Of a stretch of DNA of 64,000 nt, positions 1 through 64,000 are shown one piece after another. The DNA comes from Ascidiaceihabitans donghaensis (GTDB lineage Bacteria > Pseudomonadota > Alphaproteobacteria > Rhodobacterales > Rhodobacteraceae). The stretch lies in contig NZ_OMOR01000001.1 of assembly GCF_900302465.1 (NCBI RefSeq), positions 3,256,729 to 3,320,728 on the forward strand, given 5' to 3'. The position numbers and the translations under genes are program-made. How positions within the stretch are numbered: position 1 is the stretch's first letter; each line of letters begins with the position of its first letter. The notes under the pieces were generated by a model that did no database searches, was not told the DNA's origin, and worked only from the letters and a program-made list of their open reading frames with translations.

Positions 1-437
1 CGGATTCCACGCCACCGTGTACGTGCCATCTTGTAGCGTCGTGCACGGTATTGCGCGAACAGCAACAGAGGGAAAACAGCGAACAAGGTGATGTAAACAG
101 CCGCAATCTGGCGCAAAACCTCGGTTGAGGACGCCCGTTCAGGGTCTACAAAGATGTTCAATCCTGCAAAAAACAGAACCATCTGCACGATGCCCAAATA
201 GATCGCCAAAATGACGATCGCGACCAAAAAGCCCAAGAATTTTTCAAGGCCCGTGCCGGTGTATTCAAAGCTGTCTTCATTGGCACTGGTCGCGGACCAG
301 ATGTATTTGCGGATGCGGGTTTTGGCCCAGAACCGGTAAATGCCCAGCGTGACCATCGTCAGCAATGCCGTTTTGATATACAGCCAGAACAATGGCTGAC
401 CTTGGCCGTGATACCGGCCATGAATTTGCGCACTCAT
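1..437 (-). CDS. DUF898 (YjgN-type) membrane protein, C-terminus cut off by window edge
   Basis: The gene reads leftwards from an ATG at 437 and runs off the window, leaving about 145 N-terminal residues. A GAGGG ribosome site lies just upstream. The start FHGR-like segment (QIHGRYHGQGQPLFW), the LGIYRFWAKTRIRKYIW segment and two hydrophobic stretches (about residues 68-88 and 105-120) match the DUF898/YjgN family of inner-membrane proteins of unknown function. This part of the family is the repeated two-helix unit. Function cannot be given. It is downstream of parC on the same strand but separated by about 180 bases, so co-transcription is uncertain. Confidence 0.75.
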   Translation of the reverse strand, partial: MSAQIHGRYHGQGQPLFWLYIKTALLTMVTLGIYRFWAKTRIRKYIWSATSANEDSFEYTGTGLEKFLGFLVAIVILAIYLGIVQMVLFFAGLNIFVDPERASSTEVLRQIAAVYITLFAVFPLLLFAQYRARRYKMARTRWRGI

Positions 438-615
438 ACGTTTTCCCTCGATCTGCCCGATGCTTATGCACGGGTCGTTAGTATTTCTAAACTGCCACGC
501 GTTTTGATAGAATTCAAATACATGATGCCAAAAGATCAAGGAACGCGGGGTCCGGTTTACCTGACTTGCAAGACTGGATTTCACGATTTCGCAAGCGTGC
601 TTTCCAGGGTTCGTG

Positions 616-2925
616 TCAGTTGAAGCGGTTGTCGCGCGGGAAACCGCGTGGCGCCATACGGCCTGCCGATGCCCGTTTGCCAGTCCATTCGCCAAGATCG
701 GTTTCGGTCCGCGTGCGCCCGGCCGGATCCAGCCAGCTTAACCCTTCTGCACGGTTGAACGTCGTTGCATCCGACAGCCCCCCGTCTTTGTATTTTTGCA
801 AGCGTACACCTTTGCCGCGCCCCATTTCGGGAAGCTCGTCCAAACCGAACACCAACACTTTGCGGTTTTCGCCAACCACAGCCACGCTATCGCCCGATAT
901 GGGTTTGCAAATCAGTGCCCGAGACGGGCTGCGCACATTCAGTACCTGTTTGCCAGAGCGGGTTTGCGCCACCACGTCGTCTTCCGGCACCACAAAACCG
1001 TCGCCCGCGCTGGACGCCACCAAAAGCTTGCGCCCCGGTTTGTGGATCATGATGTCGAGAATTTCCGCCTCGTTGGGTAAATCCACCATCAGGCGCAACG
1101 GCTCGCCCATGCCCCGCCCGCCCGGTAAGTTGGCTGCAGACAAGGTGTAGAACCGCCCGTTCGCCCCAAACACCAGCAAACGGTCAGTCGTTTCGGCATG
1201 GAAGATAAAGCGCGGACCGTCGCCGTCTTTGAACTTTAGTTCGCGTTCCAGATCAATGTGGCCCGTCATGGCCCGCACCCATCCCATTTGTGAACAGACA
1301 ACCGTAATCGGCTCGCGGTCTATCATGGCTTCCAACGGAACTTCGGCCACTTCGCCCGCTTCGGCAAAGCTGGTGCGACGCAAGCCGATGTTCTTGCCGT
1401 CAATTTCGAAACCCTTGCCAAATTGCTTTTTGGTTTCTTTCAACTGGTCGGCGATCGACGACCATTGCAAGCCTTCATCGCCAAGCAAATCCTCAAGGCC
1501 GGCGCGTTCTTCCATCAAAGCGGCCTGTTCACGCAGCAATTCAAGCTCTTCAAGGCGACGCAAGCTGCGCAAGCGCATGTTCAAAATCGCGTCGGCTTGC
1601 ACGTCGCTTAATTCGCCGTCGCTTGGGCCGGGCGACACATAGTCTGCCTCGTCCATCGCGCGCACATGCGTTTTGCCCCAGTCCTCGCGCATCAAAGCCG
1701 CTTTGGGTTCATTGTCATAGCGAATGATATCGATCACACGGTCAAGATTCAAAAAGGCAACGATAAAGCCTTCCAAAACCTCCAAACGGTGGTCGATTTT
1801 TTCCATCCGATGTGTCGACCGACGCTGCAATACTTCGCGGCGATGGTCCAGAAAGGCGCGCAGCACTTCCTTCATGGAACAGACCTTTGGGGTCAGCCCG
1901 TCAATCAACACGTTCATGTTGAGCGAAAAGCGCACCTCAAGATCGGAACTGCGGTACATCATCCCCATCAAAACATCGGGATCGACATTTTTGGACCGCG
2001 GCTCAAGCACAAGGCGAATATCATCCGCAGATTCGTCGCGCACATCGCCCAAAATCGGGACCTTTTTGGTCTGGATCAGCTCTGCGATTTTTTCTATCAG
2101 CTTCGATTTTTGAACCTGATAGGGGATTTCCGTGACGACAATCTGCCACTGGCCCCGCCCCAGATCCTCGACTTCGTAGCGGCACCGCAAGCGGAAGCCG
2201 CCTTTGCCCGTTCGGTAAGCCGTCGCGATGTTCTCGGGCGGCTCGACGATGATGCCGCCAGTTGGAAAATCGGGGCCCGGTACAAAGTTCAGCAGTGTAT
2301 CGTCGCGCGCGTCTGGCGTTTTGATCAAATGCAAGCAGGCGTCGCATAGTTCTGAAATGTTGTGCGGCGGAATATTGGTGGCCATGCCCACAGCGATACC
2401 GGATGACCCGTTGGCCAACAGGTTCGGGAACTGTGCTGGTAAAACAGTAGGTTCTGTTAACGTGCCGTCATAGTTTTCGCGGAAATCCACGGCGTTTTCG
2501 TTCAAACCGTCCAACATCATTTCGGCCACAGCCGTCATGCGTGCTTCGGTATAACGGGATGCGGCCGGGTTATCGCCGTCGATATTGCCAAAGTTGCCTT
2601 GGCCGTCGACCAAAGGATAGCGCACGTTGAAGTCCTGCGCCAAACGCGCCATCGCGTCATAAATCGCAGCGTCACCATGCGGGTGATAGTTGCCCATAAC
2701 GTCGCCGGAAATTTTGGCAGACTTCCGAAAGCCGCCCGTGGACGAAAGGCGCAATTCCCGCATCGCGTACAGGATACGGCGATGCACAGGTTTCAATCCG
2801 TCGCGCGCGTCCGGCAAAGCGCGGTGCATAATCGTCGACAACGCATATGTCAGGTAGCGATCCCCAAGCGCACGGCGCAATGGTTCGCTTAAATCTTTGC
2901 TTGGGCTGTCGGTTACATCATTCAT
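616..2925 (-). CDS. parC: DNA topoisomerase IV subunit A
   Basis: ATP-dependent type II topoisomerase subunit that, with ParE, unlinks daughter chromosomes. The 769-residue protein has the GyrA/ParC breakage-reunion core with [21 protein letters not shown] near the N-terminus. The active-site tyrosine is in AASRYTEAR, followed by the [14 protein letters not shown] region and a short beta-propeller-like C-terminal domain, shorter than GyrA and so favouring ParC. I chose the ATG at 2925 ([11 protein letters not shown]). The frame stays open 61 codons further upstream, but that extension is basic and not family-like. It is divergent from the SH3-domain gene. No clear terminator was seen after the stop. 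Confidence 0.93.
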
Positions 2926-3153
2926 GCCACGATGTTTACGCGGGCGCTGCGAAGCGGACAAGCGGACTTTGCCCCCTTTGCGCAGGCTTTTGCGGCTCTG
3001 GTCGATTTGGCGTTGCAACAAAGACACGCGCTGTGCGTCGGGGAAACTTTCTAACCGCTTCCCCGATGAAGATTTTTTCAAATTGTGGTAGAAGATTCGG
3101 AACCGCACGCTGCCAGTGCGCGTTAGTTTTGTGATTTGTGGGGGATCACTGGT

Positions 3154-3753
3154 ATGACCAAATTTATCTTGTTGAGCTTTGCGTTTATGGGCGTTGTTTT
3201 TTACGAACTCAGCGGCGGCAAAGACTTTGATCCTGAAGCATTACGCATCAGCCGTATGGACCCTGTAACAGAACAGGCATTGCCGAAAGTGCGTGTGGCC
3301 GAAGCAACGCAAGACACTGCCCCTGCGCCACAACAACCCGTTGACACAGCAAGCTCGGCAGTCGTGACACGGGCATCTTTTGATCTGAACACTTTGGACA
3401 CCGCAGAAAAACTGGCAGCCGTTCAATCCGAGGGACGCACGACCGCCGTGCAGCCGGTCCAAGAAGAGCAGACCCTGATTTTACCAAGTCTCGTCACACA
3501 GGCCAAAGTCGAAACTGAAGCCGTTGTCGTCGACAACACGGCACCTGTGATCGCTGCAGATATTCGTGCCGTCACCGGAAACCGCGTCAACATGCGGGGC
3601 GGGCCGGGGACGAACTTTGACGTTGTCGGCAAATTGACGCGCGGCCAAGAGGTGGAAATCCTGTCTGATCCCGGCACGGGCTGGGTCAAGCTGCGCCCCA
3701 TGGATGGTGGTTCGGTTGGCTGGATGGCTGACTTCTTGTTGACGGAAAGCTGA
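3154..3753 (+). CDS. Membrane-anchored bacterial SH3-domain protein
   Basis: A 199-residue protein with an N-terminal hydrophobic segment (MTKFILLSFAFMGVVFYEL) that is a signal or anchor. A long low-complexity Pro/Ala/Thr linker follows. The C-terminal bacterial SH3 domain (about residues 137-198) shows VTGNRVNMRGGPGTNFDVVGKL followed by VEILSDPGTGWVKL and GWMADFLL. SH3b domains of this kind usually sit in the periplasm and may bind peptidoglycan, but the ligand here is unknown. The start ATG at 3154 is preceded by GTGGGGGA. A TTG 18 bases upstream is possible but less likely. It is transcribed divergently from parC. Confidence 0.85.
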   Translation: MTKFILLSFAFMGVVFYELSGGKDFDPEALRISRMDPVTEQALPKVRVAEATQDTAPAPQQPVDTASSAVVTRASFDLNTLDTAEKLAAVQSEGRTTAVQPVQEEQTLILPSLVTQAKVETEAVVVDNTAPVIAADIRAVTGNRVNMRGGPGTNFDVVGKLTRGQEVEILSDPGTGWVKLRPMDGGSVGWMADFLLTES

Positions 3754-3802
3754 TGGACCTATGCCTTTTCCAAAAGTCTGCTAACACAAGAAGACGTGCA
3801 GC

Positions 3803-4633
3803 ATGACGGCACAGACAATTCTTATCACGGGATGCTCGTCGGGCATTGGTCTTGCTTGTGCAATCGGCTTACGTGATCGGGGCTGGAAGGTTTTTGCAGC
3901 ATGCCGCCAGCAAGTCGATTGCGACCGTTTGCGCGCCATGGGCTTTGATGCCCCTTTGATCGACTACACGCGGACGGAAACGATCCATAGCGGGTTGAAC
4001 GAAGTGCTTGAGGCAACAGGTGGCACTTTGGACGTGCTGTTCAACAATGGCGCACACGGACTTCCCGGCGCGGTTGAGGATCTGCCCACCGACGCACTGC
4101 GATCCATTTTTGAAAGCAACTTCTTTGGCTGGCACGAGCTGACGCGATGCCTGATCCCTGTGATGCGCACCCAAGGGCATGGTCGCATTGTACAATGTTC
4201 CTCTGTCTTGGGATTCGTGACGATGCCGTGGCGTGGCGCGTACAACGCAACCAAATTTGCGCTTGAAGGTCTTACAGACACATTGCGCATCGAAATGCGG
4301 GACACAGGCGTAAAAGTGGTTTTGATCGAGCCTGGTCCGGTGACGTCAAAAATTCGCGAAAATTCGATCCCGCATTTCGAAAAATGGATCGACTGGGAAA
4401 ACGCGCCCCGCAAGGAAGAGTACGAACAAAAGCTGCTGCAAAGACTGTATCACAGCAGTGGCCCTGACCAGTTTGAACTGCCCGCAGACGCTGTTCTGAA
4501 AAAACTGATCCATGCAGTAGAATCCAAACGACCGCGCCCGCGTTATTTTGTCACGACACCCACATACATCATGGCCACCCTGCGCCGTATTCTGCCAACA
4601 CGGGCCTTGGATTGGGTCTTATCACGCGGATAA
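3803..4633 (+). CDS. Short-chain dehydrogenase/reductase (SDR)
   Basis: A 276-residue classical SDR with the nucleotide-binding motif TGCSSGIG (residues 9-16), the NNGA variant of the NNAG motif, a serine in QCSSVLG, and the catalytic pair in YNATK. The C-terminal tail is longer than in typical 250-residue SDRs and ends in a basic region (RPRPRYFVTTPTY), a pattern common in SDRs acting on lipids or steroids. The substrate is unknown. It lies 50 bases after the SH3 gene and just upstream of the HIG1-like and PduO genes, an arrangement I recall from other Rhodobacteraceae. A GCGAAAA hairpin (4634-4657) follows the stop but lacks a T run. Confidence 0.85.
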   Translation: MTAQTILITGCSSGIGLACAIGLRDRGWKVFAACRQQVDCDRLRAMGFDAPLIDYTRTETIHSGLNEVLEATGGTLDVLFNNGAHGLPGAVEDLPTDALRSIFESNFFGWHELTRCLIPVMRTQGHGRIVQCSSVLGFVTMPWRGAYNATKFALEGLTDTLRIEMRDTGVKVVLIEPGPVTSKIRENSIPHFEKWIDWENAPRKEEYEQKLLQRLYHSSGPDQFELPADAVLKKLIHAVESKRPRPRYFVTTPTYIMATLRRILPTRALDWVLSRG

Positions 4634-4706
4634 GCGAAAAAGCCTTCGCTTTTGCGCACCTGCCCCCTACATCCACACCAACGCAGTTGAATAAAGGGGC
4701 AAACCC

Positions 4707-4913
4707 ATGCTCACCGATGTACTTTTTGTTTTGATCGTCATTGCCTGTTTGGCCGTTGTCGGGGTCTTGGGCCTGGGCCTTGGCGGGTTCGGGAAGGGAT
4801 CCGGATGGGCCAAAAACAATTCCAACAATTTGATGCGCTACCGCATTTTGACACAGGCCATCGCTGTGGGGCTGATCGTGCTGTACGTGGTCGTGAAACG
4901 GAACGGGGGATAA
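4707..4913 (+). CDS. Twin-transmembrane HIG1-like small protein
   Basis: A 68-residue protein with two hydrophobic helices (about residues 4-27 and 48-63) joined by a Gly-rich loop (GLGLGGFGKGSGWAKNNSNNLMRYRILTQ). The NxLMRYRxxxQ segment is characteristic of the HIG1 domain / twin-transmembrane protein family seen near respiratory and redox genes in alphaproteobacteria. HIG1 proteins in mitochondria associate with respiratory complexes; a similar role here is only inference. It ends 4 bases before the adenosyltransferase gene, so the two are probably co-translated. Confidence 0.75.
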   Translation: MLTDVLFVLIVIACLAVVGVLGLGLGGFGKGSGWAKNNSNNLMRYRILTQAIAVGLIVLYVVVKRNGG

Positions 4914-4917
4914 GCAC

Positions 4918-5490
4918 ATGGTTGTTCTGAACAAAATCTACACCAAAACCGGAGACGCCGGGGAAACCGCATTGGGCAATGGGGCCCGCGTCGCGAAACA
5001 CGCCATGCGCGTCACAGCCTACGGCACGTCCGATGAATTGAATTGCTTTGTGGGCGTTGCCCGCCTTGAAGCGACGGATACCGTCGATGAGGCCCTGAGC
5101 CGAATTCAGAATGACCTGTTCGACTTGGGTGCGGACATGTGTCGTCCGGACATGGAAAAAGACGCAGAGGCGGAGTACCCGCCCTTGCGTATCGCAGACG
5201 CGCAGGTATCGCGTTTGGAACAAGAAATCGACGCGATGAATGATGCGCTTGAACCGTTGCGCAGCTTTATCTTGCCTGGTGGTTCGAAATTGTCAGCCCA
5301 ACTGCATGTTTGCCGTACAGTTGCGCGCCGCGCGGAACGGTTGGCTGTGGAACTGGCAACAATGGAATCGGTGAACCCTGCTGCTGTGAAATACTTGAAC
5401 CGATTAAGCGATTGGTTCTTTGTCGCCGCGCGCATCGCCAACAATGGTGGCGTCGATGATGTGCTTTGGGTCCCCGGCGCCAACCGATAA
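4918..5490 (+). CDS. PduO-type ATP:cob(I)alamin adenosyltransferase
   Basis: Transfers the adenosyl group of ATP to cob(I)alamin to make coenzyme B12 in the cytosol. The 190-residue length and motifs fit the PduO family: IYTKTGDAGET at the N-terminus (ATP binding), the YGTSDELN segment, and the VCRTVARRAER helix with its conserved arginines (about residues 126-136), then NPAAVKYLNRLSDWFFVAAR. It directly precedes the etf genes, although a 144-base gap with its own ribosome site separates them. B12-dependent mutases of acyl-CoA metabolism would be the likely users, consistent with the probable methylsuccinyl-CoA dehydrogenase at 19.9 kb. Confidence 0.92.
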   Translation: MVVLNKIYTKTGDAGETALGNGARVAKHAMRVTAYGTSDELNCFVGVARLEATDTVDEALSRIQNDLFDLGADMCRPDMEKDAEAEYPPLRIADAQVSRLEQEIDAMNDALEPLRSFILPGGSKLSAQLHVCRTVARRAERLAVELATMESVNPAAVKYLNRLSDWFFVAARIANNGGVDDVLWVPGANR

Positions 5491-5634
5491 ACTGAAGGAA
5501 TGTGCCTAACGCGGCGTCCGTTAACGCTAATATGACGATTTTGCGCTGTATCCAACCCGCTGGCTTGGGTATGCAATGGCCAATTGTGTGACGAACAGCC
5601 CGGTGGGGTGAGTCGTAATTAAGGAGAAACGCCC

Positions 5635-6393
5635 ATGAAGGTCCTCGTACCTGTCAAACGCGTGATCGACTATAACGTGAAAGTGCGCGTCAAAGCGGAC
5701 GGTTCAGGTGTCGATCTTGCCAACGTTAAAATGTCGATGAACCCGTTTGACGAGATTTCCGTTGAACAGGCTATTCGCCTCAAAGAAGCAGGCCAAGCCG
5801 ACGAAGTTGTTGTTGTGTCTGTTGGCGTCAAGCAATCCCAAGAGACGCTGCGCACGGCGCTGGCGATGGGTGCGGACCGCGCGATTTTGGTTGTTGCGAC
5901 AGACGACGTGCACAACGACATTGAGCCTTTAGCCGTTGCAAAAATCCTCAAAGCTATTGTGGACGAAGAGCAGCCCGGCCTTGTGCTGTGCGGCAAACAA
6001 GCCATCGACAACGATATGAACGCCACGGGCCAGATGCTGTCTGCGTTGATGGGCTGGTCGCAAGCGACATTCGCGTCCGAAGTCGAAGTGGCTGGCGACA
6101 AAGCCAAAGTCACGCGCGAAGTTGATGGCGGTTTGCAAACCATCGAAGTGAGCATGCCAACGGTTATCACTGTTGATCTGCGCCTGAACGAACCACGTTA
6201 TGCGTCGCTGCCAAACATCATGAAGGCCAAGAAAAAGCCTTTGGATGAAAAGACTGCCGCAGATTACGGGGTCGACGTGACACCACGTCTGGCCGTCGTT
6301 GGTACATCAGAGCCAGCTGCACGCGCGGCAGGCATCAAAGTGGCATCGGTCGAAGAACTGGTGGCAAAACTTAAAGAAGCGGGGACTGTGTAA
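5635..6393 (+). CDS. etfB: Electron transfer flavoprotein beta subunit
   Basis: Small subunit of the heterodimeric ETF, which collects electrons from acyl-CoA dehydrogenases and passes them to ETF-ubiquinone oxidoreductase. The 252-residue protein begins [20 protein letters not shown] and carries the AMP-binding region with [22 protein letters not shown], and the recognition-loop-like [20 protein letters not shown]. An AAGGAG ribosome site lies 8 bases before the ATG. The stop overlaps the etfA start as TAATG, so the subunits are translationally coupled. Confidence 0.96.
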
Positions 6394-7319
6394 TGGCTGT
6401 ACTTCTTCTAGCAGAAGTAAACGACGGCGCGTTGGCGATGGATGCCACGGCGAAAGCTGTGACAGCGGCTGGCGCGTTGGGCGACGTCACTGTGTTGTGC
6501 ACGGGGGCTACATGTTCCGATGCAGCAGCAGAGGCGGCAACGATCACAGGCGTCGCAAAGGTGCTGTGCGCAGAGGACGCGATTTATGGCAAGCGTTTGG
6601 CTGAGCCGGTTGCAGATCTTTTGGTGTCTTTGTCCGGCGATTATGAGCATATCGTGGCCCCGGCCACGACGGATGCCAAGAACATCATGCCACGCGTGGC
6701 GGCATTGTTGGACGTCATGGTAATCTCAGACGCAACAGCCGTTGTAGATGGCGACACGTTTGAGCGTCCAATCTATGCTGGCAACGCCATGCAAACCGTC
6801 AAATCATCCGACGCGAAGAAGGTCGTGACCTTCCGTGGTGCGACCTTTGACGCGGCCCCAACAGGCGGGTCTGCTTCTGTGGAATCCATTGGTGCAGCTG
6901 GTGATCCCGGCCTGTCCTCTTGGGTTGAAGACAAAGTGGCGGCCTCTGATCGTCCTGAACTGACATCTGCGGGTGTTGTTGTTTCCGGTGGTCGCGGCGT
7001 CGGGTCCGAAGAAGACTTTGCCCTGATCGAAAAGCTGGCTGACAAGCTGGGTGCTGCCGTTGGTGCGTCCCGTGCGGCCGTCGATTCCGGTTATGCACCA
7101 AACGATTGGCAAGTGGGCCAAACTGGCAAGGTTGTTGCGCCAGAACTGTATGTCGCTGTTGGTATTTCAGGCGCGATCCAGCACTTGGCCGGCATGAAAG
7201 ATTCGAAAGTCATCGTGGCCATCAACAAAGACGAAGAAGCACCCATCTTCCAAGTCGCGGACTTCGGATTGGTCGCTGATCTGTTCGACGCCGTCCCAGA
7301 GATGATCGAAAAGCTGTAA
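6393..7319 (+). CDS. etfA: Electron transfer flavoprotein alpha subunit
   Basis: FAD-bearing large subunit of ETF, 308 residues. The C-terminal FAD domain is clear: [14 protein letters not shown] (about residue 190), then the [19 protein letters not shown] and [19 protein letters not shown] blocks. The N-terminal domain begins [14 protein letters not shown]. It is coupled to etfB by a TAATG overlap and followed by a strong intrinsic terminator. An acyl-CoA dehydrogenase (19.9 kb) and a 3-hydroxyacyl-CoA dehydrogenase (8.4 kb) in the same window are natural partners in acyl-CoA oxidation. Confidence 0.96.
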
Positions 7320-7325
7320 AGCAGT

Positions 7326-7343
7326 GGTGGGCTTAAGCCCACC
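7326..7343. repeat. 18-bp perfect palindrome GGTGGGCTTAAGCCCACC
   Basis: The bases 7326-7343 read the same on both strands. The element sits between the etfA stop and the etfA terminator and has only two unpaired centre bases if folded, so it is better viewed as a DNA palindrome than an RNA hairpin. From memory, GGTGGGCTTAAGCCCACC-type elements recur between genes in Roseobacter genomes. That recollection is not verified here, and only one copy occurs in this window. Confidence 0.5.
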
Positions 7344-7357
7344 TTACGAGAAACGTT

Positions 7358-7388
7358 AAAAGGCCCGCTTGGTTTCAGCGGGCCTTTT
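7358..7388 (+). terminator. Intrinsic terminator of the etfBA operon
   Basis: A 12-bp stem (7358-7369 with 7377-7388) made of AAAAGGCCCGCT and AGCGGGCCTTTT closes a 7-base loop and ends in a T run. It lies 39 bases after etfA. The A-rich left arm makes it plausible in both directions, so it may also stop transcripts of the convergent DUF6473 gene. Confidence 0.93.
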
Positions 7389-7431
7389 TGATTGCGCAAG
7401 CATCTTGTCAGGTTGAATTACCACTCGATGT

Positions 7432-8256
7432 CTAGATGTATTGTTTTAGAACCCGAGAGACCTGTTCTGCCGCCTCTTGGTGAGCAGCCAGTCCCAACAC
7501 GTGACCTGCAACAGGCGCTTCAAGATCACTAAAAATCATACCTTCCGTACCAACTGCCTGAGCTTCCTCTGAGGCTACAACTTCGACTATGTCGTCCACC
7601 ATTTCGCGCAATTCCTCGATCATATCACGCGTGACAAACCAAGGGTCGCGTTCGTCGTCCGGTGTCATTTGTTCATCGGGTGTGTGATCCGCAAACCAAA
7701 GCAAAACAACCTTCCCTTTTATAGATTTGATCATTGTGCGCATACGCGCCAACCAAGCCTGCTTTAATTCCTCTACCACCGTTTCGAACCGCCCGGGAGA
7801 AAGCGTATAAAGCCGCAAAAGCAGATGTTTGTTGAAATTGAATTCAGCAAAATCGACTTCGCGGTAGATCGCTTGCAGCAAACTGGACGGCTTCAAAAAC
7901 CGGTCGTTGCGCCTCGGGTGCACTGAATAGAAGCGATTGGACATATTGTGTGCCCCCATCAACTGGATCACCGTCACTTCAGCATCGCTGGTCAATTCGC
8001 CTACATGTGGGTCAGTCACAAAAACGTCGATACCCGCGTTGACGCAGCCCAAGTTCAGGCACGTCATTTTTAACTCTTGCTCTGTCAGGTCCGGAAACGG
8101 ATTTGCAATGAATTTCCCGTATGTGTCGGTTCCGCCTAAAAACGCGACATAGGGGTCCTTCAAGGACCGTCTAGGCCCACGAAACAACAACTTCGACGTA
8201 CCGTATCGACACGGCAGATAATCAAGGGCACCCGGCCCCAACGCATCAAAAGACAT
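7432..8256 (-). CDS. DUF6473 family protein, function unknown
   Basis: A 274-residue soluble protein. I recognise the N-terminal pattern GALDYLPCRYGTSKLLFRGPRR, then YVAFLGGTDTYGKFIANPFP and NLGCVNAGIDVFV, as the Rhodobacteraceae family listed as DUF6473. The GGT-TYG block followed by a conserved N-LGC-NAG segment suggests an SGNH-hydrolase-like or nucleotide-like fold, but this is inference. The C-terminal third is acidic. An AGGTGAG ribosome site precedes the ATG at 8256. It is convergent with etfA and divergent from the 3-hydroxyacyl-CoA dehydrogenase gene. Confidence 0.7.
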   Translation of the reverse strand: MSFDALGPGALDYLPCRYGTSKLLFRGPRRSLKDPYVAFLGGTDTYGKFIANPFPDLTEQELKMTCLNLGCVNAGIDVFVTDPHVGELTSDAEVTVIQLMGAHNMSNRFYSVHPRRNDRFLKPSSLLQAIYREVDFAEFNFNKHLLLRLYTLSPGRFETVVEELKQAWLARMRTMIKSIKGKVVLLWFADHTPDEQMTPDDERDPWFVTRDMIEELREMVDDIVEVVASEEAQAVGTEGMIFSDLEAPVAGHVLGLAAHQEAAEQVSRVLKQYI

Positions 8257-8418
8257 GCTTACTCACCTTTTTTCACCCGCAATCAGGTATGACAGCGATA
8301 TCCTTAGAAATTCCTAACACAATGTGACGAAACCTTGTCTTTCCACACAATGACTTCGCGCCTTGCCCTTGGGATAGGCTGCCCCCTATGATGCACCAAG
8401 GCAGCGAAAGGGCGGCAC

Positions 8419-9294
8419 ATGGACATCCAAAAAGTTGGGATCATCGGCGCGGGTCAGATGGGTAACGGCATTGCACATGTGATGGCGCTGGCCGGATACG
8501 ATGTGCTTTTGAACGATGTGAACAAGGACGCTTTGGACGCAGCCGTTGCCTTGATCGATAAAAACTTGGAACGTCAGGTCAGCCGCGACAAGATCAGCGC
8601 TGAAGACAAAGCCGCCGCCGTGGCACGGATCACGTCCACACAAGACCTTCCCCATCTCGGGACCAGCGATCTGATTATTGAGGCTGCGACGGAAAACGAA
8701 CCGGTAAAGCATAAGATTTTCGAAGCCCTGATCCCGCATGTGCAACCCCACACCATTCTGACATCCAATACCTCATCCATTTCGATAACACGCTTGGCCA
8801 GCGGAACAGACCGTCCGGAAAAATTCATGGGGTTTCATTTTATGAACCCCGTACCCGTCATGCAGTTGGTTGAGCTGATCCGGGGCATCGCCACGGACGA
8901 GCCCACATTTTCAGCTTGTAAAGCTGTGGTGGACAGATTGGGCAAGACCTCGGCATCAGCCGAAGATTTTCCAGCCTTTATCGTCAATCGCATTCTGATG
9001 CCGATGATCAACGAAGCCGTATACACGCTGTACGAAGGGGTCGGGAATGTGAAATCCATCGACAGTTCTATGAAATTGGGGGCGAACCACCCCATGGGGC
9101 CATTAGAACTGGCCGACTTTATCGGTTTGGACACGTGTTTGGCGATCATGAACGTGTTGCACGACGGGTTGGCCGATACCAAATACCGGCCCTGCCCTTT
9201 GCTGACAAAGTATGTGGAAGCAGGGTGGTTGGGCCGTAAAACCCAGCGTGGGTTTTATGATTACCGCGGCGACACACCTGTCCCTACGCGGTGA
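8419..9294 (+). CDS. hbdA: 3-hydroxybutyryl-CoA dehydrogenase
   Basis: Oxidises (S)-3-hydroxyacyl-CoA to 3-ketoacyl-CoA with NAD (or the reverse for short chains). The 291-residue length is that of the stand-alone short-chain enzyme. Visible motifs are the Rossmann GAGQMGNGIAHV (residues 11-22), IIEAATENEPVK, SNTSSISIT, the catalytic His in FMGFHFMNPVPVM, and the C-terminal NRILMPMINEA and DxxMKLGANHPMGPLELADFIGLD blocks. It stands alone on the plus strand next to the etf operon, and acyl-CoA oxidation and PHB-type butyryl metabolism both fit. Confidence 0.93.
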   Translation: MDIQKVGIIGAGQMGNGIAHVMALAGYDVLLNDVNKDALDAAVALIDKNLERQVSRDKISAEDKAAAVARITSTQDLPHLGTSDLIIEAATENEPVKHKIFEALIPHVQPHTILTSNTSSISITRLASGTDRPEKFMGFHFMNPVPVMQLVELIRGIATDEPTFSACKAVVDRLGKTSASAEDFPAFIVNRILMPMINEAVYTLYEGVGNVKSIDSSMKLGANHPMGPLELADFIGLDTCLAIMNVLHDGLADTKYRPCPLLTKYVEAGWLGRKTQRGFYDYRGDTPVPTR

Positions 9295-9362
9295 AATTCA
9301 TCAAATGAAAGCAGGCAGGATTCCGTCAAACAGTCCCGCGCCAGATGCGCCATAGACAATGA

Positions 9363-10241
9363 CTAGTTTTTCAGGTCAAGCGTGTGCTTGCGCAACCACG
9401 CCATGAACCCACGCGGATCGTCAGACCATTTGTCGACGTCTTCTTTGGCCAGTGGATGCCCTACAATCGGCCCTTGCGGCTTGTTGCATGAATGTACGAT
9501 CTCGTGCAGCAGCAGCCCCTGGCGCAACATCGGCGACAGCTTGTTGGCAATTTGATACCAACGGCTGTTCTGTCCGGGGAATTTCATCGGTACAACAGTC
9601 GCCCCGGATCGGCGGATCAGCGCCGCGGTGAACACGTTCCATTCGCCTTCAACGGCAGGTCCAAAATAGGTCTCGGACGACGCGACAACCCCGGACGGAA
9701 ACAGCGCCACAACGCCCCCGGCCTTCAGGTGGTCCATGGCAGCCTTGCGCATCTCTACGCCCTTACGCTGTGCATCAGGGTCATGCGTGAAAGGCACAGG
9801 GATCATGTAGCTGCCCGCAACCTCATCAATTGCAGTTAGCAATGAACGGGTCAAAATGCGGTAATCCGGACGCACGCGCCCGATCAAATCGGCAAAGATC
9901 ATGCCGTCCACCATTCCATGCGGGTGGTTGGCAACAACAATTACCGGACCCTCTTTGGGCAGGCGCTGCAGTTGTTCTTCGGGCGTTGTCAAATCGATGC
10001 CCATGACATCCAAACAGGCACGCCAAAAGCCTTGACCCGACGGAGTACCATTTTTTTCGAATTTTTTGATCAGTCGCAGAATAGTAAGCTTGCCTGTCAA
10101 AGCTTCGATGATGCGGATGACGGTCGACTTCCAAGGGTCTTCAAACGTAGAGGCATACGACAAGCTGCGCCTGTCGTATTTCATGAAGTTCACATTCTCA
10201 GGCTCTGCGTCCTCAGAGATATCGCGTACGCTGTCGACCAC
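9363..10241 (-). CDS. Lysophospholipid acyltransferase family protein
   Basis: A 292-residue PlsC-like acyltransferase. The HX4D catalytic box is in NHPHGMVDGM (about residues 108-117), followed by the substrate-binding FPSGV segment (about 186-190) and VVPMKFPGQNSRWY. Such proteins acylate lysophospholipids or lyso-aminolipids at the inner membrane; an OlsA-like role in aminolipid synthesis is possible but not shown. Translation starts at a GTG (10241) behind a GGGG ribosome site. It is the last gene of the ptsH-hprK-chvGI gene string, 31 bases after ptsH. Confidence 0.85.
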   Translation of the reverse strand: MVDSVRDISEDAEPENVNFMKYDRRSLSYASTFEDPWKSTVIRIIEALTGKLTILRLIKKFEKNGTPSGQGFWRACLDVMGIDLTTPEEQLQRLPKEGPVIVVANHPHGMVDGMIFADLIGRVRPDYRILTRSLLTAIDEVAGSYMIPVPFTHDPDAQRKGVEMRKAAMDHLKAGGVVALFPSGVVASSETYFGPAVEGEWNVFTAALIRRSGATVVPMKFPGQNSRWYQIANKLSPMLRQGLLLHEIVHSCNKPQGPIVGHPLAKEDVDKWSDDPRGFMAWLRKHTLDLKN

Positions 10242-10272
10242 TGCTGGTCCCCCGTGAATTTGTCAGAGCCCC

Positions 10273-10542
10273 TTAGGCTCCTTCTCCGAACTTGTCCGCG
10301 ACCAGCACAGACAAGGCTTGCGCCAACGCATCCGCGTCTGGTCCGGACGTTTCGATGTCAATAATACTTCCCTTGGACGCTGCCAACATCAAAAGCCCCA
10401 TAATACTGTCGCCTGATGCAGACATGCCATCCTTGCTGACTTCGGCCTGAGCGTCGAACGCTTCGACCACTTCCACCAACTTTGCAGAAGCCCGTGCGTG
10501 CAGGCCTTTTTCATTTATGATCGTTAACGTGTCTTTGGTCAT
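10273..10542 (-). CDS. ptsH: HPr phosphocarrier protein
   Basis: An 89-residue HPr with the phosphorylated His15 in KGLHARASAK and the regulatory Ser46 in GDSIMGLLML. It accepts phosphate from enzyme I (not in this window) and donates it to EIIA. Ser46 is the target of the HprK encoded two genes away. The start overlaps the EIIA stop as ATGA. No sugar permease (EIIB/EIIC) lies here, so the proteins form a regulatory PTS rather than a transport PTS, as is usual in alphaproteobacteria. Confidence 0.95.
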   Translation of the reverse strand: MTKDTLTIINEKGLHARASAKLVEVVEAFDAQAEVSKDGMSASGDSIMGLLMLAASKGSIIDIETSGPDADALAQALSVLVADKFGEGA

Positions 10543-10940
10543 GATTTGCTTTCAGCGCTAATGTTTTGGCTGTCGATATACTTGCGTCCCGCATCAAGGG
10601 CTGTGCGTACGGCATCTGGCACCGCCAAATGACGCGATTTGGCCAGCTTCAACAGCATCGGCAAATTGGCACCGTATAAGATGCGCCGTCCCTGCGGCTG
10701 GCACGCCATCAGGCTTAGGTTGGACGGTGATCCTCCAAAAAGGTCTGTCACCAGAACAACGCCTTGCCCTTGGTCTACAGCGTCAGCCGCTTTGCATATC
10801 TCTTGCTGTTTGGCGGTGCGGTCGTGATCGGCTTCTATGGAAATGGCGCACATCCCGGGCTGCGGGCCCACAACATGTTCTATGGCCGCAAGATATTCTT
10901 TGGCCAATTGCCCATGTGCGACAATCACAATCCCTATCAC
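10539..10940 (-). CDS. PTS EIIA component, mannose family
   Basis: A 133-residue EIIA(Man)-type protein with the phospho-accepting His9 in IVIVAHGQLAKEY and the family blocks VVLVTDLFGGSPSNLSL and GANLPMLLKL. It lacks fused EIIB and there are no permease genes next to it, so it is expected to act as a terminal phospho-acceptor with a regulatory role. It sits between rapZ and ptsH, with an ATGA overlap to ptsH and a 13-base gap from rapZ. Confidence 0.93.
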   Translation of the reverse strand: MIGIVIVAHGQLAKEYLAAIEHVVGPQPGMCAISIEADHDRTAKQQEICKAADAVDQGQGVVLVTDLFGGSPSNLSLMACQPQGRRILYGANLPMLLKLAKSRHLAVPDAVRTALDAGRKYIDSQNISAESKS

Positions 10941-10953
10941 GATACTGCCCCTA

Positions 10954-11847
10954 TCACGCTTTTATCTCACCCTTTTTGCGCCGGTCCAATTCGCGGTGCC
11001 GTACAGACACCTGCCAGTCTGCTGTACGCAAACGTGCTGCCAAAGCCTCTGCCATAGCAACAGACCTGTGTTGCCCTCCTGTACAGCCAAATGCAATGGA
11101 CAGATGTGATTTGCCCTCATCTAAATAGGCTGGCAACAACCATAAGGCGAGATCATGAACTTTGTTCTGAAACGGGCCGCATCGCGGGTCCTGCGCGATG
11201 TAATCCGCAACAGCTTTATCTTGCCCATTCCCGCTGCGCAATGAGGGCTGCCAATAGGGGTTGCGCAAAAAACGGCAATCAAAAACCATGTCGACGCTGC
11301 GCGGCAAGCCGCGTTTGTAGGAAAAGGATTCAACCGAAACCGACAAGCGCCCCGTATCACCGCCAGAGAACCAGTGTTCGACCTCAGTGCGCAACTGATG
11401 CACATTCAGGTCCGTGGTATCGATCAAGACATCGGCACGGGTGCGCAACGGGTTCAGAATTTCCAGCTCTCGTGCGATGCCCGCTTCGGGGCGTTCTCCT
11501 GCCGCCAAAGGGTGTTTGCGACGGGTTTCCGAAAAACGGCGCAACAACTGATCTGTCGTGCAATCCAAATACAGCAGTTCAGGAACGGCGTGGCCGATGG
11601 CTGCGATTTGTCCCAAAGCATCAGTAACAGCCGTTGCAGAAAAATCCCGATTGCGCGGGTCGATCCCCAAAGCCATTGGTTTGCGCGGTCCGGGGTCTTC
11701 AAGAAGTGCACGAATGAGGCGCAGTGGCATATTGTCGATGGCTTCAAAGCCCAAGTCTTCCAGCACGCGCAAGGCGCTGGATCTGCCGGCCCCGGATGGG
11801 CCTGTCACAAGAACAAGGCGGCGTGCGTCGGTTTCGATGTCCATCAT
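10954..11847 (-). CDS. rapZ: RNase adapter / nucleotide-binding protein RapZ
   Basis: A 297-residue P-loop protein with Walker A GPSGAGRSSAL (residues 16-26) and the C-terminal conserved block with FNKVHDLALWLLPAYL-like and FGCTGGQHRSVAMAEALA sequences. In enterobacteria RapZ senses glucosamine-6-phosphate and guides RNase E to GlmZ; in alphaproteobacteria its partner is not well defined, so only family membership is firm. The start overlaps the hprK stop (ATGATG; either ATG is possible). Confidence 0.94.
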   Translation of the reverse strand: MMDIETDARRLVLVTGPSGAGRSSALRVLEDLGFEAIDNMPLRLIRALLEDPGPRKPMALGIDPRNRDFSATAVTDALGQIAAIGHAVPELLYLDCTTDQLLRRFSETRRKHPLAAGERPEAGIARELEILNPLRTRADVLIDTTDLNVHQLRTEVEHWFSGGDTGRLSVSVESFSYKRGLPRSVDMVFDCRFLRNPYWQPSLRSGNGQDKAVADYIAQDPRCGPFQNKVHDLALWLLPAYLDEGKSHLSIAFGCTGGQHRSVAMAEALAARLRTADWQVSVRHRELDRRKKGEIKA

Positions 11848-12278
11848 ACGTCTCTTTGTACCCCACCCTTTAAATATTGCAAAACGATGGCGGGAAAAGC
11901 CTGCGTATCAATTTTGTGAAGACAGGGCAGAGACAAACCAAGACAGGGTGTAACCATTGGGTCAGGCAGCCTTTCAATGGCAACCACATCCATATCCACC
12001 ACACAAACAACCTGAGCAGACGGGGCATGTTCTGCGTGTAGAATGCCCAACCCCCTTGCCTCTATCAAACCTGCGATTGTCTTTGGGGGCGCGGCCCAAA
12101 TGTTATTGTCGATCCTGCGCAATTCCGTTCGGTCATCGGATACAAGCTGCGCACCAAAGGCCATGATCTGCAAAGCAAGCGATGATTTACCGCTGCCAGA
12201 TGCCCCTTTGATCAAGACGGCTTTGCCCTCAAACGAAACACAAGACGCATGTATCGTCTGAAAAATTGTATCGGGCAT
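11844..12278 (-). CDS. hprK: HPr kinase/phosphorylase, short alphaproteobacterial form
   Basis: At 144 residues this is only the C-terminal catalytic domain of the Gram-positive HprK (about 310 residues), which is normal for alphaproteobacteria. The Walker A is GASGSGKSS (25-33) and the HprK-specific region runs through LVSDDRTELR and GLIEARGLGIL. It is expected to phosphorylate HPr Ser46. It is placed between chvG and rapZ with a 3-base gap to chvG, linking the PTS phosphate state to the ChvGI two-component system and the divergent pckA. Confidence 0.94.
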   Translation of the reverse strand: MPDTIFQTIHASCVSFEGKAVLIKGASGSGKSSLALQIMAFGAQLVSDDRTELRRIDNNIWAAPPKTIAGLIEARGLGILHAEHAPSAQVVCVVDMDVVAIERLPDPMVTPCLGLSLPCLHKIDTQAFPAIVLQYLKGGVQRDV

Positions 12279-12281
12279 GTG

Positions 12282-13982
12282 TTAAACGGGAAGGCCCACA
12301 ACAAACCGTGCACCCAATGGCTCGGACGTGATGTCGGCTTCTGTGGGACGGATGTTTTCCGCCCAAATCACTCCGCCGTGGGCTTCAACGATCTGCTTTG
12401 AGATCGCCAGACCAAGGCCAGAGTTGTTTCCGAAATGCTCTTCGGGACGCTGGGAATAAAACCGTTTGAAGATTTTTGCCAAGGCCTGATCAGGAATACC
12501 CGGTCCGGTATCTTCGACCACAATCAACACGCGATTTTCACGCTTTCGCGCCCACACGCGGATAGCGTCCCCATCTTCGCAAAACGAAATCGCGTTGGTG
12601 ATCAAATTTACAAAAACCTGCGCCAAGCGGGCTTCAAGCCCGTGCACTTCAACGGGATCAGGCGGTAGATCGGTTATGAAATCGATGCCTTTGCTTTTGG
12701 CATCCTCACCCAAGTATTGCCCCAGATTACCAAGCATTGTCAGAAGGTTGAAGGGTTCTTCTTCTTCTTTAACAAGCTCCGAATCCAGACGTGACGCGTT
12801 GGAAATATCACTGACCAAACGGTCCAGACGGCGCACGTCATGGTCGATCACGTCCAGCAGCTTTTCGCGTTGATCTTCACGTTTGATCATCCGCAACGTG
12901 CCAACAGCAGACCGCAGGGACGCGAGCGGGTTTTTGATTTCATGGGCGACGTCGGCTGCGAATTGTTCATTGCCGTCGATGCGGTTGTAAAGCGCTGCAA
13001 TCATGCCACGCAATGCGCCGCTAAGCCGTCCGATTTCGTCAGGGCGTGCCGTCAGGTCAGGGATGCGGATGCGTCCGGGGTTTACCTTGCGGGCGTTTTT
13101 GTCACGGCCCAATTCGGCTGCTGCGGCCAGATCGGACAACGGGTTCGCGATGGTTGATGCCAAGACCAAACTAAGTCCGATAGACACCAAAGTGGCGATA
13201 ATAAACATCTGCAATACACGCTCGCGTTCGCTGCGCACCAGATTGTCGATTTCGCCAGCGGCACTGGTTACGGCAACTGCCCCAACGGCTTCGGTGCCTT
13301 GCAAAATTGGCGTTACCACACTGAATAACGCACCGCCATCGGCATCCGTCCCGTCGTTGATCTGGGTGCCTTCGCTAAAGCTTTTTTGCACAAGGGTGCG
13401 CAATTGTTCTTCGACGGGCTGTGCTTGCTCTGTGTCACTGCTGGCAAAAGGCGCAGACACTGCAGACCACAGCCAGTTTAGACCATCGGTCAAGATTGTC
13501 GGGTTGGTTTCCTTTGCCCCGAGGCCCACGTTCAACGCGGCCTGGCCTTCTGTGTTTGCGATAACCTGGTCCGTCGGGTCAAACACAAAGACCTCGATGC
13601 CGTCGCGTAAATCCAAACCGTCCAGCGTCACGGAGACATCCACGCCATCGGCCGTCGCAAGATTAACCGGGGCGTCGCTGGGCAATTGAGCCTCAATCAC
13701 GTCCGCGATCAGCTCGGCTTGACTGACCAAGGCCACAGCACGTTGTACAGCCAAACTGTCGCGGGATGAATTGAGGTACAAAATACCCGCAACCAGTATG
13801 TTCAGCGCGATCAGATTAAACGTGATGATTTTGCGTGTCAGCGGTGACGCGCGCAGCGAAAAAAGTCCGCGCCGTTCACGGCGCGCACGCATTTCTGAGG
13901 GTGCCGCGCTGTCCGGGGTGACCCAATCGTCACCCAAAACAACATCACCGTCCCGTGAGGGTTGAGGGGCCATATCGCGCAC
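12282..13982 (-). CDS. chvG: Sensor histidine kinase ChvG
   Basis: Inner-membrane histidine kinase of the acid/envelope-responsive ChvGI (ExoS-ChvI) pair. In 566 residues I see a cytosolic N-terminal tail, membrane helix 1 (about 51-71), a large periplasmic sensor region, helix 2 (about 257-279), a HAMP linker, and the phospho-acceptor His347 in DVAHEIKNPLASLRSA. The ATPase blocks NLITNAISFC, VEDTGPGIPDQ and NNSGLGLAISKQIV follow. The start is a GTG at 13982 behind AAAGGA; an ATG at 13973 is the alternative. It lies 31 bases after chvI. Confidence 0.92.
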   Translation of the reverse strand: MRDMAPQPSRDGDVVLGDDWVTPDSAAPSEMRARRERRGLFSLRASPLTRKIITFNLIALNILVAGILYLNSSRDSLAVQRAVALVSQAELIADVIEAQLPSDAPVNLATADGVDVSVTLDGLDLRDGIEVFVFDPTDQVIANTEGQAALNVGLGAKETNPTILTDGLNWLWSAVSAPFASSDTEQAQPVEEQLRTLVQKSFSEGTQINDGTDADGGALFSVVTPILQGTEAVGAVAVTSAAGEIDNLVRSERERVLQMFIIATLVSIGLSLVLASTIANPLSDLAAAAELGRDKNARKVNPGRIRIPDLTARPDEIGRLSGALRGMIAALYNRIDGNEQFAADVAHEIKNPLASLRSAVGTLRMIKREDQREKLLDVIDHDVRRLDRLVSDISNASRLDSELVKEEEEPFNLLTMLGNLGQYLGEDAKSKGIDFITDLPPDPVEVHGLEARLAQVFVNLITNAISFCEDGDAIRVWARKRENRVLIVVEDTGPGIPDQALAKIFKRFYSQRPEEHFGNNSGLGLAISKQIVEAHGGVIWAENIRPTEADITSEPLGARFVVGLPV

Positions 13983-14013
13983 AAGCGTCCTTTCGGCCTA
14001 AACGACCAACGAT

Positions 14014-14715
14014 TTAGTCTTCGTTGTAACGATACCCGATACCATAAAGGGTCTCAATCGCAGAGAAATCATCATCAGCAGTGCGCATTTTCTTGCGCAA
14101 GCGCTTGATGTGGCTGTCAATGGTGCGGTCGTCCACATAGACCTGATCATCATAGGCGACGTCCATCAACTGGTCTCGTGATTTCACAAATCCGGGGCGT
14201 TGCGCCAAAGCCTGCAACAACAGAAATTCTGTCACAGTCAAAGACACGTCGTTGCCCTTCCAGGACACAGCATGACGCAACGGATCCATGCGCAGTTCGC
14301 CACGTTCCATCACCTTGGTTTCTTCGCTGTCGGCGACAATTTCACCGGCTTGCGCATCTTGGCGGCGCAGCAATGCGCGAATGCGCTCGACCAGAAGACG
14401 TTGAGAAAACGGCTTTTTCACGTAATCGTCCGCGCCCATGCGCAGTCCAAGAACTTCGTCGATCTCGTCGTCTTTGGACGTCAGGAAGATCACCGGCATT
14501 GTGGTTTTCTGGCGCAAGCGCTGCAACAGATCCATGCCATCCATGCGGGGCATCTTGATATCAAGGACCGCCATATCGGGAAGTTTCTTATTAAATGCGT
14601 CGAGGGCCGCTTGGCCGTCGTTATATGTCTCAACCTCGAAACCTTCGGCTTCGAGAGTCATTGAAACCGACGTCAGGATATTCCTGTCGTCGTCTACCAA
14701 TGCAATTTTGTTCAT
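14014..14715 (-). CDS. chvI: Response regulator ChvI (OmpR family)
   Basis: A 233-residue response regulator. The receiver domain has the acidic pair D8/D9, phospho-acceptor D52 (LDIKMP) and the conserved Lys in [12 protein letters not shown]. The C-terminal winged helix has the OmpR pattern ending [14 protein letters not shown] and [11 protein letters not shown] start at the ATG at 14715 ([10 protein letters not shown]), since the 37 upstream codons that stay open do not look like the family. It is transcribed away from pckA, the arrangement known from Agrobacterium and Sinorhizobium, where ChvGI affects pckA expression. Confidence 0.93.
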
Positions 14716-15057
14716 TGCCTGAATCCTTGTACTGCTGCTGCCACTTATTATTTTTTTGCTCATTGTTCTGTTTTTGGACGGGCGAATCAATCCAAATCTG
14801 CGAATCACTCGAGCGCCCTGCCCCAATTAGGCCTGAAAATCCTAATGAATGACTAAATTGTCGCACATTCGCGTCATGCGCGTATGCATATCCGCCTTGT
14901 CCTTAACCATTCTTCACATTGATGGCGCTAACTGTGCCAAAGCGTCCTGTTCATGCTGTAAAACGTCATGTTAAGACGCCCCCAAGCCAGAGCAGGCTGG
15001 GGCGTGAAAACCCGCATCTACAGACTTCCAGCATCAGCCGGACACAGGAGACATCAT
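14716..15057. promoter_or_regulatory. chvI/pckA divergent intergenic region (342 bases)
   Basis: This is the only gene-free stretch above 300 bases. It must hold the promoters of chvI-chvG-hprK-rapZ (leftward) and pckA (rightward). No protein-coding frame looks real. I see no convincing -35/-10 pair on either strand. Its one clear structure is the strong inverted repeat near pckA, listed separately. Binding by ChvI or a carbon-control regulator is expected from known relatives but cannot be placed from sequence alone. Confidence 0.6.
14976..15005 (+). promoter_or_regulatory. Strong stem-loop in the pckA leader
   Basis: A stem of ACGCCCC (14976-14982) with GGGGCGT (14999-15005), continued after a 2-base bulge by AGCC (14985-14988) with GGCT (14995-14998), closes a 6-base loop. 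It ends 52 bases before the pckA start codon. No T run follows on either strand, so it is not a typical intrinsic terminator. It may be an mRNA leader structure or a DNA operator. Confidence 0.5.
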
Positions 15058-16656
15058 ATGACATTTGGACGGGTAAACCCGCAATTCCGCCTCGAAGATC
15101 AAGGGATCGAAGGGTTGGGCAATGTCTATTACAACCAAATTGAGCCTGTGCTGATAGAAGCCGCACTCAAACGTGGTGAAGGCAAACTGGGAAAAGGCGG
15201 CGCCTTTCTTGTCACGACCGGCAAGTTTACCGGCCGTTCGCCCAAAGACAAACATGTCGTCATGACGGACAGTGTCAAAGACACCATCTGGTGGGAAAAC
15301 AACGCGCAGATGACGCCAGAAGGCTTTGATGCGTTGTACGAAGACATGCTGACCCACATGAAAGGCCGCGACTATTACGTGCAAGACCTCGTTGGCGGTG
15401 CCGATCCCGCCTATTGCATCAATGTACGCATGGTGACGGAACTTGCATGGCACGGGTTGTTCATCCGCCACATGTTGCGCCGTCCGGAACGCGAAGACCT
15501 TGACGGTTTCCTTGCAGACTTCACCGTCATCAACTGCCCCAGCTTTCAAGCGGACCCAACCAAGCACAACTGTCGGTCTGAAACAGTGATCGCGATGAAT
15601 TTCGATCGCAAACTGATCTTGATTGGCGGCACTGAGTATGCGGGCGAAAACAAGAAATCCGTCTTCTCGCTTTTGAACTATCTGCTGCCCGAAAAGGGCG
15701 TCATGCCGATGCACTGCTCGGCCAACCATGCCACAGGCAATCCCGTCGACACAGCTGTGTTCTTTGGCCTGTCAGGCACAGGCAAAACAACACTGTCTGC
15801 GGACCCGGCCCGCACTTTGATCGGCGACGATGAACATGGCTGGTCCGATCGCGGTACGTTCAACTTCGAAGGCGGCTGCTACGCCAAGACGATCAGCCTA
15901 AGCGCTGAAGCAGAGCCAGAGATTTATGCGACCACCGAAAAATTCGGCACTGTCATCGAAAACATGGTTTTTGACGAAGAAACACTGGATCTGGACTTTG
16001 AAGATGACAGCCTGACGGCAAACATGCGTTGCGCTTACCCGCTGCATTACATTTCGAATGCCTCCAAGGATGCGGTTGGCGGTCACCCCAAGAACATCAT
16101 CATGCTGACCTGTGATGCATTCGGTGTGCTGCCCCCCATCGCGCGACTGACGCCTGCCCAAGCCATGTATCACTTCTTGTCCGGCTTTACCTCCAAGGTA
16201 GCGGGCACGGAACGCGGTGTGACAGAACCCGAGCCTACGTTTTCAACATGCTTTGGTGCGCCTTTCATGCCGCGCCGTCCGGAAGTTTATGGCAACTTGT
16301 TGCGCGAGAAAATCGCACAGCATGGTGCGACATGCTGGTTGGTCAACACGGGCTGGACAGGCGGTGCCTATGGTACAGGGTCCCGGATGCCAATCCGCGC
16401 CACACGTGCCTTGTTGACAGCCGCGCTGGAAGGGTCCCTGAACGACGCCGAGTATCGCAAAGACGATAACTTTGGATTTGAGGTCCCTGTGTCTGTCAGC
16501 GGTGTTGCCGATATCCTTCTTGATCCACGCCGCACATGGGACGACGCAAATGCTTACGACGCACAAGCTGCCAAATTGGTAGAAATGTTCTCGGGCAATT
16601 TCGAACAATACATGGCGCACATCGACGATGACGTGAAATCTGCCGCCATCGGTTGA
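15058..16656 (+). CDS. pckA: Phosphoenolpyruvate carboxykinase (ATP)
   Basis: Converts oxaloacetate and ATP to phosphoenolpyruvate, the entry step of gluconeogenesis from organic acids. The 532 residues match the ATP-dependent family: GRSPKDK near residue 61, the kinase-1a loop GLSGTGKTT (237-245), and LIGDDEHGW followed by [10 protein letters not shown] (metal and ATP binding). The ATG at 15058 follows ACAGGAG; the frame is open 30 codons further but the leader hairpin lies there. It is divergent from chvI and followed by a strong terminator. Confidence 0.97.
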
Positions 16657-16673
16657 GATTGGTTTTAAAAACG

Positions 16674-16708
16674 AAAAGGCCGGGTGCATCGATTGCAGCC
16701 GGCCTTTT
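16674..16708 (+). terminator. Intrinsic terminator after pckA
   Basis: A 10-bp stem AAAAGGCCGG (16674-16683) with CCGGCCTTTT (16699-16708) and a 15-base loop lies 17 bases after the pckA stop. Because the left arm is A-rich it can also act for the convergent gene that ends at 16737. Confidence 0.9.
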
Positions 16709-16736
16709 GTATTTTGAGGGGAACGGTGTGGTGCCG

Positions 16737-17468
16737 TTAAGCGGCTTTTTGCGTCGCTGGTAAAGTCACCAGATCAGACACCGGCATTTCCAGCAGATAC
16801 CGCGCTTCTTCGTTGGTCAGATAGCTCAGAAAGCCCTCAAGCGGCATGTCACTGCCATGTCGGTACCAGCGCAAAGCACCCGGTTCGTTGTGCATATACC
16901 CCATACGTTCCGCGAAACCCTTAAACGCCACAGTACGGGCCATGAACCCAAACAGATAATCAGGATTCCAACGCTGCATTGCGGTCAGAAGACCGTAGCG
17001 CGCCAGAACCGAAGACAGGCCGTTGCCACGGAAGCGCCCCTCATTCGGGCTCATCCAGACTTCACCATGATAAATCACGCGACCCGTGATGTGTTTTGCG
17101 CCGGGGCTGGCCCGAAACCGCGACCGGTCCAGATCAAGATCAGGGATCGCAGGGGGAAATTCACGGAACTTGTGTTGCATATAATCCGCAAGCGTTTCTT
17201 GCCGCAGGTCGATCAAACGCGCGGCCTGAGTATGCATCAAACGTCCGTCGATGTCCCGACCAGTCAACCAAAAGGCGTTTCCGGGGTTTAGATTCTGCAA
17301 CTCTGGATTGAAGGGCGCACCCATGGCCTGCGCCGGCCGGTCACGGTCCAGAATCTCTTGGTATTCGTCAAAATTCGTACCAATTGTGACGTCGATATCA
17401 TTTTCCCACAATATATCGCGGCTGGTTGCGATAAATTGTGCCGAATCGTTGCGTGGTTGAAGTGTCAT
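16737..17468 (-). CDS. GNAT-like protein of unknown substrate
   Basis: A 243-residue soluble protein. Its C-terminal half resembles the acetyl-CoA-binding region of GNAT acetyltransferases: a strand (ITGRVIYHGEVWMSP), then an RxxGLSS-type loop in RFRGNGLSSVLARYGLLTAMQ, then FGFMARTVAFKGFAERMGY, where GNATs have a Y/F-x-x-x-G element. The N-terminal half, with LNPGNAFWLTGRDIDGRLMHTQAARLIDL, also fits a GNAT beta sheet. No substrate can be assigned. The start at 17468 has AAGGGA six bases upstream. The HTH gene at 17519 lies 50 bases upstream on the same strand, so the pair may form an operon. Confidence 0.55.
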   Translation of the reverse strand: MTLQPRNDSAQFIATSRDILWENDIDVTIGTNFDEYQEILDRDRPAQAMGAPFNPELQNLNPGNAFWLTGRDIDGRLMHTQAARLIDLRQETLADYMQHKFREFPPAIPDLDLDRSRFRASPGAKHITGRVIYHGEVWMSPNEGRFRGNGLSSVLARYGLLTAMQRWNPDYLFGFMARTVAFKGFAERMGYMHNEPGALRWYRHGSDMPLEGFLSYLTNEEARYLLEMPVSDLVTLPATQKAA

Positions 17469-17518
17469 TTCTGTTCCCTTACCCAATGCTTGAGAACAAG
17501 GTTAACAAAAATTTCTTG

Positions 17519-18406
17519 CTATGACCCGTATTTAAAATTGTCTGGGTCAAAACGTAGCGCAAAATCTTCATCCGGTTCGCGGAAGTCTTCTGGGCCAAAC
17601 CCAAAGATATCAAGGTCAGCCGAGGGCTCAACCAACGACAAAAGAGCTGAGCTTCCGTCTGGAAATGCGCCGCTTAACATCAATCTACGATAGTTAACGG
17701 GCATGGGTTGGCCGCCATCGGATCGCGGCACCATCGTGCGCACATGATCCAATCTGGGGTTGTGCGTGATGTCTGTTTCCTGAAATGCCACATTCAGCAT
17801 GCGGGCAAAGTCATTTCCGCCCGGCATTTTGCCCAATGTCTGGCCAACACTGCTAAGTGCTTTTTGCTTGCCGAACCAGCGTACGAAAAAGGATTCGTCA
17901 CCGAATTCGACACAAATCCAACCCACTGGAGTAAAGCGATAGATGATCAAATAGGGGCGAATGTGCTGCATCTCGGGGGCTTCGATACGCCCGCCACACA
18001 TGATCCAACTGCGTACCGTTTCACGCAGCAGGGCACTGTCCGTGTCCCACATGCTGCGCAATGCATGTTGTTGCTGATAAAAGTACCAACCGTTGTCTTC
18101 TTGATGGCGAAGATACTGTAACCCATTGACATGGCTCGATTGTCCGCGCAGCCAAGCATGCCCTAACGCAATGATTTCTTCGGCTTGAGGTAAGGCGCGT
18201 ATGCCCGCTTCGGTAAGGGTGTACTGGCGGTCGACCACACGAAACAGCTGTTCGCCTTTCAACTCTTCCAGGGTCGCAATGTGGCGTCGCACGGTTTGCC
18301 GTGTGCTGCCCAGTTTTGCGACGGCGTGGCTAAGATTTAATTCTTGGGCAAGCATCGAAAACGAGCGCACCATTTCGAACAACAGGGGGTTCGTCAGGTC
18401 AGACAA
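17519..18406 (-). CDS. LysR-type HTH regulator with an unfamiliar C-terminal domain
   Basis: The N-terminal 65 residues form a LysR-like winged helix (FSMLAQELNLSHAVAKLGSTRQTVRRHIATLEELKGEQLFRV, then YTLTEAG). The remaining 230 residues do not look like the LysR effector domain. They are Trp/Phe-rich, contain an FTPVGWICVEFGDESFFVRWFG segment and end with an acidic tail rich in D, E, P and F. The C-terminal part could be PAS-like, but this is a guess. The start is unclear: I used a TTG at 18406 (MSDLTNPLLF) behind AGGA, and the frame is open up to 18505. It is divergent from an XRE regulator and probably co-transcribed with the GNAT-like gene. Confidence 0.6.
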   Translation of the reverse strand: MSDLTNPLLFEMVRSFSMLAQELNLSHAVAKLGSTRQTVRRHIATLEELKGEQLFRVVDRQYTLTEAGIRALPQAEEIIALGHAWLRGQSSHVNGLQYLRHQEDNGWYFYQQQHALRSMWDTDSALLRETVRSWIMCGGRIEAPEMQHIRPYLIIYRFTPVGWICVEFGDESFFVRWFGKQKALSSVGQTLGKMPGGNDFARMLNVAFQETDITHNPRLDHVRTMVPRSDGGQPMPVNYRRLMLSGAFPDGSSALLSLVEPSADLDIFGFGPEDFREPDEDFALRFDPDNFKYGS

Positions 18407-18596
18407 TAATTCGAATCCTATAACCGGTACACGCAACTTCGCCTTGTTACAGAGCATCCGTAACATAGTGGTTAATGGTACACAAATCATACATCGATGC
18501 AACATCTATGGTTGAAAAATGTACAAAGTTACTCAATTGCGCCGAATTGAGAATTTTAGGATCAAAAGGACAGTTCAACCGGGGATAATTATAACA

Positions 18597-18953
18597 ATGC
18601 CACACTCAGTAGATGTTCACGTTGGTCGTCAGCTCAAACAGATCCGTACTTTGCGCCGTCTGTCACAAACGGACGTCGCACGTCGTCTCGGCCTGTCGTT
18701 CCAACAAATCCAAAAATACGAAATCGGTTCAAACCGGATTGCAGCCAGTCGCTTGTTCGAGCTGGCGAACATTCTGGACGTCTCAACGTCGTACTTCTTT
18801 GAAGGCCTCGATGCCGACAGCGAAGGGGCGGCAGACAGCGCCATGGATATCGTGCAGGCCGTTGCTTCCATCAAAGATGAAAAGACGAAATCACGTATCA
18901 TTACCTTCATCGAGGATGTGGCGGGCGCTACAGTAACACGCCGCGCTTCCTAA
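18597..18953 (+). CDS. XRE-family regulator, PhrR/PraR-like
   Basis: A 118-residue DNA-binding protein. The HTH is VGRQLKQIRTLRRLSQTDVARRLGLSFQQIQKYEIGSNRI (about residues 8-47), followed by SRLFELANILDVSTSYFFEGL. The FQQIQKYE-G-NRI recognition helix is the signature of the alphaproteobacterial family that includes rhizobial PhrR/PraR. Targets in this organism are unknown. I start at the ATG at 18597 (MPHSVDVHVG), since the 26 codons upstream are basic and not family-like. It is transcribed divergently from the LysR-type HTH gene. Confidence 0.85.
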   Translation: MPHSVDVHVGRQLKQIRTLRRLSQTDVARRLGLSFQQIQKYEIGSNRIAASRLFELANILDVSTSYFFEGLDADSEGAADSAMDIVQAVASIKDEKTKSRIITFIEDVAGATVTRRAS

Positions 18954-18965
18954 ACGCATCAAGCG

Positions 18966-19733
18966 TCAAACAAACACCGCGCGGCGGATCAGGTTCAAAC
19001 CTGCGATCAGCAGAACAACCAACGTCGCGCGGCGAAATACAACATGATCGATACGGTCCAGCAACCGTCCCCCGATCCACAGCCCCAACACCGCTGGCGG
19101 CACCATAGCGAAGCTAAGCGGCAAGGTTTGCGCCCGCAGCACACCTGACCCCAAATGCGCAAACAGCAGCGCAACGGCCCCTAATCCGTACACGACACCC
19201 TGCACCCGCAAATGATCTGCTTTGTCGGTTTTCAAAGCAGTCAAATAGGCGACAGTCGGCGGCCCCCAAATACCCGACATGCCCCCCATCAATCCGGCGA
19301 TTGACCCCGCTGTTGCCGCAACCTTGCCAGAGTGTCTTGCAAGCGTGATTTCAATACCGAGCAATTGCAGCATTGCGTAACTGACCACCGGAACACCAAT
19401 CACCAGCAACATGACGTCCATCGGCAAAACACGGACCAATTGCGCCCCGACCAAAAGGGTCACCAACCCAAAGCTTAAAAACACACGAAATCGCTTGACC
19501 GATTCCCATGCCGCCCGCGCACCCTGCCGCAACATCTGCATAAAATTGGTCACAACAGTTGGCAGAATAAGCCCCGCAAGTGCCAATTCAGGGCTTAAAA
19601 ACGTGCTTAAGCCGGAAATGATAATGGTCGGCAGCGCAAAACCAACCACGCCTTTGACCAAGCCTGCAAAAACCGCGATACTTACTGCCAGACACAGCTG
19701 CGGTACCGTCATAATGTCAAATAGTGCATCCAT
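18966..19733 (-). CDS. TauE/SafE family sulfite/anion exporter
   Basis: A 255-residue polytopic membrane protein with about eight hydrophobic helices. The N-terminal motif VAGLVKGVVGFALPTI and the mid-protein repeat AGLMGGMSGIWGPPTVAYL are the paired GxxxGxxG signatures of TauE/SafE (DUF81) exporters, which move sulfite, sulfoacetate or related organic anions out of the cell. Which anion is exported cannot be told. No sulfonate genes are adjacent. It is convergent with the XRE gene and divergent from the acyl-CoA dehydrogenase. Confidence 0.85.
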   Translation of the reverse strand: MDALFDIMTVPQLCLAVSIAVFAGLVKGVVGFALPTIIISGLSTFLSPELALAGLILPTVVTNFMQMLRQGARAAWESVKRFRVFLSFGLVTLLVGAQLVRVLPMDVMLLVIGVPVVSYAMLQLLGIEITLARHSGKVAATAGSIAGLMGGMSGIWGPPTVAYLTALKTDKADHLRVQGVVYGLGAVALLFAHLGSGVLRAQTLPLSFAMVPPAVLGLWIGGRLLDRIDHVVFRRATLVVLLIAGLNLIRRAVFV

Positions 19734-19881
19734 TGCGATGCTATAGCATGCCCAATAGGGCTCTGTTAAAAAATATCAACGCGCAATATTCTGACAACAA
19801 TCGTCGCATATGGGTATTTAAGTTGCGCTGCACCTGCGAAGTGAATAGACACGCGCTTAAGCTAAAAGAGGGAAAAACTTC

Positions 19882-21570
19882 ATGGCACATGACGGACAAG
19901 ACCTTGGGATGACACAGGCTGTGATCCTTGACGATTTGTTGGCACTGACAGGCGCGGCAGTGGCCCCTGTGGACGCTTTACTTGAAACCGCGAAAGACCG
20001 TTTGCGCGGACTGGTCAGCGCGGACGGGCGCGTGTCGGCACGACTGGTCGAAGAACATCAAACCGCCACCCACGGGCTGGCATGGCTTGCCACGTATGCC
20101 CAATCGCTGCGCGAGATGCACAAGTGGGCAGAAGCGATTAAGGCCGACGGCAAATTTGGTGAAATCGAACAATTGATCCTTCAGATCACCTTTGGTGAAT
20201 ACCTCTGGCAGGTCTATGGCGGCATCCAAATGAACCAGGGCGAAGTCTTGCGTTTGCAGGATATGGGCCTGTCCCAAGATGACATGCGCACCATGATGCA
20301 GCCTGAAATCCAGACCCTGACACAGCATGGCAACACTCAGGCCGCCCGCGTGCGTTTGGTTGAATTGATGCAAGAACGCAGCGCCGAAGTGACTGTCGGG
20401 GCCACCGGCCTTGATGACGAACTGGAAATGATCCGCGAACAGTTCCGTCGGTACGCCGTTGAAAAGGTCGAACCCTTCGCCCACGACTGGCACCTGAAGG
20501 ATGAGTTGATCCCGATGGAAGTTATCGAAGAGCTGGCGGAAATGGGTGTCTTCGGCCTTACTATTCCAGAGGAATACGGTGGCCTCGGTCTGTCCAAAGC
20601 CTCTATGTGTGTTGTGTCAGAGGAACTGTCACGCGGATATATTGGTGTCGGCTCCCTCGGAACACGATCCGAAATCGCAGCAGAGTTGATCATTGCAGGC
20701 GGGACTGACGCCCAAAAAGAGAAATGGCTGCCGCGTCTTGCATCAGCAGAAACGCTGCCCACCGCCGTCTTTACCGAACCAAACACGGGGTCTGACCTTG
20801 GCAGCCTGCGCACCCGCGCCGTCAAAGACGAAAACGGCGACTATAAAGTGACGGGTAACAAAACGTGGATCACGCATGCCACGCGGACCCAGATCATGAC
20901 GCTGATGGCACGCACCGATCCGGAAACCGACAACTACAAAGGTCTTTCCATGTTCCTGGCAGAGAAAACGCCGGGCACCGAAGAGAACCCCTTCCCCACC
21001 GAAGGCATGACAGGCGGCGAAATCGAAGTGCTGGGCTACCGCGGCATGAAGGAATACGAGCTGGGGTTTGATAACTTCCACGTCAAGGGCGAAAACCTTT
21101 TGGGCGGTGAAGAAGGCAAAGGGTTCAAACAGCTGATGGAGACGTTTGAATCGGCCCGTATCCAAACAGCCGCCCGCGCGATTGGTGTGGCGCAGTCCGC
21201 TTTGGATCTGTCCATGCAATACGCCATCGACCGCAAACAATTCGGCAAATCCCTGATCAATTTCCCCCGTGTGGCCAACAAGCTGGCCATGATGGCAGTG
21301 GAAATCATGGTGGCGCGTCAGCTGACGTATTTCTCTGCCTTTGAAAAAGACGAAGGACGCCGTTGTGACGTTGAAGCGGGCATGGCCAAACTGTTGGGCG
21401 CTCGTGTCGCATGGGCGGCAGCCGACAACGGTTTGCAAATCCACGGCGGCAATGGCTTTGCACTGGAATACAAAATCAGCCGTGTGCTGTGCGATGCACG
21501 TATTCTGAACATCTTTGAAGGTGCGGCAGAAATCCAAGCACAGGTTATCGCGCGGCGTTTGTTGGGCTAA
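19882..21570 (+). CDS. mcd: Acyl-CoA dehydrogenase, probable (2S)-methylsuccinyl-CoA dehydrogenase
   Basis: A 562-residue flavoprotein. The last about 400 residues are a standard acyl-CoA dehydrogenase: VFTEPNTGSDLGSLRT (FAD/substrate loop), WITHATRTQIM, RIQTAARAIGVAQ, and the C-terminal QIHGGNGFALEYKISRVLCDARILNIFEGAAEIQ with the catalytic Glu region. About 160 extra N-terminal residues precede it, a hallmark I associate with methylsuccinyl-CoA dehydrogenase of the ethylmalonyl-CoA pathway, as is the SLGTRSEIAAELI segment. It would feed electrons to the ETF at 5.6-7.3 kb. The ATG at 19882 follows GAGGGA. A general long acyl-CoA dehydrogenase is the alternative. Confidence 0.75.
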   Translation: MAHDGQDLGMTQAVILDDLLALTGAAVAPVDALLETAKDRLRGLVSADGRVSARLVEEHQTATHGLAWLATYAQSLREMHKWAEAIKADGKFGEIEQLILQITFGEYLWQVYGGIQMNQGEVLRLQDMGLSQDDMRTMMQPEIQTLTQHGNTQAARVRLVELMQERSAEVTVGATGLDDELEMIREQFRRYAVEKVEPFAHDWHLKDELIPMEVIEELAEMGVFGLTIPEEYGGLGLSKASMCVVSEELSRGYIGVGSLGTRSEIAAELIIAGGTDAQKEKWLPRLASAETLPTAVFTEPNTGSDLGSLRTRAVKDENGDYKVTGNKTWITHATRTQIMTLMARTDPETDNYKGLSMFLAEKTPGTEENPFPTEGMTGGEIEVLGYRGMKEYELGFDNFHVKGENLLGGEEGKGFKQLMETFESARIQTAARAIGVAQSALDLSMQYAIDRKQFGKSLINFPRVANKLAMMAVEIMVARQLTYFSAFEKDEGRRCDVEAGMAKLLGARVAWAAADNGLQIHGGNGFALEYKISRVLCDARILNIFEGAAEIQAQVIARRLLG

Positions 21571-21573
21571 CCC

Positions 21574-22158
21574 CTAATACCGCGTTGAAAGCACGACCAG
21601 ACATGGCCGATCCGCAAGATAAGCGGGTCGGTCTTTTTTGTTGGTTTCGCAAAGCGCTTTGGCACGGTTTTGCGCTTGTGTCGCATCCGGTTGTCCGGTG
21701 GCCATCCCGATGGCCCCGCCAGGCGACAGTGCAAAAGCCTTAGCGCCTGCACCACGTGTGTAAGAGTTATACAGCTCCAAGGTGCGCGGAGCGATTGTGC
21801 CTTTGAACGCACGGTGTTCAAACCCCACTTTAAACTCCGTCACCTCGCATGCCGGGCCATGTTGCGCACAATATGCCAAGGCGTCCTCTTTGGCGGCAAG
21901 CACGTCATTATACCCGACCGTCCAGCCGAAATGTCCCTCTGGGCCACGTGCAAAAGCGGATGCCCCTGTCTTTTTCTTGTGCCAGTTCTTGAGTGCCTTT
22001 TCAGCGGCTGACGGTTCATGCCCAACGGTCTGCGTCTCTGCATCTTGGGAATTGCTGTCCAGAATTCGCCCAATGTACAAAAACAGGGCAAGCAACAAAA
22101 CAACGGCAACAGCCGTTGCCAGATCAAGAAAAACAGGGGTCTTTTGAAACTTGTGCAT
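21574..22158 (-). CDS. Membrane-anchored protein with DUF4189-like repeats
   Basis: A 194-residue protein starting MHKFQKTPVFLDLATAVAV with one N-terminal membrane helix (about residues 11-30) and a periplasmic remainder. Two copies of a Gly-x-Gly / AxxxAlaLeu-x-Cys pattern are visible (GHFGWTVGYNDVLAAKEDALAYC and GAIGMATGQPDATQAQNRAKALC), which recalls DUF4189-type domains; two Cys pairs may form disulphides. The function is unknown. The frame stays open to 22374, but the upstream part overlaps the divergent TetR gene. It converges on the acyl-CoA dehydrogenase with only 3 bases between the stops. Confidence 0.6.
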   Translation of the reverse strand: MHKFQKTPVFLDLATAVAVVLLLALFLYIGRILDSNSQDAETQTVGHEPSAAEKALKNWHKKKTGASAFARGPEGHFGWTVGYNDVLAAKEDALAYCAQHGPACEVTEFKVGFEHRAFKGTIAPRTLELYNSYTRGAGAKAFALSPGGAIGMATGQPDATQAQNRAKALCETNKKDRPAYLADRPCLVVLSTRY

Positions 22159-22259
22159 GGCAAGCAACCTACAAGGATCGTAACGCTCTGCAACACTGCA
22201 AAACGGGGCAGAACAGCAGCGGACTTGCGATGTGCTGCATTGCAGCATATCGTGTATCC

Positions 22260-22772
22260 ATGACCAAACAGCGTTTGAACAAAGACAAATGGATCGCAGC
22301 CGGGTTTGTAGCCCTTCATCGCGATGGCCCTGACGGTCTGCGCGCAGAGCCACTGGCGCGTGAATTGAACACAACTAAAGGGTCTTTCTATTGGCATTTT
22401 GCCGATGTGGTTGCCTTTCAAAGCGCCCTTTTGGACCACTGGCAAGCCGACGCTTTGAAGGCCATTGTGCAAGAACTCGAAACAGCTGGTCCCGCCGATG
22501 AACGGCTGCGGCGCTATGGTCGACTGCTTTACAACGACAAAACGGAACGTGCCCTGCGGGCTTGGGCCACACATGACGCCAACGCCCAAGCTGCCCTTGA
22601 TGCAGTAGACAGCGAACGGCTGGTCTACATCGGCTCTCTTATGGGGCAGCTGGGGCTATCAAACCCGGCCTTCACCGAAGCAGCCTACAGCAGCCTGATC
22701 GGCGGTGGGTTTCTTAATGGCGAAAGCGAAGGCTTTGATGCTTTGGTCGATGTGGTTCTGGCGCTGCAATAA
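22260..22772 (+). CDS. TetR/AcrR family transcriptional regulator
   Basis: A 170-residue regulator, short for the family. The N-terminal HTH runs through WIAAGFVALHRDGPDGLRAEPLARELNTTKGSFYWHFADVVAF, with the TKGSFYWHF recognition helix typical of TetR. The C-terminal ligand-binding part has no recognisable ligand signature. I start at the ATG at 22260 (MTKQRLNKDKW); the open frame upstream overlaps the divergent membrane-protein gene. It is followed 11 bases later by the META-domain lipoprotein gene, so the two are probably one transcript. Confidence 0.82.
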   Translation: MTKQRLNKDKWIAAGFVALHRDGPDGLRAEPLARELNTTKGSFYWHFADVVAFQSALLDHWQADALKAIVQELETAGPADERLRRYGRLLYNDKTERALRAWATHDANAQAALDAVDSERLVYIGSLMGQLGLSNPAFTEAAYSSLIGGGFLNGESEGFDALVDVVLALQ

Positions 22773-22783
22773 GGGATTTTGAT

Positions 22784-23173
22784 ATGAAATACTTGGCATT
22801 CGTCTTGGCCTTCTACGCCACTGCATGCACGTCGGACGACGTGTCGCAATATGACAGTACGGCAGACACCGTCTGGACCTTGGTGACCTTGGATGGAACA
22901 CCCTTCCCTGCCAAAGCAACGCTTACTTTCCCGACCTCGGGACAATTGGCGGGGCGTGCGCCTTGCAACGCCTACCGGGCCGAACAGACCGCACCATATC
23001 CTGCATTCGCAGCAGGTCCGATCCTGTCGACAAAAGCGGCATGCCCCAACTTGCCCCTTGAGCAGCGCTACTTGAAAGCGCTTGGCGAAGTGACCCATGC
23101 GGACATTACTAAAACCACACTTATTTTGACATCGACAAACGGCAGGACGCTGCAATTCAAACCTGACGATTGA
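22784..23173 (+). CDS. META-domain lipoprotein
   Basis: A 129-residue protein with a short signal peptide and a lipobox ending at Cys15 (YATAC). The META/HslJ-like domain follows: [39 protein letters not shown] and the closing [17 protein letters not shown]. HslJ-type proteins are linked to heat or antibiotic stress in enterobacteria; a comparable envelope-stress role is only inference. The last 17 bases overlap the end of the convergent recO gene. Confidence 0.8.
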
Positions 23174-23882
23174 AGGCCTCGACAAACCGGTCTCGTGCTT
23201 CGGGTAGGGGGCGATTTCCCAAATTGGCCGCCAAATGATTGCGCAAGAAATGGCCAGTGGTTGCAAATCCCTGAATAATTTCGGCGTCCGGGGCCGGCCC
23301 CACACCGCGCAACACATCTGGCAAAGGCAGCAAGCGGTCTGCCCAGTCCCCGGCACCGTTCCGCGACACGGCGCGGCCGGTTTTGGGCGAGACATACACC
23401 AAATCGTCTAGTGATCCCGTCACCGCACAGGCCGACAAATCAAGGCCGTGCCCCATTTCCTCTAGCAGCGCGACTTCCCAACGCAGATAGGCCAACGGCC
23501 AAATATCTGGTTGCCCCAAAAGATCCAAAAGCTGTTCGGTGCGCGTGTACAACGGTGCATGGGGTTCGCGTTCAGGCAGGCAAAAACTGAGCAAGGCCGT
23601 GACCGTATTCAATCCAGCCAGTGACAAACGGTCTGCCATAGCCACGTCGGCCCGGCTGCGAATTGGCTCAACGGTGAAACTGCCAATGTGGTCCTCAAGA
23701 CGCGCCCGCCATGCGACGTCCAATTGGGCACCGGGTTGTAAGATCGGTGCAATCTTGCGGCTGGTGCCACCCCGCACAACACCGGCATGACGGCCCTGAT
23801 CCGGCGTGAAAACTTCAATGATTGCAGAGCTTTCACCGTGGCGGCGCACCGCCAGTAGAATTCCGGTGCCGCGCCATTCCAT
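23157..23882 (-). CDS. recO: DNA repair protein RecO
   Basis: Recombination mediator that, with RecR, loads RecA onto SSB-coated gaps. The 241 residues start [39 protein letters not shown], the OB-fold beginning of RecO, and continue with an [28 protein letters not shown] segment typical of the alphaproteobacterial helical domain. The usual zinc-binding cysteines are largely absent, as in many alphaproteobacteria. It is the last gene of the era-rnc operon and overlaps the META gene at its 3' end. Confidence 0.92.
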
Positions 23883-24212
23883 TTAGGACAGACCTTCTTG
23901 ATCCAGAAGATGACGTCCCGCCCGGTCTTCCACCTCAATCACCCAAAGATCGGGATCAAATCCACGTTGGCGCTCAATGGCGGCATCCACATCGCGCTCT
24001 GCCCCCGCTGCCAGTTCGGCCCAAACGCGGCTGTCTGACATCAAATCAAAAGACCGCTGAAACAAAACGGCTTTGTCATCCAATGTACTCAGCTTCACCA
24101 AGACTGCACCGCCAGTATCGTCACCATGAGCCACCACAAACGCGGGAATATCAAACACCCGCAAACGCGCGAGATAGGCATCAACCCAAAACCGCGACGT
24201 CAGGCGGGTCAT
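23883..24212 (-). CDS. DUF1491 family protein
   Basis: A 109-residue protein matching the DUF1491 family found between era and recO in Rhodobacterales. Visible signatures are the start RLTSRFWVDAYLARL and the end GFDPDLWVIEVEDRAGRHLLDQ. It looks like a small soluble alpha/beta protein. Function is unknown, though constant placement beside recO and era hints at a link to replication-repair or RNA metabolism. Its stop is immediately adjacent to the recO start. Confidence 0.85.
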   Translation of the reverse strand: MTRLTSRFWVDAYLARLRVFDIPAFVVAHGDDTGGAVLVKLSTLDDKAVLFQRSFDLMSDSRVWAELAAGAERDVDAAIERQRGFDPDLWVIEVEDRAGRHLLDQEGLS

Positions 24213-24263
24213 TGTGTCTTTTTCCTAAAAAAATCCCCGCCGGAGATTTCCAAGGCTGCCAAG

Positions 24264-25172
24264 TCACGCATTGCCATCTTTGAAATCCAGGCCCATCTCC
24301 GAATAGCGTTCGGCTTCGTCCAGCCAGCCGGAACGCACTTTGACTTGCAAAAATAAATGCACCTTGCGGCCCAAAAATTCCGTCAATTCCTCGCGGGACG
24401 CTTTGGAAACCTGCTTGATGGTTTCACCCTTGTGACCCAGCAGAATGCCTTTGTGACCATCGCGAACGACGTATATGATCTGGTCGATTTTGGCGGAACC
24501 GTCTTTGCGTTCTTCCCAGTTTTCCGTCTCAACGGTCAGCTGGTAGGGCAATTCCTGATGCAGTCGCAACGTCAGCTTTTCGCGGGTCATTTCAGCCGCG
24601 ATCATGCGCAAAGGCAAATCGGCGATCTGGTCTTCGGGGTACAACCATGGACCTTCGGGGACTTCACCCGCCAACCAAGTGCGCAACGCGTCTACACCGT
24701 GGCCTTTTTCAGCGGAAATCAGGAAGGTCTCAACGAAAGGATAGCGTTCATTCAGGTCTTTGGTCAGTCCCAACAAAACGGGGGCCTCGACGCGGTCGAT
24801 CTTGTTGACGGCCAACGCAACTTTGCGGCCTTTGCCGACGTCGCCCAGCCCCTCCAATATGCGTTCGACCCCTTCGGTGACGCCGCGATGGGCTTCAACC
24901 ATTAGAACCACAACGTCTGCATCCGCGGCCCCGCCCCACGCGGCAGCCACCATAGCGCGGTCCAGACGGCGCCTTGGCTGGAACAAGCCCGGCGTGTCCA
25001 CAAACACCAACTGTGCGTCACCCTCCATTGCAACCCCGCGAATGCGGGCGCGCGTTGTTTGTACCTTGTGGGTGACGATGGAAACTTTGGCGCCGACCAT
25101 GCGGTTCAAAAGGGTGGATTTTCCGGCGTTCGGCTCTCCGATAAGGGCGACAAATCCTGCGCGGGTGGTCAT
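24264..25172 (-). CDS. era: GTPase Era
   Basis: Essential GTPase that binds 16S rRNA and assists 30S maturation. Its 302 residues show the G1 loop GEPNAGKST (12-20), the switch region [12 protein letters not shown]3 in VDTPGLF, G4 NKID, and a C-terminal KH domain with [28 protein letters not shown]. The start overlaps the rnc stop by ATGA. A 51-base spacer to DUF1491 holds a short C/G-rich stretch related to the intergenic repeats noted elsewhere. Confidence 0.96.
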
Positions 25173-25855
25173 TTTGAATTCTCCAAATCAGCCAAAAGGG
25201 CTTTGGCAGCGGCTTGTTCAGCTTGCCGTTTTGACCCGGCGGTGGCCAAGGCTTGAGCGCCCGTATCAAGGCGGGCCGCAATGGTAAAGACCGGGGCATG
25301 GTCGGGGCCACTGCGCTGTGTTTCTACGTAGCGTGGCGGGGCCATTTTGCGGGCTTGGGCCCATTCCTGCAACGCGGTCTTGGCATCACGCGCGTCTTCT
25401 TCGACTTGTCCGATGCGTGCGCCCCAAAGACGCAAAATCATATCGCGGGCTGCTGCAAACCCCGCATCCAGATAAACGGCTGCAATGACGGCCTCAACCG
25501 CATCGCCAAGCAAGGCATTCTTGCGCCGCCCCCCCGACACCATTTCTGATCTGCCAAGCCGCAGAACCTCGCCCAACCCAATGTCGCGGGCCACATCAGC
25601 GCATGCCTCTTTGCGCACAAGGGCGTTGAAACGCGGCGCCATCTGTCCTTCGGTGGCAGATGCATCCCCAGCGAAAAGCGCCTCAGCCATCACCAGCCCC
25701 AAGACCCGATCCCCTAAAAACTCCAGACGCTGGTTGTCTTCGCGCGTGGGCGATGACATCGAGGCATGCGTCACAGCACGGGTCAGCAATGCGGGATTTG
25801 CAAAAACATGCCCGATGCGCGTTTCGAATTCTTTTAGCTCAGCACTTAATTTCAT
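25169..25855 (-). CDS. rnc: Ribonuclease III
   Basis: Double-strand-specific endonuclease for rRNA and mRNA processing. The 228 residues hold the signature [20 protein letters not shown] with its catalytic Glu and Asp, a second acidic site in [18 protein letters not shown], and a C-terminal dsRNA-binding domain ([32 protein letters not shown]). I chose the ATG at 25855, which overlaps the upstream lepB stop as ATGA; an ATG 15 bases upstream is less likely. Confidence 0.95.
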
Positions 25856-26988
25856 CGTATCTTCGTCCAAAAACGCGCACCTCTAAATCCGGTAGGATCC
25901 CAAAGCGCAAAGCCTGCATTCGAAACCACAACACGTGTGGCCCGCCCAACAAGGTTTTCCACCGGCACAAACCCCACACCGCCAGCGGCCTGCGCCATGC
26001 GACTGTCAGCAGAGTTATCACGATTGTCCCCCAACACAAATATCATGCCATCCGGCACCGTAATCTGCGCCATAGAATCGGCCTGCGTCCGGCTGATGTC
26101 CAAAATCCCGTAGCGCCGCCCGTCAGACGTGGTTTCCTGCAGCAGCGATTTCGCACAACGTCCCCCCAAAGGCGTCACAGTCCGGCACCGCGGCAACGCG
26201 TGGCCCAGACCTTGCATTTCCATGGGTTCAACATAATCGCCTTGCGCTGTTTGCGTCAGTCCCGCGCCATTCACCACCACCTGCCCGTCTTCCAACGCAA
26301 CAGTATCGCCCGACACTGCGATCACACGTTTTATGAAATCACGACCCGTGACGGGGTGTTTGAACACGACGACATCGCCACGATCCGGATTGCGTTGCAA
26401 CATACGGTCCGCATCGCCACACAGCCCGAAACAGGGCAACCCGTATGCTGTGGTGGATACCGTTATGTAATCCCCGACAACAACTGTGGGCTTCATACTG
26501 CCTCCGGGAATCCAGAATGGCTGCACCGCAAAGGTGACCCCCACCAAAGCCACAAACCCACCCACAACAGCGATCTGCCCGAACACAGACGGGTCACTGT
26601 GATCATATTGGTTTGTGCCCAGTTCAGCGCGTTTGAAAGCTGCAAACAACGTCAGGATAAACCCCACATACGGCACCAACCACAACAGCGCCCACCACCC
26701 CGACATACCCATGTCATGCAACCTGCGCACACCAAGTGGCAGCAAAGGCAGGGCCACGGTCACGGTCACAAAACGGATGTACCCGAAACTGACAGTTGCC
26801 GGAACAAGCGCATGATAGACCAAGGATGCAACGACAATGACAATCAAGGCAAAGATCACAGGCCAGATAAACGCAGATCTGCTGGCGCGACCGCTGAACG
26901 TAAACATAAGCCGCACACAGTCGATCACGGCACGGACTGGGCCCAAGTGCGGGGCCGGTCCGCTTGTCCGCCTGCTGTCAGAGATCAA
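25852..26988 (-). CDS. lepB: Signal peptidase I fused to an N-terminal DUF805 membrane domain
   Basis: At 378 residues this is longer than normal LepB. Residues about 24-128 match DUF805 (YhaH-type): [16 protein letters not shown], several helices, [20 protein letters not shown] and GTNQYD. A helix (about 136-156) leads into a complete S26 peptidase: Ser164 in [21 protein letters not shown], Lys220 in DFIKR, and the [11 protein letters not shown] box. Both catalytic residues are present, so it should be active. It lies between the canonical lepB and rnc with ATGA-type overlaps at both ends. Confidence 0.88.
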
Positions 26989-27809
26989 TGGACCCCTTTA
27001 AGAAAGCGATCGCCGCGCCACGTCCAGAAATACAACATAGATGCCCCCGCCGACGAGAATACGATGCGGTCCGCGCGGCCGATCAGGTTTTCATAGGGCA
27101 CAAAGCCCACCCCACCACGCACCTGCGCCAAGCGGCTGTCAGCGGAATTGTCACGGTTGTCGCCCATGAAAAAGAACTGCCCTTCAGGCACGCGGAACAC
27201 AGCGGTGTTGTCAGCGGGCAGGTCAGCAATGTTGAGAATTTTATGTGATGTGCCATTCGGGAACGTTTCGACGAAACGCGGCTTTTCACAAACGGCGCCC
27301 AACGCAACAGGGCCGTTTTCGCACCCCGGTCTGCGACCTTGCGGACCCTGTGGCGCGTTTGTTTCCGTGAAAATGCCATCTGGTTCTTGCGGCACAGGCT
27401 TGCCATTCAAAATGATAACACCGTTTTTCACCTGCAACGTATCCCCCGGCAGGCCGACCAGACGTTTGATGTAATCCACGCCCGAGACGGGGTGACGGAA
27501 TACCACGACGTCGCCGCGTTCAGGCTCACCGCCCCAAATGCGGTTGTTGTCGTTTTTCAAAAAGCCGCAAAGGTCTTCGGCGTCAACACCAGCGAAAGGC
27601 AGGCTTGGGCAAGAGGCATATGAATAGCCGTAAGCCATTTTGTTCACGAAAAGAAAATCACCAATCAACAGCGTTTCTTTCATCGACCCTGACGGAATCC
27701 AGAAAGGTTGAAAAAACAGCGTCCGAAACACACCTGCGATCAGCAGCGCGTAGACCACTGTTTTGATCGTTTCGACGATGGAATTGCCTGATTTTTCTTC
27801 GCTGGCCAT
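26985..27809 (-). CDS. lepB: Signal peptidase I
   Basis: Removes Sec signal peptides at the periplasmic face. The 274 residues have one N-terminal membrane anchor (about 15-35), then the catalytic Ser42 in PSGSMKETLL, RGDVVVFRHPVSG, Lys115 in DYIKRLVGLPGD, and [11 protein letters not shown]. This is the usual single-anchor alphaproteobacterial form. I start at the ATG at 27809 (MASEEKSG), which has AGGA eight bases upstream; an ATG at 27827 lacks one. It overlaps the fused second lepB by 4 bases. Confidence 0.95.
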   Translation of the reverse strand: MASEEKSGNSIVETIKTVVYALLIAGVFRTLFFQPFWIPSGSMKETLLIGDFLFVNKMAYGYSYASCPSLPFAGVDAEDLCGFLKNDNNRIWGGEPERGDVVVFRHPVSGVDYIKRLVGLPGDTLQVKNGVIILNGKPVPQEPDGIFTETNAPQGPQGRRPGCENGPVALGAVCEKPRFVETFPNGTSHKILNIADLPADNTAVFRVPEGQFFFMGDNRDNSADSRLAQVRGGVGFVPYENLIGRADRIVFSSAGASMLYFWTWRGDRFLKGVH

Positions 27810-27863
27810 GTCTGTCTTCCTGCTCATGTCTGGACTGCTTCTTGCGGGTCCGAACAGGCCAAG

Positions 27864-28265
27864 TCAAGCGACTGGACGTGCCTCAATGACAACAAAGGCC
27901 TGCGCCCAGGGGTGATCGTCGGTCAAAGTGACGTGAATGATGGCCTCATGACCCGCAGGCGTCATCTCTTTCAAGCGCTCGGCCGCCCACCCTGACACCG
28001 CCATGACAGGCTGGCCTGTGTCCAGATTGCTCACGGCCATGTCCTTCCACGCGATGCCCATGCGCAAACCTGTTCCAAGCGCTTTTGAACAGGCTTCTTT
28101 CGCAGCCCAGCGTTTGGCGTATGTACCCGCCACATCACGCCTGCGCCCGGCCTTGGCCTGTTCCGTATCGGTGAACACACGATTGCGAAAACGGTCGCCG
28201 TGACGGTCCAAGACGCCTTGAATACGGTCGATGTTCGCCAAATCTGTGCCAATCCCCAAAATCAA
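27864..28265 (-). CDS. acpS: Holo-[acyl-carrier-protein] synthase
   Basis: Transfers 4'-phosphopantetheine from CoA to apo-ACP. The 133 residues begin [15 protein letters not shown], with the metal-binding Asp8, and contain the second site in [19 protein letters not shown] with its Glu, both diagnostic of AcpS. The start overlaps the end of the Dabb gene by 4 bases (ATGA), and the gene belongs to the pdxJ-acpS-lepB-rnc-era series. Confidence 0.95.
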
Positions 28266-28573
28266 TTCGCAGTCTCCAGATCATAGACCAAAATGCCATC
28301 CCCGCCTTTGGGACACAGCGCAACAAGCCTGCGTCCGATAGCTTGGTGTGCCGGATCATCCGCATAGGATTGCAACGCTGCCGCGTCTTTGGCGTCCAGC
28401 GTAAAGCCATAGCTGTACCCCGGCGTTTTGTCTTCGAAATCGCGGTTCGGGCCAGCCACAAACCCCGAAATACCCGGCAAGGTCCGCGTCAGCGTTTCAA
28501 GGTCGCGCAAGGCAACTTCAAGATCCTTTATTGCGGCAGATGGCACATCCAGCATGACACAATGACGGATCAC
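28262..28573 (-). CDS. Dabb (stress-responsive alpha-beta barrel) domain protein
   Basis: A 103-residue single-domain protein with the Dabb start [14 protein letters not shown], the [15 protein letters not shown] segment and [27 protein letters not shown]. Dabb proteins are ferredoxin-like dimers; some are stress-induced and others are small lyases. No substrate can be inferred. The gene overlaps both neighbours (pdxJ upstream and acpS downstream) by 4 bases, so it is tightly co-translated with cofactor biosynthesis genes. Confidence 0.85.
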
Positions 28574-29319
28574 GCACGCGCCTCGTCCATCAAACGGCGC
28601 ATTTCGGCAATGGCGGGATTCAACCCACGAAAAATCGCTTCACCAATCAGAAAATGCCCGATATTCAGTTCTTTAACCTCTGGAAAGGCCGCCACGGGTT
28701 GCACCGTCTCATAGGTCAAACCATGACCGACATGGACTTCTAGGCCAAGATCATGGGCAAAGCTGCTCATCTCGCGCATGGCTTCCAGTTCACGGTCGCG
28801 GTCGTTGATGCGGCCTTCATGATGCGCGTCGCAATAGGCACCTGAGTGCAATTCAACCACTTCGGCACCAATGCGGTGCGCGGCCTCGATCTGGCGTTTG
28901 TCTGCAGCGATAAAGATTGACACCCGGCTGCCTGCTTCGCGCAGGGGCGCTATGAAATGGGCCAGCCTGTTTTCTTCACGGGCGACTTCCAAACCGCCTT
29001 CAGTTGTGCGTTCTTCGCGCTTTTCCGGCACGATGCACACAGCATGGGGTTTGTGACGCAAAGCAATTGCCTGCATTTCTTCAGTGGCCGCCATCTCGAA
29101 GTTCAGCGGCACCGTAAGCATGTCCATTAACCCGTCAATATCTGCATCCGAGATGTGGCGCCTGTCTTCGCGCAGATGGGCTGTGATGCCGTCACACCCG
29201 GCCTCCTGCGCGATCTGCGCGGCGCGTAGTGGGTCAGGCGTGTCGCCACCACGTGCGTTGCGCACGGTGGCCACGTGGTCGATGTTGATGCCCAAACGCA
29301 GTTTTTCATCCGATGTCAT
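28570..29319 (-). CDS. pdxJ: Pyridoxine 5'-phosphate synthase
   Basis: Condenses 3-amino-2-oxopropyl phosphate and 1-deoxyxylulose 5-phosphate to pyridoxine 5'-phosphate, the last ring-forming step of DXP-dependent vitamin B6 synthesis. The 249 residues start with LRLGINIDHVATVRNARGG and carry HLREDRRHI, the catalytic Glu in FEMAAT, LVPEKREE-like CIVPEKREERTTEGGL, and ELHSGAYCD. It is the first gene of the minus-strand series that runs to recO. Confidence 0.96.
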   Translation of the reverse strand: MTSDEKLRLGINIDHVATVRNARGGDTPDPLRAAQIAQEAGCDGITAHLREDRRHISDADIDGLMDMLTVPLNFEMAATEEMQAIALRHKPHAVCIVPEKREERTTEGGLEVAREENRLAHFIAPLREAGSRVSIFIAADKRQIEAAHRIGAEVVELHSGAYCDAHHEGRINDRDRELEAMREMSSFAHDLGLEVHVGHGLTYETVQPVAAFPEVKELNIGHFLIGEAIFRGLNPAIAEMRRLMDEARA

Positions 29320-29465
29320 AACGCACCTTTCTTCGTATTGGCTTTCGTTTTGGCCTTTTCGTCGGTTTTGATCTGGCCAAGAAGATATTTAGGGCAAAAG
29401 AAGCGCGCGGCACCGGCAAAGTACACAGGTTTATTGTACCGACACAGCGCAAACGCGGCTGCGCA

Positions 29466-30125
29466 CTATTCTTCAATTTTGCGTTTGGCTTCGGCTTTGG
29501 CCGCTGCTTTGGCCTTCAAAGCTTCGAATTTGGCCTTGATCACGCCTTTGCGACGGTGCTGATAGGCGCGGATCAAAGGCACCGAAATATAGTAGCAAAC
29601 GGTCGCACATAGGATGCCCGGCAAGATGCCCCCGACCAGATAGGGGTAGAAAACCTCATGATAGAACACCATGATTCCGTGCCAGTCGGTGGCTTGCCCC
29701 GTTGCCACGTTTTTCATGTTCAGCCAAAGGTCAGCCGCAGCGTCCCAGAATTTGCCGCCAAAAGACCGTTGCGCGCCTTCTTCCATTTCGGTGCCCAGCA
29801 ACCAGTGCCCCGTTTTCAAGGCGGCAAGGCCAATGGGAACATACGTCAGTGGGTTTCCGAAAAAGGTCGCCATCAAAGAGGCCAGCATGTTGCCGCGCAT
29901 AAGCCGCGCGATCAAAGCGGCCACAATGAAGTGCATGCCATAAAAGGGGGTGAACGTGGTAAAGACACCGGCCCAAATGCCGCGCGCAATGCGTTCGGGA
30001 CTGTCCGGCAAACGGCGGACCCGATGTTTGACATAGTGAAACGCACGCGCCCAACCGCCGCGTGGCCAAAGAAATTCGGCCACCGCACGCAAAACCGGTT
30101 TTGGGTCGCGGCGTTTAAAAATCAC
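29466..30125 (-). CDS. DUF2062 membrane protein
   Basis: A 219-residue protein of the DUF2062 family: a short basic N-terminus, then ARGIWAGVFTTFTPFYGMHFIVAALIARLMRGNMLASLMATFFGNPLTY, which is the family signature with two to three membrane helices, and a further C-terminal helix pair. A Lys/Ala-rich coiled tail ends the protein. Function is unknown. A GTG at 30125 is the best start, as it has AAAGGA eight bases upstream and avoids the 95-base overlap with rsh that the longer open frame would need. Confidence 0.83.
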   Translation of the reverse strand: MIFKRRDPKPVLRAVAEFLWPRGGWARAFHYVKHRVRRLPDSPERIARGIWAGVFTTFTPFYGMHFIVAALIARLMRGNMLASLMATFFGNPLTYVPIGLAALKTGHWLLGTEMEEGAQRSFGGKFWDAAADLWLNMKNVATGQATDWHGIMVFYHEVFYPYLVGGILPGILCATVCYYISVPLIRAYQHRRKGVIKAKFEALKAKAAAKAEAKRKIEE

Positions 30126-30144
30126 CGTGGTGTCCTTTGTCGTT

Positions 30145-32286
30145 TCAGACGGTACGGGCCTTTTCAGGGCCGGTACGCGCCATATCTCTTTGCCGCTCAA
30201 CGCTGGCGACATCGCTTTCGGCTTCCAACGCGCCCACAAGGGAATGCAGGTGTGCCACGTCTCTTAATTCCACATAGATCAGCAAACTGTAAAAGTCAGG
30301 TTTCCGATCCACAAAATGTAAGTCTGAGATATTTGCGCCAGTCTCACCAATCAAGGTGCAGGTGCGACCCAAGACACCTGCATCGTTCCCGATGGTCAAC
30401 TTCAACGTCGCCCCATATTGCGCAGCGTGGCTGCCATCGTGCCAATGCAGGTCCAACCAACGATCGGGTTGCTGTTCAAAGGCTTCCAGTCGTTCGCAAT
30501 CAATGGTGTGCACAACAACGCCTGTGCCGCGCTGCGTGATCCCGATGATCCGTTCTCCGGGCAAAGGCTGGCAACAGCTGGCGCGTTCAAACGACTGGCC
30601 CGGCGCCAAACCGATAACCGCCCTATGCGCATCCACGGACGCACCGGATTTTTGTTGCAGATCGGGGTAGATGGCCTGCACCACCTCGCGGCCCGTCAAT
30701 TCGGCTGACCCCAAACGCGCCAGAACCTCATCGCCATCTTTCAATCGCAACTGTTTGGCAGCAGAGGCCAGCGCTTTGTCCGTGGCCTTCTTTTTGACGT
30801 TGCCGAAGGCAGATCGCGCCAGTTCGCGGCCCAGTTTGATAAACCGTTCACGGTCCGCTTCGCGCAAAGACCGCCGAATGGCAGATTTCGCTTTGCCGGT
30901 TTGGGCAATGTCCAACCATGTTGCTTGGGGCGTTTGCCCTTCGGCGGTTACAACTTCCACCGATTGCCCGTTTTTCACACGGGTCCACAGCGGCACACGC
31001 ATCCCGTCCACTTTGGCCCCCACACAGGCGTTGCCGATGCGCGTGTGGATGGCATAGGCAAAATCGATAGGTGTCGCCCCACGCGGCAATTTCACCACCT
31101 CGCCTTTCGGAGTGAAGCAAAAAACCTGATCCGAATACATTTCGAGCTTTACGGCCTCAAGAAAGTCCTCGTGATTATCTTCGCCATCAAACTGTTCGGT
31201 CAGTTGCGCAATCCATTTGGCCGGATCTACAGCAAAGGGGTTCTGGGTGCGCACGCCATCGCGGTAAGACCAATGCGCGGCAACACCGGATTCTGCCACA
31301 TCATGCATTTGGCGGGTCCGAATTTGCACCTCTACCCGTTTGCCGTCGCGGCCCGACACTGTGGTATGAATAGAACGGTATCCATTGGATTTTGGCTGGC
31401 TGATATAGTCTTTGAAACGGCCCGGCACAGCCCGCCACCGTTGGTGGATGGCCCCCAAAATCCGGTAGCAGTCTTCTTCGGTGCCCGTCACGATCCGAAA
31501 TCCGTAAATATCGCTGAGACGGCTAAAGGACTGTTCTTTTTCCTGCATTTTGCGCCAAATCGAATAGGGCTTTTTGGCGCGGCCAAACACATCAGCTTCA
31601 ATATCGACTTTCTCAAGTTCCAAACGCATATCACCGGTAATGCGTTGGATCACGTCACCGGTTTCGCGTTGCAGTGTGATAAAGCGGCGAATGATGCTGG
31701 CGCGGCCTTCTGAATTGAGAACGCGAAACGCAAGGTCTTCCAGTTCTTCACGCATCCACTGCATGCCCATGCGGCCTGCCAATGGCGCAAAAATGTCCAT
31801 GGTTTCGCGGGCCTTCTGGACCTGCTTTTCGGGGCGCATGGATTTGATGGTGCGCATGTTGTGCAACCGGTCAGCCAGTTTGACCAGAATAACGCGCAAG
31901 TCTTTGGACATCGCCATAAACAGCTTACGGAAATTTTCCGCCTGTTTGGTCTCAGAGCTGGTCAGTTGCAGGTTTGTCAGTTTGGTGACGCCGTCCACCA
32001 GCTTTGCGGTCTCTTCCCCGAAAAGTTCCGAGACCTCAGCGTAGGATGCTTTGGTGTCTTCAATGGTGTCGTGCAGCAAAGCGGTGATGATGGTGGCATC
32101 ATCCAGACGCTGCTCAGTTAGAATGGCAGCAACCGCGACGGGATGGGTGAAATAGGGTTCACCAGAATGGCGAAACTGCCCTTCGTGCATTTCGCCGCCA
32201 TAGTCATAGGCGGCGCGAATAAGGGCTTCGTTTGTCTTGGGGTTATATGTGCGGACCAGTGCGATCAGGTCATCGGCTGTGGTCAT
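30145..32286 (-). CDS. rsh: Bifunctional (p)ppGpp synthetase/hydrolase, RelA/SpoT family
   Basis: Makes and degrades the alarmone (p)ppGpp. The 713 residues hold the HD hydrolase domain with an intact HDTIED box (72-77) and HP at 48-49, the synthetase domain with KPYSIWRKM, YGFRIVTG and PKSNGYRSIHT, a TGS domain (VFCFTPKGEVVKLPRGATPIDFAYAIHT) and a C-terminal ACT domain (about 635-705). Retention of the HD residues indicates a true bifunctional Rel rather than a RelA. It lies 25 bases after rpoZ, the usual alphaproteobacterial pairing. Confidence 0.96.
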   Translation of the reverse strand: MTTADDLIALVRTYNPKTNEALIRAAYDYGGEMHEGQFRHSGEPYFTHPVAVAAILTEQRLDDATIITALLHDTIEDTKASYAEVSELFGEETAKLVDGVTKLTNLQLTSSETKQAENFRKLFMAMSKDLRVILVKLADRLHNMRTIKSMRPEKQVQKARETMDIFAPLAGRMGMQWMREELEDLAFRVLNSEGRASIIRRFITLQRETGDVIQRITGDMRLELEKVDIEADVFGRAKKPYSIWRKMQEKEQSFSRLSDIYGFRIVTGTEEDCYRILGAIHQRWRAVPGRFKDYISQPKSNGYRSIHTTVSGRDGKRVEVQIRTRQMHDVAESGVAAHWSYRDGVRTQNPFAVDPAKWIAQLTEQFDGEDNHEDFLEAVKLEMYSDQVFCFTPKGEVVKLPRGATPIDFAYAIHTRIGNACVGAKVDGMRVPLWTRVKNGQSVEVVTAEGQTPQATWLDIAQTGKAKSAIRRSLREADRERFIKLGRELARSAFGNVKKKATDKALASAAKQLRLKDGDEVLARLGSAELTGREVVQAIYPDLQQKSGASVDAHRAVIGLAPGQSFERASCCQPLPGERIIGITQRGTGVVVHTIDCERLEAFEQQPDRWLDLHWHDGSHAAQYGATLKLTIGNDAGVLGRTCTLIGETGANISDLHFVDRKPDFYSLLIYVELRDVAHLHSLVGALEAESDVASVERQRDMARTGPEKARTV

Positions 32287-32311
32287 CCGGTCCGCATCCT
32301 AAGTCGTGGCC

Positions 32312-32665
32312 TTAGCTTTGGCCTTGGGCCGCCATCAACTGACGCAACAGCATTTCTTCGTTCATGCTGTCTTCTTCGGGTTTGTCTTGCTCGGCACCCA
32401 TCAAAAGCGCCATTGCGTCTTCTTCGGCTTCATCAACTTCAATCTGGCTTTGGTTCGATTCGATCAAACGTTCACGCAGTTCATCAGCGCTTTGCGTTTC
32501 GTCAGCAATCTCGCGCAAGGACACAACAGGGTTTTTGTCATTGTCCCGATCCACAGTGATCGCAGCACCAGCCGAGATTTCACGCGCACGGTGCGATGCA
32601 AGCATCACCAACTCAAAACGGTTTGGGACTTTATCGACGCAGTCTTCAACAGTAACGCGGGCCAT
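32312..32665 (-). CDS. rpoZ: RNA polymerase omega subunit
   Basis: A 117-residue omega subunit that stabilises beta prime and mediates part of the ppGpp response. The start [31 protein letters not shown] is the family signature, and [12 protein letters not shown] follows. The C-terminal acidic tail is longer than in E. coli omega, as is common in alphaproteobacteria. It is the first gene of the rpoZ-rsh pair. Confidence 0.96.
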
Positions 32666-32740
32666 TGTGGTGCTCCAAAAGCAAAGGATAGGAATAGAAG
32701 CGGGTGTTTAGGCGGGATTCCCCTAATTTACAAGCAGATA

Positions 32741-33310
32741 TTATAACGCTTTGACCTCATCGCGCAGCGACTTTGGCAGCGCCGCCAACATCTGCAACAC
32801 AGTCAGGCCTGACACCGGATGACGCCAGTCCGGCGCAATATCGGCCATCGGCACAAGGACAAAGGCGCGGTCCTGCAAACGGGGATGCGGCAAGATCAAC
32901 GTGTCAGGGGCCTTGAGAGACTGCGCTTCGGGGTTCAGATCACGCCACTGCGTGTAAGTGGCCAGATCGGGGGCCACCTGATCGTCGTAAGCAATCAAAT
33001 CCATATCAAGCGTGCGTTGCCCCCAACGTTGGTCTCGCACCCGCCCAAAGCTGTTTTCAATCTTGTGCAATTCGGCCAAAGCCTGCGCGGGCGACCATGG
33101 CGCTTCCAGCGCGACGGCTGCATTCACATAGTCCGGACCGGCACCCGCAGGAAAACACGGGGTGCGATAAAAAGGGCTGACAGCCCGAATCACGACCTGT
33201 GATTGCATCAACGCATCCACCGCTTTACCCAAGGTCAGCTCTGGCGCACCAGCGGATGATGGCTGATTTGCCCCTAGGGCAACTACCAATTGTGAGCAGA
33301 TTTGCGCCAC
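32741..33310 (-). CDS. folK: 2-amino-4-hydroxy-6-hydroxymethyldihydropteridine pyrophosphokinase
   Basis: Folate pathway enzyme that pyrophosphorylates hydroxymethyl-dihydropterin with ATP. About 189 residues with the HPPK motifs VVALGAN at the start, SPFYRTPCFPAGAGPDYVNAAV, and the active-site block IENSFGRVRDQRWGQRTLDMDLIAY followed by LILPHPRLQDRAFVL. A GTG at 33310 preceded by a G-run seems the best start; a TTG at 33331 in the same frame is the alternative. It is divergent from the NYN gene. Confidence 0.94.
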   Translation of the reverse strand: MAQICSQLVVALGANQPSSAGAPELTLGKAVDALMQSQVVIRAVSPFYRTPCFPAGAGPDYVNAAVALEAPWSPAQALAELHKIENSFGRVRDQRWGQRTLDMDLIAYDDQVAPDLATYTQWRDLNPEAQSLKAPDTLILPHPRLQDRAFVLVPMADIAPDWRHPVSGLTVLQMLAALPKSLRDEVKAL

Positions 33311-33458
33311 TTTCCCCCCCTTTTCACCCAAACGCAGACTTGATCCGTGGGTGGAAATACTATCTTCACAACATTGCGTAGCCGATTTTATTCAAACGCA
33401 CACTTCGAAACTCTATATCTCTCTCTGCGGCTACGAAATTCTTCGGAAGGACATTTAA

Positions 33459-34031
33459 ATGTTTTACAAGGACGAACGGCTGGCGCTGTTCATTGACGGG
33501 TCCAATTTGTATGCCGCAGCCAAATCTTTGGGCTTCGACATCGACTACAAGCTCTTGCGTCAGGAATTCATGCGTCGTGGCAAATTGCTGCGGGCGTTCT
33601 ACTACACGGCATTGCTGGAGAATGACGAATACTCCCCCATTCGCCCGCTGGTAGACTGGCTGAACTACAATGGCTTCACCATGGTCACAAAACCGGCCAA
33701 GGAATACACCGACAGCATGGGCCGGCGTAAAGTCAAAGGCAACATGGACATCGAACTGGCCGTGGATGCCATGGAACTGGCACCCCGCGTCGATCACATC
33801 GTCTTGTTTTCGGGCGACGGCGATTTCCGCCCGTTGATCGAAAGCCTGCAACGCCAGGGCGTGCGCGTGTCTGTGGTGTCCACCATCCGCAGCCAGCCAC
33901 CGATGATTTCGGACGAACTGCGGCGGCAGGCCGACAACTTCATCGAACTGGACGAATTGAAAGACGTCATTGGGCGTCCCCCTCGTGAATTCACACCTGA
34001 ACGCGACGAGGTTGCCGCACAAGCGCAATGA
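33459..34031 (+). CDS. NYN-domain (LabA/DUF88) protein, putative RNase
   Basis: A 190-residue PIN-like NYN domain protein. Acidic metal-binding positions are visible: Asp13 in LFIDGSNLYAAA, KGNMDIELAVDAME (about residue 105) and VLFSGDGDFRPLIE (about residue 120). The family includes LabA-like proteins and putative endoribonucleases. A GGAAGGA ribosome site precedes the ATG. It is monocistronic, with its own terminator, and is divergent from folK. Confidence 0.88.
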   Translation: MFYKDERLALFIDGSNLYAAAKSLGFDIDYKLLRQEFMRRGKLLRAFYYTALLENDEYSPIRPLVDWLNYNGFTMVTKPAKEYTDSMGRRKVKGNMDIELAVDAMELAPRVDHIVLFSGDGDFRPLIESLQRQGVRVSVVSTIRSQPPMISDELRRQADNFIELDELKDVIGRPPREFTPERDEVAAQAQ

Positions 34032-34053
34032 TGACCACATAGCATTTGTGTTG

Positions 34054-34085
34054 AAGCGCCGATGGGGAAACCTGTCGGCGCTTTT
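34054..34085 (+). terminator. Intrinsic terminator after the NYN gene
   Basis: A 9-bp stem AAGCGCCGA (34054-34062) with TCGGCGCTT (34075-34083) followed by TTCGTTTCTC lies 22 bases after the stop codon. The loop is 12 bases. Confidence 0.85.
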
Positions 34086-34191
34086 CGTTTCTCTCTAACA
34101 GATCGCGCCACCTGCTTGAATTTGGATATGCGAACAGCAAACTTTGTCAAAAGGCCCGACACTCGGACCTCGCATCCCAAAGGAACGTATT

Positions 34192-35172
34192 ATGGCAGCT
34201 TCTGACCAACAGCCCACCAATGCAGGCTTTCCCGCCAAAACATCCGCTTTGGACGTGTTGGACGGCATCGACCTAAGCGGCAAAACGGCCGTGGTGACGG
34301 GCGGCTACAGCGGCATTGGATTGGAAACGGTCAAAGCCCTTGCCGCAAAAGGGGCCAAAGTCATTGTGCCGGTGCGCAGTCCGCAAAAGGCACAGGATGC
34401 ACTGGCCCAAGTCAACGGTGATGTGACAAGTGCCGCCATGGATTTGGCCGACATCACCTCTGTTCGTCGCTTTGCCGCAGATGTTTTGACCCAAACAGAC
34501 ACGCTTGATCTGCTGATAAACAACGCAGGCATTATGGCCTGCCCTGAAACCCGCGTGGGGCCCGGCTGGGAGGCACAGTTCGGCGTGTGCCACATGGGCC
34601 ACTTCGCATTGACCCAAGACTTGATGCCAGCACTGCAAAAAGCATCCGGCGCACGCGTCGTGGCCTTGTCCTCTACGGGTCACAAGCTGTCGGACATCCG
34701 CTGGGATGACGTTCATTACACCGATGAACCCTACGACAAATGGCAGGCGTACGGCCAAGCCAAAACCGCCAATGCGCTGTTTGCAAATGCTTTGGCCCGC
34801 CGCCTGAAGGACAGCGGTGGCCACGCCTTTTCCGTCCATCCCGGTGGCATTTTTACGCCCTTGCAGCGTCACCTGCCAAAAGAAGAAATGATCGCTTTGG
34901 GGTGGCTGGGCGCAGACGGGGAACCTTCGGAATTGGCCAAGCAAGGCTTCAAAACGCCTGAACAAGGCGCATCCACCACCGTTTGGGCCGCAACTGCCGC
35001 CGTGTTGGACGGAAAGGCTGGGGTATATTGTGAAGACTGCGATGTTGCTGCTGTGACCGACCCTGATAGCCCAACAGCACGATTTTCAGGGGTCAACGCA
35101 CACGCTTGCGACGACGACAGCGCCGAACGGCTTTGGGCCCTAAGCCAAGACCTTCTGGCCCACACACACTAA
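34192..35172 (+). CDS. SDR oxidoreductase, retinol-dehydrogenase/WWOX-like
   Basis: A 326-residue SDR with VVTGGYSGIGLETVKAL (cofactor loop), LINNAGIMACP, and catalytic YGQAK within KWQAYGQAKTANALFANAL. The long insert before the Tyr (LSDIRWDDVHYTDEPYDKWQ) and the HPGGIFTPLQRHL segment are typical of the retinol dehydrogenase-like subgroup. The physiological substrate in bacteria is usually unknown. The ATG at 34192 has AAGGA eight bases upstream. It is downstream of the NYN terminator and 105 bases before ispH. Confidence 0.85.
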   Translation: MAASDQQPTNAGFPAKTSALDVLDGIDLSGKTAVVTGGYSGIGLETVKALAAKGAKVIVPVRSPQKAQDALAQVNGDVTSAAMDLADITSVRRFAADVLTQTDTLDLLINNAGIMACPETRVGPGWEAQFGVCHMGHFALTQDLMPALQKASGARVVALSSTGHKLSDIRWDDVHYTDEPYDKWQAYGQAKTANALFANALARRLKDSGGHAFSVHPGGIFTPLQRHLPKEEMIALGWLGADGEPSELAKQGFKTPEQGASTTVWAATAAVLDGKAGVYCEDCDVAAVTDPDSPTARFSGVNAHACDDDSAERLWALSQDLLAHTH

Positions 35173-35277
35173 GGCGCTGCATAACCAGATGAAAAGCAAG
35201 CGGCCTCCAACAGCTCTGGACCACAGCGCCCCTTGCGCTTATCCATAAGCCAGATGCACATGCCTGCGGAGGCCCCC

Positions 35278-36228
35278 ATGACCAAAGCCCCTTTGACACT
35301 GTACCTTGCGGCACCGCGCGGCTTTTGCGCAGGCGTCGACCGCGCCATCAAGATTGTGGAAATGGCGTTGGAAAAATGGGGGGCGCCCGTCTTTGTGCGC
35401 CACGAAATTGTGCACAACAAATTCGTCGTCGACGGCTTGCGCGACAAAGGGGCCGTTTTTGTCGAAGAACTGTCCGAGTGCCCCGACGACCGCCCCGTTA
35501 TCTTTTCGGCCCATGGTGTGCCGAAATCTGTGCCCAATGCCGCGGCCGCCCGCCAGATGGTCTATGTCGATGCAACATGCCCGCTTGTCAGCAAAGTCCA
35601 CATCGAAGCGCAACGCCATTCTGACAATGGCCTGCAAATGATCATGATCGGCCACGAAGGGCATCCCGAAACCGTAGGCACCATGGGGCAACTGCCCGAC
35701 GGCGAAGTGCTGCTGGTCGAAACCCCGCAAGATGTTGCATCCGTGGCAGTGCGCGACCCCGACGCGCTGGCCTACGTGACACAGACCACCCTTTCGGTGG
35801 ACGACACAGCCGACATTGTTGCCGCTTTGCAGTCGCGGTTTCCCAACATCGTAGGCCCGCACAAAGAAGACATTTGTTACGCCACAACCAACCGTCAGGA
35901 AGCCGTAAAAGCCATGGCCCCCAAATGCGACGCGATGCTTGTTGTGGGTGCACCGAATTCATCGAATTCCAAACGGCTGGTCGAAGTCGGCGCACGCGCG
36001 GGCTGCCAATACGCGCAGCTGGTGCAGCGGGCCACAGACATTGATTGGCGGGCTTTGGACGGAATCACATCCATCGGGATCACGGCTGGCGCTTCTGCCC
36101 CCGAAGTGTTGATCAACGAAGTCATCGACGCTTTCAAAGGCAGATATGACGTGACCGAGGAACTGGTGGAAACCGCCGTGGAAAACGTAGAATTCAAAGT
36201 GCCCCGCGTGTTGCGCGAACCAGCATGA
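35278..36228 (+). CDS. ispH: 4-hydroxy-3-methylbut-2-enyl diphosphate reductase
   Basis: Last enzyme of the MEP isoprenoid pathway, a 4Fe-4S reductase producing IPP and DMAPP. The 316 residues contain the three cluster cysteines in [12 protein letters not shown] (Cys17), [11 protein letters not shown] and [11 protein letters not shown], and the [13 protein letters not shown] substrate block. The ATG at 35278 follows GGAGG; the frame is open 45 bases further. Its stop overlaps the RidA start as ATGA, beginning a closely packed six-gene series. Confidence 0.96.
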
Positions 36229-36617
36229 GCCAAAGGGCCGTCTTTCCCAAAGGCGTCACCGCTGATGATGTGCCGTTAAAGCTGTCGCCGGCCGTCATGT
36301 CCAATGGTCATCTGTTTGTGACAGGCATGACAGGCAGTGCAACGGACGGCACGATGCCTCAAGACCCCGCCACACAATTCCGCAGCGCCTTCGACAAAAT
36401 CGCAGCCTGTTTGGCAGGCGCTGATCTGGATTTCGGCCATGTTGTCGAAATGACCAGCTACCACATCAAGATTGCCGAAAACTTTGATACGTTTTCAACC
36501 GTCCACGCCGCTTATGTCAAAGCCCCCTACCCTGCTTGGACCGCCGTCGAAGTCGCAGGACTGCGCCGCCCCGGCGCCTTGGTCGAAATTCGCGTAATTG
36601 CACGCGCCCCTTCATAG
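36225..36617 (+). CDS. RidA family protein
   Basis: A 130-residue YjgF/RidA-type protein. Members deaminate reactive enamine/imine intermediates from PLP enzymes. Family sequence is seen in [49 protein letters not shown], and the C-terminal [25 protein letters not shown]. The catalytic arginine of true RidA would lie in the last block; an Arg-Arg is present (GLRRPGA), but the alignment is not certain. It overlaps ispH by 4 bases. Confidence 0.88.
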
Positions 36618-36639
36618 CTTCCAAGATCGGAGACCCGCC

Positions 36640-37254
36640 TTGATCACTCTTCAATTTCTGCTCACTGCTTTTGTTGTTGTCATCGCCCCCGGCACCGGCG
36701 TCATCTACACCCTCGCCCTTGGGCTGGGTCAAGGCCGACGGGCCGCCATCTGGGCCGCTTTGGGGTGCACCTTCGGGATCGTGCCCCACCTTGCCGCCGC
36801 CACCTTGGGGCTGGCCGCGATCCTGCACACCTCAGCCCTGCTGTTCAATGTCGTGAAGTTCGCGGGCGTCGCTTATCTGTTGTATCTTGCGTGGCAGGCG
36901 TTGAAATCAGGCGGGGCGCTGGCCGTGTCCGAAACCAAAACAACAGAAAGCGGCTGGCACATCGCGCGACGGGGGGCGTTGATCAACATTCTGAATCCCA
37001 AACTGTCGATCTTCTTTTTGGCCCTTCTGCCGCCGTTTCTGTCTGGCACCGCCAGTTCCGCAACGCTTGAGATGTCCGTGATGGGGCTTGTGTTCATGGC
37101 GATGACCTTTGCTGTGTTTGTGCTGTACGGCAGTTTCGCCGCAGCCGCACGACGCTGGATTTTGGGATCGGAACGGGCCATGGCGTGGCTGAACCGCAGC
37201 TTTGCAGTTATCTTCACGGCCTTGGCCGGACGATTGGCTTTGGAACGCGCCTGA
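36640..37254 (+). CDS. LysE family transporter
   Basis: A 204-residue exporter with six hydrophobic helices. The LysE signature is seen in the first helix (VVVIAPGTGVIYTLALGLGQGRRA) and in RRGALINILNPKLSIFFLALLPPFL. Such proteins export amino acids or amino-acid-derived autoinducers. A TTG start at 36640 with GGAG eight bases upstream gives the usual family length and removes a 20-base overlap with ridA. The stop overlaps the DUF3429 start as TGATG. Confidence 0.87.
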   Translation: MITLQFLLTAFVVVIAPGTGVIYTLALGLGQGRRAAIWAALGCTFGIVPHLAAATLGLAAILHTSALLFNVVKFAGVAYLLYLAWQALKSGGALAVSETKTTESGWHIARRGALINILNPKLSIFFLALLPPFLSGTASSATLEMSVMGLVFMAMTFAVFVLYGSFAAAARRWILGSERAMAWLNRSFAVIFTALAGRLALERA

Positions 37255-37706
37255 TGTTTGGTATTCCGCGCGCTCCTCTGCTGCTTGGGTTGGCCGGGCT
37301 GATCCCGTTTGTATGGGGTGCTATCAGCTATCTTGTGCCCAGCCTTGCCACATGGGGCGCAGGACTGTTCGGGCCACGCAACGTCAGCTTGTTTGTGCAA
37401 CTCAGCTACGGCACGGTTATCTTAAGCTTCATGTCGGGTGTCCTTTGGGGCTTCGCCACCAAAACACGCGGGGCGCAGGCCGCTGTTGGCTATGCCTTGG
37501 CCACGCTGCCTGCTTTGTGGATATTTCTGGCCCCTGCGACTGGCCCGACAAGCGGGCTGATGAACCTGATTTTTGGCTTCATCGGCGTCCTTATCCTTGA
37601 TTTCGCCTTTACCGCATGGGGGCTTACCCCAGTGTGGTGGATGCGTTTACGTGTGTTATTGACCACAATCGTGGTTGGAAGCCTTAGCATCGGAGTACTC
37701 TTTTGA
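37254..37706 (+). CDS. DUF3429 membrane protein
   Basis: A 150-residue protein with about five hydrophobic helices. The pattern IPRAPLLLGLAGLIPFVWGA, then FVQLSYGTVILSFMSGVLWGFAT, matches DUF3429, a family related in topology to YggT-type or inner-membrane proteins of unknown role. It starts at the ATG overlapping the LysE stop (TGATG) and overlaps the methyltransferase start by 4 bases. Confidence 0.82.
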   Translation: MFGIPRAPLLLGLAGLIPFVWGAISYLVPSLATWGAGLFGPRNVSLFVQLSYGTVILSFMSGVLWGFATKTRGAQAAVGYALATLPALWIFLAPATGPTSGLMNLIFGFIGVLILDFAFTAWGLTPVWWMRLRVLLTTIVVGSLSIGVLF

Positions 37707-38296
37707 CGGACACAGAAACCCTGAATGTCTACGCCCAAAAAGCACAGGACTACGCCGACTTAACGGTTGAAGGCACTCGCAAAGACAAGCAATTGCTGGG
37801 CTTTCTTGCCGCACTGCCACCCGGAGGCACGGTGCTTGATATAGGATGCGGTCCGGGCCACGCGTCGGGCCAGATCGCGCAAGCAGGCTTTCGCGTCATT
37901 GCAATGGACCCCGTGCGCGAAATGGTAGACCTTGCAGAACAGCAAAACGGTGTAAGTGCCACGCAAGGCACGTTTGATGATGTCACAAGCACCGACTGTT
38001 ACGACGGAATCTGGGCCAACTTTTCCATGCTGCATGTGCCCCGCGCAGATGTCCCGCGCCACCTTCGCGCCATCGCCACAGCCCTCAAACCCGGCGGCGT
38101 GTTTCATATCGGCGTAAAGCTGGGCTCTGGCGAGAAAAGGGACCCGATCGGCAGGCTCTACACCTACTTCACAGAACCAGAACTGGAAACGCTTTTGGGG
38201 GACGTGAACCTCACAATCACTGACCGGAGTTATGGAAGCGATAAAGGGCTGGACGGCGTCATGGCAGACTGGATATGTCTGCGCGCATATGGCTGA
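37703..38296 (+). CDS. Class I SAM-dependent methyltransferase
   Basis: A 197-residue methyltransferase with motif [17 protein letters not shown], the acidic position in VIAMDP, the [33 protein letters not shown] block (motifs II-III), and a C-terminal strand pair. The substrate is unknown. Translation begins at a TTG (37703) with CGGAG upstream. It overlaps DUF3429 by 4 bases and rnhA by 8 bases. Confidence 0.88.
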
Positions 38297-38744
38297 TTTA
38301 TTTGCATACACGGACGGCGCCTGTTCAGGCAATCCCGGCCCCGGCGGCTGGGGGGCTTTGCTGCAGGCCAAAGACGGCAACACAGTTGTCAAGGAACGCA
38401 CCCTGAAGGGTGGCGAAAAGCAAACCACCAACAATCGGATGGAGCTGCTGGCCGCAATCAATGCGCTTGAATCGCTGACCCGAAAGACCAAGATCACCAT
38501 CGTCACCGACAGCAACTATGTCAAAAACGGGATCACATCGTGGATCTTTGGGTGGAAGAAAAACGGTTGGAAAAACGCGGCCAAAAAGCCCGTCGCAAAT
38601 GCCGAACTTTGGCAGCGGCTTGATGCGGCAAACGCGCAGCATGATGTGACATGGGAATGGGTCAAAGGTCACGCCGGCCACCCCGAAAACGAACGTGCCG
38701 ATGAACTGGCGCGTGCAGGAATGGCACCGTTTAAAAAATCTTAA
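38289..38744 (+). CDS. rnhA: Ribonuclease HI
   Basis: Degrades the RNA of RNA:DNA hybrids. The 151 residues show the four acidic catalytic residues in [17 protein letters not shown] (Asp9), NRMELLAAI (Glu), IVTDSNYV (Asp) and NERADELAR (Asp), and the basic-protrusion region [14 protein letters not shown]. The start ATG at 38289 overlaps the methyltransferase stop by 8 bases. It is the last gene of the ispH series and converges on a small membrane-protein gene. Confidence 0.96.
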
Positions 38745-38769
38745 ACACTGCGCCTAACAATTTGCGCCG

Positions 38770-39006
38770 CTATTTACGCCAATGCGTCGGGACAATGATA
38801 AGCGCACCAACCGACGACACGATCGCGTTCAATCCGGGGCTGGCGAACCCAAAGCCGAACATCAGCCGCACAAAATAAAACAAGAACGCACCACCGATGC
38901 AGATGATGATGCTTTGAACGATACCGTTGTGGGTAAAATCATACTTTTCGGACAGATAGCCCATGATCCCCGCAATCACGACTGTGCCAATCATCGTCGG
39001 AAACAT
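38770..39006 (-). CDS. Small three-helix membrane protein, YeaQ/YmgE (transglycosylase-associated) type
   Basis: A 78-residue hydrophobic protein with three helices. The order (short N-terminal helix, YLSEKYDFTHNGIVQSIIICIGGAFLFYFV, then a Gly-rich C-terminal helix) fits the GlsB/YeaQ/YmgE family, but the usual GxxGaxxGG motif is weak, so the assignment is tentative. It lies 12 bases after fmt on the same strand and probably shares its transcript. Confidence 0.6.
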   Translation of the reverse strand: MFPTMIGTVVIAGIMGYLSEKYDFTHNGIVQSIIICIGGAFLFYFVRLMFGFGFASPGLNAIVSSVGALIIVPTHWRK

Positions 39007-39018
39007 AAAGGCCTCTCC

Positions 39019-39924
39019 TTACAATTGCGTGCCTTTGGGCATCGATACACCGCGCAGGAACACCTGCACATCCTGCGCCGCTTTGCCTGCCCGTTGCAAG
39101 CGGGTCAATCGCACGGCTCCGTCAGCACAGGCCACCGTCAGCGCATCGTCGATCACCTGACCTGCCACGCCCGTGCCCTCCACGCAGACCGACCCCAGAA
39201 CCTTCACGCGTGTGCCTTCAAAGTCAAACCAGGCCCCTGGAAACGGGGATAAGCCGCGGATCAAACGATCCACATCTCGCGCAGGCTGTGCCCAATCAAT
39301 CGCCGCTTCGCTTTTGTCGATTTTAGCAGCATAGGTGACGCCATCTTCGGGTTGGACTTCGGGCGGCAGTCCCGGCAAATCAGCCAACACATCCACAATC
39401 GCAGACGCCCCCATTGCGCTAAGGCGGTCATGCAGGTCAGCTGTGGTCTCGGCCTCCGAGATCGGCGTTGAACGGCGCAGCAACACCGGACCAGTGTCCA
39501 ATCCAGCCTCCATCTGCATGATGCAAACACCCGTTTGCATATCACCCGACATGATGGCGCGGTGAATGGGGGCAGCGCCCCGCCATCGCGGCAAAAGGCT
39601 TGCGTGAATATTCAAACATCCATGCACTGGCGCATCCAGTATCGTTTGCGGCAAAATCAAACCGTATGCCACGACAACAGCGACATCCGCTTGCAACGCT
39701 GAAAACTCGGCCAATGCGTCGGAGGTGCGTACCGAAACCGGATGGCGCACAGGCAATCCTAGCGCGTCTGCGCGGGCGTGTACCGGCGTCAAACGGTCCT
39801 TCTTGCCACGACCGGCAGGACGGGGGGGCTGACAATAAACGCACACAACCTCGTGCCCCGCCGCCAGAACAGCGTCCAGCACCGGAACGGAAAATTCAGG
39901 CGTTCCCATAAAAACCACACGCAT
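39019..39924 (-). CDS. fmt: Methionyl-tRNA formyltransferase
   Basis: Formylates initiator Met-tRNA using 10-formyl-THF. The 301 residues begin [19 protein letters not shown] and include [19 protein letters not shown] with the catalytic Asn/His/Asp neighbourhood, [19 protein letters not shown], and a C-terminal OB-fold ([17 protein letters not shown] onward). It lies downstream of three deformylase paralogues on the same strand, separated from the last by a 94-base spacer containing a C/G-rich repeat. Confidence 0.96.
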
Positions 39925-39947
39925 GACGACCCTTCTTTCTTTTCGCT

Positions 39948-39992
39948 AAAAATATCCCGGGGGAGACCCGTAAGGGGCGGGGGCAGCGCCCC
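39948..39992. repeat. Intergenic C/G-rich element (AAAAATATCCCGGGGGAG ... GGGGGCAGCGCCCC)
   Basis: The spacer between def and fmt contains an A-run, CCCGGGGG and a GGGGGC-AGC-GCCCC hairpin (39978-39992). A second copy with the same order lies at 54255-54303, and a shorter relative (A-run, ATCCCCGCCGGAG) at 24225-24245. From memory this kind of element is frequent between genes in Rhodobacteraceae. Its function is unknown; it could attenuate or protect transcripts. Confidence 0.6.
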
Positions 39993-40018
39993 GACTAAGC
40001 CCTCCGGACACCAAAACC

Positions 40019-40510
40019 CTAGCTTTTGCGTGCCTTGCGCAACAGCATATCGCGTTTCACACGACCCAGATTGTCAAAATACATGCGACCCTGCAAATGA
40101 TCGATTTGATGTTGGACGGACGTGGCTTCCAAACCGTCAAAGTCACGGCGGGTGATGATGCCAGCCTCATTCATATAGCGCACGACCACGGTTTTCGGGC
40201 GCTTCACCTTTGCAGAGACACCGGGCAAATTGGGACTGGCTTCATCGTGTGTGTTCATCTCGTCGGATGCATCCAGAACGCTGGGGTTGGCCATCAAAAT
40301 GCGGCGGTCACGCCGGTCCGATGCATCCACTACGGCCAATTGCAACATCACACCGATTTGCGGCGCAGCCAATCCGACACCGGGCATGGCATCCATCGTA
40401 TCGACCATATCTTGCCAAATGGCACGAATGTCATCGGTAATCTCACTGACTTCGGCGGCAGCTGTGCGCAGGCGCTTGTCAGGCCAAGGCAGGCAAAGAC
40501 GAACAGTCAT
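40019..40510 (-). CDS. Peptide deformylase-like protein with degenerate active site
   Basis: A 163-residue member of the deformylase fold, the last of three tandem copies. Motif 1 is intact (GVGLAAPQIG, 44-53). Motif 2, normally EGCLS, reads EASPN (90-94), so the metal-ligand Cys is Ser92. Motif 3, normally HExDH, reads HQIDH (134-138), so the catalytic Glu is Gln135, although both histidines remain. It is unlikely to be an active Fe/Zn deformylase. The frame is complete and the start overlaps the previous def by ATGA, so it is not an obvious pseudogene. A non-catalytic or altered-substrate role is possible. Confidence 0.85.
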   Translation of the reverse strand: MTVRLCLPWPDKRLRTAAAEVSEITDDIRAIWQDMVDTMDAMPGVGLAAPQIGVMLQLAVVDASDRRDRRILMANPSVLDASDEMNTHDEASPNLPGVSAKVKRPKTVVVRYMNEAGIITRRDFDGLEATSVQHQIDHLQGRMYFDNLGRVKRDMLLRKARKS

Positions 40511-41007
40511 TGCTGCGCCTCATAATCCGCCTCAAGTGCGGCACGGGTCGCGGCATCCAGATGGTCAAAAGTCACGATGCCGTCCAGATGATCCAGTTCG
40601 TGTTGGGCACAGGCCGCAGCAAACCCGTCAAAGGACTGCACGTAACGCGCACCTTCCAGCGAAGACCACACCATTTGCACTTGCGCGGGGCGGTTCACGG
40701 ACGCGCGGACGCCGGGAATAGACAAACAGCCTTCGTCATTTGAAACACGATCTTCCCCGACTTCTTGAAGCATCGGGTTGATACAAATCAGGGGATCGGA
40801 TTTGCCCTCTTTCCAGCCGACATCCATTACAAACATACGCACCATCGCCCCGACCTGAGGGGCAGCCAGACCACGGCCGGGGGCTGCGTACATTGTCTCA
40901 AGCATGTCTGCGGCCAACGTGCGGATGTCGTCAGTCACCTCATCTATAGGCACACATGTTTCGGTCAGGCGCGGGTCAGGCCACTTCAAAATGGGCAGGA
41001 CACTCAT
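40507..41007 (-). CDS. def: Peptide deformylase, second paralogue
   Basis: A 166-residue deformylase. Catalytic motifs 2 and 3 are intact: EGCLS (92-96) with the Cys ligand at 94, and HELDH (136-140). Motif 1 has Arg for Val (GRGLAAPQVG, 44-53), an unusual change next to the active site. It probably remains a metal enzyme that removes the N-formyl group, possibly with shifted specificity. It overlaps both neighbouring paralogues by 4 bases. Confidence 0.9.
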   Translation of the reverse strand: MSVLPILKWPDPRLTETCVPIDEVTDDIRTLAADMLETMYAAPGRGLAAPQVGAMVRMFVMDVGWKEGKSDPLICINPMLQEVGEDRVSNDEGCLSIPGVRASVNRPAQVQMVWSSLEGARYVQSFDGFAAACAQHELDHLDGIVTFDHLDAATRAALEADYEAQQ

Positions 41008-41522
41008 CCGCGCGCCAATTCGCGCTTCATCTTCACCATTTTGCGGGTGATCATTTGCCGTTTCAAAGGTTTGAGATGGTCGATGAACAGTTTGCCGTTC
41101 AGATGGTCAATTTCGTGTTGCACACATGTGGCCCACAAACCGTTCATATCTTCGGTCTGCTCATGGCCGTGACGGTCGATCCATTTGACGGTGACTTCGG
41201 CAGGCCGTGTCACATCCGCGAACTGTTCAGGCATGGACAAACAACCCTCTTCATAAACGCTCAGATCATCCGAAGACGCCACGACCTCAGGGTTAAACAT
41301 AATCAGCGGGCGCGGTGTTTCGCCTTCGGCTTTCACGCAGTCCAGCACGACGAGACGCTGCAAAACACCGACCTGCGGCGCCGCAAGACCAACGCCCGGG
41401 GCATCGTACATGGTTTCCAGCATATCATCAGCCAAGGCCCGCAGATCGTCCGTCAGATCAGGAACGGCGGCACAGGCTTTTTTCAAACGCGGATCGGGGT
41501 GCAAAAGAATAGGACGTTTCAT
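41004..41522 (-). CDS. def: Peptide deformylase, canonical copy
   Basis: A 172-residue deformylase with all three motifs: GVGLAAPQVG (43-52), EGCLS (92-96) and HEIDH (136-140), and the C-terminal helix LKRQMITRKMVKMKRELA. It removes formyl from nascent proteins and is the likely housekeeping enzyme. The ATG at 41522 (MKRPILLHPDPRL) matches the family start; the frame is open 36 bases more. First gene of def-def-def'-fmt, divergent from the C-S lyase gene. Confidence 0.96.
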   Translation of the reverse strand: MKRPILLHPDPRLKKACAAVPDLTDDLRALADDMLETMYDAPGVGLAAPQVGVLQRLVVLDCVKAEGETPRPLIMFNPEVVASSDDLSVYEEGCLSMPEQFADVTRPAEVTVKWIDRHGHEQTEDMNGLWATCVQHEIDHLNGKLFIDHLKPLKRQMITRKMVKMKRELARG

Positions 41523-41623
41523 AGGCTCAGATGTAGGACAAAGCGAAAGCCGCCGCAACGCCCCCTTGCACGCAGATCAGATCAGAGTAGCTTGGGCCAA
41601 ACCTGTAAAATCCGGAGACCCCC

Positions 41624-42793
41624 ATGAGCTTTGACGACATTATAGAACGACGCGGCAGCCACTGTGTCAAATGGGACAAAATGGAAGAGCTGTATGGCGT
41701 GCCCACCGACACCGGGTTGGCCATGTGGGTCGCGGACATGGACTTTAAACCGCCGCAATGCGTGCTTGATAGTGTAACTGCCCAAGTCGATCATGGCGTG
41801 ATGGGTTATTTCGGCGACGACAGTAAATACAAGGCGGCCATCAACTGGTGGATGGAAACACGCCACGGTTGGTCCGTGGACCCCGCATGGATCTTCACCA
41901 CACACGGGTTGGTGAACGGCACCGCCATGTGCGTTGATGCCTTCACAGCCCCCGGCGACGGGGTTGTGCTGTTCACGCCTGTTTACCATGCCTTTGCCAA
42001 AGTTATCAAAGCGGCGGGGCGCCACGTGGTTGAATGCGAACTGGCCAACACAGATGGTGTCTACACGATGGATTTCAACGCCTATGATGCGCAAATGACG
42101 GGCGCTGAAAAGATGGTGATCCTGTGTTCACCACATAATCCCGGCGGGCGTGTCTGGACCAAAGCAGAGCTGCAAGAGGTTGCCGATTTCGCCAAACGCC
42201 ATGATCTGGTGCTTGTATCGGACGAAATCCACCACGATCTGGTGTTTCCGGGAAACACACACGTTCCGATGGCAAAAATTGAGGGCATCACCGATCGGTT
42301 GGTGATGATGACAGCCACCACCAAGACCTTCAACATTGCAGGCTCCCATTCGGGAAATGTGATTATCGAAGATCCTGACTTGCGGGCGCGGTTTGCAGGC
42401 CGCATGGCTGCTTTGGGTTTGTCTGCGAACTCTTTCGGTCTGTTCATGGCGACCGCGGCCTATTCCCCTGCCGGCGCCGCATGGGTGGACGAGTTGATCG
42501 AATACCTTGATGGCAACCGCAAGCTGTTTGATGCGGGCGTCAATGCGATTCCGGGGCTGGCGTCGATGAACTTGGAGGCCACGTATTTGTCCTGGGTTGA
42601 TTTCGACGGCACAGGCATGTCGCGCGAAGATTTCACCAACCGTGTGCAAAAAGACGCTGAAATTGCAGTCAACCATGGGCCGACGTTTGGCACAGGCGGC
42701 GACACCTTCTTGCGCTTCAACATCGCCACCCCCCGCGCACGCGTCCAAGAGGCCGTTGACCGCATTGCACGCGCGTTTGGGGATTTGCAGTAA
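41624..42793 (+). CDS. PLP-dependent C-S lyase / aminotransferase, MalY-PatB family
   Basis: A 389-residue fold-type I PLP enzyme. MalY/PatB signatures include MWVADMDFKPPQCV near the start, VILCSPHNPGGRVW, LVSDEIHHDLVFPGNTHVP and the Schiff-base Lys in TATTKTFNIAGSHSGNVII. The family cleaves cystathionine or cysteine conjugates to a thiol, pyruvate and ammonia; a role in cystathionine beta-lyase activity is likely. The gene is alone on the plus strand, divergent from def and converging on the MATE gene with 2 bases between stops. Confidence 0.9.
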   Translation: MSFDDIIERRGSHCVKWDKMEELYGVPTDTGLAMWVADMDFKPPQCVLDSVTAQVDHGVMGYFGDDSKYKAAINWWMETRHGWSVDPAWIFTTHGLVNGTAMCVDAFTAPGDGVVLFTPVYHAFAKVIKAAGRHVVECELANTDGVYTMDFNAYDAQMTGAEKMVILCSPHNPGGRVWTKAELQEVADFAKRHDLVLVSDEIHHDLVFPGNTHVPMAKIEGITDRLVMMTATTKTFNIAGSHSGNVIIEDPDLRARFAGRMAALGLSANSFGLFMATAAYSPAGAAWVDELIEYLDGNRKLFDAGVNAIPGLASMNLEATYLSWVDFDGTGMSREDFTNRVQKDAEIAVNHGPTFGTGGDTFLRFNIATPRARVQEAVDRIARAFGDLQ

Positions 42794-42795
42794 AT

Positions 42796-44190
42796 CTACG
42801 CTTTGACAGCAGGGCGCGCGGAACTGCGCCTGAGCTGCCAAAGCACCAGTATACAGGTCGCCAGAACCAACCCTTCGGCGACCGCCCCCGCATACCAAAT
42901 GCCCCATTCCCCCATTACAAAGGGCAAGGCAAAGGTCAGCGGGATTGCAAACACATAAGTGCGCGACAGCCCCAGAATAGCGGCGCGGGCCGCATCACCA
43001 ATGGCTTGGAAATAGGTGGCAATCATCATCAACGGTCCGAACAGGATCAGCGTCAGAGTTGCAACAGGAATGATACGCGCCAATTCCAGCTGAATGCCGA
43101 TGTCGTCGACAAATATGCCCCCCAAAGACGGGGCCAGCAGCAAGAACAGGCCCTGCATCGTGGCGCAGTAAATGAAGGCCGCCACAAGGGCGATCCGAAC
43201 AGCTTGGCCCACGCGGTCCATCGCCCCGGCCCCGTAATTGTTGCCCACAATGGTCTGAAAGGCCAAGGACAAGCCAAGCAACGGCAAGAACGTGAACGTC
43301 ATCAAACGCGTCAAAATCCCAAAGGCTCCGCTGGTCGTCTCGAACATATCCGCAGCCCAGATTTGCAACGAAAACAACGTCACCCCTGCAGACAAGGACA
43401 GCCCCACATATCCAAGGCTGGACGGTGCGCCCAAAGCCAGCATTTCAATCCAATGACGTGCCTGCGTACGCAGCAGTCGCAACGGCACGGCGCGGGGATT
43501 GCGACGCCGGTACAGCAAAATGACGCAAGCGGCCAATAGCTGCGACAGCAACGTGCCATAGGCCGATCCGGCAACCCCCATGTCAAAGGGCACGATGAAC
43601 AGCCAATCAAAGAAAATGTTCATCAAAGCTGACGCCATCGTCACCGCGGCCATGAACGGCAACAACCCTTCGGCGCGCACCGCATCAAGGTTGACGGCAT
43701 AGACAAACGTCAACGGAGCGCCAAAAATCATGATGGCAATGTAGAGATGCCCCAAGGCGGCCAAACCGGCATCGCCCGCTGCAACCTGCAACGCCAAAGA
43801 CCAGCCAAACACCACGAACCCTACAATCAGGATGCCCGAAATCAGCACCGAAAGCTGCAAAGCCGACGCAAACACATCTGTTGCGGCTTGCTGTTTATTC
43901 GCGCCCAGATACCGCGCATAAACGGATGAAAATCCGTTGCCGACAAGCGTAGAAAGCGCGACGATCATCATATAAAGCGGAAACATCAACGTGACAGCGA
44001 TCACCGCATCAGCCCCCACATAAACCCCCAGAAAATAGGCATCCACGATGGTGAACAGTCCGTTGACAACCATCACAAGCATGATGGGCGCCGCCGTTTT
44101 TAGAAACAAAGCGCCAAGGCTGCCTTGCAGATAAATGTTGTCGGTTCGGGTTTGGGGCGCAACCACGCCCTTTGGATCAGTGTGAGACAT
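42796..44190 (-). CDS. MATE family efflux transporter
   Basis: A 464-residue membrane protein with about twelve helices in two related halves, as in multidrug and toxic-compound extrusion pumps driven by Na+ or H+. The first half has TAAPIMLVMVVNGLFTIVDAYFLGVYVG, with the Pro and Asp positions of MATE helix 1, and STLVGNGFSSVYARYLGA; the second has ALGAPSSLGYVGLSLSAGVTLF and QTIVGNNYGAG. Substrates are unknown. No regulator lies adjacent. Confidence 0.92.
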   Translation of the reverse strand: MSHTDPKGVVAPQTRTDNIYLQGSLGALFLKTAAPIMLVMVVNGLFTIVDAYFLGVYVGADAVIAVTLMFPLYMMIVALSTLVGNGFSSVYARYLGANKQQAATDVFASALQLSVLISGILIVGFVVFGWSLALQVAAGDAGLAALGHLYIAIMIFGAPLTFVYAVNLDAVRAEGLLPFMAAVTMASALMNIFFDWLFIVPFDMGVAGSAYGTLLSQLLAACVILLYRRRNPRAVPLRLLRTQARHWIEMLALGAPSSLGYVGLSLSAGVTLFSLQIWAADMFETTSGAFGILTRLMTFTFLPLLGLSLAFQTIVGNNYGAGAMDRVGQAVRIALVAAFIYCATMQGLFLLLAPSLGGIFVDDIGIQLELARIIPVATLTLILFGPLMMIATYFQAIGDAARAAILGLSRTYVFAIPLTFALPFVMGEWGIWYAGAVAEGLVLATCILVLWQLRRSSARPAVKA

Positions 44191-44345
44191 CTAAAGCCTT
44201 CTTTCAGCTGTTTGATGCGGAAATTATGCAGGGGCTCGCATTGCCGACAGACCGCAAATGGCTGAAAGCGGGTTTATCTATCTGAACTTCACCATGGCAA
44301 ATCACCAGCGAGCAGCAGGGGTCCAGACCCTTGGCATGGTGGTAT

Positions 44346-44370
44346 GGGCTGACCGAAGAACGGTCAACCC
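44346..44370 (-). terminator. Possible hairpin terminator after the PepSY gene
   Basis: On the minus strand GGGTTGACCG and CGGTCAGCCC form a 10-bp stem with one G-U pair around a TTCTT loop, starting 8 bases after the stop at 44378. A run of T is missing downstream, so a termination role is weak. The remaining bases to 44191 show nothing else clear. Confidence 0.4.
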
Positions 44371-44377
44371 ACATTTT

Positions 44378-45784
44378 TCAACTAAAGGCGCGTTTCAGCG
44401 CGGGTATCTTTGAAAGCACCAACAGGTCCAGAACCAACACAGTGATCAGGGTCAGACCCGCCAAGGGGAAGGCCAATGAAACCACAAGGCCCACCAGAAC
44501 CGCGCCCTGCCAAAACGGCATATGGGCGGGCATGGAGGGTGCCGCCAAACGCCCTGCTCCGGACGGTCTTCGCATCCACCACATGATGATGCCGCTGACG
44601 CAAAGGAACAAAACTGAAAGGCAAATCACCGTGTTGGCCAAAACACTCCACAGCCCCAATGTCCCCATGTGCAACGCGATGCCCACGGCCATGGCTTTGC
44701 CCGCCCATGAATAATCAGCAAAATGGACATCGGCCAAAATCTTGCCTGAATACTGGTCGATGTGGGTTGTGCGGTCCGCCATCGGGTTGGTTGTATCGTT
44801 GCTCATGCTGTCGCGGCTTAGGGTCCACACACCTGCATCGCCCGATGGAAGGTTCAGCTGGTATCGCCCCTCGAACCCTATTGTGCGGGCAAGTGCGTCG
44901 ATGCTGTCGATGTCAGCCGTCACGCCCGCCTTCAAACCTGCGACGCCTGCATCACTTCCCGATGCGGGCATTGGCGTTTGTTCCAACGCCCATGGCACCT
45001 CTTTGGGGCCATGGTTCATGCTGGCGTGGGTGTCATCGGACAAGGGCACGTTGTCCCATTTTTCGGCCGGGAACTGCGACCACGCCTGCATCATTTTGCC
45101 CCCCCAGATGCCAGCCCAAGCCAGACCGGAAATCAGAAAGAACACCAAGAAAAACGACAACCAGATCCCCAGAACCCCGTGCAATGACTTCCACAGCGAA
45201 CGGCCACGTTTGAAGCTTGGCACAAGGGCTGCACGCATGCCGCCTTTGCGGGGCCACCACATGTAAAGACCCGTGGCAATCAGGACCATGCCCAAGGATG
45301 CCGCGATCTCCAGCATGCGGTCGCCTGTGACACCCAGCATGATGTTGCTGTGCAAATTGTCTGCAAAATCATACCAGCCAGAGCGACGGGGGTATTCGGC
45401 GATAACTGCGGCTGTGTAAGGATCCACTGCAACCATTGTGGCCGTGCCATCCGCATCGACGCGAAACACGGCAGCGCGGTCTTCGGCGCGGGGCGCCAAA
45501 TATTGCTTCAGCACACCATTCGGGATGACAGCCACGGCAGCATCCGCTTGCACCGACACCGCCAAAGCCGCGTCCTGAGGTACGACAGGCATGCGTTCAC
45601 CGTCCCTTCCGTCCAGAAAGGCGATCCACAACATTGCCATGCCGGTGACAGCCAACATCATGAAAAACGGTATAACGTAAAGGCCCGCATAAAAATGCCA
45701 CCGCCATGCGGCACGGTAAAACGGGTTGGATTTTGACGCGGCATCACTGGACGCAGGCGTCATCGAAAGGTCGATTGAGACCAT
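44378..45784 (-). CDS. PepSY-associated transmembrane protein (iron/flavin reductase-like family)
   Basis: A 468-residue protein with four main membrane helices: one at residues about 35-55 (LYVIPFFMMLAVTGMAML), one about 150-172, one about 200-230 (LHGVLGIWLSFFLVFFLISGLAWAGIWG) and a C-terminal pair. The RAAWRWHFYAGLYVIPF start and the HxxxG arrangement match PepSY-TM proteins. Many are encoded near TonB-dependent siderophore receptors and may reduce ferric compounds; no receptor is present here, so that role is only a suggestion. Likely operon with the DUF2946-like gene 39 bases upstream. Confidence 0.85.
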   Translation of the reverse strand: MVSIDLSMTPASSDAASKSNPFYRAAWRWHFYAGLYVIPFFMMLAVTGMAMLWIAFLDGRDGERMPVVPQDAALAVSVQADAAVAVIPNGVLKQYLAPRAEDRAAVFRVDADGTATMVAVDPYTAAVIAEYPRRSGWYDFADNLHSNIMLGVTGDRMLEIAASLGMVLIATGLYMWWPRKGGMRAALVPSFKRGRSLWKSLHGVLGIWLSFFLVFFLISGLAWAGIWGGKMMQAWSQFPAEKWDNVPLSDDTHASMNHGPKEVPWALEQTPMPASGSDAGVAGLKAGVTADIDSIDALARTIGFEGRYQLNLPSGDAGVWTLSRDSMSNDTTNPMADRTTHIDQYSGKILADVHFADYSWAGKAMAVGIALHMGTLGLWSVLANTVICLSVLFLCVSGIIMWWMRRPSGAGRLAAPSMPAHMPFWQGAVLVGLVVSLAFPLAGLTLITVLVLDLLVLSKIPALKRAFS

Positions 45785-45823
45785 GGGATATATCCTCTGA
45801 CAGAATTAATAGATTGGAGTGGA

Positions 45824-46234
45824 TCAGAGGGTGTGTGGGGGCCCGCGCGCAGGGTTGGTTTGCACAAGCGCAAAACGCACTGGCACGTGCGGGGCTTCCA
45901 GATTTGGAACAAACGCAGTGAGCCGTGCAGGTGTTGCCAGCGGGGCATGCAAAGGTACATCGACAGCGATCACCTGAGCCGACCAATCACAGGGGGCGTG
46001 TTGTGCTTCTATGGGGTCGCCATTTTCATCCAAAGTCATGGTGACCGGACCATCCCCGGTACATAAAACGACTGTAAATCCACCGTATTGCGATTGTGGC
46101 ATTGTTCCGGGCGCAAGGCTGGCTGCCGCCAGAAAACACGCGCAAAAAACCCATACCGCATAAACACGGACGTACCGGGCCGCGCCGCACATTGCCGGTT
46201 GGAAGGCAAACTTATGTTGTATGTGCACAGTCAT
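45824..46234 (-). CDS. DUF2946-like small secreted/membrane protein
   Basis: A 136-residue protein with one hydrophobic segment (about residues 24-43) and a periplasmic part containing two Cys (VVLCTGDG and APCDWSAQ) and an ARGPPHTL tail. The Pro-Gly-x-Met-Pro, Cys, Cys and ARxPP pattern resembles DUF2946, a short protein often next to PepSY or TonB-receptor genes. It is probably co-transcribed with the PepSY gene. Its function is unknown and family membership is tentative. Confidence 0.55.
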   Translation of the reverse strand: MTVHIQHKFAFQPAMCGAARYVRVYAVWVFCACFLAAASLAPGTMPQSQYGGFTVVLCTGDGPVTMTLDENGDPIEAQHAPCDWSAQVIAVDVPLHAPLATPARLTAFVPNLEAPHVPVRFALVQTNPARGPPHTL

Positions 46235-46302
46235 TTCGGCACAGGTTTATTAAGAGGCCGCACAAATTGCGAGAGCTACTTCCACACCTGCGCCAAATTG
46301 CG

Positions 46303-46659
46303 CTAGCTGCCGTTTGCCAACAAAGCCACAGGTGCGTCTTTCGCCTTTACAAAATCAAGGGCCGGAGCATCCGAGACTGCGGTCAAGCGTTTGAATTCAA
46401 AGGACACTTCGCCTGCATCTTCTTCGCTGGCGATCACCAGACACTGGAACAAGTGACGTGCGCCGTCGTATAAATCGACATGGCCGCGCACCTGCGATGG
46501 TGCCGACGCCGCATCCATAGAAAAGCCCGTCTTCCACATGCGCAAAACACGGTAAACCTGCCCGTCTACGTCAATCCGCAACCGTGATCCTTTGGCCAAG
46601 CGCGCCAGGCGTGCACGGTCCAAACCCGCTTGAACTTCTTTTGGAACATACGTCGACAT
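46303..46659 (-). CDS. Conserved hypothetical protein
   Basis: A 118-residue soluble protein (MSTYVPKEVQAGLDRARLA). It begins with a short basic helix, then a beta-rich segment: RLRIDVDGQVYRVLRMWKTGFSM, then GHVDLYDGARHLFQCLVIASEEDAGEVSFEFKR. I do not recognise a named family, although the sequence looks like one shared by Rhodobacteraceae. The strand pattern could be a small PilZ- or OB-like barrel, but no binding motif is seen. It is divergent from the glutathione transferase. The frame is open 42 bases further upstream. Confidence 0.65.
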   Translation of the reverse strand: MSTYVPKEVQAGLDRARLARLAKGSRLRIDVDGQVYRVLRMWKTGFSMDAASAPSQVRGHVDLYDGARHLFQCLVIASEEDAGEVSFEFKRLTAVSDAPALDFVKAKDAPVALLANGS

Positions 46660-46853
46660 CGCGAACCTCTCCTCAAGGTCATCCCACCCGAAACTGAACA
46701 TGGAACAATCTATAGCAGCTTCAAATTAATTTTTTACGACGCATCGCAGCATGTTGCAGATTTGTGCATTTGCGCAGGTCGGCTGCGCGGGTTCTGCACT
46801 GGTGCACATCTTCTTTCATGCCTAACTTTCCCTTACAAACAAGGAGAAAACAC

Positions 46854-47831
46854 ATGGGCCTTTTGGTTGACGGCGTCTGGCACGACCAGTGGTACGACAC
46901 AAAATCCTCTGGCGGAAAATTCGAACGCGCGGCTGCAAAGTTTCGCAATTGGGTGACCCCTGACGGGTCAAAGGGCCCAACCGGCGTTTCGGGATTCGCC
47001 GCCGAATCGGGGCGCTACCACCTATACGTTAGCTACGCCTGCCCGTGGGCCCACCGCGCGTTGATCTTTCGCCAGATCAAAGGCCTGTCTGACCACATTT
47101 CCGTCTCTGCCGTACATCCTGACATGCTGGGCGACGGCTGGACGTTCCAAACTGATGACCATGGCGCGACAGGCGATACTTTGTTTGGCCTGCCGTTTGC
47201 CCGCGACATCTACACCAAGGCGGATCCTGCCTTTTCAGGCCGTGTGACAGTGCCAGTTCTATGGGACACACAACAAAACACGATTGTGTCCAACGAATCC
47301 TCTGAAATCATCCGCATGTTCAACAGCGCCTTTGACGCCATCACCGGCAACACAGACGACTTTTGGCCCGAAGCCCAGCGCGACGCGATTGAAACCGTTA
47401 ACAACCGGATTTACGACACCTTCAACAACGGCGTCTACCGCTGCGGGTTCGCGACAACCCAAGACGCCTACGACGAAGCCATCGCCCCTTTGTTCGACAC
47501 GCTTGATTGGCTGGAAGACCGTTTGGCCCGGAACCGGTATCTGATGGGCGATGCCCTAACGGAAGCCGATTGGCGGCTTTTCACGACGCTTGTGCGTTTT
47601 GATCCGGTGTATCACTTGCACTTCAAATGTAACCGCAAACGCATCGTGGATTACCCCAACCTTTGGGCCTACACACGCGAGTTGTACCAACACCCCGGCG
47701 TGGCAGGCACCGTGAACATGGACCATATCGTGCGCCATTATCACTACAGCCATGACACCATTAACCCGAACCGGATCATTCCAACGAACCCTGTTCTGGA
47801 CTTCATGGCCCCGCACGGGCGCGGTGGATAA
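46854..47831 (+). CDS. Glutathionyl-hydroquinone reductase (Xi-class glutathione transferase)
   Basis: Reduces glutathionyl-hydroquinones and related conjugates. The 325 residues show the Xi-class active site Cys-Pro-Trp-Ala in YACPWAHRALI (about residue 60), the GSH-binding VPVLWDTQQNTIVSNESSEIIRMF, and the helical domain RYLMGDALTEADWRLFTTLVRFDPVYHLHFKCNRKRI. An AAGGAG ribosome site precedes the ATG at 46854; the frame is open 90 bases more. It stands alone on the plus strand. Confidence 0.92.
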   Translation: MGLLVDGVWHDQWYDTKSSGGKFERAAAKFRNWVTPDGSKGPTGVSGFAAESGRYHLYVSYACPWAHRALIFRQIKGLSDHISVSAVHPDMLGDGWTFQTDDHGATGDTLFGLPFARDIYTKADPAFSGRVTVPVLWDTQQNTIVSNESSEIIRMFNSAFDAITGNTDDFWPEAQRDAIETVNNRIYDTFNNGVYRCGFATTQDAYDEAIAPLFDTLDWLEDRLARNRYLMGDALTEADWRLFTTLVRFDPVYHLHFKCNRKRIVDYPNLWAYTRELYQHPGVAGTVNMDHIVRHYHYSHDTINPNRIIPTNPVLDFMAPHGRGG

Positions 47832-47852
47832 GGCGTGGATAATCAGACAGCG

Positions 47853-48353
47853 TCAGAAGGGTTCGATGTGGTCTGCTGACAAGGCATAGGCGATGTCCGC
47901 CAACTGCGTGGATGTGGAGGCAGTTCCAAACATGCCGATCACATTCACAGCCTCGAACAGGCCGGACCCTTCGTAGGGCGTTTGGGTCGTGACAAAAACC
48001 AACTGGTTTGCGGGGGGCGGTGGCACATGCACGCATGCCCCGACAAACGGGACCAGAATGAAAGCGGTCACGCCTGTGCCGGAATAGTCGATTGGCACCA
48101 CGAACCCCGGCAGCCGCACAATTTCACCGTTCCAATCGGTGCGAACCCCATGCGACACTGGCTGTTGGCGGGACATGTCGGGGCCGTCGTGCTGGATCAG
48201 GTCCTGAATAACGGGGGGTAATGCAGGCTGCCCTTCCGGCACCAGATCTGTCCATTCCAAGTCAATGTATTCACTGCCAAACGCCACGGATGGCGTGATG
48301 GACAGCGCCCCAAGGGCGGCCAGAACGGCGCGGCGATCAGGCATCGTCATCAC
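47853..48353 (-). CDS. DUF3299 exported protein (ZrgE/D-like), second of pair
   Basis: A 166-residue protein with an N-terminal signal (PDRRAVLAALGALSITPSVAFG). The DUF3299 core is clear: LPGFVVPIDYSGTGVTAFILVPFVGACVHVPPPPANQLVFV. The Cys-x-His-Pro4 block is a candidate metal or thiol site. It overlaps the first DUF3299 gene by 4 bases and is the last gene of the zur-led cluster. Starts at 48353 (GTG), 48350 or 48344 (ATG) are all possible. Role in zinc handling is inferred from context. Confidence 0.8.
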   Translation of the reverse strand: MMTMPDRRAVLAALGALSITPSVAFGSEYIDLEWTDLVPEGQPALPPVIQDLIQHDGPDMSRQQPVSHGVRTDWNGEIVRLPGFVVPIDYSGTGVTAFILVPFVGACVHVPPPPANQLVFVTTQTPYEGSGLFEAVNVIGMFGTASTSTQLADIAYALSADHIEPF

Positions 48354-48856
48354 CAGACGTAGACTTCCATCGCATCAGCCGTCAGCGCGTATCCGATGTC
48401 AGCCACCGATGTAGATTGCATTTCATGACGCATTTGGCCTGTCACCCACACAGGGTCCCACAGCTTGTCGCTGGGCCATGGTTTTTTGCTGTCGACAAAA
48501 ACCAGCTGATTGGCCGGCGGCGGCGGTGTGTGGATACAAGCCCCGACATAAGGCACCAAGATAAAGCTGGTGACCCCTTTGGTCGACACGTCAATGGGCA
48601 GGATATAGCCGGGCATCTTTATGTAGGCCCCGTGCAAATCCTTGTTCAGCTTGGATGCATTTTCGTCGAATTCGGGCAACCAGGTATCATTCAGGGCGTC
48701 AATTTCACCCTGACCGATGATTTCACCATATGGGACACCAGCGGGAATCAAATCTTCCCAACCGATGGTCTTTGGCGATGCTGCAAGCGCATGTTGCGGC
48801 AAAGCACCGAAAGCCGCGGCCACCGAGATCAGAGTGCGGCGCGATAAATGTGCCAT
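48350..48856 (-). CDS. DUF3299 exported protein (ZrgE/D-like), first of pair
   Basis: A 168-residue protein whose signal peptide (RRTLISVAAAFGALPQHALAA) carries a twin-Arg but ends like a Sec signal. The family core KMPGYILPIDVSTKGVTSF is followed by VPYVGACIHTPPPPANQLVFV. It is about one-third identical by eye to the downstream copy, indicating a tandem duplication. It starts 16 bases after the permease stop. It would act in the periplasm, possibly with the ABC transporter and the His-rich protein. Confidence 0.8.
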   Translation of the reverse strand: MAHLSRRTLISVAAAFGALPQHALAASPKTIGWEDLIPAGVPYGEIIGQGEIDALNDTWLPEFDENASKLNKDLHGAYIKMPGYILPIDVSTKGVTSFILVPYVGACIHTPPPPANQLVFVDSKKPWPSDKLWDPVWVTGQMRHEMQSTSVADIGYALTADAMEVYVW

Positions 48857-48871
48857 ATCAACCCTCTTTTG

Positions 48872-50122
48872 CTAAATCCTGACCATCATACCATCAGCCA
48901 GCGACATACGATAGGCCCGCAGGGCTGGCACGATGCTCACAATTACGCCAGCACCGACAACGCAGGCCAACACCCAAAGCTCGCGCAGGGATGGCGGGTC
49001 AATGGGCAGCCACAAGCCAAAGGCGGCGTCCATTAAGGGTTGTGCCACAAACAGCGCAATATAAAGCACCCCCAGCCCCAGTGCGGCCCCGAACGCAGCC
49101 ATCATTGCGGCCTCGACAATCAACAATCCCAGCACCACGCGGGGGCGCGCCCCCATTGCGCGAAATATCGCCATTTCGCGGCGACGTTCGTTCAGGCTTG
49201 AAAAGATCGTGGCCATCATCCCGATCAGAGCCGTCACAACCACCATCCCCGACACAGCAATCAATGCTGTTTCTGCAATTCCTACGATTTGCCACAGCTC
49301 TTGCAGGGCCACGCCGGGCAGGATCGCCAGCAATGGTTCTCGCGGGTATTCGTTGATGGCGCGTTGCAAGGCAAAGACCTTGAGGCGGCTTTTGACCCCC
49401 ACAAGGGCTGCGGTTACGGCTTTGGGTTCCAGCTTCATCTGACGGATTGTGTCGGGCGATGTTGATTGCCCGGGGATGGCAGCCCCGCTTTGCCAATCCA
49501 CATGGATCGCTTCGATCGCTTCCAGACTGACAATGACAGTGCGGTCCACAGGCGTGCCGGTCTTTGCCAGAATGCCAGAGACGCGGAAGGGCTGATTGTC
49601 GTGTTCCACAAACGACGCAAGCCCATGGGCCACAACAATCGGGGATCCGACACGGTATCCCAGCGTGGCCGCCACATCCGCCCCGATGACCGTATCAAAC
49701 ACATCATCCATCAAAGCGCCATCCGCCACGGCCAGCGATTGTCCAGACCGGTATTTGTAGCGCTCGAAAAACGCACCTGTGGTGCCCATCACCCGAAATT
49801 GACGGTGACTGTCGCCCAGCGAAATGGGCACGATCCAATCAACCTCGGGGCGAGATGCGATATCTTGATAGCTGTCCCACGTCACATTGTTCGTGGCGTT
49901 GCCGATGCGGAAAACCGAATACAGCAACAACTGAACAGACCCCGACCGTGCGCCTACAATCAGGTCTGTCCCCGAAATTGTATCTGCAAAGCTGGCCTTG
50001 GCGCCGGTGCGTACTTTCTCAACACCCAAAAACAAAGCAACAGACAAGGCGATCGCAAGGATCGTCATACCCACAGTCAAGGCACGGGCCATCAGCGACC
50101 CAAAGGCAAGTCGTAGCATCAT
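48872..50122 (-). CDS. ABC transporter permease, FtsX/MacB type
   Basis: A 416-residue permease with an N-terminal helix (MILAIALSVALFLGVEKVRTGAK), a periplasmic domain of about 230 residues containing GTDLIVGARSGSVQLLLYSVF, and three C-terminal helices (AVSGMVVVTALIGMMATIFSSLNERRREMAIFRAMGARPR onward). This FtsX arrangement moves or mechanically couples substrates across the envelope rather than importing through a channel with a binding protein. It overlaps the ATPase gene by 4 bases and belongs to the zur-led cluster. Confidence 0.88.
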   Translation of the reverse strand: MMLRLAFGSLMARALTVGMTILAIALSVALFLGVEKVRTGAKASFADTISGTDLIVGARSGSVQLLLYSVFRIGNATNNVTWDSYQDIASRPEVDWIVPISLGDSHRQFRVMGTTGAFFERYKYRSGQSLAVADGALMDDVFDTVIGADVAATLGYRVGSPIVVAHGLASFVEHDNQPFRVSGILAKTGTPVDRTVIVSLEAIEAIHVDWQSGAAIPGQSTSPDTIRQMKLEPKAVTAALVGVKSRLKVFALQRAINEYPREPLLAILPGVALQELWQIVGIAETALIAVSGMVVVTALIGMMATIFSSLNERRREMAIFRAMGARPRVVLGLLIVEAAMMAAFGAALGLGVLYIALFVAQPLMDAAFGLWLPIDPPSLRELWVLACVVGAGVIVSIVPALRAYRMSLADGMMVRI

Positions 50123-50832
50123 AATGCGCCCTGCCGTGTTCGGATAATGTCCGACATATACACAACGCGGTCGAAATGCGGTGCAAGGCGTGCATCATGG
50201 CTGACCATCAAAAGAGTCCCGCCCGAAGTCCGGACCTGTGCAAACAGCAAATCGAGAAACGTGGCCTGCGTTGCGGCGTCCAGTGCAGACGTCGGTTCAT
50301 CTGCAACAATCAAAGGGGGGGCGCCGATCAAGGCCCGCGCCGCGGCGACCCGCTGTTGCTGACCGACACTGAGCATTCCTGCATGCGCCGCGATGGCATC
50401 TGCGGGCAACCCAAGGCTTGAACACAGCAGCGACGCGGTTTCGAGAGGCACCCCCGCGCGGGCGCGCCGCAAAGGCGCAAACCGCAAAGGCAGCAGGACA
50501 TTATCAAGTACACGGGCATAGGGCAGCAAATTAAACTGTTGAAAAATCAGCCCGATATGTTCGGCCCGAAACTGGTCGCGTTGGCCTGCAGACATGGATG
50601 CAATGTCTGTTCCTGCGACTGTGACCGTTCCTGCGTCCGCCGTGATCGTTCCGCAAATCAAAGACAAAAGCGTTGATTTGCCAGACCCGCTTTCCCCCAA
50701 TAACAACACGCTTTCAGAGGCCGCCAGCGTAAAGTCGGGAATATCCAAAGCAAAAGATGCCCGCCCCGGCCACGCGTAGCGGACATCCTTTAACGACAGT
50801 ATGGCAGGCCCCGACCCCATTGTGCGGTTCAA
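50119..50832 (-). CDS. ABC transporter ATP-binding protein, MacB/LolD type
   Basis: A 237-residue nucleotide-binding subunit with Walker A LLGESGSGKSTLL, Q-loop LIFQQFNLLPY, signature LSVGQQQRVAAARAL (the second Gly of LSGGQ is Val) and Walker B LIVADEPTSALD. It partners the FtsX-type permease, whose start it overlaps. The upstream His-rich DUF2796 gene ends only 2 bases before it. Substrate is inferred to be zinc or a zinc-related process. Confidence 0.92.
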   Translation of the reverse strand: MNRTMGSGPAILSLKDVRYAWPGRASFALDIPDFTLAASESVLLLGESGSGKSTLLSLICGTITADAGTVTVAGTDIASMSAGQRDQFRAEHIGLIFQQFNLLPYARVLDNVLLPLRFAPLRRARAGVPLETASLLCSSLGLPADAIAAHAGMLSVGQQQRVAAARALIGAPPLIVADEPTSALDAATQATFLDLLFAQVRTSGGTLLMVSHDARLAPHFDRVVYMSDIIRTRQGAL

Positions 50833-50834
50833 GT

Positions 50835-51506
50835 TCAGAACATGTCGCGCAGATCAAGCGTTGGCGCATCACGCAACACTTCAAAAGCAGTCGCGCCTTT
50901 GTCCGTGATCACCTGAACCTCCAGTTCCAACGCATTGGGGAACGTGTCGAAATACGCAAATTGAATGAGGGTCGCTTGGTCAGGGGCCGCGCACTCCAAC
51001 ATATATTCTGCGTGAAACTCTGTGTGGCCTGCGTCTTCGGCATGTTCTTCATGGTCGTCGTGGCCTTCATGCTTTTCGCTATCTGCATGATCGTCGTGGC
51101 CTTCATGATCATGTCCTTCATGATCATGTCCTTCGTCATGCGCGTGCTCTTCGTGATCGTCGTGATCTGCATGATCCTCATGATCTTCTTCGCTTTCCAA
51201 GGATGCGCTGGCCTGCACAACGCTACATCCCGCGGCGGCGGGCATTGCGAACAGATCAAGAGGACGGGCAAGGCTGGCAACTGCAGCATCTACCTTTGCG
51301 CGGTCCTCGGCGCTTTGCGCGGCATATTCGAACCCGACAATATCCGCACCCGGCGCATGCAGTTCCAAAGCGATCTGGTTTCCGTCAAAGGCCATGTCCA
51401 GCTGGCCCACACCATGTTCATGGGCATCCAACTGGCGGGCGTCTTCGGCGGCCGCTGCCGATGCCACAACAAAAAGGATAAGAGTAGCAGAAGAGGATTT
51501 AATCAT
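50835..51506 (-). CDS. His/Asp-rich periplasmic DUF2796 protein (ZrgA-like)
   Basis: A 223-residue exported protein with a 20-residue signal peptide ending at AAAAEDA. The mature start DAHEHGVGQLDMAFDGNQIALELHAPGADIVGFE is the DUF2796 signature. The middle (about 105-170) is a low-complexity run of His, Asp, Glu and Gly with about 20 histidines, which should bind several zinc ions. The end has LIQFAYFDTFPNALELEVQVITDKGA. From memory the Vibrio ZrgA protein is of this family and the gene is Zur-repressed. It starts 29 bases after zur. Confidence 0.88.
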   Translation of the reverse strand: MIKSSSATLILFVVASAAAAEDARQLDAHEHGVGQLDMAFDGNQIALELHAPGADIVGFEYAAQSAEDRAKVDAAVASLARPLDLFAMPAAAGCSVVQASASLESEEDHEDHADHDDHEEHAHDEGHDHEGHDHEGHDDHADSEKHEGHDDHEEHAEDAGHTEFHAEYMLECAAPDQATLIQFAYFDTFPNALELEVQVITDKGATAFEVLRDAPTLDLRDMF

Positions 51507-51535
51507 AGCAGAAGTTCCCTGTTAAACGGGGGGGG

Positions 51536-51922
51536 TTATGCCGCGCATATTTTGCAGCGGCCGTGGATTTCAACAATGTGCCGCTTGGCTTGAAAGGCGG
51601 ATTTTTCCGCAAGCGCTTTCAGGTTGGGCAAGATGGGCGCACCATCGTGTTCTTCAACGATCCCGCAGTCTTCGCAGACGGCAAGCACGGGAACAGAGGC
51701 GTTGTGATCGCACCGGCACGGCACGAACGCTTTGATCGATTCCAGCTTGTGGGCGCGCCCTTGCTGGGTCAGGGCCTCGAGTGTGCGGTAGATTGTGGGG
51801 GCGGCAAGTCCGGGTTCGCTTTGCTTCATCTGGTTCAAAATCGCATACGCCGTCAGCGGCCTGTCATGCTGCTGCAGCACATCCAGTACATCCGTTTGGC
51901 GCGTGGCCGCTTGCTTGCGCAT
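51536..51922 (-). CDS. zur: Fur-family regulator, probable zinc uptake regulator Zur
   Basis: A 128-residue Fur-family repressor. The winged helix spans RQTDVLDVLQQHDRPLTAYAILNQM and APTIYRTLEALTQQGRAHKL. The metal region has CRCDH, the CEDCG pair and C-terminal CKIC, the two structural Cys pairs, as in Zur; the FVPCRCDHN segment favours Zur over Fur. It is the first gene of a zur-DUF2796-ABC-DUF3299 cluster and has a palindrome in front, so it should be autoregulated. Confidence 0.9.
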   Translation of the reverse strand: MRKQAATRQTDVLDVLQQHDRPLTAYAILNQMKQSEPGLAAPTIYRTLEALTQQGRAHKLESIKAFVPCRCDHNASVPVLAVCEDCGIVEEHDGAPILPNLKALAEKSAFQAKRHIVEIHGRCKICAA

Positions 51923-51951
51923 GAAAGTGGTCCTTTGAAAATGGTCGCTTT

Positions 51952-51969
51952 GTTACTTTATAAAATAAC
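51952..51969. promoter_or_regulatory. Candidate Zur operator GTTACTTTATAAAATAAC
   Basis: An 18-bp imperfect palindrome (16 of 18 positions symmetric) centred about 38 bases before the zur start codon on the minus strand. It has the GTTA-N10-TAAC frame of Zur boxes such as GTTATANTATAAC. It overlaps a TATAAA-like stretch that could be the -10 of the zur promoter. The position fits repression of the whole cluster. Confidence 0.65.
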
Positions 51970-52031
51970 TTTTGCGGCGCACGCAACAGTGCACCGTAAA
52001 ATGTCAGCAAAAGCGCAAAGGTTTTGTGCCC

Positions 52032-52976
52032 TTACCTGCGGACAACAACCTCATAACCGCGTTCTTCGGGTTCATCGTCCACAAGCTCTTGCGGAAATCC
52101 AGGCGCTGTTACGCTAAGGCCCGTTGCCTCTTCCAGCCGTTCGATCATGCGGTCGGATTGTGCACGGACACCGTAGCGTTTCTGGCCGTCAGTCATCATT
52201 TCAATCATCAATGGCGACAGCTCCAACGGCACGCTATGGCGGTCGGCAATGTCCTGAAACAGACCGATGTCCTTTTGGATAAGGTCCATGGTGAAATTCA
52301 CATCGCGCGAGCCGGACAAAATCAACTGGCTTTCTGTTTCATGTACAAAGGACGTGCCCGACGACATGGCAATCGCCTCATATGTCATACCCATATCCAT
52401 GCCCGCAGCTTTCATCACGGTCAGCGCCTCACAAACAGACAACAGGTTCATGGTGGCCAGATAGTTGGTCATGACCTTCAGGGTGGATGACACACCGATG
52501 TCGCCAACATGCAAAATGCGCCGCCCCATGTGGGTCAAAATGGGCAAAACCTTGTCAAATGTGTCGCGCGTGCACCCTGCATAGATCGAGATGTTGCCAG
52601 TGTCCGCACGGTGGCAGCCCCCCGACACCGGACAATCCACTGCTTCGCCGCCTGCGGCGATGACCAATGCGCTCAGGAGTTTGACCTCTTCCGCGTCTGT
52701 GGTGGACATTTCCATCCAGATTTTGCCCGGCCCCACATGCGGCAACATTTCGCGCACGACGGCATCACAAGCGGCAGGCGATGGCAGGCATGTTATGACG
52801 GCATCACAGTGCTGCATCACGTCAGCGGCACTGTTACCCGCCTTGGCACCATCCGCGACCTTGCCTGCGACAAAATCCGGGTTCAGGTCGTAGACCGTCA
52901 CATCCAACCCATTGCGAATAAGACTGCCCGCCAGTTTGCCGCCAACATTGCCCAGCCCGATAAATCCAATCTTCAT
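52032..52976 (-). CDS. NAD(P)-dependent beta-hydroxyacid dehydrogenase (3-hydroxyisobutyrate dehydrogenase family)
   Basis: A 314-residue dehydrogenase with GFIGLGNVGGKLAGSL (cofactor loop, 4-19), the substrate motif DCPVSGGCHRADTG (about 114-127), the catalytic Lys in TLKVMTNYLATMN and C-terminal KDIGLFQDIA. These are the marks of the 3-hydroxyisobutyrate/tartronate semialdehyde reductase family. The exact substrate is unknown, since GCHRADTG differs from the usual GGxxGA-x-G. It is divergent from the Fe-S reductive dehalogenase-like gene, and the two may be related in function. Confidence 0.85.
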   Translation of the reverse strand: MKIGFIGLGNVGGKLAGSLIRNGLDVTVYDLNPDFVAGKVADGAKAGNSAADVMQHCDAVITCLPSPAACDAVVREMLPHVGPGKIWMEMSTTDAEEVKLLSALVIAAGGEAVDCPVSGGCHRADTGNISIYAGCTRDTFDKVLPILTHMGRRILHVGDIGVSSTLKVMTNYLATMNLLSVCEALTVMKAAGMDMGMTYEAIAMSSGTSFVHETESQLILSGSRDVNFTMDLIQKDIGLFQDIADRHSVPLELSPLMIEMMTDGQKRYGVRAQSDRMIERLEEATGLSVTAPGFPQELVDDEPEERGYEVVVRR

Positions 52977-53058
52977 ATTGTCTCTCCCTGTTTACGCCAT
53001 GAAGGGCGAAACATTTGCGACTTGTCCATTCCGATTGCGACGGGGTAGCGTCATAATC

Positions 53059-54234
53059 ATGAGCTATCCAAAAAACCAAATGGGTGCGCGGGACGGTGAC
53101 GCCGCCGCAGGGATCGAAGTGACCGACGGGTTCACGCGCTTCACGCAGCGTGACGATGTTTTCACACGGGCCTTTTACGACGACACCGTGCGGTCCAAAC
53201 ACACCGATGCATTCTTTGCCAGCTACAGGATGGAGGCAGCCCCCCGCAAAGGCGACGGGTTCACGCAACGCGACTTTGCGCTGCGCAACGCCTCATGGCT
53301 GATTTCGGATGTGATGACCGACCGGCATGCCGATGAAGGGCGCCGCGAAGGGTTTCAGGCCCCGATAAGCTACGACACCCCCGTCGCGGACGACGCCATG
53401 GACATCGACGATCCCAAAGCGATGAGCCATGAGATAAAGCGCGTGGCGCGGTTTTTCGGGGCAGACCTGTGCGGTGTCACTGATATGGATGACCGCTGGC
53501 TGTATGCGTCTCGCGTCGACACCCGCGATCTGTCTGAAGCACCAAACGACCTGCCGGAAGGCATGACGTCGGTGATTGTATTGGGACATGAAATGGACGC
53601 GGATCTGGTGGCAACCTATCCGTCGGCCTTGGCAGGGGCGGCAACGGGGCGCGAATACAGCCACGAGGCCGCGGTGGTCATGCAAGTGGCCGCCTACATC
53701 CGCAATCTGGGCTATGAGGCCGTGGCATCCATGAACGACACAGGGTTGGTGATCCCCTATGCGGTAAAGGCAGGATTGGGGGAATACGCGCGGAACCAAC
53801 TGGTGATCACACCCGAATTCGGACCAAGGCTCAGGTTCTCTAAAATCTTTACAAATCTTCCTTTGGACCACGACAAACCAAAGCCCAAAGGGGTTAAAGC
53901 CTTTTGCGACATTTGCACAAAATGCGCTGACGCCTGCCCGGTCAAAGCCCTGCCCTTCGGGGCACCAAAAGAAGGCGGAGCAAATGTCTCCGCGATCAAA
54001 GGCGTCAAAAAATGGACGTCGGACGCGGAAAAATGTTTCGGGTTCTGGGCCAAAATGAAAACCGATTGTGCAATCTGCATGCGGGTCTGCCCGTTCAACC
54101 GCGATTTTGGCAAATGGCAGCACAAAATATGGCTGAAAATCGCATTGTCACCGGCGCGACGCATCGCGCTTTGGCTTGACCGGAAAAGAGGCGGCCGCAT
54201 CAAACCGAACACATGGTGGACGCAAAAGCCCTGA
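53059..54234 (+). CDS. Reductive dehalogenase-like iron-sulfur protein, cytosolic
   Basis: A 391-residue protein without a signal peptide. The C-terminal part has two [4Fe-4S] sites: CDICTKCADACP (Cys283, 286, 289, 293) and CFGFWAKMKTDCAICMRVCP (Cys326, 337, 340, 344), the arrangement of reductive dehalogenase RdhA. The middle YIRNLGYEAVASMNDTGLVIPYAVKAGLGEYARNQLVITPEFGPRLR resembles the corrinoid-domain region of RdhA and QueG. A Tat signal and a membrane anchor RdhB are absent, so a respiratory role is unlikely. The start at 53059 (MSYPKNQMG) follows an open frame of 49 codons. It could be a catabolic dehalogenase or another corrinoid Fe-S reductase. Confidence 0.75.
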   Translation: MSYPKNQMGARDGDAAAGIEVTDGFTRFTQRDDVFTRAFYDDTVRSKHTDAFFASYRMEAAPRKGDGFTQRDFALRNASWLISDVMTDRHADEGRREGFQAPISYDTPVADDAMDIDDPKAMSHEIKRVARFFGADLCGVTDMDDRWLYASRVDTRDLSEAPNDLPEGMTSVIVLGHEMDADLVATYPSALAGAATGREYSHEAAVVMQVAAYIRNLGYEAVASMNDTGLVIPYAVKAGLGEYARNQLVITPEFGPRLRFSKIFTNLPLDHDKPKPKGVKAFCDICTKCADACPVKALPFGAPKEGGANVSAIKGVKKWTSDAEKCFGFWAKMKTDCAICMRVCPFNRDFGKWQHKIWLKIALSPARRIALWLDRKRGGRIKPNTWWTQKP

Positions 54235-54254
54235 CCAATCTGCGTCTTTTCCCG

Positions 54255-54303
54255 AAAAATCCCCGGGGGGGAGGAGGCGCGAAGCGACGAGGGCAGCGCC
54301 CCC
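54255..54303. repeat. Second copy of the intergenic C/G-rich element
   Basis: An A-run, TCCCCGGGGGGG, GGAGGCGCGAAGCGACGAG and GGGCAGCGCCCCC lie between the convergent ends of the dehalogenase-like gene and the ABC ATPase gene. The order matches the element at 39948. The hairpin-rich segment could serve as a shared terminator. The following 37 bases to 54340 show nothing further. Confidence 0.6.
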
Positions 54304-54340
54304 TTCATCCTTGCCCTTACATCTTTACCCCCCCACGCCT

Positions 54341-55393
54341 TTACCGCAGTCGGGCTTCAGTCTGCGCGTCAAACAGCATCACGCGGTGCGGCTCAAACGT
54401 GATACCAACGCTGTCGCCTTCGCGCGATCTCTCGTCGCCGCGTTCCTCTACAATCAGCCGATCGCCATTGGGGGCGCGCAAATAGGCATAAGACACGCCG
54501 CCCAGCGCTTCGGTCAATTCTACCTTCATGGTGTCGCCGGTAGGATCAATGGTGATGTGCTCGGGGCGTATGCCCGCACAAACCTGCGCACCCGATATAG
54601 CAACAGGGGACTGAACGGGCGCCGCAAACGCAGGATGCGCCAGCATTCCGTTTTCGACATCGCAGTCCAGAAAATTCATTGACGGAGACCCGATAAATCC
54701 GGCCACAAATTTGTTGTCGGGATTGCGGTACAGTTCCAACGGCGCCCCGACTTGTTCAATGCGCCCGGCACGCAACACAACGATCTTGTCAGCCATGGTC
54801 ATGGCTTCGACCTGATCGTGGGTCACGTAGATCATGGTGGCGCCGATTTCTTGATGCAAACGGGCAATTTCAACGCGCATTTCAACACGCAGTTCCGCGT
54901 CAAGGTTGGACAACGGTTCGTCGAACAAAAACACCTCGGGGCCACGCACGATGGCACGGCCGATGGCAACGCGCTGACGTTGACCACCCGAAAGCGCCTT
55001 GGGTTTGCGTTTCAGGTAATCACCCAGTTTCAGAATGTCAGAAGCTTTCCCGACCTTCTCACGCACTTGCGCCTTGGGGACGCCGTTCATTTTCAGGCCG
55101 AACCCCATGTTTTCTTCAACCGTCATATGCGGGTACAAAGCATAGGTCTGAAACACCATGGCCACACCGCGTTGCGACGGATCTTCGTGGGTGACATCCC
55201 GCGTTCCGATGGACATCGACCCTTCGGTGGTTTCCTCAAGGCCCGCAATCATACGCAACAACGTGGATTTGCCGCAGCCCGACGGGCCGACAAACACACA
55301 AAACTCGCCATCCTCAATATCCAGATCAATGCCATGGATCACCTGAGTGTCGCCGTAGCGCTTGATCACATTGTTCAAAGTTACGCCTGTCAT
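54341..55393 (-). CDS. ABC sugar transporter ATP-binding protein, UgpC/MalK type
   Basis: A 350-residue ATPase with Walker A GPSGCGKSTLL (36-46), signature LSGGQRQRVAIGRAI, Walker B VFLFDEPLSNLD, and a C-terminal TOBE/MalK regulatory region (about 240-350) that includes GIRPEHITID. It is expected to energise the two permeases of the alpha-galactoside transporter encoded about 2 kb to the right. The ATG at 55393 (MTGVTLNNVIKRYG) lies 2 bases after the iclR stop, so ATPase and regulator share a leftward transcript. Confidence 0.93.
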   Translation of the reverse strand: MTGVTLNNVIKRYGDTQVIHGIDLDIEDGEFCVFVGPSGCGKSTLLRMIAGLEETTEGSMSIGTRDVTHEDPSQRGVAMVFQTYALYPHMTVEENMGFGLKMNGVPKAQVREKVGKASDILKLGDYLKRKPKALSGGQRQRVAIGRAIVRGPEVFLFDEPLSNLDAELRVEMRVEIARLHQEIGATMIYVTHDQVEAMTMADKIVVLRAGRIEQVGAPLELYRNPDNKFVAGFIGSPSMNFLDCDVENGMLAHPAFAAPVQSPVAISGAQVCAGIRPEHITIDPTGDTMKVELTEALGGVSYAYLRAPNGDRLIVEERGDERSREGDSVGITFEPHRVMLFDAQTEARLR

Positions 55394-55394
55394 G

Positions 55395-56183
55395 TCATCC
55401 CGCCTTTTGTTGGTCCATGTCGGGAAAACGCCACGCGGCGGCCTCCCTTGCGATATTTTCAGACGCCGCACGCAATTGCGGCACCCAGTTTTCCATTTCA
55501 GCCAAAGTGCGGCGCATGGTCGGGCCCGTCACAGACAACGCGCCCAGAACGCGACCGGCATTCGTCAAAATGGGCATCGCAATGCAAATGATGCCCGGTT
55601 CGTGTTCTTCGCGGTCAAAGGCATAACCACGGGCGCGTATGGCATCCAATTCTTCGCGCAATGCAGTCTCTGACGTCAATGTGCTGTCGGTGAACCTGTG
55701 AAACGACTGCTGTTCGATGGCACGGGCCAAAGCGCTTTCGGTCAGATGGGCCAGCATCGCCTTGCCAACACCCGTACAATAGGCGGGTCCGACACGGCCC
55801 GCTTGTGAATACATTTCAACGGGTTGGGCCGCGTTGCGTTTGTCGACATATAGAACCTGACTGCTGTCCATCTGCGCCAGATGCACAGTTTCCCCCAAGG
55901 ATGCACTCAGCAGGTCCAGGTGATGCCGCGCGATGGGGGCCAGTGAACTATGCGTCCACGCCTTATGCGCCAGCCGCACCAACCGCATGCCCAGCGCATA
56001 GGTTTGGCGGTCGGCGTCATACATCAACATGCCTTGGTTGGTCAGGGTTTGCACAAACCGGTACAGCGTTGCTTTGGGATAGCAGCTGGTTTCCAGAAGT
56101 TGGCCAAAACGCACAGGCCGATCAAACGACGCAACCTGATCCAGCACGTCCAATGCTTTTCCGACTGTTCCGTCCCCTGACAC
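55395..56183 (-). CDS. IclR-family transcriptional regulator of the galactoside island
   Basis: A 262-residue regulator with an N-terminal winged helix (VGKALDVLDQVASFDRPVRFGQLLETSCYPKATLYRFVQTL) and a C-terminal IclR effector domain (LDLLSASLGETVHLAQMDSSQVLYVDKR, then YCTGVGKAMLA and GYAFDREEHEPGIICIAMPI). A GTG start at 56183 eight bases after GGGGAGGG is best; a TTG at 56210 is the other choice. It divides the ATPase gene from the transport and catabolism genes and probably binds the palindrome at 56310. Confidence 0.88.
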   Translation of the reverse strand: MSGDGTVGKALDVLDQVASFDRPVRFGQLLETSCYPKATLYRFVQTLTNQGMLMYDADRQTYALGMRLVRLAHKAWTHSSLAPIARHHLDLLSASLGETVHLAQMDSSQVLYVDKRNAAQPVEMYSQAGRVGPAYCTGVGKAMLAHLTESALARAIEQQSFHRFTDSTLTSETALREELDAIRARGYAFDREEHEPGIICIAMPILTNAGRVLGALSVTGPTMRRTLAEMENWVPQLRAASENIAREAAAWRFPDMDQQKAG

Positions 56184-56262
56184 GGCAATGACCCTCCCCG
56201 ATCCTTGCAATCACCTTGGCGTCCAACCCGCCCCTGTAAAAAAGGCGTCGCCAAGACGACTG

Positions 56263-56292
56263 TTGACAAAGCTAGGCGATTCGATGCGTAAT
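56263..56292 (+). promoter_or_regulatory. Candidate promoter of the galactoside operon
   Basis: A consensus -35 box TTGACA (56263-56268) is followed after 18 bases by CGTAAT (56287-56292), a 4 of 6 match to the -10 box. It lies 74 bases before the substrate-binding protein start and just upstream of the IclR-type palindrome. Confidence 0.55.
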
Positions 56293-56309
56293 TCCAATTA
56301 ATAAAACAC

Positions 56310-56328
56310 GGTTTCATTATATGGAACC
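56310..56328. promoter_or_regulatory. IclR-type operator palindrome GGTTTCATTATATGGAACC
   Basis: Half-sites GGTTTCAT and ATGGAACC differ by one position and are separated by 3 bases. Such GGTTYCAT-N3-ATGRAACC repeats resemble operators of the IclR/KdgR family. The site sits downstream of the candidate -10 and before the ribosome site, a position suited to repression by the adjacent IclR protein in the absence of inducer. Confidence 0.6.
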
Positions 56329-56365
56329 AAATACACCTCAAGACTGTGGAAATAGGGAGAACTCC

Positions 56366-57634
56366 ATGTCATTTACACTTAAAGCAACCATTGCAGCCCT
56401 CGCGGCCAGCACGATGCTGACCGGCGCTGCGCTTGCTGACGGGCATTCCAAACCATTGTCTGGCGATCTGCGCATCATTGCAGACATGTCCAATCCTGCG
56501 CCACGCGCTGTGATCGAAGGTCTGGCTGCGGAATTCGGCGAAATGCACCCCGATTTGAATGTAGAGCTGGAAGTGGTGGACCGCGAAGCCTGGAAAACCC
56601 AGATCCGCAACGCGTTGACCGCCAACGCCCCTGACGTTGTGAACTGGTACGCCGCCAACCGCATGGGGCCTTACGTCAAGGCGGGTCTCTTTGAAGACAT
56701 CTCCGACATGTATGAAAACGGCGACCTGCCGGGGCTGGAGTCTGTCAAAGGCGCCATGACGCTGGATGGCAAACAGTGGGGCGTGCCATACACCTACTAT
56801 CAGTGGGGCGTGTACTACCGCGAAGACATGTTCAAAGAGCTGGGCCTGTCCGAACCCGTCACCTTTGAAGAAGAGCTGGCCAATTGCCAGAAAATCGTCG
56901 ACAGCGGCAAGAAGTGCTATGCTATCGGCACCAAGTTCCTGTGGACCGCAGGCGGCTGGTTTGACTACCTGAACATGCGCACAAACGGCTTTGATTTCCA
57001 CATGCAACTGGCCCGCGGCGAAGTCGCTTGGACAGATGACCGCGTGCGCGAAACCTTCGCCAACTGGCGCAAGATCATCGACATGGGCGGCTACATCGAA
57101 GACCACCAGTCGTACAGCTGGCAAGAAGCGCTTAAGTTCATGACCGACGGCGACGCCGCGTCTTACCTGATCGGCAACTTTGCAGTGCCACACATGCGCG
57201 AAGCCGGCCTGAGCGATGATCAGATCGACTTCTACCAGTTCCCGACCATCGCAGATGTGCCACAGGGGGAAGACGCCCCGACAGACACGTTCCACATCCC
57301 GTCCAACGCGAAAAACAAAGACAACGCCCGCGCGTTCTTGCAGTTTGTCACATCCGCTGACGTGCAAACCAAGATCAACGCAGGCGACGCATTAGGTCAG
57401 CTTCCTGTGAACTCCGCATCCTCTGTTGATGCAGACGAGTTCCTTGAGCAAGGGTTCGCGATGCTGTCTACCAACGCCAAAGGCGGCGTGGCGCAGTTCT
57501 TTGACCGCGATTTCCCTGCGGAAATGGCATCGGTCGGCATGGAAGGCCTGCAAGAGTTCATGGTGTTCCCGGACAATCTGGATGACATCCTGGCCCGTCT
57601 TGAGCAAGCCGCCGAGCGCATCTACAAAAAGTAA
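56366..57634 (+). CDS. ABC sugar transporter substrate-binding protein
   Basis: A 422-residue periplasmic binding protein of family 1 (CUT1 sugars). The signal peptide ends near TGAALADG (about residue 25). Mature parts include MSNPAPRAVIEGLAAEFGEMHPDLNVELEVVD, YYQWGVYYREDMFKELGL and NKDNARAFLQFVTSADVQ. The ligand is inferred to be an alpha-galactoside from the melA-type glycosidase downstream. The ATG at 56366 follows AGGGAGAACTCC. It is the first gene of the rightward operon and is followed by a stem-loop before the permeases. Confidence 0.92.
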   Translation: MSFTLKATIAALAASTMLTGAALADGHSKPLSGDLRIIADMSNPAPRAVIEGLAAEFGEMHPDLNVELEVVDREAWKTQIRNALTANAPDVVNWYAANRMGPYVKAGLFEDISDMYENGDLPGLESVKGAMTLDGKQWGVPYTYYQWGVYYREDMFKELGLSEPVTFEEELANCQKIVDSGKKCYAIGTKFLWTAGGWFDYLNMRTNGFDFHMQLARGEVAWTDDRVRETFANWRKIIDMGGYIEDHQSYSWQEALKFMTDGDAASYLIGNFAVPHMREAGLSDDQIDFYQFPTIADVPQGEDAPTDTFHIPSNAKNKDNARAFLQFVTSADVQTKINAGDALGQLPVNSASSVDADEFLEQGFAMLSTNAKGGVAQFFDRDFPAEMASVGMEGLQEFMVFPDNLDDILARLEQAAERIYKK

Positions 57635-57653
57635 GCCTTTGGGCTCACACTTT

Positions 57654-57679
57654 GACCTCGCCCCTTTTCGGGCGGGGTC
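57654..57679 (+). promoter_or_regulatory. Stem-loop between binding-protein and permease genes
   Basis: A 10-bp stem GACCTCGCCC (57654-57663) with GGGCGGGGTC (57670-57679), one G-U pair, sits 20 bases after the binding-protein stop. A weaker hairpin ACAGG...CCTGT (57685-57702) follows. No T run is present. Such structures in ABC operons often stabilise the binding-protein mRNA or attenuate read-through to the permeases, as in malE-malF. Confidence 0.65.
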
Positions 57680-57773
57680 ACCCCGCACAGGCTTTTGCCC
57701 TGTCGCCCTGCTGGGCCGCAGCGCCAAGGCAACAAACCGCCACAGTCAAACCGCCAGATAAGGGAGCCGTCGC

Positions 57774-58694
57774 ATGACCCATACCACCGACCATGCGCCC
57801 ACAAAGGGTTGGTACAAGCAGAACGAAATTCGCGTGACGCCCTGGCTGTTTTTGCTGCCCGGCATCCTGTTTTTCGCGGTTTACGTCATTGTCCCCATCT
57901 TTCAATCCGTCTGGATTTCCTTTCACGCATGGGACGGGCTGGGGGAAAAGGAATGGATCGGCCTTGGCAACTATGAACGCCTTGCCACCGACCGCAAATT
58001 CGAGATTTCGTTCTGGAACAACCTGAAATGGCTGTTCCTGTATTTGCTCGCCATCCCCGCTGGCCTGTTCATCGCATTGTTCCTGAACCAGAAAGTCTGG
58101 GGCATTCGCCTATACAAGTCGATGTTCTTCTTTCCCTTCGTGATCTCTCAGGTCGTGGTGGGTTTGGTGTTTTCGTGGTTCTACTTGCCCAACAACGGGT
58201 TGTTCGATGTCATCATCGGCTTTTTCGGCCTCGACATTCGTGGCGGCGTTCTGGGCAATCCCAACACAGCGACCTACGGCATCATCGCCGCCGGCCTTTG
58301 GCCCCAAACCGCCTATTGCATGATCCTGTACCTCACGGGCTTGAACGCGGTGGACCCCGAACAGGTCGAAGCGGCCCGTTTAGACGGCGCGAAGGGCTGG
58401 AAAATGCTGTGGTATGTGATCCTGCCCCAACTAAAACCTGCCACTTTCATCGCCTTTGTGGTGACGATCATCGGTGCGCTGCGGTCCTTTGACCTGATTT
58501 CCATCATGACCAACGGCGGGCCATTCGGGTCCACCCGCGTCCTGTCCTTTTTCATGTTCGAAGAATCCCTGTCCGAATTCGGCTTTCGTATGGGATACGG
58601 CGCGTCTATCGCGGTGGTCTTGTTCCTGATTATGCTGTGCTTCATCGGCTACTTCCTGTGGTCCATGTACCAAGACGAAAAAGGGGCGCGCTGA
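57774..58694 (+). CDS. ABC sugar transporter permease, MalF type
   Basis: A 306-residue permease with six helices. The ABC EAA loop is EQVEAARLDGAKGWKMLWYVILPQLKP (about residues 200-225). The N-terminal helix follows VTPWLFLLPGILFFAVYVIVPI, a typical CUT1 start. It pairs with the next gene and with the ATPase of the iclR transcript. AGGGAG precedes the ATG. The stop overlaps the next start by TGATG. Confidence 0.93.
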   Translation: MTHTTDHAPTKGWYKQNEIRVTPWLFLLPGILFFAVYVIVPIFQSVWISFHAWDGLGEKEWIGLGNYERLATDRKFEISFWNNLKWLFLYLLAIPAGLFIALFLNQKVWGIRLYKSMFFFPFVISQVVVGLVFSWFYLPNNGLFDVIIGFFGLDIRGGVLGNPNTATYGIIAAGLWPQTAYCMILYLTGLNAVDPEQVEAARLDGAKGWKMLWYVILPQLKPATFIAFVVTIIGALRSFDLISIMTNGGPFGSTRVLSFFMFEESLSEFGFRMGYGASIAVVLFLIMLCFIGYFLWSMYQDEKGAR

Positions 58695-59542
58695 TGTTTC
58701 CGACACCCATCGAAAAGCGATCGCGGGCAGCACAACTGACCTATCAAAGCCTTCTGCCCCTTGCCCTGATCATGTGGCTTCTGCCGTTGATCGCGGTGGC
58801 GATGTTCAGCATCAAATCCTCGGCGGATTTCGCGGCTGGCAACTATTGGGGGATGCCCGGATCGTTTGAGCTGTTCAACAACTACGGCAAGGTCTTTTTC
58901 CAGTCAGATATGCCACGTTACATGGTCAATTCGCTGCTCATTACCATCCCCACCGTAATCGGGGCGGTGGCGCTGTCTTCAATGACGGGCTTTGCACTGG
59001 GCATTTACAAGTTCCGCTCAAACCTGTGGATCTTTTTTATGTTCATCGCAGGCAACTTCGTACCATTTCAAATCCTGATGGTGCCCGTGCGCGACCTGAC
59101 TGTGGGCATCGGGCTTTATGATACGAAACTGGGCCTTGTGTTGTTCCATATCGCGTTCCAAACGGGGTTCTGCACATTGTTTATGCGCAACTTCATCCGC
59201 GCTTTGCCGTTCGAGCTGATCGAGGCCGCGCGCGTTGAAGGCATCGCAGAATGGCGCATCTTCTGGTACATCGTCTTGCCCTTGATGAAGCCCGCGCTGG
59301 CGGCCCTGTCGGTGCTGATCTTCACCTTTATCTGGAACGATTATTTTTGGGCGGTGGTGCTGACCCAAGGACCAGACGCACAACCTGTGACGGCTGGCAT
59401 CACCAGCTTCAATTCACAGTTCGTAGCGCAATACCACTTGATGAGCGCAGGCAGCATCGTCGCCGCCCTGCCCCCTGTCGCCATGTTCTTTTTGATGCAA
59501 AAACACTTCATCGCGGGCCTGACATTGGGCGCGGTGAAATAA
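58694..59542 (+). CDS. ABC sugar transporter permease, MalG type
   Basis: A 282-residue permease with six helices and the EAA loop ELIEAARVEGIAEWRIFWYIVLPLMKPALA (about residue 180). The C-terminal LPPVAMFFLMQKHFIAGLTLGAVK is the standard CUT1 MalG ending. It starts at the ATG at 58694, within the TGATG overlap. It forms the channel with the MalF-type partner. Confidence 0.93.
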   Translation: MFPTPIEKRSRAAQLTYQSLLPLALIMWLLPLIAVAMFSIKSSADFAAGNYWGMPGSFELFNNYGKVFFQSDMPRYMVNSLLITIPTVIGAVALSSMTGFALGIYKFRSNLWIFFMFIAGNFVPFQILMVPVRDLTVGIGLYDTKLGLVLFHIAFQTGFCTLFMRNFIRALPFELIEAARVEGIAEWRIFWYIVLPLMKPALAALSVLIFTFIWNDYFWAVVLTQGPDAQPVTAGITSFNSQFVAQYHLMSAGSIVAALPPVAMFFLMQKHFIAGLTLGAVK

Positions 59543-59564
59543 CCCCTTAGCTTGAGTAACGCTG

Positions 59565-60929
59565 ATGACGAAAATCACCTTTATCGGGGCTGGTTCCACG
59601 ATTTTCATGAAGAATATCGTGGGCGACGCGCTGCTAACACCTGCGCTGGCAGACAGCCATTTCGCGCTTATGGACATCGATGCTGACCGTTTGGCCGAAA
59701 GCGAAATGGTGGCACGGTCCATGATCACAACCGTGGGCACCGGGGCGAAAGTCACCACCCACACTGACCGTCGCGAAGCGCTGGCAGGCGCAGATTTCGT
59801 CGTCACGGCCTTTCAAATCGGCGGCTACGATCCCTGCACCATCACCGACTTTGAAATCCCAAAAGCCTACGGGTTGCGCCAGACCATCGCCGACACTTTG
59901 GGCGTCGGTGGCATCATGCGCGGCCTGCGCACGGTGCCTGTGCTGTGGGGCGTGGCCGAGGACATGATGCAACTGTGCCCCGATGCTACGCTGCTGCAAT
60001 ATGTGAACCCGATGGCGATCAACACATGGGCGCTGGCCGAACGCTTCCCGCGTTTGAAACACGTCGGCCTGTGTCATTCCGTGCAAAACACAGTGCAGGA
60101 AATGGCGCATGATCTGGAAATACCGCAAGCCGACATCCGCTATAAAGTGGCAGGTGTGAACCACGTTGCGTTCTTCACACGGCTGGAACAAGACATGGGC
60201 GATCATACCCGCGACCTGTATCCTTTGCTGCGCCAAGGCTATGCGTCGGGTGCGCTGCCCAAACCGCCCCTGCTGATGCCGCGGTGCGCCAATAAGGTGC
60301 GCTACGAGGTGATGGATCAGCTGGGCTACTTTTGCACCGAAAGCTCCGAACATCTGGCCGAATATGTGCCTTGGTTCATCAAAGAGGGGCGCGAAGACCT
60401 GATCGCCGACTTCTCGATCCCTCTGGACGAATACCCCACGCGCTGTATCGAACAGGTGGCCCACTGGAAGGAACAGGCCAAAGCGTTACAAACCGACAGC
60501 GGCACAGACGGCGGCATCGAAGTCGCCAAAAGCCATGAATTCGCGTCAGAACTGATGAACGCCATCGTCACCAACCAACCTTATGAGCTGTATGGCAACC
60601 TGCCCAACACAGGGCAAATCCCGCAATTGCCGATGGGGGCCGCGGTGGAAACACCCTGCATGGCCACGTCCAACGGCATACAGCCCACCGTCGTCACAGA
60701 CATCCCGCCCCAACTGGTGGCGCTGATGCGCACACAGATCAACGTGCAGGAATTGGCGGTGCGCGCGCTGGTAGACGAAAACCCCGAACACATCTACCAC
60801 GCCGCCATGATGGACCCGCACACTGCTGCCGAATTGGACTTGCGCCAAATCAGGGCGATGATGGATGATCTTTTGAAAGCCCACGGCGATTGGCTGCCCG
60901 CCTTCGCACGCAAAGCAAAGGCCGCATAA
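59565..60929 (+). CDS. melA: Alpha-galactosidase, GH4 family (MelA type)
   Basis: Hydrolyses alpha-galactosides such as melibiose with NAD and a divalent metal. The 454 residues show the Rossmann loop ITFIGAGSTIFMKN (4-17), the metal ligands Cys170-His171 in GLCHSVQNTVQEM and His200 in GVNHVAFFTRLE. The CHSV sequence is that of MelA rather than of 6-phospho-glucosidases (CHG) of GH4, so a non-phosphorylated alpha-galactoside is likely, in line with an ABC importer. It starts 22 bases after the permease stop and overlaps the SDR start by TAATG. Confidence 0.9.
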   Translation: MTKITFIGAGSTIFMKNIVGDALLTPALADSHFALMDIDADRLAESEMVARSMITTVGTGAKVTTHTDRREALAGADFVVTAFQIGGYDPCTITDFEIPKAYGLRQTIADTLGVGGIMRGLRTVPVLWGVAEDMMQLCPDATLLQYVNPMAINTWALAERFPRLKHVGLCHSVQNTVQEMAHDLEIPQADIRYKVAGVNHVAFFTRLEQDMGDHTRDLYPLLRQGYASGALPKPPLLMPRCANKVRYEVMDQLGYFCTESSEHLAEYVPWFIKEGREDLIADFSIPLDEYPTRCIEQVAHWKEQAKALQTDSGTDGGIEVAKSHEFASELMNAIVTNQPYELYGNLPNTGQIPQLPMGAAVETPCMATSNGIQPTVVTDIPPQLVALMRTQINVQELAVRALVDENPEHIYHAAMMDPHTAAELDLRQIRAMMDDLLKAHGDWLPAFARKAKAA

Positions 60930-61699
60930 TGGACAAATCTGCTACGTTTCACGACCTCAAAGGGGCGTCTGTCTATGTGACAGGCGGCGGGTCCGGCATT
61001 GGGGCCGCGATCACGGAAGGGTTCTTGGCCCAAGGGGCTAAGGTGGCGTTTATTGGCCGTTCCGATGCGTCCAAATTCGTGGCCGAGATGGAGATGAAGC
61101 ACGGGCATGCGCCCCTGTTCTTGCAAGGCGACATTACCGACACCGCGCATTTGAAAAAGACGATGCAGCAGGCGGAAAAGGCACATGGGCCTATCACCGT
61201 TCAGGTCAACAACGCGGCCAATGATGACCGGCACGCGCTGGACAAGGTGACCGAGGACTATTGGGACTGGATGCAGGCCATCAACCTCAAATCCTACTTC
61301 TTTGCCTGCCAGGAAGCCGCGCGGCAGATGCAAAAGGCAGGGCATGGGTCGATCATCAATTTCAGCTCGATCAGTTATATCATGGGGGGCGCGGGCTACA
61401 CCGCTTACACCACGGCAAACGCCGGGATCACTGGCATGTCGCGCAGTCTGGCCCGTGAACTGGGACCTGACAAAATCCGCGTGAACGCTTTGGCCCCCGG
61501 CTGGGTGCTGACGCAAAAGCAGTTGGACAAATGGGCCGACCCCGACGCACTGGCCGCGCATCTGGACCGCCAATGCCTGAAGGATCATCTTGCCCCGCAA
61601 GACATCGTGGACGCAGTTCTGTTTCTGGCCTCAAACACCAGCCGTATGATGACAGGTCAGTGTATGGTTGTGGATGGCGGCGTGGTGGTGACAGGGTGA
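60929..61699 (+). CDS. SDR, putative galactose dehydrogenase with catalytic Lys replaced by Asn
   Basis: A 256-residue SDR with cofactor loop VTGGGSGIGAAI, NNAANDDRHAL (NNAG-like), Ser in INFSSISYIMGG and the ending PGWVLTQKQLDKW. In the motif normally YxxxK the sequence is YTTAN, so the conserved Lys is Asn. By position in the operon it should oxidise galactose to galactono-lactone, but the missing Lys questions normal SDR chemistry. It overlaps melA (TAATG) and dgoK (GTGA). Confidence 0.8.
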   Translation: MDKSATFHDLKGASVYVTGGGSGIGAAITEGFLAQGAKVAFIGRSDASKFVAEMEMKHGHAPLFLQGDITDTAHLKKTMQQAEKAHGPITVQVNNAANDDRHALDKVTEDYWDWMQAINLKSYFFACQEAARQMQKAGHGSIINFSSISYIMGGAGYTAYTTANAGITGMSRSLARELGPDKIRVNALAPGWVLTQKQLDKWADPDALAAHLDRQCLKDHLAPQDIVDAVLFLASNTSRMMTGQCMVVDGGVVVTG

Positions 61700-62589
61700 G
61701 CCGACCTGATTGGATAGCTGCCGATTGGGGCACCTCGCACCTGCGCGTTTGGGCCATGCAGGGCGGCACGGTTTTGGACAAAGCACAGTCAGACGCGGGC
61801 ATGGCAAAGCTGGGCGCGACCCAATTTGAAGGGGCTTTGCTGGACCTGATCGAACCATGGCTGGGCGACAGCGCATTAACAGTCATCGCCTGCGGCATGG
61901 TTGGCGCACGGCAAGGCTGGGTAGAGGCCCCCTACGGCGCGATCCCCACAACGCCTGTGGCCGACGGTTTGGTGCAGGCCCCCGCAATTGATCCGCGCCT
62001 GAACGTCTGGGTCATTCCGGGGCTAAAGCAAACCGCGCCCGCCGATGTGATGCGCGGTGAAGAAACCCAAATCGCCGGATTTTTGGCTTTGAACGATGGC
62101 TGGGATGGCGTGATCTGTTTGCCCGGCACGCACACCAAATGGGCGCATGTCAGTGCAGGTGAAGTCGTGTCTTTCCAGACCTTCATGACGGGCGAACAAT
62201 TTGCTTTGCTGACAGAAAACTCGGTCTTGAAGCATTCGATCGGAACCGGTTGGGACGACGCTGCCTTTAAGGATGCGCTGAACGATACGATGTCGCGGCC
62301 TGAACGGCTGGCAGCGTATCTGTTCAATTTGCGCGCCCGTGATCTGCTTGAGGGCTTTGATGCAGACAGCGCCCGCGCCCGTCTTTCGGGCTTGTTGCTT
62401 GGGGCGGAACTGTCGGCGGCACGGCCTTTTTGGTTGGGTCAGAATGTGGCCATCATCGGCGACGACACGCTGGCGCGGGCCTATGCAATGGCGCTAGACG
62501 CACAAGGTGTACCGGCCCTTGTTGCGGATGCCGCCCGCATGACATTGGCCGGACTTCAGGCCGCCTACCGCACAACAAAGGACAGCTGA
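61696..62589 (+). CDS. dgoK: 2-dehydro-3-deoxygalactonokinase
   Basis: Phosphorylates 2-keto-3-deoxygalactonate with ATP. The 297 residues begin with WIAADWGTSHLRVWAM (ASKHA-type phosphate loop), then GMVGARQGWVEAPY, and the catalytic PGTHTKWAHV segment, all typical of the DgoK family. A GTG start overlaps the SDR stop as GTGA. The dgoA gene follows after 1 base. Confidence 0.93.
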   Translation: MSRPDWIAADWGTSHLRVWAMQGGTVLDKAQSDAGMAKLGATQFEGALLDLIEPWLGDSALTVIACGMVGARQGWVEAPYGAIPTTPVADGLVQAPAIDPRLNVWVIPGLKQTAPADVMRGEETQIAGFLALNDGWDGVICLPGTHTKWAHVSAGEVVSFQTFMTGEQFALLTENSVLKHSIGTGWDDAAFKDALNDTMSRPERLAAYLFNLRARDLLEGFDADSARARLSGLLLGAELSAARPFWLGQNVAIIGDDTLARAYAMALDAQGVPALVADAARMTLAGLQAAYRTTKDS

Positions 62590-62590
62590 C

Positions 62591-63193
62591 ATGACCCGCA
62601 ATCTGATCGCCATTCTGCGTGGGATCACCCCACCAGACGCCGTCGCTGTGACCCAAGCCATCCTGGACGCTGGCATCACCACTATCGAAGTGCCCATGAA
62701 TTCACCAAACGCTTTGCAAAGCATATCGGAAATGGTCCAAGCATTTGGGGATGTGACCATCGGCGCGGGCACCGTTCTGGACTGTGCGCAGGTGCAAGCC
62801 GTCCATGATGCTGGTGGCACCCTGATCGTATCCCCCAATTGCGACACTGACGTCATCGCCAAAACCAAAACGCTGAACATGCAAAGCTGGCCAGGTGTTT
62901 TCACACCGACAGAAGCCTTTGCAGCATTGAAAGCCGGTGCAGATGGTCTGAAACTATTCCCCGGCAACATGGCAGGCCCTTCGGGGCTGCAAGCGCTGCG
63001 CGCGGTGCTGCCGCCATCCACCCAAGTCTATGCCGTCGGCGGCGCGGGCCCCGACAACTTTGGCACTTGGATGAAGGCCAGCGCGGACGGGTTTGGCATT
63101 GGCTCTGCCATCTACAAGCCGGGCATGTCGGCACAAGATGTCAGCACACAGGCCCAAGCCATCGTTGCGGCCTATGACGCTGCTTTGACATGA
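62591..63193 (+). CDS. dgoA: 2-dehydro-3-deoxy-6-phosphogalactonate aldolase
   Basis: Cleaves KDPGal to pyruvate and glyceraldehyde 3-phosphate. The 200 residues show LIAILRGITP with Arg10, IEVPMNSPNA with Glu33, and the Schiff-base Lys121 in DGLKLFPGNMAGP. The NSPNALQSI segment distinguishes the galactonate enzyme from KDPG aldolase of the Entner-Doudoroff path. It overlaps the next gene by ATGA. Confidence 0.93.
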   Translation: MTRNLIAILRGITPPDAVAVTQAILDAGITTIEVPMNSPNALQSISEMVQAFGDVTIGAGTVLDCAQVQAVHDAGGTLIVSPNCDTDVIAKTKTLNMQSWPGVFTPTEAFAALKAGADGLKLFPGNMAGPSGLQALRAVLPPSTQVYAVGGAGPDNFGTWMKASADGFGIGSAIYKPGMSAQDVSTQAQAIVAAYDAALT

Positions 63194-64000
63194 GCACCAT
63201 CTTCGACACCCGCATCTGCGCCTTGGGCGAAGGGCCATTGTGGCACCCAACCCGCAAGCAGTTGTTCTGGTTTGATATTTTGGGCAAGAGGCTGCTGACC
63301 CAAGCGGGCGAAGACCCTCAAGAGTGGCAGTTTGACGAACATTTCTCGGCTGCAGGCTGGGTAGATGACACCACGCTATTCATGGCATCCGAAACCGGCC
63401 TTTGGCGCTTTGACATCACCACCGGAGCGTTAAGCCGCATCACAACCCTTGAGGCCGACAACCCCGTGACACGCTCAAACGACGGGCGCGCAGACCCGTG
63501 GGGTGGGTTTTGGATCGGCACCATGGGCAAGAACACCGAACGCTATGCTGGGGCGATCTACCGCTATTTCAACGGCGAGCTGCGCAAGCTTTGCAGCGGC
63601 ATTACCGTGTCCAACGCCATATGTTTTGCACCCAACCGCAGCCATGCCTACTACACAGACACGTTTAACAAGCGCGTTATGCGGCAAAACCTTGACCGCT
63701 ATGGCTGGCCCGAAGGCGACGCATCGGTGTTTCTGGATTTGCGAGAAGACGGCTTAAACCCAGACGGGGCTGTCATAGATGCTGCGGGCAATATGTGGCT
63801 GGCGCAATGGGGGGCCGCGCGGGTCGGGGTATATGCCCCGGACGGCAGCTTTGTGAAAGCGGTGGATGTGGGCGGCACGCAGGCCTCATGCCCTGCGTTT
63901 GGCGGCGATGACCTAAGCGATCTTTACATCACAAGTGCGGCCACAGGGCTGACAGGGGCACGCGATGGCATGACCTTTGTGCAAACAAACGCGGGCCAAG
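63190..64000 (+). CDS. SMP-30/gluconolaconase-type lactonase, 3' end beyond window
   Basis: The first 270 residues of a six-bladed beta-propeller lactonase run to the window edge without a stop. Metal-binding positions are visible: Glu in CALGEGPLWHP, Asn in SNAICFAP, and Asp in NPDGAVIDAAGNMW; the SNDGRADPWGGFWIGTMG block also fits. In this operon it should open galactono-1,4-lactone to galactonate, joining the galactose dehydrogenase and the missing dehydratase. Starts by ATGA overlap with dgoA. Confidence 0.9.
   Translation, partial: MSTIFDTRICALGEGPLWHPTRKQLFWFDILGKRLLTQAGEDPQEWQFDEHFSAAGWVDDTTLFMASETGLWRFDITTGALSRITTLEADNPVTRSNDGRADPWGGFWIGTMGKNTERYAGAIYRYFNGELRKLCSGITVSNAICFAPNRSHAYYTDTFNKRVMRQNLDRYGWPEGDASVFLDLREDGLNPDGAVIDAAGNMWLAQWGAARVGVYAPDGSFVKAVDVGGTQASCPAFGGDDLSDLYITSAATGLTGARDGMTFVQTNAGQ

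Follow-up and report, generated by a model that had tools for sequence, protein, structure and literature searches.

A conserved deformylase paralogue of the Rhodobacteraceae with a replaced catalytic site and a basic C-terminal helix

Introduction

Def3, the product of the third of three tandem peptide deformylase (PDF) genes ahead of fmt in Ascidiaceihabitans donghaensis, has lost the metal-ligand cysteine and the catalytic glutamate of active deformylases to replacements that recur without exception among the relatives we collected, and it keeps a C-terminal helix that is basic at positions through which E. coli PDF contacts the ribosome. Judged from sequence, Def3 is the tail without the catalytic residues and its neighbour Def2 the catalytic motifs without the tail. 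We hypothesise, with a confidence that falls a little short of even, that Def3 is a conserved, ribosome-docking, non-hydrolysing PDF paralogue and that its altered pocket has kept a binding function, with nascent formyl-Met chains as the probable ligand.

Several clustered PDF genes occur in 98.1% of Rhodobacterales reference species and three PDF genes together in 62.5% of these genomes, and the rationale of the clustering is called elusive in the accessible part of Lamberioux et al. (2025; PMC12690207). The def1-def2-def3 genes, which lie side by side on one strand ahead of fmt, are that cluster. The same accessible part holds no mention that we could find of Ser92, Pro93 and Gln135 or of the difference in tails between Def2 and Def3, and a literature search by title and start of abstract, with subscription journals mostly outside its scope, returned no account of the Def3 active site or of the split in tails. 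We believe that the cluster was already known and that the conserved Ser/Pro/Gln site and the separation of docking from catalysis are new.

The def cluster and its distribution

The window, a stretch of 64,000 nucleotides of contig NZ_OMOR01000001.1, had been described in an original prediction as holding three def genes coupled by ATGA overlaps and followed by fmt, the first copy canonical and the second with Arg in motif I, and the coordinates, overlaps and translations agree with that description (Table 1). All three products match PF01327 far above its cut-off in a profile search (Def3 with 138.9 bits against a gathering cut-off of 22.8), and they are the only such matches in the host genome (100% complete, 7 contigs), which has no fourth. 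A scan of positions 38000-43000 against Rfam gave no match, and none of the sites returned by promoter (3 sites, 1.6 expected) and terminator (8 sites, 3.7 expected) scans could be attributed to the def cluster.

Table 1. Features of the def cluster, in positions of the window.
Feature	Position	Strand	Remarks
def1, canonical peptide deformylase, 172 aa	41004..41522	-	GVGLAAPQ, EGCLS, HEIDH, basic C-terminal tail
def2, deformylase paralogue, 166 aa	40507..41007	-	Arg45 in motif I (GRGLAAPQ), EGCLS, HELDH, without basic C-terminal tail
def3, deformylase paralogue, 163 aa	40019..40510	-	catalytic residues replaced, basic C-terminal helix kept
fmt, methionyl-tRNA formyltransferase	39019..39924	-	downstream of def3, 94 bases between
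ATGA overlap def1/def2	41004..41007	-	
ATGA overlap def2/def3	40507..40510	-	
Arg45 codon of def2	40873..40875	-	
Ser92-Pro93 codons of def3	40232..40237	-	metal-ligand Cys and Leu of motif II in canonical enzymes
Gln135 codon of def3	40106..40108	-	catalytic Glu in canonical enzymes
predicted C-terminal helix of def3, residues 150-162	40025..40063	-	basic at E. coli PDF ribosome-contact positions

A Def3-type match (E 1e-42 or better) was found in 258 of 296 Rhodobacteraceae genomes, which are at least 90% complete and, with few exceptions, each of a different genus. Among the 38 genomes that have no such match, 35 have some PDF match and three none; 30 of the 35 were read at the locus, giving a canonical Def1 in all, Def2 in two and Def3 in none. 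Across 299 genomes of the phylum the Def3 profile reached at least 262 bits in 23 genomes, all Rhodobacteraceae, and the remaining matches listed (E 1e-52 or better) stayed at or below 196 bits, these coming from second copies in those 23 genomes and from PDFs of four further genomes within the class. Among named records, the best relatives of Def3 likewise belong to Rhodobacteraceae, for example Ruegeria, Sulfitobacter and Phaeobacter. One record titled Nocardioides marinus (L227), by name an actinobacterium, holds a Def3 72% identical to that of the host and is probably mislabelled or contaminated.

The gene order in 229 non-redundant loci was def1-def2-def3-fmt in 112, def1-def3-fmt in 81, def1-fmt in 26 and def1-def2-fmt in two, with def1 or fmt missing from view in a further eight; because loci with Def3 were fetched for their Def3, these counts are not frequencies. 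When the presence of Def3 is placed on a FastTree tree of 225 Def1 proteins (195 with Def3, 30 without) it requires 22 changes, and the absences are commoner among tips next to the outgroup and scattered elsewhere.

The active site of Def3

Def3 reads GVGLAAPQ in motif I, EASPN with Ser92 in motif II and HQIDH with His134, Gln135 and His138 in motif III. Translation bears out the earlier reading that Ser92 replaces the metal Cys and Gln135 the catalytic Glu, with both His residues and an intact frame kept, and it adds two changes in motif II, Pro93 for a conserved Leu and Asn94. With the canonical type 1 PDF (PF01327; E. coli PDF) Def3 thus shares the fold, Gln51 of motif I, both metal His, the motif II Glu and a basic C-terminal helix that retains most of the pattern of ribosome contacts, and differs from it by Cys to Ser, Leu to Pro and Ser to Asn in motif II and by Glu to Gln in motif III.

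The motif I pattern of active PDFs (Gly-hydrophobic-Gly-hydrophobic-Ala-Ala-x-Gln) is present in Def3, but EGCxS, with its metal-ligand Cys, and HExxH, with its catalytic Glu, are not. We compared the 199 best-matching Def3 proteins from a set of 584 distinct PDF proteins, and Gln51, Glu90, Ser92, Pro93, His134, Gln135 and His138 are present in 199/199; only 14 of 163 positions are invariant in this sample, and seven are these active-site residues. Pro93, Asn94 and Ser131 stand at 100, 96 and 99%, and all three differ from the Def1 consensus. A pattern this constant in distinct proteins is neither chance nor sequencing error, and we reject the latter as a cause of the Def3 site. Ser92 is encoded by AGY in 164 and by TCN in 35 of the Def3 genes. 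Parsimony on a FastTree tree places 25 switches between the two codon classes, a number that tree errors can inflate. Since a switch between AGY and TCN needs another residue in between or a double change, the serine itself seems, from its codons, to be under selection.

The amide of the Leu next to the metal Cys helps to hold the oxyanion in active deformylases. The accessible part of PMC3101196 gives no support for this role of the Leu91 amide. The loss of the Cys ligand, the general base and this Leu together is not expected of a working deformylase. It is very unlikely, in our estimate, that Def3 has weak or conditional deformylase activity in the manner of some type 3 PDFs whose motifs are altered, since each of the three residues is replaced in 199/199 and the Def1 of the same cluster is canonical; yet type 3 PDFs of Trypanosoma brucei with altered motifs are reported as active (PMC12690207, accessible part). 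Type 3 PDFs (the second copies of S. aureus and S. pneumoniae, and those of trypanosomatids) resemble Def3 in their motif substitutions, and some have weak or no activity (PMC12690207 and PMC5591237, each in part). Def3 differs from them in that it groups with the adjoining Rhodobacteraceae copies, in trees built from sequences other than type 3 PDFs, and in that it keeps its C-terminal helix; the C-termini of type 3 PDFs are described as variable in length (PMC5591237, in part).

No part of Def3 is more invariant than the altered site, and thus the evidence points to a working pocket. A mere placeholder at the ribosome would have no need of such a pocket. The same invariance, which includes both metal His, speaks for one of the two main rivals to our hypothesis, in which Def3 is an enzyme with altered chemistry or substrate at the ribosome, holding a metal by two His and Ser (or another set) and acting, with Gln135 and a changed pocket, on a group other than N-formyl; the near-fixed Pro93, Asn94 and Ser131, so different from the Def1 consensus, would suit it as well. 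However, position 135 offers no general base, the neighbourhood of def genes and fmt suggests no substrate, and to our knowledge there is no citable precedent for chemistry of this kind, so that we consider it unlikely.

Selection on Def3

The median dN/dS was 0.23 for Def1, 0.27 for Def3 and 0.47 for Def2 over 33 locus pairs, each locus used once, as obtained with a home-written Nei-Gojobori script from pairs with dS of 0.15-1.2 only, and because many of these pairs are near saturation the values compare the three genes and are not absolute. Mean pairwise identity gives the same order, with 73% for Def1, 68% for Def3 and 51% for Def2 in the 115 loci that have all three. Def3 thus evolves nearly as slowly as Def1 and more slowly than Def2 and, by these sequence measures, the constraint on Def3, altered site included, is tighter than that on Def2 with its intact motifs.

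The original prediction had named random loss, frameshifts or neutral dN/dS as signs of decay, and conservation of Ser92 and Gln135 under purifying selection as the check to run. That check came out in favour of conservation, and the reading of Def3 as a decaying duplicate is almost certainly wrong: the invariant site and low dN/dS oppose it, and no inner stops occur in the frames of the Def3 matches listed for the 296 genomes of the family. One match of the search across the phylum (genome G665) is listed with a single TAG, yet the protein read from its locus has 163 aa and all motifs. What speaks for decay is the 38/296 genomes that have no Def3-type match and one copy, at positions 1638-2132 of locus L152 (genome G321), which looks decaying. 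The invariant site nevertheless refutes decay for the family as a whole. The L152 copy, which is counted among the 199, reads HQANH and has lost the motif I glycine, with Ser92 and Gln135 still in place. Because of this copy and the 38 genomes, Def3 is dispensable over evolutionary time. What stands of the earlier interpretation is a retained, coupled, altered-site copy under purifying selection family-wide; the partner role, regulatory role or other metal chemistry that it suggested did not gain the same standing.

This conservation also bears on whether Def3 soaks up natural inhibitors of deformylase, actinonin for one, as a decoy or buffer. An accessory PDF makes V. cholerae less susceptible to actinonin (PMC12690207, in part), but there the effect depends on residue 97 of a PDF that is active, and Def3 belongs to a housekeeping cluster and is almost as strongly conserved as Def1, which makes the decoy highly improbable.

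The C-terminal helix and the predicted structure

The C-terminal helix of E. coli PDF binds L22 at a site that overlaps that of methionine aminopeptidase (MAP) (PMC8712518 and PMC12690207, each in part), with uL22 contacts through L149, K150, R153 and K157 and 23S rRNA contacts through K160 and R163 (PMC12690207, in part). We numbered tail positions from the first His of motif III and scored 150, 151, 157 and 160, position 151 being included because it is Arg in alphaproteobacterial PDFs, most of which have Met at 153. All four are basic in 198/199 Def3 (which covers the positions of E. coli K150, K157 and K160), 225/226 Def1, 36/37 other alphaproteobacterial PDFs and 27/27 paralogues of a further family, NF009484 (see below), and in 0/120 Def2. 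Mean net charge of the tail is +8.2 in Def1, +7.0 in Def3 and -0.6 in Def2. The position of E. coli R153 is basic in 4% of Def3 and 0% of Def1 and is mostly Met in both; Met at 153 is taken as likely to weaken uL22 binding (PMC12690207, in part), which applies to Def1 and Def3 alike. Against identical docking of the two stands the position of E. coli R163, basic in 23% of Def3 and 100% of Def1. The docking residues that Def3 has kept point to the ribosome exit site.

An AlphaFold model of Def3 (mean pLDDT 95.5, pTM 0.90) predicts the full deformylase fold, including the C-terminal alpha-helix typical of type 1 PDFs at residues 150-162, and superimposes on E. coli PDF entries with TM 0.92-0.95 and rmsd 1.1-1.4, although the alignment behind it (36 Def3, 11 Def1 and 11 Def2 rows) may pull the model towards the canonical fold. 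Of the nine matches (E 0.001 or better) from a search of a viral structure library, five bear the name deformylase and four are unnamed.

Def2 has Arg45 in 120/120 proteins of Rhodobacteraceae and the Cys and HExxH in 118/120, and it is possible that it is a soluble deformylase with another specificity. One more protein that matches Def2 best (L053), from another family, has Ile for Arg45. A Def2 copy at positions 1983-2486 of locus L081 has no HxxxH motif that a pattern search could find, so the site can be lost from Def2 as well.

The position of E. coli Arg97, residue 101 of Def1, is Tyr or Phe in all Def1 copies, and is Tyr in 73% and Phe in 14% of the other alphaproteobacterial PDFs examined; Arg to Tyr at residue 97 lowers actinonin susceptibility in V. 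cholerae (PMC12690207, in part).

The second main rival takes up the contrast between Def2 and Def3: Def3 would be a partner subunit that provides ribosome docking for the tail-less Def2, or that modulates Def1, in a complex made from one mRNA. The retained catalytic residues of Def2 beside its complete lack of the full tail pattern would fit this, as would the ATGA overlap of def2 and def3 in 104/118 adjacent pairs and the presence of Def2 in 57/109 Def3-positive and 2/30 Def3-negative loci (Fisher p 2.4e-6), a test that used one locus per genus, leaves kinship uncorrected and drew its Def3-positive loci by hand from the match list and not at random. On the other side, Def3 occurs without Def2 in the 81 def1-def3-fmt loci, hence Def2 is not its only possible partner, joint loss can stem from the tandem position, and the invariant altered active site is left unexplained. 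We therefore regard the partner role as quite unlikely.

Origin of the paralogues

A second PDF paralogue family, NF009484, called 'peptide deformylase' by NCBIfam, was found in other alphaproteobacteria (L295-L319, L031 and L032), which we take to be Rhizobiales. Like Def3, its members have Ser for the motif II Cys and the basic tail pattern (27/27 distinct proteins); unlike Def3, they have His for the motif I Gln, keep the catalytic Glu and have Gln for the second metal His. No match to fmt was found in the fetched flanks of the 27 (about 1.5 kb a side). The search for NF009484 in the order of genome G058 covered one genome. Def3 itself scores 132.8 bits against this family, below the curated cut-off of 190 bits.

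Def2, Def3 and the NF009484 paralogue (PRK12846.1-5) each form one clade in our trees. With the motif columns dropped, the best tree sets Def1, Def2 and Def3 apart from other alphaproteobacterial PDFs (98/99) and pairs Def2 with Def3 (99/94), so that two tandem duplications near the base of the Rhodobacteraceae would be the simplest story; a quick tree from all columns supports Def2 with Def3 at only 73. Separate origins of Def3 and the NF009484 paralogue are favoured by the motif-free tree. A clade of the two together is not rejected in the motif-free test (p-AU 0.47), and with all columns it has a likelihood 22.3 units above the quick tree (p-AU 0.77).

Discussion

We propose that Def3 would dock at the tunnel exit through its C-terminal helix, as Def1 would, and that its altered pocket would still have a ligand, for which the formyl-Met end of a nascent chain is the likeliest candidate, and might also bind a metal. 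Lacking the hydrolytic residues, Def3 would be a naturally occurring substrate trap, delaying deformylation or holding it in reserve, and it would compete with Def1 or MAP for the ribosome site. Def2 would be its mirror image, with the catalytic motifs present and the ribosome tail lost. The retained His pair and Gln51, the change of Glu to Gln and the docking residues together resemble, as far as residues can tell, such a trap at the tunnel exit. PDF and MAP compete for the ribosome in E. coli, and PDF leaves nascent chains slowly after deformylation (PMC8712518, in part), and hence the timing of that step could be set by a competitor that does not cut. Because Pro93 and Ser131 alter the pocket, however, the ligand may be something other than formyl-Met.

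A broader claim, which we think somewhat improbable, is that the Alphaproteobacteria evolved, once or twice, a ribosome-docked protein of the deformylase fold with a strictly conserved non-deformylase site, either a reader or protector of formyl-Met or an enzyme for another N-terminal modification, and that docking (Def3) and catalysis (Def2) were split beside a full Def1.

The name 'peptide deformylase' in databases also covers copies that lack the catalytic residues. The usual view of deformylation is that it happens automatically on nearly every bacterial protein. If our hypothesis of a non-hydrolysing, ribosome-docked Def3 is true, a large bacterial family would time or gate the removal of the formyl group, or withhold it selectively, and there would be a concrete answer to the question, left open in the accessible part of PMC12690207, of why Rhodobacterales cluster several PDF genes.
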